Shown here: positions 1 to 35,444 of the stretch, one piece after another
How the letters are laid out: the number at the start of each line of letters is the position of its first letter
Numbering within the stretch: position 1 is the stretch's first letter
Assembly (NCBI GenBank): GCA_019241525.1
Contig: JAFAWY010000123.1
Location: 1-35,444 of the forward strand
Direction: 5' to 3'
From: Pseudonocardiales bacterium
GTDB taxonomy: Bacteria; Actinomycetota; Actinomycetes; Mycobacteriales; Pseudonocardiaceae
DNA length: 35,444 nt
Notes under the pieces: generated by a model
What the model saw: the letters and a program-made list of their open reading frames with translations, nothing else
What the model was told of the DNA's origin: nothing
The model's database searches: none
Program-made: the position numbers and the translations under genes

Positions 1-260
1 GCCTTGCGGCAGCGCAGATCCCACGAGCGGTTGAAGTTGCGGGGTTCGATGGGAGTGCCCCATCGGGTGGTGAACACCCAGTGGCCGTCTTGCCACCGGT
101 CTGCGGCGGCTTGACGAGCTGAGCCCTGTTGGATCTGGCGGTGACACAGCGCAGCGGTGCACAGATCCACGAGTGGCAGCCGGACATCGTCGGAGGTCGC
201 CTCTTTGGACCGAAACCGACGCGCGGCTGCGCTGGGCGACCAGGTTGCGGCCGTAATCCC
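1..260 (-). pseudogene. Tyrosine recombinase (phage-type integrase) fragment, running off the left edge
   Basis: Read on the minus strand, roughly positions 240 down to 1 encode a stretch with LPLVDLCTAAL, then RQAAADRWQD, then VFTTRWGTPIEPRNFNRSWD. This is the segment just before the catalytic HxxR box in actinobacterial tyrosine site-specific recombinases, which cut and rejoin DNA when elements integrate or excise. The catalytic His, Arg and Tyr would lie past the window edge. Upstream (positions 240-350) the frame stays open, but I recognise no recombinase sequence there and see no start codon, so the gene looks 5'-truncated or recombined. The fragment sits beside AT-richer accessory DNA, which fits a decayed integrated element. 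An intact gene with a divergent N-terminus cannot be excluded. Confidence 0.6.
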
Positions 261-410
261 ACAGCAGCTTGACCTGTCGATAGGGGTCACATCGCACCTA
301 CGCAGTGTTATTAGAGTAGTGGCCTACTGCTATATCCTAAAAGGTCAAACGGGTTAGCGTCGGACGTCACTTGAAGGAAGTGATTAAGGCCGCCGCAGCA
401 GCATGGTCAC

Positions 411-1265
411 TCAAGCTCTCAAACCCATCACCGCGGAAACGTAGTTAATTGGTGCGTGGTCTGCCAGAGTACGTGCTGGCACGTTTCCCTTGACTACTGC
501 GTATTTATCGTACGTCCAAGAAGCCTCATGTTGATCATCTTCGATCGATTCATCTGGCGGCGAAAGCATAACTGCTCCGTGCCGATCGATGTAGTGAAGA
601 ACACCGACGTGTTCATATCCCACTTCTATTCCCATCAGTTCCGTCGGTGGAACCTTGGCCACCAGATCGCAGCAGTCGACGTAGCGTGAGTGATTGAGCC
701 CTTGTATACTGGCAGCAAAGTCCTTGTCGCCGACGCGCGGGGAACCGAACGTATAAAGGTAATCAGGGCCATGCAGTGCTGCGGCGAGTGTGGCGAACGC
801 AGCGCCGAGGCTGTGTCCAGTAAAGAGAGGGCGCGTACCGGCTGGAATGAGGCTACCGCGGTCTTTCACTTCAGAAAAGCGCGCGAGCTCATCTCGGAAC
901 CCGTCATGCACCTTCCCTGCGCCGTCCCAACCGACCTTCCAGAACCGCACGTCGGCGAATAGGTCCGTGGGATCGTCTAGTTCGGTACCACGAAATGCGG
1001 CGACTGCAATCGGATCCACGTCGTGGTTCGCCGTTGCCACGAATACCTGCATTCCTGGCTTGTTATAGCCGATTGTGCGTACCAGTGTAAAGTCGACGCG
1101 TTCTAAGTAAATCTTGAGCCGCCTCTCGTCTTTCACGTACGCTAGCCGCGACATTTCAGCGCACAGTGCCGCGTCGGACATGATAGGGCCAAAGCTGAAA
1201 AAATCATCGGCTTCTCCCGGGAAGAATAACGAGCTGTATGAGCGATTGTAAGAAATTTTAGACAT
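411..1265 (-). CDS. Class 3 lipase family (alpha/beta hydrolase)
   Basis: The product is 284 aa from the ATG at 1265, chosen because GGGAGG lies just upstream; the frame stays open for about 100 more codons but that part looks non-coding. It has the lipase_3 layout: an AFRGT oxyanion strand at about 90-94, the nucleophile elbow GHSLG with Ser152, the strand YTFGSPRVGD at 171-180, a likely catalytic Asp200 in DLVAKVP and a likely catalytic His270 in DHAPINY. The family hydrolyses ester bonds of lipids; the substrate here is unknown. There is no signal peptide or membrane segment, so it is probably cytoplasmic unless exported by another route. The DNA is visibly less GC-rich than the housekeeping part of the window, which suggests acquisition. 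It stands alone on its strand. Confidence 0.85.
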   Translation of the reverse strand: MSKISYNRSYSSLFFPGEADDFFSFGPIMSDAALCAEMSRLAYVKDERRLKIYLERVDFTLVRTIGYNKPGMQVFVATANHDVDPIAVAAFRGTELDDPTDLFADVRFWKVGWDGAGKVHDGFRDELARFSEVKDRGSLIPAGTRPLFTGHSLGAAFATLAAALHGPDYLYTFGSPRVGDKDFAASIQGLNHSRYVDCCDLVAKVPPTELMGIEVGYEHVGVLHYIDRHGAVMLSPPDESIEDDQHEASWTYDKYAVVKGNVPARTLADHAPINYVSAVMGLRA

Positions 1266-1990
1266 GGCAGCCCTCCCTTTTTGGGGTGTCCAGCGAACAT
1301 ACCGTCGCACGGCTCCGGATGATCGATTTTGTGATTCGTCGTTCGCGTGGGCCAGACATCGTGTCCTGTGAATGGCGTAGAGGCCATTGTGCCACGCTGC
1401 TACGCCAAAGAATGGTCCATGGCACCTGTGAAGCTGTGCTCGAGCTGCTGTTATCCCACGATGACCCCCAGCGTCATAGTAAGAATGATACTTAAGGCTG
1501 TTCGGAAGCAACGGTCGTGTATCGGGGTGACATGGACTCCGGCTAAATTGATGGTCGAAATGGCGCAATCGGCACAGGGCGCATTGTCCCGCAGTAAGGC
1601 GACCCCATGGCTCGTTGCTGGGTTTTTAGTTTTCCGGCAATCCAGTGTTCATCATGAACTTGACAGTCTGAATTCATAATCTCCTGACATGGTTGAACCG
1701 GTTCTTGCTCGAAGCTTGCCTGCTGGGAGATTTTACCAAAAATTCTGGCACGGAAAGTGCTGAAACGCTCACTTAAAGCAGTCCGCATTAGCCTAATCGG
1801 ATGGCGTTCGGGCTGTTCTGTTACATCGATTTACAAGGGCCGATGTACAGCGCGCACTGGCACCACCACCCAAGCATTTCTGATCGATGAGATCGCCTGA
1901 CGAGATTTCGTGATCAGCGGTGCAACTGAGCCCTATGGGTCATCCGCTGCGCGCCAACCGCGGTCACAGGATCAGACTATGGAGGTCTTC
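1266..1990. other. Gene-poor gap between lipase and Gly-rich gene
   Basis: About 725 bases without a credible gene. Open frames occur on both strands but none has a ribosome binding site or recognisable domain. The only structure seen is an inverted repeat at 1818-1850 and a looser CTGATC/GATCAG pair at 1880-1917. The stretch must hold the promoters of the divergent lipase gene and the Gly-rich gene, but no clear -35/-10 pair stood out. Confidence 0.5.
1818..1850. repeat. Inverted repeat upstream of the Gly-rich gene
   Basis: CTGT-T-ACATCG at 1818-1828 pairs with CGATGTACAG at 1841-1850: ten pairs with one bulged T and a 12-base loop. It lies about 140 bases before the start of the secreted Gly-rich gene. 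It could be an operator for a dimeric repressor or an RNA hairpin; no regulator gene is adjacent. Confidence 0.5.
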
Positions 1991-2437
1991 ATGAATCACA
2001 GCATCAAGCGGCGGCTGGGCGTTTTGCTTTCCTCTGGCATCCTGGCTACTGGCTTGCTCCTGGCAGCTGAGGGAACTGCCTTTGCTTCCGGCAATGGCGG
2101 CGCCGGTGGCGCCGGCGGTGCGGGTGGTCAGGGCGGTAGCTCTTTTTTTGGTAACGGTGGCAATGGCGGTAATGGTGGCAATGGCGGGGCTGGTGGCAAT
2201 GGTGGTAGCAGTTGGTTTCCTGGTAACGGCTGCGGCGGCATTTCCTGCAACGGTGGTTGCGGCATTTTTTGTAACCATCCAGTCGGTGTTGGCGGATGTC
2301 CTCCTGTAGTGCTCTGGTGTGGCACATCGGCTCGTTTGAATCTCGCCAAGTTGTTGGGCTGCCCGGTGTTTTCCGAGCAGCTTCTGAAAACACTTTTTAA
2401 TCATGTTCCGGCTTGCCCAGCCAGGTGCGTAAAGTAG
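1991..2437 (+). CDS. Secreted glycine-rich, cysteine-rich small protein
   Basis: The product is 148 aa from the ATG at 1991, which has a strong GGAGG seven bases upstream; the open frame extends upstream but that part lacks a better site. Residues 1-32 form a Sec signal peptide: basic NHSIKRR, a hydrophobic core, and a TAFA cleavage site. Mature residues about 33-75 are Gly-Gly-Ala and Gly-Asn-Gly-Gly repeats that resemble the PGRS region of mycobacterial PE_PGRS proteins, but there is no PE domain. The remaining part carries nine cysteines and ends in a short helix-like segment with LNLAKLLG and SEQLLKTLFNH. Nine is odd, so at least one Cys would stay free or pair between chains. Function is unknown; a cell-surface or secreted structural or interaction protein is an inference. 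It is monocistronic by context. Confidence 0.75.
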   Translation: MNHSIKRRLGVLLSSGILATGLLLAAEGTAFASGNGGAGGAGGAGGQGGSSFFGNGGNGGNGGNGGAGGNGGSSWFPGNGCGGISCNGGCGIFCNHPVGVGGCPPVVLWCGTSARLNLAKLLGCPVFSEQLLKTLFNHVPACPARCVK

Positions 2438-2449
2438 TCTTGGTTTCGA

Positions 2450-2484
2450 CGCAGACGTCTGCGGCGCCATTACGGGGGTGGCGC
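2450..2484 (+). terminator. Two small hairpins after the Gly-rich gene
   Basis: A perfect 14-base palindrome CGCAGAC/GTCTGCG (2450-2463) is followed at once by GCGCCA...TGGCGC (2464-2469 with 2479-2484). They begin 12 bases after the stop codon. There is no U tract, which is usual for actinobacterial terminators, so the call rests on position and pairing only. Confidence 0.35.
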
Positions 2485-2812
2485 GACGTCAGTCATAGCG
2501 TGGCCGGCGGGCACCGGCATGACGTGACAAAGACGTTGGTGTGCTGTTCAGGGCGTGCAGTGTGCGTCAGCCCATCAGGGTCAGCACCTTCTGCGCTGAG
2601 GTGACCTTGGTGCGAAGGATGACTTGGGCGACAGCAGCCGCCACCGATGGGCAGAGGGCGCGGTTCGGCCGTCGAGGGGAGACAACGGCCGGGTCGCAGC
2701 TGGGACAGCGCCCGGCAAAGTATCCATCCGTCTGAGGTTGACATGAGGAGTCCGGGTCGTCCTGGGGCCGGCCGTGCGAATCGAGAGATACAACGGGATG
2801 CGTCGCGCATTA
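2485..2812. other. Gap with no recognised gene
   Basis: About 330 bases between the Gly-rich gene and the converging amidase gene. Overlapping frames exist on both strands but they are high-GC shadow frames without binding sites or known motifs. I see nothing else in it. Confidence 0.4.
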
Positions 2813-3667
2813 CTACGGTCGCCGCCGGTTTCCCGATGCAGCGGCGGATGAGTTCAGCCAGGCCGTAATGCCGTCGGCGATAGCGGCCGCGTACCGGGCT
2901 CGACCATCTGGGGTGGCAACCAGCTCGGCTTCCTGGGCATTGCGCATGTTCGCGCACTCGACTAATGCCGCCGGAATCTGGGCGAGGTTGAGCCCAGCAA
3001 GGTCCGGACGCGGGTATAGCCCGTGGGAACCGATGTAATTGGCTGCGGTGAAACCATGTGCGCGGAAGGTTTCGACCAGAGTTTCGGCCAGCGCACGCGA
3101 CGGCGGGCCTTGACTGTCGTTCAACGGGGGGTCGGAGTAGGCGACGTGGAAACCGTGCCCAGATGGTGGTGCACCGTCGGCGTGGATGGAGACCATCGCC
3201 TTCGCGCCCGCCCGGTTGGCAATCGCTGCGCGGTCGTTGACACATGGGCCGATCCCGGCGTCGTTCGGGCGAGTCAGCACCACGTGAACTCCACGCACGG
3301 TCAGTGCATCGCGGACCCGGATGGCAACATCCCAGGTGAATTTGTGTTCGGGGTAGCCGCCGTTAGTGGCGGTCCCGGTGGTGTTACAGGGTTTGGTACC
3401 ACCTCGGCCATCGGGGACCGGGCGGTTGATCTCTGCCGAGTGTGACGCGCCAGCCCCGTTGTGGCCAGGGTCGAGCACGACCGTGACTTCCCGGTCCGGC
3501 GAGCCCGACCGGAACCCAAGCGGGGCGTAACTGCCGGCCAGGCCAGGACTGGCGATGGCCGCGGTGGTAAAGGTTGGTGAGTAGCTCATTCCCCAAGCAG
3601 CAAGCAGAACCAGAATCAAGGTAAATGCCCGCGGCGGAAAGCCGCGCGGTACCGCGTGCCGCATCAT
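2813..3667 (-). CDS. Exported zinc N-acetylmuramoyl-L-alanine amidase (Ami1/Rv3717-like)
   Basis: The product is 284 aa from the ATG at 3667, preceded by GGGGA; a longer frame upstream has no signal-peptide logic. Residues about 12-40 form a signal peptide or membrane anchor, so the enzyme acts outside the membrane. The rest is Amidase_3: VVLDPGHNG with zinc ligand His69, PEHKF with Glu107, SIHADG with His162 and the catalytic Glu237 in VECANM. The family cleaves the bond between N-acetylmuramic acid and L-alanine in peptidoglycan during remodelling and cell separation. Two cysteines (94 and 142) lie where Rv3717 has a disulfide, from memory. The insert GRGGTKPC and the block DLAGLNLAQ are also shared with the mycobacterial enzyme. 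There is no separate cell-wall-binding domain. Confidence 0.88.
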   Translation of the reverse strand: MMRHAVPRGFPPRAFTLILVLLAAWGMSYSPTFTTAAIASPGLAGSYAPLGFRSGSPDREVTVVLDPGHNGAGASHSAEINRPVPDGRGGTKPCNTTGTATNGGYPEHKFTWDVAIRVRDALTVRGVHVVLTRPNDAGIGPCVNDRAAIANRAGAKAMVSIHADGAPPSGHGFHVAYSDPPLNDSQGPPSRALAETLVETFRAHGFTAANYIGSHGLYPRPDLAGLNLAQIPAALVECANMRNAQEAELVATPDGRARYAAAIADGITAWLNSSAAASGNRRRP

Positions 3668-3951
3668 AGATTCCCCAGAAGGTGCCGCCAACAAAGCGCG
3701 GTCGAGCATACGTGCTCGGAGGCTCAAAGTGGTGGAGCGCCGTGGCCTGTACTCCGTCGAGGAGTTGTTGCTGTTTGCGCGCTCAGGCCACCGTGCTGGG
3801 GGTAGGGCGCTCTCGCGAGAGAGGCCGTCGAGCGCCGTGACGTGGTCTGCGGAGACGGCCTTCATGGCAGTTGCATTCGACGAACCGCCGCCTTCGCATG
3901 GTGGCAAGCAAGTGTATGGTCCAGCGGTGGCAACCGCGCATACTCGCGGAC

Positions 3952-4634
3952 ATGTCTAAGCAATCAGCGTCGCTGGCGCCGGCGGAGGCATTGCGGGCTG
4001 CATACGAGGCCTTTAGCGCCATCGTTGCCACGATCGATGACGAGCGTTCGTGGCTGCCGACTGGCTGCATTGGCTGGTCGGTGCGTGACCTTATTTTCCA
4101 TTGTCTGTGCGACGCGCAGCGCGGCTTGGTGGCGCTTCACACACCGACTGACCGCGCTGCTGACCGGGACGCCGTCACGTACTGGCAAGACTGGCGGCCC
4201 GACGATGTCGGCGCAGCGAACGGCCGACGTTTTACCCGGGTGGTCGCGAGTATGTTCCTGCAAATCGATCAGCTTTGCCGACTGTACCTGGAGACAGCAA
4301 CAGCCGTAGTCAACGCTGCTAGTTGCGCCTTGGTCGACGGCCACGCGAGACGCAAGGCTATGTGCTGACCGTCGGCGACCTCATCCGCACCCTCACTGTC
4401 GAAGCAAGGATTCACGACCTCGACATGATCGTGCATCTGCCCGGAACCTCTGACCCCTCGAGCGAAGGGCTCGCGCAGGTGCGTTGGTGCCTCGATGGCT
4501 TGCTGGGCCGCCCGGCTCCGGCGTCATGGTCTGACGCGCACTGGGCGCGGATAGCCACCGGCCGGACACCGATGTCCCATGACGAGCGCGCACAATTAGG
4601 AGAAGACGCCGCCCGCGTTCCATTGTTTGGTTAG
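3952..4634 (+). pseudogene. Frameshifted mycothiol-dependent maleylpyruvate isomerase / DinB-like protein
   Basis: Two open frames join into one protein. The first runs from ATG 3952 (MSKQSASLAPAEALRAAYEA) through PTGCIGWSVRDLIFHCLCDAQ. The second continues from about 4340 with QGYVLTVGDLIRTLTVEARIHDLDMI to PLFG at 4634. Together they give about 225 aa, the normal length for this DinB-fold family, whose metal-site histidines correspond to the LIFH and ARIHDLD positions. Members use mycothiol or are hydrolase-like; the substrate here is unknown. The shift falls between about 4300 and 4355, where the first frame runs to a stop at 4368. The TTG at 4323 could start the second frame but would make only a C-terminal half. 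Either a true inactivating frameshift or a sequencing error explains it. Confidence 0.75.
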
Positions 4635-4674
4635 GCGCCCTTAGCTCAGTGCCTACCCTTTACGAAGGGGCGCC
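4634..4674. terminator. Hairpin between converging genes, with tRNA-like sequence
   Basis: GGCGCCC (4634-4640) pairs with GGGCGCC (4668-4674), and an inner CCCTT/AAGGG stem (4656-4669) competes with it. The site separates a plus-strand gene ending at 4634 from a minus-strand gene ending at 4646, as a bidirectional terminator would. The bases 4636-4650 also match the start of many tRNA genes (acceptor strand plus TTAGCTCAGT of the D arm), but no tRNA body follows. Confidence 0.35.
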
Positions 4675-4930
4675 TATCGGAACCATCCACATTATTGGCA
4701 TCCCGCAGAAAATCCCTCATCAATTCGTCGAATTCCGGAACGCCGCCACGGTTGCAGTCCACGATGATGCCCAACCGTTGAGCGTGCTTCCAGACCGGCA
4801 GATCGGGATCAAAGGTGGCATGCCTATTACGGGCCGCTTGTATCAAAAGTACAAAGCCGTCGTAGTCCTCTTCTTCGATTGTTTGGAGGCCGCGCAGAAC
4901 GGCGGCTCTATCAATCTTCTTGCCCCTCAC
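4646..4930 (-). CDS. Small orphan protein, 94 aa
   Basis: The start is a GTG at 4930 with GAGGGG about nine bases upstream. The protein is soluble, acidic/basic mixed and largely helical in appearance, beginning MRGKKIDRAAVLRGLQTIEEEDYDGF and containing LPVWKHAQRLGIIVDCNRGG and FDELMRDFLRDANN. I recognise no family. The DNA is AT-richer than neighbouring core genes, as are the 70 bases upstream, which suggests an accessory gene. It could be an immunity or antitoxin-type protein by size and charge, but nothing in the context supports that. Confidence 0.55.
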   Translation of the reverse strand: MRGKKIDRAAVLRGLQTIEEEDYDGFVLLIQAARNRHATFDPDLPVWKHAQRLGIIVDCNRGGVPEFDELMRDFLRDANNVDGSDRRPFVKGRH

Positions 4931-5295
4931 CGGCTATCACCCCTCAGGTCTGAATGTGCACATTTTCCAAGTTGTCGCTAAAAGCTATAGATATTACTGC
5001 ATAATCAATTCTAGCGCTCGCCGGGTGCGGTGGACCAACCTCGGTTGCAGGCACGTTGACCGGCGCCGATCAAGCCCGGTAGGACCGAGCAGATCTGAGC
5101 TGGTGATGCGAATCAACGGCGCGATGTCGGGACGTACCTTGCGGTGAGCTGCTGCGCCAGGATGGTGCCACTCCCGGGTTGGTTGAGCTACCGGCGCGGG
5201 GATGCTCGAGACCAGGCATCCTGGAACCGCTGGTGTCGTCTAACCGGCAAGGATCATCCAGCGCAGATCGCTCCCGTCCCGCGCAAGATGGGAGG
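4931..5295. other. AT-rich intergenic promoter region
   Basis: About 365 bases without a gene. Positions 4965-5015 are unusually AT-rich, with TATAGATAT and GCATAAT on the plus strand and a TTGATT on the minus strand. They could give divergent promoters for the orphan gene and the transporter. No pair has convincing spacing on both boxes, so I assign none. Confidence 0.4.
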
Positions 5296-6795
5296 ATGAG
5301 CTTTCGCGCGGAAGCCTCCTCAGTGGATCAGTCTGCGCACCCGAATCGTTGGCGCGCTTTGGCTGTCACCCAGCTGGCAGGCTTCATGAGCTTGCTCGAC
5401 GTCAGCATCGTCAACGTTGCGTTGCCGTCCATCCAGCACAGCCTGGGTACCTCGGTAGCGCAGGTGCAGTGGGTGGTGTCCGGTTACGCGCTCACTTTCG
5501 GGTTGGTGCTGGTAGCCGGCGGGCGATTGGGTGACGGCTTAGGCCGGCGCCGGATGTTCCTCCTGGCACTCACCGCTTTTGTGCTGACCAGCGCGTTGTG
5601 CGGAGCCGCCCCCAATGCCGAGTTGCTTGTCGCCGCTCGGCTGCTGCAGGGTTTGGCCGCGGGAATGCTCACCCCGCAGAATTCCGGTTTGATCCAGGTG
5701 CTGTTCCGCGGTGCCGAGCGCGGCAGAGCATTTGGCATTTTCGGTGCCACGGTCGGGCTTTCCACAGCGGTCGGCCCGGTGGTCGGCGGCTTCATCCTCA
5801 ACGTGGCGGGGGAGCAGGATGGCTGGCGGTGGATCTTCTACGTCAACGTTCCGATCGGGCTGGTCGCCCTGGTGGCAGCTTGGCGGCTGGTGCCGTCCCG
5901 ACCACGTAGCGGCACACGGGTCATCGCGGACATTGATGTGATTGGAGCGCTGCTGCTGGGATGCGGCGTGCTGTGCCTGTTGCTGCCCCTGGTGCAGGTC
6001 GACACCGGGGGCCTGCGCCGCCTGTGGTGGTTGTTCGTGTTGGCACCCGTGGTGACCGCGCTGTTTGTTCGCTGGGAGCAGCGGATGGTGCGGCGCAATC
6101 GCCCGCCTTTGCTCGACACCCGGCTGCTGTCCGCCACGCCGGGTTACTCGGCAGGAGCCGCGCTTGGGTTGGTGTATTTCGTGGGCTTCAGCGGGGTCTG
6201 GCTCGTGTTTGCGCTGTACTTCCAGCACGGATTGGGTTACACGCCGCTGCAGTCCGGCCTGGCGGTGACGCCGTTCGCCCTCGGTTCGGCGTTGTCAGCA
6301 GCGCTAGCCGGACGGTTGGTGACCAGGTACGGGCGCCGGCTGACCGTTGTCGGCCTCATCAGTGTCGCGGTGGGATTAGCTGGCACAGCGGCGGTGCTCT
6401 ATGTCGCACCCGCCGCCTGGGCTGGCTGGTGGGCAGCGTTGCCGTTGCTGGTGGGAGGTATCGGTGGCGGTGCTGTGATCTCTCCGAACATCACGTTGAC
6501 CTTGGAATGCGTGCCACCCGAAATGGGCGGGGCCGCGGCCGGAGCGCTGCAGACGGGTCAGCGAATCGGATCGGCCATCGGTACGGCCACGCTCGCGGCG
6601 GTGTTCTACGGGATGCTGGGGCACGGCAGCCACAATTACCGGGCGGCCATCGCGGCGGCATTGCTCACCGGAACCGGGTTTGTCTGCCTGGCTTTGCTGA
6701 TCGCGGTGTTAGAACTGCGGGTTCGCCAGCGTCGTGCGGCACTTCCCGCGCCGGACCAGGCCAGCGTTGCTGAGGCGGACGTGCATCGGACTTGA
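5296..6795 (+). CDS. DHA2-family (EmrB/QacA type) MFS efflux transporter
   Basis: The product is 499 aa from the ATG at 5296; the reading frame is open from 5179, and the GGAGG touching the ATG is closer than ideal, so the start is uncertain. It has the DHA2 signature SLLDVSIVNVALPSI (about 32-46), motif A GGRLGDGLGRRR (75-86), motif C GLSTAVGPVVGG (154-165) and WRWIFYVNVPIG (178-188). Hydrophobic segments fit about 14 membrane helices. Family members exchange drugs or metabolites for protons at the inner membrane; the substrate cannot be read here. It precedes the hydratase/CoA-transferase pair with a 56-base gap on the same strand, so it might export an acid linked to that pathway, which is inference. 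Confidence 0.85.
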   Translation: MSFRAEASSVDQSAHPNRWRALAVTQLAGFMSLLDVSIVNVALPSIQHSLGTSVAQVQWVVSGYALTFGLVLVAGGRLGDGLGRRRMFLLALTAFVLTSALCGAAPNAELLVAARLLQGLAAGMLTPQNSGLIQVLFRGAERGRAFGIFGATVGLSTAVGPVVGGFILNVAGEQDGWRWIFYVNVPIGLVALVAAWRLVPSRPRSGTRVIADIDVIGALLLGCGVLCLLLPLVQVDTGGLRRLWWLFVLAPVVTALFVRWEQRMVRRNRPPLLDTRLLSATPGYSAGAALGLVYFVGFSGVWLVFALYFQHGLGYTPLQSGLAVTPFALGSALSAALAGRLVTRYGRRLTVVGLISVAVGLAGTAAVLYVAPAAWAGWWAALPLLVGGIGGGAVISPNITLTLECVPPEMGGAAAGALQTGQRIGSAIGTATLAAVFYGMLGHGSHNYRAAIAAALLTGTGFVCLALLIAVLELRVRQRRAALPAPDQASVAEADVHRT

Positions 6796-6851
6796 TCACG
6801 CCCTGGCGCGACTGTCGCGGTGGCAACTGCGTGCGCCGTACGATTGGTGCG

Positions 6852-7853
6852 ATGGCGCAGAACCGGGTACGGGTCGGCGGGCCGTATTTTGAGGACCTCG
6901 CGCACGGGCAGGTCTTCGCCGATGCACCGGGACTGACGTTGACGTCGGGCTACGCGGCATTGCATCAGTCGCTATCCGGCGATCGGCTGCGGCTACCGCT
7001 GGATCGCGAGTTGTCCGCGGCGGTCACCGGTCGTGCCGAGCCGTTGGCCCATCCCACGCTGGTCTGCCATGTCGCGATCGGCCAGAGCACTGCGCCCTCG
7101 CAGCGGGTCCGCGGCAATTTATTCTACCGCGGGCTGCGACTGCTGCGGCCGGTGCACCTGGGTGACACATTGCGCGCCCGCACGGAGGTCGTTGCATTGC
7201 GGCAGAACCGCCCGAAACCCGGACGGCCGCCCACCGGTCTCGCCGTGCTCCGCGTGCGGGTCAGCAACCAGCTGGATGAACCCGTGCTGGATTACTGGCG
7301 CTGCCCGATGATCCCGTTGCGCGATCCCGCAGCCAACACCGGTCACGCTGACAGCTTCGACCACATCCCCACTGATGCTGAGCCCGTCGATGACCTGCCG
7401 TGGGGTTGGCGACTCAGTGCCTTCCGGCCCACCGAAGTCCAACCCGGCACCATCTACGACATCGAGGTTCGCGATACCGTGACCGGCGCGCCAGAACTGG
7501 CCAGAGCCACCCTGAACCTCGCGGCCACGCACACCGACCCCGCCGCGTCCGCGTACGGGCGCCGCCTGGTCTACGGCGGACATACCATTTCCATTGCCGG
7601 AGCGCATGCCACCCGGGCTTTGCCCGACCTGGTGACGATCGTGGCATGGCGCAGCTGCGATCACATCGGCCCGGTGTTCGAGGGTGACGTGTTACGCACC
7701 GAACTGCATGTCGAAGCGGTCCATGTCCGGGATGGTTACCAGCTCATCGACCTACGGGCGCTGGTGCATGGCTGCCCCGCGGCTGACGCCGGCGATCTGA
7801 CCGTGGTGGACAAGCCAGTGTTGGACTGGCGATTCGTCGCGCTGGCTCGGTAG
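6852..7853 (+). CDS. Double hot-dog MaoC hydratase, mesaconyl-CoA hydratase-like
   Basis: The product is 333 aa from the ATG at 6852; an in-frame TTG at 6792 overlaps the transporter stop and is less likely because homologues begin close to the GxYFED motif seen at 10-15. It has two hot-dog halves: residues 10-155 with LRQNR and QLDEPVLDYWR, and 185-330 with THTD (His227, Asp229) followed by GRRLVYGGH. That matches the hydratase-2 active site. From memory, the VALRQN, NQ-DE-VLDY and R-VYGGH-IS blocks match Chloroflexus mesaconyl-C1-CoA hydratase (Mch), which interconverts mesaconyl-CoA and methylmalyl-CoA. A mesaconyl-C4-CoA hydratase (citramalyl-CoA forming) is equally possible. It is 11 bases before a mesaconyl-CoA transferase-like gene, which strongly supports a C5 dicarboxyl-CoA substrate. 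Confidence 0.78.
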   Translation: MAQNRVRVGGPYFEDLAHGQVFADAPGLTLTSGYAALHQSLSGDRLRLPLDRELSAAVTGRAEPLAHPTLVCHVAIGQSTAPSQRVRGNLFYRGLRLLRPVHLGDTLRARTEVVALRQNRPKPGRPPTGLAVLRVRVSNQLDEPVLDYWRCPMIPLRDPAANTGHADSFDHIPTDAEPVDDLPWGWRLSAFRPTEVQPGTIYDIEVRDTVTGAPELARATLNLAATHTDPAASAYGRRLVYGGHTISIAGAHATRALPDLVTIVAWRSCDHIGPVFEGDVLRTELHVEAVHVRDGYQLIDLRALVHGCPAADAGDLTVVDKPVLDWRFVALAR

Positions 7854-7864
7854 GGAGGCGTGCA

Positions 7865-9088
7865 ATGGCCGGAATCCTGGCAGGTATGCGCGTGGTGGAG
7901 GGCTCGGCGTTCGTGGCGGCGCCGTTGGGTGGGATGACCCTTGCTCAACTCGGTGCCGATGTCATCCGCTTTGATCCGATCGGCGGCGGGCTCGACGCCC
8001 ACCGCTGGCCGGTCACCGCGGAGGGGAAGAGCCTGTTCTGGGCTGGTTTGAACAAGGGCAAGCGTTCGATCGCAGTCGACATGCGATCGCCGCAAGGCCG
8101 GCAACTGCTCGTCGACCTGATCACTTCGCCGGGTGATGACGCGGGGCTGTTTTTGACTAACTTTCCAGCTGCGGGCTGGTTGAACTACCCCGCCTTGGCG
8201 TCCCGGCGCCCTGATTTGATCATGATGAACATCGTGGGCAACCCGGACGGATCCTCTGCCGTCGACTACACGATCAACCCCGCCACCGGCTTCGCTTGGA
8301 CCACAGGACCGGATGCCCTTGCGACCCCGGTCAACCACCTGCTGCCAGCTTGGGACGTCGTCACCGGCACCTTGGCCGCCACCGGCCTGCTGGCCGCCGA
8401 ACGTAAGCGGCGGATCACCGGGACCGGCCAGTTCATCCGGCTTGCCCTCGCCGATGTGGCCATGGCCACCGTCGGCCATCTCGGCTACCTCGCCGAAGTA
8501 CAGATCAACAACACTGAACGGCCCCGGTATGGCAACTACCTGTATGGCGCATTTGGGTGTGACTTCCCCACCAAGGATGGCAAGCGGGTCATGGTCGTCG
8601 GGCTGACACCGCGGCAGTGGCGCAGCCTGGTGACGGCCGTCGGGATCGGTGACGCCTGCGCTCAGATCGAGAAACTACTCAGCGTTGACCTGTCCAAGGA
8701 GGGTGATCGTTTTGCCGCGCGCCATCTGATCGCCGCCCTCATCGAGCCCTGGGTTGGTAACCGGACACTGCGTGAAGTCGGCGAGATTTTCGATACACAT
8801 GACGTGTGCTGGGGGCCATACCAGACATTCGCGGAACTCGTTGCCAACGATCCCCGCTGCTCACCCGCCAACCCCATGTTCGCCAACGTCGAGCAGCCGG
8901 AAATAGGGACCTACCTCACGCCTGGCTCGCCGATCGAATTCTCCGCCGACGACCGGATCCCGCCTGCGCCCGCACCCCGACTCGGCCAGCACACCGATGA
9001 GGTTCTTGGTCAGATTCTCGGCTTGTCAGCTGCAGAAATTGGTCGGCTCCATGACGATGGTGTCGTCGCCGACGCCATCGCTGGCTAA
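7865..9088 (+). CDS. mct: Class III CoA-transferase, probable mesaconyl-CoA C1-C4 CoA transferase
   Basis: The product is 407 aa from an ATG with GGGAGG upstream. It is a CaiB/BaiF (formyl-CoA transferase type) enzyme. The opening block VVEGSAFVAAPLGG, then TLAQLGADVIRFDPIGGGLD, RWPVT, SLFWAGLNKGKRS and NPMFA-VEQP-IG-YL-PGSP closely match, from memory, the Chloroflexus mesaconyl-CoA C1-C4 CoA transferase. That enzyme moves CoA between the two carboxyls of mesaconate within one molecule in the 3-hydroxypropionate bicycle. The catalytic Asp of the superfamily aligns with Asp164 in PAWDVVTG. Its partner hydratase lies 11 bases upstream. A citramalyl-CoA or methylmalyl-CoA lyase, needed to complete either route, is not in the window. 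An intermolecular CoA-transferase role remains possible. Confidence 0.8.
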   Translation: MAGILAGMRVVEGSAFVAAPLGGMTLAQLGADVIRFDPIGGGLDAHRWPVTAEGKSLFWAGLNKGKRSIAVDMRSPQGRQLLVDLITSPGDDAGLFLTNFPAAGWLNYPALASRRPDLIMMNIVGNPDGSSAVDYTINPATGFAWTTGPDALATPVNHLLPAWDVVTGTLAATGLLAAERKRRITGTGQFIRLALADVAMATVGHLGYLAEVQINNTERPRYGNYLYGAFGCDFPTKDGKRVMVVGLTPRQWRSLVTAVGIGDACAQIEKLLSVDLSKEGDRFAARHLIAALIEPWVGNRTLREVGEIFDTHDVCWGPYQTFAELVANDPRCSPANPMFANVEQPEIGTYLTPGSPIEFSADDRIPPAPAPRLGQHTDEVLGQILGLSAAEIGRLHDDGVVADAIAG

Positions 9089-9239
9089 GGACCGCGCAGA
9101 GAGCTGAGCTGTGCGCCGAACCCCGTTGCGTTCATTCCTGCTTCATCCCGGACAACGACCAGCAGGTGTTCTTCTCTTTCTCAAGTCGATTAGGTTGCCT
9201 GGGTTCGTTCGCGGTGACTCTCAACCCCTAACGATCGAC

Positions 9240-9440
9240 CTACCGTGGCGGATCCTGCTTACCCAACCGCTGCTTGAGCATGTCGGCACCCTTGGCGATC
9301 TGGTCTGAGTACTTGCCGCGAGTCCTCTTGTCAGCGAAGTCCCCTACCTTGTCGATGCCCTGCTCAACTTTGTCCGGATGCTGGGCCAGCACATCTTGGG
9401 CCTTCTTCTTCAGCTCGTTGAACTTGTCACCAATGCCCAT
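9240..9440 (-). CDS. Rv0909/MT0933-type antitoxin-like small protein
   Basis: The product is 66 aa from an ATG at 9440 with GGAGGAG upstream. It is highly charged and helical: MGIGDKFNELKKKAQDVL, then HPDKVEQGIDKVGDFADKRTRGKYSDQI. The pattern DKVE-GIDK-G-F-D-RT-GKY is that of the MT0933 antitoxin family (Rv0909 of M. tuberculosis, partner of toxin Rv0910). No Rv0910-like SRPBCC toxin gene is adjacent; the next gene downstream on this strand is absent and the upstream neighbour is an ABC transporter. Many family members stand alone and may be stress proteins rather than antitoxins. Confidence 0.8.
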   Translation of the reverse strand: MGIGDKFNELKKKAQDVLAQHPDKVEQGIDKVGDFADKRTRGKYSDQIAKGADMLKQRLGKQDPPR

Positions 9441-9555
9441 GAGTTCTCCTCCCCGTCGACGAAGCAGGTTCCTCGTCTGTTACCCGCGATCAGGTGGTGA
9501 TCCGCGCAGCACCACCGACAATAACCCGGCTGGGGCCAATGACGGCGGCGAGGGC

Positions 9556-10611
9556 TCACGCGGGTGGGTTCACACAGCTGGGCTGGAGAATCGCCTGCAC
9601 GTGAGGGTCGTTGATGTTGTCCTTGGTGACGAAGGCAACGCCGGTGTCCTCGCTCGATGCCACCTGGCCGGTGCGTACTGTCTGCATCATCGCGTTGACT
9701 GAGTCGAAGCCCATCCGGAACGGGTTCTGCACAATCAGCGCGGTGATTGCTCCTGACGTGACTCCCTTGACCTCGTCCGGTGACGCATCCCAGCCGATCA
9801 GTTTTACCTTCCCAGCCTTTCCCGCTTGGTTCAGCGCGTTGGTGGCGCCAACCACTCCGGGCTCATTCGCCGCGAAAATCCCGTCCAGGTTGGGGTTGGC
9901 GGTCAGGATGTTCTCGGTGACCGACAGTGCGGTGTTGGGGTCGCTGCTGCTGGATTGCTCGGCCACCAACGTCAGGTTCGGGTGCTTTGCAAGTCCCTCC
10001 TTGAATCCTTTGGTGCGTTGGTCGTTGGTCACTGTTCCGGGCTGAAACGGGATGAAGGCGACTTTGTGCGCGCCTGGCCCCAGCGCATCGGCGAGCAGGT
10101 CAGCCGCCTTTCGGGCGGCCGCGATGTTGTCCGTGGCGAAAACCGGCACGTTACTCGGTTGAGGGTTCGTTCCAGAATCAATATTGATCACTGGCACATC
10201 CCGGCTCAGTGCATCCTGGGTGACTTGGGCGAGCACCTTCGCGTCAGTGGCCGCATACACCAGCCCATCAACCTGCCGGGTCAAGAAGTTCTGCAGCAGA
10301 TTGACTTGGCCGGTGACGTCGGTCTCCGCGGTGACGCCGTCCCACTGAAGTTTCACATCAGTCATCTTCGACGCCGCACACTGGGCGCCCTTGCGGACGC
10401 TGTCCCAGAAGTCGAAGCCGACGGCCTTGGGCACAACGGCAACGGTGATGGGGCCGCTGGACTTGACTTTCGGGCCCCCAGAAGGGCCCGAACCGGGGAC
10501 GGTAACCGCGGAACAAGCCGCGGCGAGCACGATTGCAGCAGTACAACCCACGGACACCGACAACCTGACCCGCATGGCGCTCGCCTTTCTGATTCTCATG
10601 AGATTGGTCAT
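9556..10611 (-). CDS. Sugar ABC transporter substrate-binding lipoprotein
   Basis: The product is 351 aa from an ATG at 10611 with GGAGA upstream. A basic start (MTNLMRIRK), a hydrophobic core and the lipobox LAAAC (Cys33) mark a lipoprotein anchored on the outer face of the membrane. The mature part has the type I periplasmic-binding fold of ribose-type proteins: ITVAVVPKAVGFDFWDSVRKG, then VDGLVYAATDAK, VPVINIDSG, DQRTKGFKEGL, NLDGIFAANEPGVVGA and VKLIGWDASPDEV. It should capture a sugar or polyol and deliver it to the permease encoded 22 bases upstream. The ligand cannot be deduced. It is the third gene of the importer operon. Confidence 0.88.
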   Translation of the reverse strand: MTNLMRIRKASAMRVRLSVSVGCTAAIVLAAACSAVTVPGSGPSGGPKVKSSGPITVAVVPKAVGFDFWDSVRKGAQCAASKMTDVKLQWDGVTAETDVTGQVNLLQNFLTRQVDGLVYAATDAKVLAQVTQDALSRDVPVINIDSGTNPQPSNVPVFATDNIAAARKAADLLADALGPGAHKVAFIPFQPGTVTNDQRTKGFKEGLAKHPNLTLVAEQSSSSDPNTALSVTENILTANPNLDGIFAANEPGVVGATNALNQAGKAGKVKLIGWDASPDEVKGVTSGAITALIVQNPFRMGFDSVNAMMQTVRTGQVASSEDTGVAFVTKDNINDPHVQAILQPSCVNPPA

Positions 10612-10633
10612 GGCATCTCCGATCAAGGCCCAA

Positions 10634-11623
10634 TCATCGCGCTGCCGCCCGTCGCCGCCGGTACTGATCCCAGAACACGGCAATCCAGATAATTATCCCG
10701 ATGATGATCTGCTGATAAAAAGTATTGATATCCAGGAGCACAGACCCGTTGCGAATCAATGCAATTAACAGGGCACCCAGCAGGGTTCCGACGACCGTGC
10801 CTTCACCGCCGAAAAGACTGGCGCCGCCAATCACGGTAGCGGCGATGACATCGAGCTCGAGGCCGATGCCAAAGTTCGGTTGTCCGGAGTTGACTCGGGA
10901 TGCGGCAATCATCCCTGCCAGACCCGCCATGGTGCCGGAAATAATGTAGACGATCGCGAGGTAACGTTTGACGGGAACGCCGGACAGCCGGGCAGCTTCC
11001 ACGTTCGAACCTATGGCGTACGCGTACCGCCCGAGTTTGGTGCGGGTCAGAATGAGGTGCCCGAGCACCGCGACGAGGACGAGAGTCAAAACGGGGATCG
11101 GCAGCGCGCCGAGCCTTCCTTGGCCAAGCACCTTGAACTCCGGAGGCGTACCGGAAACGGCGACGGAACCAGTGACGATGTACACGAGCCCGCGGGCCAC
11201 ACTGAGCATGCCGAGCGTTGCGATGAACGGTGCCATTCCTGCCTGGGTCACGAGCAAGCCGTTGACCATGCCGGCAACAGCTCCGATTGCCGTGCCACCG
11301 ATGATGGCCAGGGGAATCGCAACGCCGTAGTTCACCACCAGAAGTGCGCCAAGCACACCCGATAACGCGGCCACCGAGCCGACGGACAGATCGATCCCGG
11401 CAGTGATGATCACGATGGTCATGCCGATCGCAATGATCGCCACCACCGCTGACTGGACCCCAATATTGATCAAGTTGTTCGCAGTGATGAAGGCGTCGGA
11501 CGCCAACGATAGGTAGATGAAGAGCACCAATACGGTGCCGGCTGCCGCGAGCTGCGACACCACGGAACGGGCCCGGTGGCGCCACGTACCGGGCGACGGA
11601 ACGCGGCGCCCTTGCCATCCCAC
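10634..11623 (-). CDS. Sugar ABC transporter permease (RbsC type)
   Basis: The product is 329 aa. The GTG at 11623 is chosen because GGGAGG sits seven bases upstream and it follows the ATPase stop by 16 bases; a longer frame back to 11758 would overlap the ATPase gene and has no hydrophobic content. About eight to ten membrane helices are visible. Family marks include NLINIGVQSAVVAIIAIGMT, IITAGIDLSVGSVAAL, NGLLVTQAGMAPFIATLGML, YAIGSNVEAARLSGV and IGGASLFGGEGTVVG. As in the ribose/xylose/inositol family, it would form a homodimer channel driven by the tandem ATPase. Confidence 0.88.
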   Translation of the reverse strand: MGWQGRRVPSPGTWRHRARSVVSQLAAAGTVLVLFIYLSLASDAFITANNLINIGVQSAVVAIIAIGMTIVIITAGIDLSVGSVAALSGVLGALLVVNYGVAIPLAIIGGTAIGAVAGMVNGLLVTQAGMAPFIATLGMLSVARGLVYIVTGSVAVSGTPPEFKVLGQGRLGALPIPVLTLVLVAVLGHLILTRTKLGRYAYAIGSNVEAARLSGVPVKRYLAIVYIISGTMAGLAGMIAASRVNSGQPNFGIGLELDVIAATVIGGASLFGGEGTVVGTLLGALLIALIRNGSVLLDINTFYQQIIIGIIIWIAVFWDQYRRRRAAAR

Positions 11624-11639
11624 GTTTCGCCTCCCGATG

Positions 11640-13148
11640 TCAGCGCTGGAATCCCTTGCCGGTACCGGTAGCCAACTGCATGATCCGTTCTTCGGAGAAC
11701 TCGTCACGAGCCAGCTCACCGGCGATCCGTCCGGCTCGTAAGACCAGGATTCGATCACACATGTTCAGTAGCTCCGGGAGGTAGGAGCTGATGATGACAA
11801 TCCCGCAACCCTGCGCGGCCAGCCGCCCGATCAGATCGAAGATCTCGGCTTTGGCGGCCACGTCGATGCCGCGCGCCGGCTCGTCGAAGAAGAGCACCTG
11901 GCTACGGGCTTCCAGCCACTTTGCCACCACGATCTTCTGCTGGTTGCCGCCGGACAGCGTGCGGACCCGGCTTTTTATCGAGGGCGCCTTGATGCCCAGT
12001 TGGTTTCCCCACGACTGCGCGATCTTTCGCTCGGCCGGCAAGTCGATCATACGAAGGCGAAGTGGAATGTTCGCCAGGGTGATGTTCTGATCCACTGGTA
12101 GGGCCATGGCGAGACCCTCGGCCTGGCGGTCCTCTGTCAGGTAGCCGAGCCCGGCCGCGATGCCCTGCCGTGCCGAGCGCAGGTTTACCTTGCGGCCGCG
12201 CACACTGACGCGTCCGGCGTCGGGGATGTCGGCACCGAAGATGGCTCGAGCTAGCTCTGTACGGCCAGCTCCGACCAGACCGGCGAACCCGACGATCTCG
12301 CCGGACCGTACGTCGACACTGCAGTCCACGAGATCGACCACCTTGCCTCGCCGGCAGATGCCGTCCGCGCTGAGCAGGATGTCTCCGACCTCGACGTCCG
12401 GTTTGGGGTAGAGGTCGCCGATATCGCGCCCGACCATCAGCCGGATCAGGTGTTGCGGTGACGCCTCCGCGGCCGGCAGCGTCTGAACGACCCTGCCATC
12501 GCGCAGCACGGTGACCCGGTCGGCGAGGTGAGCGACCTCGTCGAGGCGATGCGAGATATACACGATGGTGATGCCGCACCCCTTCAGCTCCGCGATCACC
12601 GTGAACAGATCATCGATCTCTGCCTCGGTGAGCATCGTGGTCGGTTCGTCCATGATCACCACTCGCGGATTCCCGTTGAGTGCCTTCGCGATCTCGACAC
12701 GCTGGCGGTCGGCGATCGGGAGGGTGCCCACCGCCCGGGCCGGGTCGACTGTGAGGTTCACCCGGGCCAGCAGCGACCTGGCGCGCCTGCGGTCGGCTCG
12801 GCGCGACAGCACTCCCCACCGGCTCGATTCGTCGCCGAGGCACAGATTTTCCGCTACGGACAGGTGCGCAGCCAGCGCGAGCTCCTGGTGCACCATCGAC
12901 ACGCCCAGCACTAGCTGGGCGAAGCGTGGTCCGCGAAAGGCGACCGGCTTGCCGTCCACGCGAATCACACCCTCGTCCGGTCGCTCGACCTGTGCCAGCA
13001 GCTTCATCAGGGTGGATTTGCCAGCGCCGTTCTCACCGACGACGACGTGGACCTCGCCTGGCAGTACGGTCAAGCTGACCTGGTCGACGGCGAGCACCCC
13101 TGGGTAGCGCTTGGAAACCTCGTGCATCTCCAACAAGGGCTCGGCCAC
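11640..13148 (-). CDS. Sugar ABC transporter tandem ATPase (RbsA/XylG/MglA type)
   Basis: The product is 502 aa, starting at GTG 13148, with two ATPase halves in one chain. The first has Walker A GENGAGKST (about 39-47), a signature region LPIADRQRVEIAKAL and Walker B VVIMDEPT. The second has the degenerate P-loop GLVGAGRTEL typical of this family, the canonical LSGGNQQK and FFDEPARGIDV. It hydrolyses ATP to drive uptake through the permease encoded next. It is the first gene of a three-gene minus-strand operon, transcribed away from the PASTA gene. The shared intergenic region (13149-13384) carries repeated GACGATCA half-sites that could control it. No sugar kinase or regulator is present to reveal the substrate. 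Confidence 0.88.
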   Translation of the reverse strand: MAEPLLEMHEVSKRYPGVLAVDQVSLTVLPGEVHVVVGENGAGKSTLMKLLAQVERPDEGVIRVDGKPVAFRGPRFAQLVLGVSMVHQELALAAHLSVAENLCLGDESSRWGVLSRRADRRRARSLLARVNLTVDPARAVGTLPIADRQRVEIAKALNGNPRVVIMDEPTTMLTEAEIDDLFTVIAELKGCGITIVYISHRLDEVAHLADRVTVLRDGRVVQTLPAAEASPQHLIRLMVGRDIGDLYPKPDVEVGDILLSADGICRRGKVVDLVDCSVDVRSGEIVGFAGLVGAGRTELARAIFGADIPDAGRVSVRGRKVNLRSARQGIAAGLGYLTEDRQAEGLAMALPVDQNITLANIPLRLRMIDLPAERKIAQSWGNQLGIKAPSIKSRVRTLSGGNQQKIVVAKWLEARSQVLFFDEPARGIDVAAKAEIFDLIGRLAAQGCGIVIISSYLPELLNMCDRILVLRAGRIAGELARDEFSEERIMQLATGTGKGFQR

Positions 13149-13281
13149 AATGGCGCCACCAATCGCCTCCGTCAGCGAGCGGGTCGATCACCGACTTTGC
13201 CGGGCCCCGTCCCAAGTGGCCACCCGGCTTGCTCCATCCAGGTGATAATTTAATCCTTGAGTAGTCACCTGTTGGCCTTTT

Positions 13282-13366
13282 GACGATCAAACATTTATCA
13301 ACGCGGACTTGCGGGACAGTCTCGCATCACGTAGGTGTTGTGATCGTCTGCTGAGACGATCACAAC
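13282..13366. promoter_or_regulatory. Operator-like repeats between importer operon and PASTA gene
   Basis: A perfect inverted repeat, GTTGTGATCGTCT at 13337-13349 and AGACGATCACAAC at 13354-13366 with a 4-base spacer, ends 18 bases before the PASTA gene start. The core GACGATCA occurs a third time at 13282-13289, within TTTGA-CGA-TCAAA. Three copies of one 8-mer in 85 bases in a divergent promoter region suggest binding sites for a dimeric regulator. The long stem could also form an mRNA hairpin just before the ribosome binding site. Confidence 0.55.
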
Positions 13367-13384
13367 GGTTGACGGGGGGCAACC

Positions 13385-14440
13385 ATGCTTGAGCGAAAGC
13401 CGGTCGGCAAGCAATTGCTACGGCGTTTCCAGTTGCCGGTTAATTTAGGCACTGGCGTCTTCGGTGCGTTTATTCTGGCCATTGTGACGCTCTTTGTTGT
13501 GGCCGTCTTATGGGCCGCTCAAGGGCAATCACCGGTAGAGGTTCCGGTACTTGCGGGCTTGCCGAGAAGCCAGGCCGAGGCGCTGCTCAAAAACATGGGG
13601 TTAAGCGTTCGCGCAACCTCGGACGAGGTTTCTTTGCAGCCGGCGGGAACGGTACTGCGGACCAATCCCGCAGCCGGCGTGCAGCTTGATCCGGGTGCGG
13701 GCGTGAGCCTGGTGCTTGCCATTGCAGGTGCTTCGGGCATGGCGCCTGGAAATGCGGATATGGCGCCCGCACCAGTAGCCGCCCCGGCCCAGCAACCGGC
13801 CCCCGTTGCCATACCCGCGCCAGTCCAGCTGCCGGCTGCGGTGGTGGTTCCGGCACCCGTGCAGAGACCGGCTCCTCTGGTGGTGTCACCCCCGGTAGTG
13901 GTGCCACCCCCGGTGGTGGTGCAACCGCCGCCTCCGGCGCTACGGCAGGTCCCTGACGTGGTTGGTGCGGACCGGGTGCAGGCGGCACGGGCACTGCGCG
14001 ACGGAGGTCTGTTGGTGGGGTCGGTGACAGAGGAGGTCTCGAACCAGCCGGCGGGAACGGTGGTGCGGACCAATCCCAAAGCAGGTGCCGCGGTCTGGCC
14101 GGGCAGCTCGGTCGACCTGATCGTCGCCAAACGTGGCGACCAGGTGAAGGTACCCAATGTGGTCAATATGGACCGGGCGTCGGCGGCGCGGCTGCTGCGT
14201 GATGCGGGGCTGTCAGTGGGCTCGGTCACGGAGGTGGTGGTCACCAACCAGCCGGCGGGCAGAGTGCTGCGGACTGACCCGGCGGCCGGTACTGCGGTCC
14301 ACCGTGGCAGTGCTGTCAACCTCGTGGTGACAGCAAAGGCATCCCCGGAGAAGTCCCCGGGCTCGGGCAATAAGTCAAACCAAAACCCGAAGACCGAAGA
14401 TGCGGACGGCCGCACTACGACCATGCAACACGGGCATTAG
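13385..14440 (+). CDS. Membrane-anchored protein with three PASTA domains and no enzyme domain
   Basis: The product is 351 aa from ATG 13385, with a GGGGGG binding site nine bases upstream. The order is a short basic cytoplasmic tail (1-24), one membrane helix (about 25-46), PASTA 1 (about 51-113, VPVLAGLPRSQAEALL), a Pro/Val/Ala-rich linker (118-187), PASTA 2 (about 188-250), PASTA 3 (about 253-318) and a hydrophilic tail. All three repeats share QPAG-V-RT-P-AG. PASTA domains bind peptidoglycan fragments or beta-lactams in Ser/Thr kinases such as PknB and in penicillin-binding proteins. Here neither partner domain exists, so it could be a wall sensor, scaffold or anchor; that is inference. 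It converges on the metallo-beta-lactamase gene with only six bases between stops. Confidence 0.82.
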   Translation: MLERKPVGKQLLRRFQLPVNLGTGVFGAFILAIVTLFVVAVLWAAQGQSPVEVPVLAGLPRSQAEALLKNMGLSVRATSDEVSLQPAGTVLRTNPAAGVQLDPGAGVSLVLAIAGASGMAPGNADMAPAPVAAPAQQPAPVAIPAPVQLPAAVVVPAPVQRPAPLVVSPPVVVPPPVVVQPPPPALRQVPDVVGADRVQAARALRDGGLLVGSVTEEVSNQPAGTVVRTNPKAGAAVWPGSSVDLIVAKRGDQVKVPNVVNMDRASAARLLRDAGLSVGSVTEVVVTNQPAGRVLRTDPAAGTAVHRGSAVNLVVTAKASPEKSPGSGNKSNQNPKTEDADGRTTTMQHGH

Positions 14441-14446
14441 GAACCG

Positions 14447-15124
14447 TTACCAGCCCCGGGCGCGCCACTCCTCGAGATGTGGTCGCTCGGCACCAAGCGT
14501 GGAGTCATTGCCGTGCCCGGGGTAAAACCACGTCTCGTCGGGCAGCTCGCCGAACACCCGCACTGTCAGGTCGTTCATCAGGCCGGCGAAGTCCGCCGGG
14601 TTGGTGGTCCGTCCGGGCCCACCAGGAAAAAGCGAGTCGCCGGTGAACAGGTGCGGAGTGCCATCAGGGTCCCGGTACAGCAGAGCGATCGAGCCGGGGG
14701 TGTGCCCGCGCAGGTGGATGACGTCCAGTTCCACCTCACCGACCGTCACGGTATCCCCATGGTCAACCAGGCGATCTGGCGGCACCGGTAACTGCGGCGC
14801 GTCGATCGGGTGCGCGACGGTACGAGCCCCCGTCGCACCGGCCAGCGCACCGAGAGCCTGCCAGTGGTCCGCGTGCCGGTGGGTGGTCACGATCGTCCGC
14901 AGATCCGGACGGTCCGGACCATGACCCAGCAGATCCATCAGCCGCTCGGCGTCGTTGGCCGCGTCGATCAGTAACGCCTCGCCGGTGTCCGGGCAGACCA
15001 GTAGGTAGGCATTGTTGTCCATCGGTCCCACCGATACCTTGGTAATGCTCAGGGCGGGCAGCACCCGTCGCTGCGCCGCTCCGCCAGGTACCACTGCGCC
15101 GGTGTAGTCCTCAAGAATTTCCAC
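14447..15124 (-). CDS. Metallo-beta-lactamase-fold hydrolase (Rv1637c family)
   Basis: The product is 225 aa from the GTG at 15124 (MEILEDYTG); an in-frame TTG at 15160 would add 12 residues that I do not recall in homologues. The zinc site is complete: THRHADH (His82, His84, Asp86, His87), His141 in RGHTPGS, Asp163 in [10 protein letters not shown] and His204 in YPGHG. The layout is glyoxalase-II-like, and such enzymes hydrolyse thioesters or related small substrates; the true substrate is unknown. M. tuberculosis Rv1637c also lies beside uvrA, so the neighbourhood is conserved. It is divergent from uvrA with about 135 bases between. Confidence 0.85.
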
Positions 15125-15260
15125 AGTCGCGACCGTAACGCGCTGGGGAGCCAGTCCCAAGTTTCCCAGACGTCACTCCAGCGTCACGCCAGGACCGCTG
15201 CGTCCGCGACTGTCGGTACTCCCGCATAGCATGGGTGCGGCTGTCTGCGAAGGGATAACA

Positions 15261-18170
15261 GTGGCTGACCGACTTGTCGTCCGGGGCGCGCGGGAGCACA
15301 ACCTGCGCAGTGTCGACCTTGACCTGCCCCGCGACAGCCTCATCGTGTTCACCGGGCTGTCCGGTTCGGGCAAATCCAGTCTTGCGTTCGACACCATCTT
15401 TGCGGAGGGCCAGCGCCGGTACGTCGAATCACTATCGGCTTATGCCCGGCAGTTCCTCGGCCAGATGGACAAACCCGACGTCGATTTCATCGAAGGTTTG
15501 TCGCCCGCGGTGTCAATCGACCAGAAGTCCACTAGCCGCAACCCCCGCTCCACGGTGGGCACTATCACCGAGGTGCACGACTACCTGCGCCTGCTCTACG
15601 CCCGCGCCGGCGAGCCGCACTGCCCGATCTGCGACGAACCGATCTCCCGGCAGACCCCGCAGCAGATCGTTGACCAGGTACTAGATCTCCAGCCAGGCAC
15701 CCGGTTCCAGGTCTTGGCACCGGTGGTGCGTACCCGCAAGGGGGAGTTCGTCGATCTGTTCGCCGAACTGCAGTCCCAGGGCTATTCCCGGGTTCTCGTC
15801 GACGGCACGGTGTATCCGCTCACTGAAGTGCCCAAGCTCAAGAAGCAGGACAAGCACGACATCTCCGTGGTGGTCGACCGGCTGGCCGTCAAGGACAGCG
15901 CCAAGCAGCGGCTCACCGACTCGGTCGAGACTGCATTACGGTTGGCCGACGGGCTGGTCGTACTCGATTTCGTAGACCGTGACGAGCACGACCCGCACCG
16001 GCAGCGCCGCTTCTCCGAACGGATGGCTTGCCCCAATGGTCATCCGATCGGCGTTGACGATCTGGAACCGCGGTCGTTCTCGTTCAATTCGCCTTACGGC
16101 GCCTGTCCTGAATGCACCGGCATCGGGATACGCAAGGAAGTCGATCCCGAGCTGGTCGTGCCAGACCCGGAACTTTCGCTGGCCGAAGGAGCAATCGCGC
16201 CGTGGGCTACCGGGCAGACTTACGAGTACTTCCAGCGGTTGCTTGAAGCGCTCTCCGAGACGATCGGCTTCCGGATGGACACGCCGTGGCGGCGGTTACC
16301 GACTGCAGCCCAGAAAGCTGTGTTGCACGGTATCGACACGCAAATTCATGTGCGTTACCGCAACCGGTACGGCCGTGAGCGGGCCTACTACGCCGCCTTC
16401 GAGGGCGCCATCCCGTTCCTCGAGCGCCGGATGAATCACGCCGAGTCGGAGCACATGCGGGAGAAGTACGAGGGCTACATGCGCGAGGTGCCCTGCCCGG
16501 CGTGCCGGGGCACCAGGCTGAAACCGGAGATCCTTGCTGTGACCTTGACCCACGTCACAGAGGGCCGTAAGTCCATCGCCGATGTGTCCGCCCTGTCAGT
16601 TCGCGACGCCGCGGCCTTTCTCGACGGCCTGCGGCTGGACACCAGGCAGGCGATGATCGCCGACGCGGTGCTCAAGGAGATCCAGGCACGGCTGCGCTTC
16701 CTGCTCGACGTCGGGCTGGACTACCTGTCGCTGGATCGTGCCTCGGCCACCCTGTCCGGCGGTGAGGCGCAGCGGATCCGGCTGGCTACCCAGATCGGTT
16801 CGGGGCTGGTCGGGGTGCTCTACGTGCTGGACGAGCCGTCGATCGGTCTGCACCAGCGGGACAATCACCGGCTGCTGGCGACGCTGACCAGATTGCGGGA
16901 TCTGGGCAACACGCTCATCGTGGTCGAGCACGATGAGGAAACCATCCGGACTTCCGACTGGGTGGTGGATATCGGTCCGGGGGCCGGTGAGCACGGTGGC
17001 CAGATCGTCTACAGCGGCCCGTTTCCGGGATTGGAGCAGCACGACACCTCGATTACCGGAGCCTACCTGTCCGGCCGGTGCAGCATTCCGGTTCCGGCGG
17101 CGCGGCGCATGGTGGACCGGTCGCGGCGGCTGACCGTGGTCGGGGCGCGCGAGCACAACCTACGCGGTATCGATGTGTCGTTCCCCCTCGGTTGTTTGAT
17201 CTCCGTCACCGGAGTATCCGGATCGGGCAAGTCGACGCTGGTCAACGACATCCTGGCGACTGTGCTGGCAAATCGGCTCAACGGCGCTCGTCAAGTACCT
17301 GGCCGGCATACCCGGGTCACCGGGCTTGAGCACGTCGACAAGCTGGTGAGGGTGGATCAGTCACCCATCGGGCGGACCCCACGGTCCAATCCAGCCACCT
17401 ATACAGGCGTGTTTGATCGGATTCGCAAGCTTTTCGCTGCCACCACCGAAGCAAAAGTCCGCGGTTACCAGCCCGGGCGGTTCTCCTTCAACGTCAAGGG
17501 CGGTCGCTGCGAAGCCTGTGCCGGTGACGGCACCATCAAGATCGAGATGAATTTTCTGCCCGACGTGTATGTCCCCTGCGAGGTGTGCCAGGGCGCCCGG
17601 TACAACCGGGAGACTCTCGAGGTCCACTACAAGGGCAAGACCATCGCTGAAGTGCTCGATATGCCGATTGAAGAGGCGGCAGAGTTCTTTGAGCCGATCT
17701 CGGCGATTCACCGCCACCTCAAGACGTTGGTGGATGTCGGGTTGGGTTATGTCCGGCTCGGGCAACCCGCGCCGACGCTGTCGGGTGGGGAAGCTCAGCG
17801 CGTCAAACTTGCCAGCGAGCTGCAGAAACGCTCCACTGGCCGCACCGTGTACATCCTCGACGAGCCCACCACCGGCCTGCACTTCGAGGACATTCGTAAA
17901 CTGCTCGGCGTGATCAACGAACTGGCCGACAAGGGCAATACCGTCATCGTGATCGAGCACAATCTGGATGTCATCAAATCGTCGGACTGGGTGATCGATA
18001 TGGGCCCTGAGGGAGGCGCGGCGGGCGGCACCGTGATCGCTGAAGGGTCGCCGGAAGCGGTCGCCGCAATCGACTCCAGCTACACCGGGCAGTTCCTCCG
18101 TACCGTCGTTGACGTGCAGCCCGTCACGGCATCACGCCGCTCCCGCGCCACTGTGGCCGCCAGCTCATAG
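15261..18170 (+). CDS. uvrA: Excinuclease ABC subunit A
   Basis: The product is 969 aa. The GTG at 15261 ([15 protein letters not shown]) has AAGGGA upstream and matches the family N-terminus; the frame is open ten codons earlier. UvrA dimers scan DNA for bulky lesions and load UvrB in nucleotide excision repair. Both ATPase modules are intact: Walker [10 protein letters not shown] (32-40) and GVSGSGKST, signatures [18 protein letters not shown] and [12 protein letters not shown], Walker [10 protein letters not shown] and [12 protein letters not shown]. The zinc modules are CPNGH...CPECTG and CEACAGDG...CEVCQG, where the first ligand pair uses Cys and His. Length is normal. It is monocistronic and followed by the long infC leader. 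Confidence 0.97.
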
Positions 18171-18181
18171 CGCTGGTGGCT
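18156..18181 (+). terminator. Stem-loop at the uvrA stop
   Basis: GCCGCCAGC before the stop can pair with GCTGGTGGC after it (one G-U pair), with a loop holding the TAG codon region. There is no U tract. It is a candidate terminator only. Confidence 0.3.
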
Positions 18182-18629
18182 CTTCAAGAACCACAACCCA
18201 GATTTGCCGCTGTCTCCCGACAGCTGCCAACCTCCCGCGGGTCTCCGTACCAAGCCGGCCGGGACTCCGTGCAGGCCAATTTCGGCAACGGCGGGCGACA
18301 AGGTCCACCCGTGTTCTGCGTGCAGGCTGCGTTGAGTGTTGTACCTGCTACGATATTCGCTGCGACCAACCTCTGTTTCGGCGGAGGCGGCAAGTGGAGC
18401 CCGCTCCCACCTGAACCGCTGTGAGGCGGCCGGGTCCGGTCCTGGAATCTCTGAGTGGATTCCGGTGTTGACGTTGTGTGTTGACAACCAACACACGGCG
18501 TCGACCGGTCGGATCTGCGGGCCCCGCGCGACAGGATGCGTGCGGGGCCGCGTGGTATCCGGGGTGTGTCCTTGGGCAGCGTGCCCACGTGCTCGGTTGC
18601 GCTGTGGGTAGAACGACTGAGGAGGCCAC
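18171..18629 (+). promoter_or_regulatory. infC leader region with two hairpins
   Basis: About 460 bases without a gene. A strong stem GGCCCCGCGCG (18520-18530) with CGTGCGGGGCC (18539-18549) has an 8-base loop ACAGGATG and one G-U pair; a second stem TGGGCA/TGCCCA lies at 18573-18587. An extended -10-like TGCTACGAT lies near 18346-18354 without a good -35. Long structured leaders that control infC-rpmI-rplT are known in other bacteria, and the hairpins here sit in the right place. Which protein, if any, binds is unknown. Confidence 0.5.
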
Positions 18630-19208
18630 ATCACCGTCGAGACACGCATCAATGAACGCATTCGCGTTCCCGAGGTCAGGTTGGTTGGTCCGAATGGCGA
18701 GCAGGTCGGCATTGTCCGCATCGAGGATGCGCTCCGGCTAGCTCAGGAAGCGGATCTTGACCTGGTCGAGGTTGCGGCGCAGGCCCGCCCACCGGTCTGC
18801 AAACTGATGGACTTCGGCAAGTTCAAATACGAGACCGCGCAGAAGGCCCGCGAGTCCCGCCGCAATCAGCAGATGACGGTTATCAAGGAGCAAAAGCTCC
18901 GCCCCAAGATCGACGCACACGACTACGAGACGAAGAAGCGTCACGTCATGCGGTTTCTCGAGGCGGGGCACAAAGTGAAGGTCACCATCATGTTCCGCGG
19001 TCGTGAGCAGTCCCGACCAGAGCTGGGCTTCCGGCTGCTGCAGCGGCTGTCCGAGGATGTCGCAGACCTCGGTTTCGTGGAGACCTCCGCTAAACAAGAC
19101 GGCCGCAACATGACGATGGTGCTGGCCCCGCACCGCAATAGGCCGCGGGTGGCCAAAACCGATCGGTCTGCGGTGGAGCCGGCACGTGCAGCCAACTCAG
19201 TTGAGTAA
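18630..19208 (+). CDS. infC: Translation initiation factor IF-3
   Basis: The product is 192 aa if it starts at the ATC at 18630, directly after TGAGGAGG with a four-base gap. No ATG, GTG or TTG lies in frame there, and the protein family begins just at this point ([17 protein letters not shown]). A start at ATG 18651 or the GTG-type at 18681 would remove the conserved N-terminus or have no binding site. IF-3 binds the 30S subunit, prevents premature 50S joining and proofreads the start codon. Its own AUU/AUC-type start is a known self-control in bacteria: excess IF-3 rejects the codon. Conserved blocks [25 protein letters not shown] and VTIMFRGRE are present. It heads the infC-rpmI-rplT operon. 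Confidence 0.93.
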
Positions 19209-19230
19209 CGCGCCCACATAGCAGCACTCA

Positions 19231-19282
19231 GTGACCCGTAGGGGGTCACAGTGAAGTAGCGGTGGCCCTGGCGGGCCACCGC
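19231..19282 (+). promoter_or_regulatory. Two hairpins between infC and rpmI
   Basis: GTGACCC/GGGTCAC (19231-19237 with 19243-19249, loop GTAGG) is followed by a perfect ten-base stem GCGGTGGCCC/GGGCCACCGC (19259-19268 with 19273-19282, loop TGGC). They end 40 bases before rpmI. In E. coli and Bacillus, ribosomal protein L20 binds structured RNA in this operon and represses it; these stems are candidates for such a site. They lack U tracts, so simple termination is less likely. Confidence 0.5.
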
Positions 19283-19322
19283 CCAGTCAGCGCCGCCTGT
19301 AGGTGGCACAACGAGGACGGAC

Positions 19323-19517
19323 ATGCCGAAGAACAAGACCCACAGTGGTACCGCGAAGCGCGTCAAGCTCTCCGGTAGCGGCAAGTTGCTGCGGCAGCGC
19401 GCTGGCAAGCGCCACCTGCTGGAAAAGAAGTCCTCCAGGATCACTCGCCGGCTGTCTGGGATCGTCGAGGTGGCCCCGCAAGACACCAAGCGGATCCGCA
19501 GTCTCCTCGGTCGCTGA
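19323..19517 (+). CDS. rpmI: 50S ribosomal protein L35
   Basis: The product is 64 aa from an ATG with AGGACG-type sequence upstream. It is a small, very basic protein with the L35 pattern [20 protein letters not shown] and [18 protein letters not shown]. It is part of the large ribosomal subunit. The standard infC-rpmI-rplT order is kept, with hairpins on both sides of the gene. Confidence 0.96.
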
Positions 19518-19550
19518 CCGGCTGCGCCGCCGGACCTCAACCCCGACCCT

Positions 19551-19567
19551 GGGCGGTCATGCCGCCC
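19551..19567 (+). repeat. Small hairpin between rpmI and rplT
   Basis: GGGCGG (19551-19556) pairs with CCGCCC (19562-19567) around the loop TCATG, 22 bases before the rplT start. It may tune L20 translation or mRNA stability. Confidence 0.4.
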
Positions 19568-19589
19568 CCGAGATCGACAGGACAAACCA

Positions 19590-19994
19590 GTGGCACGCGT
19601 CAAGCGAGCGGTCAACGCCCAGAAGAAGCGCCGCAGCACGCTGGAGGCCGCCAGCGGCTACCGTGGCCAGCGGTCCCGGCTCTATCGCAAGGCCAAGGAA
19701 CAAATCCTCCACTCGTTGCAGTACGCCTACCGCGACCGGCGGGCACGCAAGGGCGATTTCCGGCAGCTTTGGATCACCCGGATCAACGCCGCCGCCCGCC
19801 AGAATGGGATGACCTACAACCGGCTTGTCCAGGGACTGCGCCTAGCAGAGGTCGACGTAGACCGCAAAAACCTCGCCGAACTCGCCGTCTCAGACCCCGC
19901 CGCGTTTACCGCTCTGGTCGAGATTGCCCGGGCCAACCTGCCAGTTAGCCGCGGGGCAAGCTCAGCGGCGGCTCGAGATGGCGACGCCGCCTGA
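19590..19994 (+). CDS. rplT: 50S ribosomal protein L20
   Basis: The product is 134 aa from GTG 19590 ([15 protein letters not shown]), the conserved N-terminus of L20. It is needed for early 50S assembly and, in several bacteria, represses its own operon. Core motifs [30 protein letters not shown] and [17 protein letters not shown] are intact. It is about 15 residues longer than many L20 proteins because of a variable Ser/Ala-rich C-terminal tail, as is common in actinobacteria. Confidence 0.96.
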
Positions 19995-20050
19995 GCGCAG
20001 CGACTCCAACCCAGCCGGATGGCCCGTTCACCGAACGGACACCAAGGGTA

Positions 20051-20818
20051 GTGGCTGCTCGCCGCTTACTTCGGCGGCGCAACCGTGATGCTGAGGGGCA
20101 ATTCCTCGTGGAGGGTGCCCAAGCCGTGCACGAGGCCATCAGGTACGCAACGGTGCTGGAGCTGTTCGTCACCGAGCGTGCGGCGCACCGCCATCCCGAT
20201 CTGGTCGAGGCCTGCGGCGCTCGGGTGTCCGTGCTGACTGAGCGAGCTGCGGCAACCTTGTCCGAGACGGTCGCTCCGCAGGGCATCGTGGCGGTCTGTG
20301 GGACACTCGCGCAGCCCGCGGCCGACGCACTACGGGGGGCTCGCCTCGCCGCGGTACTGGCCGGGGTGTCTGACCCCGGCAATGCCGGCACGGTTATCCG
20401 GGTGGCCGATGCTGCTGGCGCCGGCGCAGTGATTTTTGCCGGTGAGACCGTCGATCCCCACAACGGTAAGTGTGTACGGGCATCCACCGGCAGCATCTTC
20501 CACCTCGCGTTGGTGGTGGAGCCCGATCCGCACCGTGCGGTAGCGGCATGTCACCGGTCCGGGCTGCAGGTCTTGGCAGCTGATGCTGGTGCCGACCGAG
20601 ATCTCGACGACCTCGCTGATTCCGGAGCCCTGGTGGCGCCAACCGCATGGCTGTTCGGCAGCGAGGCGCACGGGCTGGATCGTGAGCTGCTCACGGCCGC
20701 TGATCACGCCGTCGCCATCCCCCTGTACGGGTGCGCAGAAAGCCTCAACTTGGCGACCGCCGCAGCGATCTGCCTGTACGCCAGCGCGCGAGCGCACCGT
20801 CGGCGGCCCAACCACTGA
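20051..20818 (+). CDS. tsnR: TrmH/SpoU-family RNA 2'-O-methyltransferase
   Basis: The product is 255 aa from GTG 20051, preceded closely by AAGGG. It has the knotted SpoU fold motifs: DPGNAGTVIRVADA (Asn111, Arg117), GSEAHGL (203-209) and the SAM-pocket loop PLYGCAESLNLATAAA (225-238). The N-terminal LRRRNRDAEGQFLVEG is the substrate-binding domain. It would methylate a ribose in rRNA or tRNA; the exact site is unknown. The frame continues 34 codons upstream without ATG, GTG or TTG, yet reads FTERTPRVV, which resembles the start of homologues, so the true start may be an unusual codon such as CTG 19991. It sits between rplT and pheS, its usual place in this clade. Confidence 0.85.
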   Translation: MAARRLLRRRNRDAEGQFLVEGAQAVHEAIRYATVLELFVTERAAHRHPDLVEACGARVSVLTERAAATLSETVAPQGIVAVCGTLAQPAADALRGARLAAVLAGVSDPGNAGTVIRVADAAGAGAVIFAGETVDPHNGKCVRASTGSIFHLALVVEPDPHRAVAACHRSGLQVLAADAGADRDLDDLADSGALVAPTAWLFGSEAHGLDRELLTAADHAVAIPLYGCAESLNLATAAAICLYASARAHRRRPNH

Positions 20819-20911
20819 CCGATCGCCTAGGATCTGCTGCAGAACTGATCGCATACCTGCATGGCAGGCAGCGGACGTCACGGACGTCGCCAACGTCACA
20901 GCCCTGCGTAA

Positions 20912-21997
<1,086 letters not shown>

Positions 21998-22001
21998 GCC
22001 G

Positions 22002-24485
22002 ATGCGCATTCCGGTGTCTTGGCTACGCGATCATGCGCAGCTTCCCGAGGACGACGCCGCACCGACCGCGGACCAGATCGCGGACGCCTTCGTGCGGGCC
22101 GGCCTTGAGGTCGAGGCGGTACATCATCTCGGCCCGGTCACCGGGCCGCTGGTGGTGGGACGGGTGACCGAGATCGAAGAGCTGGCTGGTTTTGCCAAGC
22201 CGATCCGATACTGCCTGGTCGACGATGGTGAGCCGGCTCCACGCGGTGTCGTGTGCGGTGCCACCAACTTCGCCGTGGGTGATCTGGTAGTGCTGGCTCG
22301 GCCCGGCACGGTGCTCCCTGGTGGCGTCACGATCGGTGCACGCACCACGTACGGTCGGACCTCTGACGGGATGATCTGCTCGGCGGCCGAGTTGGGGCTT
22401 GGTGATGACCACACAGGGATCATCGTGCTGGCTGCGGATGCCGCCATCCCTGGCGCCAGTGCGGTCGACGTGCTTGGTCTCGATGATGCCGTGATCGAGC
22501 TGGCGATCACCCCCGATCGTGGATATTGCTTGTCCGCCCGCGGGTTGGCCCGCGAGCTGGCCGTCGCGTTCGACGTCCCCTACCGTGATCCGGCCCTGCT
22601 CGAGGTGCCGCCGGCCCAAGCCCCCAGCTGGCCGGTGCACATCGAAGATGACCAGGGTTGCCGCCGGTTCGTGGTCCGGCAGTTGTCGGGTTTGCACCCG
22701 GGTGCCGAGTCTCCCTGGTGGATGCGCCGACGGTTGTACCTGGCAGGGATGCGACCGATCTCGCTGGCCGTCGATGTCACCAACTACGTGATGTTGGAAC
22801 TCGGGCAGCCCATGCACGCGTTCGACGCCGGCAAACTGGACGGTGACCTTGTCGTCCGCCGTGCTACCGAGGGGGAGAAGCTCATCACGCTCGACGGGGT
22901 GTGCCGGGAGCTGGATTCCGATGACATCGTGATTTGTGATGCCAGCGGTCCGATCTCCTTGGCTGCGGTGATGGGCGGGGAGAGCACCGAAGTCGGCCCG
23001 CAGACCACCAACCTGCTTCTGGAGGCGGCGAATTGGAACCCGGCCTCGGTGGCCAGGGCCGCTCGGCGCCACAAGTTGCCTAGCGAGGCCGCTCGCCGCT
23101 TCGAGCGCGGGGTCGATCCTGCCCTGGCTCCGGCGGCCGCTGAGCTCGCCGCAGCGCTGCTGACTCGTCACGGCGGTGGGGTGGTGTTGCCGGGTCGTAC
23201 TGACGTCGGCACACCCCCCGCCCCGCTGTCTGTGGTGATGCCGATCGACGAACCGGACCGGGTAGCCGGGCGGGTGTACGACCGTGGTGTCACCGTCCGC
23301 CGGCTGTCTCAGATCGGTTGCGGGGTGCACGAGGCCGGCACTCACGGCACCGCGATGCTGACCGTCGTCCCACCCTCCTGGCGTCCCGACTTGGTGCAAC
23401 CCGCCGATCTTGTCGAGGAAGTGCTCCGGCTGGAGGGCTACGACACCATCCCTTCCACATTGCCCCCCGCACCACCCGGCCGCGGCCTGTCGGCCGCGCA
23501 GCGGCGCCGCCGCATGGTTTCCCGGGCACTGGCCAGCGCCGGCTACGTGGAGGTGCAGCCCAGCCCGTTCGTTTCCTCCAGTACCTGGGATGCCTTCGGT
23601 TTGCCCGATGACGACCCGCGGCGGCACACCACCAGGCTGATCAACCCGCTGGAGTCCGACCGCGACGAACTGGCCACCACGTTGCTTCCCGGCCTACTTG
23701 AGGTCCTCGTCCGTAACGTTGCCCGCGGGCAGCGTGACGTGGCGCTCTACGGAATGGCACCCGTCGTGCTGCCACGGCACGGTGGCCCCGCGATGCCGGA
23801 CGTGGGAGTGCTCGCCCGGCCCAGCAATGCCGAGGTGGCCGCCTTGATGGCCGCACTACCAGAGCAGCCGCTGCACGTGGGCACGGTACTTGCCGGGCAA
23901 TGGGAACGCCGCGGCTGGTGGGGTACCGGTAGGCCGGCGACCTGGGCGGATGCGATCCAAGCTGGACGGCTGCTCGGGCGCGCGGCCGGGGTCGAGCTTG
24001 AGGTTTCTGCCGCGCACACCCCGCCGTGGCATTCCGGCCGCTGCGGCGCGCTTCAGGTGGATGGCCACACAGTGGGCCACGCTGGCGAGTTGCACCCTGC
24101 TGTGGTCGAGGCGCTTGCCCTGCCGCCGCGGACTTGTGCCATGGAGCTCGATCTTGACGCATTGCCGCTGACCGACAAGCGGCCCGCGCCTCTGGTGTCG
24201 CCCTATCCACCCGTGCTTCAGGACATCGCTCTGGTAGTGGACGCGGCGGTACCGGTGGCCGAGCTCACTGCCACCCTGCGCCGGGGAGCCGGTGAGCTAC
24301 TCGAGGACGTGCGCTTGTTCGACGTCTACACCGGCGATCAGATCGGTCCCGGCAAGCGGTCTCTGGCCTTCGCACTGCGCTTCCGCGCCCCAGATCGCAC
24401 CCTCACCGTCGCTGAAGCCACCGCCGCCCGCGACGCCGCAGTCGCCGCCGCCGCTACCACCCACGGCGCCACCCTGCGCTCCTAA
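22002..24485 (+). CDS. pheT: Phenylalanyl-tRNA synthetase beta subunit
   Basis: The product is 827 aa from ATG 22002 (MRIPVSWLRDH), the family start; the open frame runs far upstream only because pheS is open in that phase. It has the tRNA-binding OB domain (about 40-155, VVGRVTEIEEL...CGATNF), the B3/B4 editing domain (about 215-360, with ELGQPMHAFDAGKLDG), the B5 domain and the catalytic-like core, and a C-terminal anticodon-binding FDX-ACB domain (about 730-825, YPPVLQDIALVVD...FDVYTGDQIGPGKRSLA). Length matches the family. It is translated with pheS. Confidence 0.97.
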   Translation: MRIPVSWLRDHAQLPEDDAAPTADQIADAFVRAGLEVEAVHHLGPVTGPLVVGRVTEIEELAGFAKPIRYCLVDDGEPAPRGVVCGATNFAVGDLVVLARPGTVLPGGVTIGARTTYGRTSDGMICSAAELGLGDDHTGIIVLAADAAIPGASAVDVLGLDDAVIELAITPDRGYCLSARGLARELAVAFDVPYRDPALLEVPPAQAPSWPVHIEDDQGCRRFVVRQLSGLHPGAESPWWMRRRLYLAGMRPISLAVDVTNYVMLELGQPMHAFDAGKLDGDLVVRRATEGEKLITLDGVCRELDSDDIVICDASGPISLAAVMGGESTEVGPQTTNLLLEAANWNPASVARAARRHKLPSEAARRFERGVDPALAPAAAELAAALLTRHGGGVVLPGRTDVGTPPAPLSVVMPIDEPDRVAGRVYDRGVTVRRLSQIGCGVHEAGTHGTAMLTVVPPSWRPDLVQPADLVEEVLRLEGYDTIPSTLPPAPPGRGLSAAQRRRRMVSRALASAGYVEVQPSPFVSSSTWDAFGLPDDDPRRHTTRLINPLESDRDELATTLLPGLLEVLVRNVARGQRDVALYGMAPVVLPRHGGPAMPDVGVLARPSNAEVAALMAALPEQPLHVGTVLAGQWERRGWWGTGRPATWADAIQAGRLLGRAAGVELEVSAAHTPPWHSGRCGALQVDGHTVGHAGELHPAVVEALALPPRTCAMELDLDALPLTDKRPAPLVSPYPPVLQDIALVVDAAVPVAELTATLRRGAGELLEDVRLFDVYTGDQIGPGKRSLAFALRFRAPDRTLTVAEATAARDAAVAAAATTHGATLRS

Positions 24486-24506
24486 CCTGCTGTCCTCCTT
24501 CCCTGG

Positions 24507-24604
24507 CGTGTCGCGCCCTGGTGTCTCGCGTGTCGCGCCTTCACGCCACGCGTGCCGTGCGCGAGTGCCCCGCGTGTCGCGTGCTCACGCTCGGTGTGTC
24601 GCGA
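24507..24604. repeat. 22-bp periodic repeat between pheT and argC
   Basis: The 10-mer GCGTGTCGCG starts at 24507, 24529 and 24573, with variants GCGTGCCGTG at 24551 and GTGTGTCGCG at 24595. All five starts are exactly 22 bases apart. A second element TCACGC recurs at 24542 and 24586, also in phase. The repeat lies 22 bases after the pheT stop and ends 38 bases before the argC promoter. Copies are too degenerate and unspaced for CRISPR. It may be a terminator-like or protein-binding array, or a decaying minisatellite. Confidence 0.8.
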
Positions 24605-24621
24605 TCCAAGACAGCGTCTAA

Positions 24622-25707
<1,086 letters not shown>

Positions 25708-25725
25708 CCGGGAAAGGACATCTCA

Positions 25726-26883
25726 ATGAGTGTCACCGCAGCAAGTGGATTTCGCGCTGCTGGCGTGGCCGCCGGCATCAAGTCCAGTGGCGCTTTGGAT
25801 CTGGCGCTGGTGGTCAATGACGGACCGGCCACGGCGGCCGCCGGAGTCTTCACCCGCAACCAGGTCAAAGCGGCCCCCGTGCTGTGGTCCCAACAGGTCC
25901 TCACCAGCCAGCGCCTCCGCGCCATCGTGCTGAACTCCGGGGGAGCCAACGCCTGCACCGGCCCAGGCGGATTTCAAGACACCCACGCCACCGCAGACCA
26001 GGTCGCGATGGCGCTAGATTGCGGAGCTGCCGAGGTCGCCGTGTGCTCCACCGGATTGATCGGCGAACGGCTGCCGTTGGATGCGCTGCTATCCGGGATC
26101 GACAAAGCAGCAACGGCACTGGCGGACACCCCGGAAGCCGGGCTGGCTGCCGCCACCGCCGTCCTGACCACCGACAACGTGCCCAAGCAGGCTGAGGTCA
26201 GCGCCAGCGGATGGACGGTAGGCGGGTTTGCCAAAGGAGCCGGCATGGTTGCACCCAGCCTGGCGACCATGCTCTGCGTCCTCACCACCGACGCTGCAGT
26301 CAGCGGACCCGCACTCAACGCAGTACTACGGCGCGCTACAAACGAGACCTTTGAACGTCTCGACATCGACGGCACCTGCTCGACCAACGACACGGTGCTG
26401 CTGATGTCCTCCGCCGCCTCCGGCATCGTCCCCGACGAGGACGAATTCGCTGCCGGTGTGCAGCAGGTTTGCCACCGGCTGGTCAGGGGCTTGCAGGCCG
26501 ATGCGGAGGGCGTCACCAAGGAGATTGCGATCACCGTACGGGGGGCCGCCAGTAACGCCGAGGCGCTTGCCGCAGCTCGTGCGGTTGCCCGGGACAATCT
26601 GGTCAAGACCGCGTTTTTCGGCTCGGATCCCAACTGGGGCCGGATTGCTGCCGCCGTTGGCGCTTCGCCGGCGACCGTGCACGCCGAGACCTTGGACATC
26701 CACATCAACGGCGTACTGCTTTGCCAGGGCGGTGCGGTTGCGGCTGATCGAGCGAGTGCGGACCTGTCGGGCCGGCAGATCATCGTCGAGATCGACCTGC
26801 ACCTCGCCGATGGGCGGGCCTCCGTGCTCACCACCGACCTGTCGCACGGGTACGTCGAGGAGAACAGCGCTTACTCGTCATGA
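25726..26883 (+). CDS. argJ: Glutamate N-acetyltransferase / ornithine acetyltransferase
   Basis: The product is 385 aa from ATG 25726 with AAAGGA upstream. ArgJ recycles the acetyl group from N-acetylornithine to glutamate and so feeds both the first and fifth steps of the cyclic arginine pathway. The precursor cleaves itself before Thr181 in [14 protein letters not shown], which becomes the N-terminal nucleophile of the beta chain. The oxyanion residues lie in CSTGLIGE. The C-terminus [13 protein letters not shown] is the family's. The argB start overlaps its stop by four bases. Confidence 0.96.
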
Positions 26884-27802
26884 GCACCCGCATCGAGACA
26901 GCGGCGCAAAAGGCCGCGGTGCTGACCGAGGCGTTGCCCTGGTTACAGCGTTTCCACGGGGCCACCGTCGTGATCAAATATGGCGGCCATGCGATGCTCG
27001 ACGACGAGCTGAGGCAGGCCTTCGCCCAGGACATGGTGTTTCTCCGGCTCGCCGGCTTACGCCCGGTTGTGGTGCACGGCGGCGGACCGCAGATCAACGC
27101 AATGCTGGATCGGCTGGGTATTGCTGGAGAGTTTCGCGGTGGCTTGCGGGTCACCACCCCGGAGACCATCGAGGTGGTCCGCATGGTGCTGTTCGGCCAA
27201 GTGGGAAGGGAGCTGGTCGGGCTGGTCAATGCGCACGGACCCTTCGCGGTCGGTATCTCCGGCGAGGACGCCCATCTGTTCACCGCCGCCCGGCGCACTG
27301 CCACCGTGAACGGGGAACAGGTCGACGTAGGTTTAGTAGGCGACGTGGTGGCGGTGAACCCCGCCTCGGTGCTCGACATCATCAACGCCGGGCGCATCCC
27401 GGTGGTATCCGGGTTGGCCCCTGACGTCGACGGTGTAGTGCACAACGTCAACGCCGACACCGCTGCCGCAGCGTTGGCGGTGGCTTTAGGTGCCGAGAAG
27501 CTCGTCATGCTCACCGACGTGGAAGGCCTCTACGCCGACTGGCCGGACCGCTCCAGCCTGCTGTCGGAAATCACCGCGGACCGGTTGGAACTGTTGTTGC
27601 CGCGGCTGTCCGCCGGAATGGTGCCGAAGATGGAGGCTTGCCTGCGTGCGGTTAAGGGCGGTGTACCGCAGGCTCACGTGATCGACGGTCGGGTGGCCCA
27701 CTCGGTGCTGCTCGAAGTCTTCACCACCGAGGGCGTGGGGACGATGGTGTTGCCAGTGTGGTCTGGGCTGTCCGTGGAAGGACGCAAGAAGGGACGCGAC
27801 TG

Positions 27803-27803
<1 letters not shown>
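26880..27803 (+). CDS. argB: Acetylglutamate kinase
   Basis: The product is 307 aa; the ATG overlaps the argJ stop as ATGA. It phosphorylates N-acetylglutamate, the usual arginine-feedback step. It has Lys33 in VIKYGGHAM, the glycine loop VHGGGPQI (65-72), [18 protein letters not shown] and the C-terminal ATP-site [21 protein letters not shown]. The N-terminal helix (about 8-26, [15 protein letters not shown]) is present as in arginine-inhibited hexameric kinases, which suggests feedback control. It overlaps argD by one base. Confidence 0.96.
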
Positions 27804-30449
<2,646 letters not shown>

Positions 30450-30507
30450 ATGGGGATGCAAGTTATCGCTCGTATCCCCGTCACGGGTCCGCCCGAAGGG
30501 AGAAGGA

Positions 30508-33745
<3,238 letters not shown>

Positions 33746-33752
33746 TGCGGAG

Positions 33753-35021
33753 GTGAATGCGCACATCCTTGACGAGCTGAGCTGGCGCGGCCTGATCGCG
33801 CAGAGCACGGATCTCGACGCGCTGCGCCGGGATTGCGACGCGGGCTCGATCGCCCTGTACTGCGGGTTCGATCCCACCGCGCCGAGCCTGCATCTCGGTC
33901 ACTTGGTCCAGATCCTCACCCTTCGGCGGTTCCAGGGTGCCGGTCACCGGCCTCTAGCACTGGTCGGTGGCGCTACCGGGCTGATTGGAGATCCCAAACC
34001 GACGGCCGAGCGGACGCTCAACACCAAGGATGTGGTTGCCGGATGGGTAGAGCAGATCCGAGCTCAGATCGAGCCTTACCTCGACTTCGCCGGACCATAC
34101 GCCGCCACCATGGTGAACAACCTCGATTGGACCCAACCGCTGCCCACCATCGATTTCCTCCGGGACGTGGGCAAGCACTTTAGGGTGAACCGCATGCTCG
34201 CCAAGGAGGCGGTGAGCGCGCGGTTGAATTCCGAAGCCGGGATCAGCTTCACCGAGTTCAGCTACCAGCTCTTGCAGGCCATGGATTACCTTGAGCTCTA
34301 CCGCCGCTACGGCTGCATCTTGCAGATCGGCGGCAGCGACCAATGGGGGAACATCACTGCTGGGGTGGACCTCATTCATCGAGTCGAGCATCGCGGCGCC
34401 CACGCACTGGCCACCCCGCTGATCACCAAGGCCGATGGCACCAAATTCGGCAAGACCGAAGGTGGCGCAATCTGGTTGGACCCCGATCTGACGAGCCCGT
34501 ACGCCTTCTACCAGTTCTGGATCAACGCTGACGACCGCGACGTAGTCGGCTACCTCAAGGTCTTCACCGACCTGCCGCCAGGCGAGATCGAAGAGTTGGA
34601 GCGCAGCACTGTCGAAAAACCGCAGGCGCGGGAGGCGCAGCGGGTGCTGGCCACGGAAATCACCACCCTGGTGCACGGTCCAGAGGAGGGCCGTCGGGCC
34701 GCTCTGGCCAGTCGGGCGCTGTTCGGTCAGGGAGAGCTGCGCGATCTGGATAAGCGAACCCTCGACGCTGCCATGGCAGAAGCTCCGACGGGACAGGTCC
34801 AGTTGGCCGACCGGCCCACGATTGTCGATTTGCTGGTGGCCAGTGGCCTTGCCGACAGCAAAGGTTCCGCGCGCCGCACAGTCCGGGAAGGAGGCGCATC
34901 GGTGAACAACATCAGGGTTGGGGATGAGGGCTGGACGCCCACGGAATCCGATCTGCTACCCGGTGGATGGCTAGTGCTGCGCCGCGGCCGGCGGCATACC
35001 GCTGGGGTGCGGGTGCGGTGA
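33753..35021 (+). CDS. tyrS: Tyrosyl-tRNA synthetase
   Basis: The product is 422 aa from GTG 33753 ([13 protein letters not shown]), chosen because homologues keep four residues before ILDELSWRG; a GTG at 33735 would overlap mpg by 11 bases. It charges tRNA-Tyr. It has the class I HIGH motif as HLGH (47-50), the tyrosine pocket [15 protein letters not shown], the KMSKS-equivalent KFGKT (231-235) and a C-terminal S4 RNA-binding domain with [16 protein letters not shown]. It ends 48 bases before the rRNA promoter, a pairing known in several actinobacteria. Confidence 0.96.
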
Positions 35022-35068
35022 CACGGATCCCTCAGTGGTGTGCTAAGTGAGCGCGGGGACACGCCGAT

Positions 35069-35098
35069 TTGACTTCTGCGGTGCGTTAGCCGTACCTT
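35069..35098 (+). promoter_or_regulatory. rRNA operon promoter
   Basis: TTGACT at 35069-35074, an 18-base spacer and TACCTT at 35093-35098. A TTGACT -35 is typical of actinobacterial rrn promoters. A second candidate is the extended -10 TGCTAAGCT ending at 35200, which lacks a clear -35. Confidence 0.6.
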
Positions 35099-35104
35099 CT
35101 TCCT

Positions 35105-35444
35105 CGCTCCACAGCGGAATGGACGAGCCCCTCAGTGCCTTAACCAGACTGAGAGCAAAGGCCACCCGGTGAGGAGGCCCACTCGGGCAGCTGCTAAGCT
35201 CGATGGGTACCCGGATCGTATGAGGCTCGAGAGGCCAGTGAGTACGGGACGGGTAAGTCGGAGTGAGCCATCCCGGATCTAACCGCTTCGGTGGTTGGTG
35301 ATGGTGTGTGTTTGTTCTTTGAGAACTCAACAGTGTGCTGTTTTTGTTAGTGCCATGTTTGTTTGTTTTGTTTGTTTGCTAGTGATCAGTGCGGCACTTG
35401 CCTTGACCCCGTTGGGGTGGGTGTTGTTTTCTGTCGATAGGCAT
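35105..35444 (+). ncRNA. 16S precursor leader of an rRNA operon (partial)
   Basis: The leader contains a hairpin AACCGC-TTCG-GTGGTT (35281-35296) with a UUCG tetraloop, then the boxA-type antitermination element TGTTCTTTGAGAACTCAA (35313-35330), a T/G-rich stretch (35340-35380) and a small stem ACCCC-GTT-GGGGT (35406-35418). The order boxA, T-rich stretch and GC stem matches actinobacterial rrn leaders. The mature 16S start is not reached, so rrs should begin just beyond the right edge. Nus factors would act at boxA. Confidence 0.88.
35313..35330 (+). promoter_or_regulatory. boxA antitermination element
   Basis: TGTTCTTTGAGAACTCAA is the conserved rrn boxA-containing motif of mycobacteria and relatives. 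In RNA it recruits NusB/NusE so that polymerase resists termination through the rRNA genes. Confidence 0.9.

What the first reader, a model, noticed from the sequence alone, without database searches (positions are those of the whole stretch)
6852..9088. Two-gene mesaconyl-CoA module next to an exporter in an actinobacterium
A MaoC hydratase with Mch-like blocks and a CaiB enzyme with long near-matches to mesaconyl-CoA C1-C4 CoA transferase sit 11 bases apart. This pair is best known from the Chloroflexus 3-hydroxypropionate bicycle. Here it could serve mesaconate, itaconate, citramalate, propionate or glyoxylate assimilation. The upstream DHA2 transporter may belong to the unit.
Basis: partly seen in the sequence, partly recalled or inferred. 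Interest (0 to 1): 0.7.

Follow-up and report, generated by a model that had tools for sequence, protein, structure and literature searches.

The report
Mesaconyl-CoA isomerase paired with Rv0216-type hydratase
An uncultured, probably soil-dwelling actinobacterium carries two neighbouring genes that very probably rearrange and hydrate the metabolite mesaconyl-CoA; the hydratase belongs to the same family as Rv0216, a tuberculosis protein of unknown function, so the pair suggests what that family does.

Summary
The pair is real: a MaoC hydratase (6852-7853) and a CaiB/Frc enzyme (7865-9088), 11 bases apart, under purifying selection. The CaiB enzyme is 65% identical to C. aurantiacus mesaconyl-CoA C1-C4 transferase (Mct), falls in the core Mct clade and keeps the catalytic and most 'cork' residues. 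The hydratase is not Chloroflexus-type Mch (31%); it belongs to the Rv0216 family, whose nearest solved folds after Rv0216 are the two mesaconyl-CoA hydratases. In 32 of the 80 best Mct loci, titled from several phyla, an Rv0216-type gene lies directly upstream; none of the 32 shows canonical Mcl/Mch or C4-hydratase (Meh) nearby, and no Meh was detected in 35 genomes searched (11 of the genus, 24 others). The window's genome has crotonyl-CoA carboxylase/reductase, an Ecm-like mutase, no detectable isocitrate lyase, and one malyl/beta-methylmalyl-CoA-type lyase in a serine-cycle-like operon. Best reading: an ethylmalonyl-CoA-pathway accessory module; the Rv0216-type enzyme hydrates mesaconyl-CoA (perhaps both isomers) and Mct swaps C1/C4. 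Gene content speaks against a 3-hydroxypropionate bicycle; the exporter is not a conserved part. Activities are inferred, not assayed.

The parts
6852..7853 (+). Rv0216-family double-hotdog MaoC hydratase, 333 aa, proposed mesaconyl-CoA (C1 and perhaps C4) hydratase
   Evidence: Best PDB sequence match Rv0216 2bi0 E 1e-92, then mesaconyl-CoA hydratases 4e3e, 8hgn; AF2 model pLDDT 85.9, Foldseek TMq 0.88 Rv0216, 0.84 4e3e, 0.82 8hgn, next 0.64; 7 of 8 malate-contact residues of M. extorquens MeaC kept (residues)
7854..7864 (+). 11-base spacer beginning with Shine-Dalgarno-like GGAGG, consistent with co-transcription
   Evidence: G007 has GGAGG in its spacer too
7865..9088 (+). Mct-type family III CoA transferase, 407 aa, proposed mesaconyl-CoA C1:C4 intramolecular CoA transferase
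   Evidence: TIGR04253 606 bits (cut-off 725, not reached); 65% to C. aurantiacus Mct; in the core Mct clade, split from the 50% group with support 100; R47, Y136, D165, L43, F101, R75 equivalents kept, R104 and R314' not
5293..6795 (+). DHA2/EmrB-type MFS exporter, a neighbour only, not a conserved part of the unit
   Evidence: EmrB model 234 bits, cut-off 230; directly upstream of MaoC in 2 of 9 genomes, present but separated in 2, absent within 4 kb in 5

Best explanation
The pair is a mesaconyl-CoA module attached to an ethylmalonyl-CoA (EMC) pathway in an uncultured Pseudonocardiales bacterium in whose genome no isocitrate lyase was detected. Ccr, a mutase and a dehydrogenase make mesaconyl-C1-CoA from acetyl-CoA (Ccr found, mutase found by similarity, dehydrogenase not searched). 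The Rv0216-type hydratase converts mesaconyl-C1-CoA to beta-methylmalyl-CoA, which the genome's single malyl/beta-methylmalyl-CoA-type lyase splits into glyoxylate and propionyl-CoA. Mct moves CoA from C1 to C4 through an aspartyl anhydride (mechanism as published for C. aurantiacus). The same hydratase (inferred, for lack of another candidate) then turns mesaconyl-C4-CoA into citramalyl-CoA, which the lyase may split into pyruvate and acetyl-CoA. The net effect is interconversion of the glyoxylate + propionyl-CoA and pyruvate + acetyl-CoA pools. Shown here: gene identities by similarity, linkage, phylogeny, residues, gene presence and non-detection. Inferred: all activities and fluxes. My confidence that the pair acts on mesaconyl-CoA or a very close C4/C5-dicarboxylyl-CoA is about 0.75; the figure given is for this full version with a dual-specific hydratase.
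For: Mct placement and residues. Hydratase fold nearest Rv0216 and then the two mesaconyl-CoA hydratases, with a drop to TMq 0.64 for the next, pocket residues kept. 32 of the 80 best Mct loci have an Rv0216-type gene immediately upstream on the same strand; 0 of 32 show canonical Mcl/Mch (within 4 kb) or Meh (within 7 kb), as far as their contigs reach; 8 of 32 have a CitE-like lyase within 3.5 kb. Meh not detected (E <= 1e-10) in 35 of 35 genomes (11 of the genus, 24 of the 28 other type-B loci) but found in 4 of 4 Mct-Meh genomes. The Meh query itself matches itaconyl-CoA hydratase PaIch at E 1e-66, an enzyme type reported to hydrate mesaconyl-C4-CoA. In the window's genome the pair's hydratase is the only match to canonical Mch at E <= 1e-6. 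Ccr over cut-off 11 of 11 in the genus, Ecm-like mutase 11 of 11, isocitrate lyase 0 of 11 at E <= 1e-40, one lyase at E <= 1e-15 in the window's genome, best PDB match malyl/beta-methylmalyl-CoA lyase 5ugr, E 1e-129, in an operon with malate-CoA ligase beta. Precedent: Haloarcula Mch acts on both isomers, kcat/Km 6.9 and 2.0 per s per mM; R. sphaeroides Mcl also makes citramalyl-CoA.
Against: No activity is stated for any Rv0216-family member in what I saw. The pocket residues also occur in other MaoC proteins: Accumulibacter paralogues LSNRNHYG, single-domain MaoC LSNR, ASNR, ITNR. Two type-B genomes (G307, G318) carry a further double-hotdog MaoC with FSNRNHFG/FSNRNHYG, so there the Rv0216-type enzyme is not the only candidate. 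G006 and G010 of the genus have Ccr and the mutase but no detected MaoC-Mct pair; both are incomplete MAGs (87%, 90%). 12 of 24 type-B genomes lack Ccr over cut-off. In a genus holding Rv0216's closest relatives, the 32 genomes with an Rv0216-type gene also have a Mct-like gene, but not next to it, and the four of these examined are only 49-51% identical to Chloroploca Mct. TIGR04253 cut-off not reached. NCBIfam's best model for the mutase is methylmalonyl-CoA mutase, below cut-off (552 versus 876), so 'Ecm' rests on similarity to an Accumulibacter mutase that I labelled by its gene neighbours. Methylsuccinyl-CoA dehydrogenase was not searched.
Confidence: 0.45

Rival explanations
1. The hydratase acts only on mesaconyl-C1-CoA (it is the EMC-pathway Mch of this lineage); Mct feeds or drains a C4 branch whose hydratase is some unrelated enzyme not detected here.
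For: Fold nearest to C1-type hydratases rather than to PaIch (TMq 0.84/0.82 versus 0.50); an EMC pathway with a serine-cycle-like operon needs a C1 hydratase and no other Mch-like candidate was detected in the window's genome.
Against: Leaves Mct without a detected partner on the C4 side in the 33 pair-carrying genomes among the 35 searched for Meh; the tight pairing with Mct is then harder to explain.
Confidence: 0.25
2. The hydratase acts on mesaconyl-C4-CoA and replaces Meh. Mct plus hydratase plus lyase send mesaconyl-C1-CoA to pyruvate and acetyl-CoA, short-circuiting the EMC pathway so that acetyl-CoA plus CO2 gives pyruvate.
For: No overlap of Rv0216-type partner and Meh next to Mct, 0 of 80 loci with both; type-C genomes pair Mct with Meh instead; CitE/RipC-like lyases next to the pair in other lineages.
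Against: Fold and pocket resemble C1-type Mch; the window's lyase is closest to malyl/beta-methylmalyl-CoA lyase; glyoxylate regeneration would then lack a detected hydratase.
Confidence: 0.2
3. The pair handles another dicarboxylyl-CoA (for example methylsuccinate-, itaconate- or lipid-derived) in catabolism.
For: An intramolecular CoA transferase for another substrate is described (ThnP; start of abstract of PMC11659651 seen in a listing); Rv0216-type genes elsewhere in the order lie by acyl-CoA dehydrogenase-like genes.
Against: Window Mct keeps L43 and F101 besides R47, Y136, D165; the 50% group keeps only the last three.
Confidence: 0.09
4. Part of a 3-hydroxypropionate bicycle like that of Chloroflexus.
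For: Mct is a bicycle enzyme.
Against: No Meh detected in the genome; no Smt, canonical Mcl or Mch beside the pair; Ccr and an Ecm-like mutase present instead.
Confidence: 0.01

Closest known systems
[quoted passage not shown]
   Same: 65% identity over the aligned length; catalytic Asp, Arg47, Tyr136 and cork residues Leu43, Phe101, Arg75 kept
   Different: Arg104 is Ala and Arg314' is Asp; partner gene is an Rv0216-type hydratase instead of the smt-mct-mcl-mch order; 606 bits on TIGR04253, while Chloroploca Mct scores 788 (cut-off 725)
Rv0216 of Mycobacterium tuberculosis, 2bi0
   Same: Same family and double-hotdog fold, 52% identity in the structural alignment; same N/H pair and R, N, Y, G contacts (S79 position is Thr)
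   Different: Falls in the sister clade of the family; its close relatives in one genus are not next to Mct
Mesaconyl-C1-CoA hydratase (Mch/MeaC), 4e3e and 8hgn
   Same: Double-hotdog fold (TMq 0.84 and 0.82); 7 of 8 substrate-pocket contacts
   Different: About 31% identity to Chloroploca Mch, separated by a long branch with support 100; Phe71 is Ile
Mesaconyl-C4-CoA hydratase (Meh) and itaconyl-CoA hydratase (Ich)
   Same: Proposed shared reaction on mesaconyl-C4-CoA
   Different: No significant sequence similarity to Chloroploca Meh; weak RipB/Ich model match 38.8 bits, cut-off 340; TMq 0.50 to PaIch

Membership tests
Mct / 2-methylfumaryl-CoA isomerase | Curated NCBIfam equivalog cut-off (TIGR04253, 725 bits) | tested here: not met
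   606 bits; 0 of 11 genomes of the genus reach it
Mct / 2-methylfumaryl-CoA isomerase | Phylogenetic placement with characterised Mct | tested here: met
   ML tree of 98 sequences: the core clade holding C. aurantiacus Mct and the window is split from the 50% group with support 100; within it the window lies in its own subclade (100), joined to the main canonical-operon clade with support 70
Mct / 2-methylfumaryl-CoA isomerase | Catalytic Asp165 with Arg47 and Tyr136 (residues from PMC9813914) | tested here: met
   Present in the window and in every Mct or Mct-like row, so not a discriminating test
Mct / 2-methylfumaryl-CoA isomerase | Cork residues at the tunnel mouth (F101, R75, R104, L43) | tested here: inconclusive
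   F101, R75, L43 kept, R104 is Ala; R104 is kept in only 13 of 23 Mct with a canonical Mch gene nearby
Mct / 2-methylfumaryl-CoA isomerase | Intramolecular C1-C4 CoA transfer | not testable with these tools
   needs an assay
Canonical mesaconyl-C1-CoA hydratase (Mch) | Pfam MC_hydratase (PF19315) above gathering score | tested here: met
   38.8 bits versus 26.5, but only residues 7-176 matched; Chloroploca Mch matches over 7-321
Canonical mesaconyl-C1-CoA hydratase (Mch) | Placement in the canonical Mch clade | tested here: not met
   Outside, long branch, support 100; 31% identity
Canonical mesaconyl-C1-CoA hydratase (Mch) | Substrate pocket residues F71 S79 N85 R142 N226 H231 Y248 G249 of MeaC | tested here: inconclusive
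   I S N R N H Y G, 7 of 8 identical; not unique to Mch
Rv0216 family | Sequence, fold and tree placement with 2bi0 | tested here: met
   E 1e-92, TMq 0.88, tree
3-hydroxypropionate bicycle module | Meh, Mcl, Smt with Mct | tested here: not met
   Meh not detected in 11 of 11 genomes of the genus; no Smt, canonical Mcl or Mch match around the pair in the window or in 8 other genomes of the genus
3-hydroxypropionate bicycle module | Malonyl-CoA reductase, propionyl-CoA synthase | not tested
Ethylmalonyl-CoA pathway | Crotonyl-CoA carboxylase/reductase | tested here: met
   621 bits, cut-off 378.55
Ethylmalonyl-CoA pathway | Ethylmalonyl-CoA mutase | tested here: inconclusive
   Mutase 95% to that of G007, which lies about 6.5 kb from ccr and is 67% to an Accumulibacter mutase I labelled Ecm from its neighbours; NCBIfam has it below the methylmalonyl-CoA mutase cut-off
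Ethylmalonyl-CoA pathway | Methylsuccinyl-CoA dehydrogenase | not tested
   not searched in the whole genome

The most novel reading that the evidence does not exclude
The Rv0216 family is a second, independent lineage of mesaconyl-CoA hydratases that accepts both C1 and C4 esters. Together with Mct and one lyase it forms a three-protein module that links the ethylmalonyl-CoA pathway directly to pyruvate: acetyl-CoA + CO2 to pyruvate, without glyoxylate shunt, Meh or canonical Mch. It would be widespread in uncultured bacteria.
Probability: 0.3. Interest if true: 0.78.

Novelty: new variant of a known kind. Interest (0 to 1): 0.58.

Why it matters
Rv0216 has had a released structure since 2005; [quoted passage not shown] Its family's recurrent pairing with Mct, together with a shared fold, suggests a concrete, assayable substrate. 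The pair also widens Mct from a disjunct list in print (Chloroflexi, several Gammaproteobacteria, an alphaproteobacterial symbiont, Accumulibacter; PMC6593406 passages) to Actinobacteria and others. It points to a possible acetyl-CoA assimilation branch that annotation by canonical Mch/Meh models would miss.

Tried and rejected
Rejected: a 3-hydroxypropionate bicycle. Rejected: DHA2 as a conserved member of the unit. Rejected as proof on its own: the pocket residues, because control MaoC proteins share some or all of them. Treated with caution: co-occurrence of Rv0216-type and Mct-like genes in the order sample, 46 and 65 of 248 genomes, 40 with both (Fisher 1e-22). This is inflated by one genus (32 genomes with both). 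Without those 32, 14 and 33 of 216, 8 with both, p 2e-4; by genus, 12 and 19 of 63, 8 with both in one genome, p 0.004. Related genomes are not independent in any of these. Led nowhere: promoter/terminator scan (0 promoter-like, 6 terminator-like sites versus 3.8 expected). The Rv0216 structure paper is not held. In the listings and passages I saw, none described the Rv0216-Mct pairing (searches; PMC papers under open licences only, so this is weak). For papers I saw search listings, abstract beginnings and passages, and parts 1 and 3 of 5 of PMC9813914; none was read whole.

Labels: Meh, Smt, Mcl and Mch of the Chloroploca locus L067 and Ecm, Mcd, MeaB of the Accumulibacter locus L085 are names I gave from recalled gene order and similarity. 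Checked afterwards: Mch best PDB 4e3e, E 8.5e-185, then 8hgn; Meh best PDB itaconyl-CoA hydratase 8huc/8khg, E 1e-66, no Pfam or NCBIfam model; Mct 788 bits, over the TIGR04253 cut-off; Smt, Mcl, Ecm and Mcd reach no specific model's cut-off.

Rows dropped: four short-contig type-B loci (L058, L061, L062, L091) and the four loci of the genus already held under G handles (L049-L052) were not given. L049-L052 and L037 (the window-like contig in G007) were dropped from the Mct tree; those plus L061 and L091 from the MaoC tree. Most MaoC sequences in that tree were found through Mct, so the tree over-represents linked ones.
Full report
Observation. Its nearest named loci carry MAG titles such as Pseudonocardiales bacterium and Actinobacteria bacterium; soil origin is my inference from isolate names. 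Nine of 11 genomes of the genus carry the pair, upstream of the MBL-uvrA block. G006 and G010 show neither gene and are 87% and 90% complete. G007 holds a second copy on a small contig whose two pair proteins are 100% and 99.75% identical to the window's, most simply contamination of that MAG by the window's species. Selection is purifying (dN/dS 0.11 and 0.12 against G007).

The transferase. P0002 matches the C. aurantiacus Mct structure 8apq at E 8.6e-177 and is 65% identical. It scores 606 bits on TIGR04253, below the cut-off of 725, so by NCBI's rule it would not be named an equivalog. In a tree of 98 sequences it lies in the core clade that includes C. aurantiacus and Accumulibacter Mct, split from a 50%-identity group common in the order with support 100. 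Within the core it sits in its own subclade (support 100), joined to the main canonical-operon clade with support 70. The only other outgroup was one Smt-type sequence. Residues described by Pfister and colleagues (PMC9813914, parts 1 and 3 seen) and in the Roseiflexus paper (PMC9196870, passages) were tabulated. Asp165, Arg47 and Tyr136 are present in every Mct and Mct-like row. Leu43 and Phe101 of the cork are kept in the window but absent in the 50% group. Arg104 (Ala here) and Arg314' (Asp here) differ. Among the 23 Mct with a canonical Mch gene nearby, only 13 keep Arg104 and 18 keep Arg314', so these are weak markers.

The hydratase. By sequence the window MaoC is nearest to Rv0216 (2bi0, E 1e-92), then to the two mesaconyl-CoA hydratases 4e3e and 8hgn. 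An AF2 model (pLDDT 85.9) gives the same order by fold: TMq 0.88, 0.84 and 0.82, then a drop to 0.64. It is 31% identical to Chloroploca Mch and has no significant similarity to Chloroploca Meh. Of the eight residues that contact malate in M. extorquens MeaC (PMC10164722, passages), seven are identical and Phe71 is Ile. Every complete Rv0216-type row but one reads ISNRNHYG or ITNRNHYG (L101 has Asn at the first position); Rv0216 itself reads ITNRNHYG and canonical Mch FSNRNHYG. As controls, paralogues in Accumulibacter operons with a mutase and an acyl-CoA dehydrogenase read LSNRNHYG. Single-domain or half-length MaoC read LSNR, ASNR, ITNR or FSHR, while others read FSFR, IAER, YSEA or ATDT. 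The set therefore marks part of the superfamily, not one enzyme. Two type-B genomes (G307, G318) have an additional double-hotdog MaoC reading FSNRNHFG or FSNRNHYG.

Linkage. Classified by neighbours, 32 have an Rv0216-type gene directly upstream on the same strand (gaps 6-223 bases between matches). 24 have canonical Mcl and/or Mch (20 of these also Meh), 7 have Meh only, and 17 have none of these, some on short contigs. No locus mixes the Rv0216-type partner with canonical Mcl/Mch or Meh, though several of the 32 contigs end close to the pair. The 32 carry titles such as Actinobacteria, Pseudonocardiales, Solirubrobacterales, Thermoleophilia, Acidimicrobiia, Chloroflexi, Proteobacteria and Deltaproteobacteria. 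Eight of the 32 have a CitE-like lyase within 3.5 kb. Six such lyases were scanned, five from type-B loci and one from L247; their best model is citE or RipC/Ccl, all below cut-off. In the order sample an Rv0216-type gene also adjoins or lies within 5 kb of a more distant Mct-like gene (43-46% to Chloroploca Mct) in G508, G507, G445, G338 and G388. The hydratase tree has two main clades. The window's clade (support 99) contains only Mct-linked sequences. The second (support 94) holds Rv0216 and its close relatives among mostly Mct-linked sequences. Because most tips were found through Mct, this hints, but does not show, that the link is older than the unlinked state.

Genome content. Meh was not detected (E <= 1e-10) in 11 of 11 genomes of the genus or in 24 of 24 other type-B genomes given (24 of 28 such loci), but was found in 4 of 4 Mct-Meh genomes. 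The query, a Chloroploca protein I call Meh by recalled gene order, matches itaconyl-CoA hydratase PaIch at E 1e-66. Full-length canonical Mch at 68% or more was found only in G321, G322, G326 and G327 of the 42 genomes searched; in the window's genome the sole match at E <= 1e-6 is the window gene itself. Ccr passes its cut-off in 11 of 11 of the genus and 12 of 24 type-B genomes. A mutase at 62% or more to the G007 Ecm-like enzyme is in 11 of 11 and 13 of 24; the Ecm name rests on similarity and context, since the best NCBIfam model is methylmalonyl-CoA mutase, below cut-off. Isocitrate lyase at E <= 1e-40 is in 0 of 11 and 1 of 24. A CitE-like lyase at E <= 1e-15 is in 11 of 11 and 23 of 24. 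The window genome's only one is closest to the malyl/beta-methylmalyl-CoA lyase 5ugr (E 1e-129). It lies in an operon with a class V aminotransferase (best model BhcA, 561 bits, cut-off 650), malate-CoA ligase beta (668 bits, cut-off 604), an alpha subunit and a glyoxylate reductase-like gene. I read this as a serine-cycle-like set; it is also seen, whole or in part, in other genomes of the genus.

Mechanism. These facts fit an EMC pathway whose mesaconyl-CoA hydratase is the window's Rv0216-type enzyme, with Mct giving access to the C4 ester. That one MaoC can serve both esters has precedent: Haloarcula Mch has kcat/Km 6.9 on C1 and 2.0 on C4 (PMC5592240, passages), and Ich hydrates mesaconyl-C4-CoA besides isomerising itaconyl-CoA (PMC12290011, passages). 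R. sphaeroides Mcl also forms citramalyl-CoA (PMC3832036, passages). Phe71 packs on the malate carbon backbone in MeaC; its change to Ile could make room for the shifted methyl group (inference). Results against: the pair is not detected in two incomplete genomes that have Ccr and the mutase, half of the type-B genomes lack Ccr over cut-off, two have another candidate hydratase, and no enzyme was assayed.

Verdict. The transferase is a likely functional Mct in a new context, although it misses the curated cut-off. The hydratase belongs to a family of unknown function and is tied by context, fold and pocket to mesaconyl-CoA. New variant of a known kind; a good test case for the Rv0216 family.

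Noticed in passing
window 9556-13148 (-): Three-gene ribose/allose-type sugar ABC transporter lies between Mct and the PASTA/MBL/uvrA block. Among nine fetched loci of the genus its binding-protein gene was seen only in the two of G007 (L036 and the window-like contig L037); it looks like an insertion in these two species.
   Followed up: partly
window 3871-4368 (+): Short ORF matching positions 1-80 of the 140-position MDMPI_N model, then stops in that frame; looks truncated or broken.
   Followed up: partly
window 1910-2437 (+): Glycine/asparagine-rich, signal-peptide-like ORF (GGNGG repeats), with an open antisense frame.
   Followed up: no
L171 4983-10488 (G000:C135): Serine-cycle-like operon (aminotransferase, malyl-CoA lyase type, malate-CoA ligase beta and alpha, glyoxylate/hydroxypyruvate reductase) in an actinobacterial genus, seen whole or in part also in L147-L149, L151, L152, L176 and L204.
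   Followed up: partly
L037 (G007:C356): Small contig whose pair proteins and DHA2 are 99.75-100% identical to the window's, in a genome whose own copies are 90-93% identical: probable MAG contamination.
   Followed up: no
genus g52 (32 handles between G333 and G525): All 32 sampled genomes with an Rv0216-type gene in this genus also carry a Mct-like gene elsewhere (49-51% to Chloroploca Mct in the four examined); other members of that 50% group lack the L43 and F101 cork residues. A possible unlinked functional partner.
   Followed up: partly
L085 710-8166 (Accumulibacter regalis): EMC-like gene set with mutase, a second type of double-hotdog MaoC (about 29% to Mch, same pocket residues), acyl-CoA dehydrogenase and a 494-aa lyase-like protein: a further candidate mesaconyl-CoA hydratase lineage.
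   Followed up: partly
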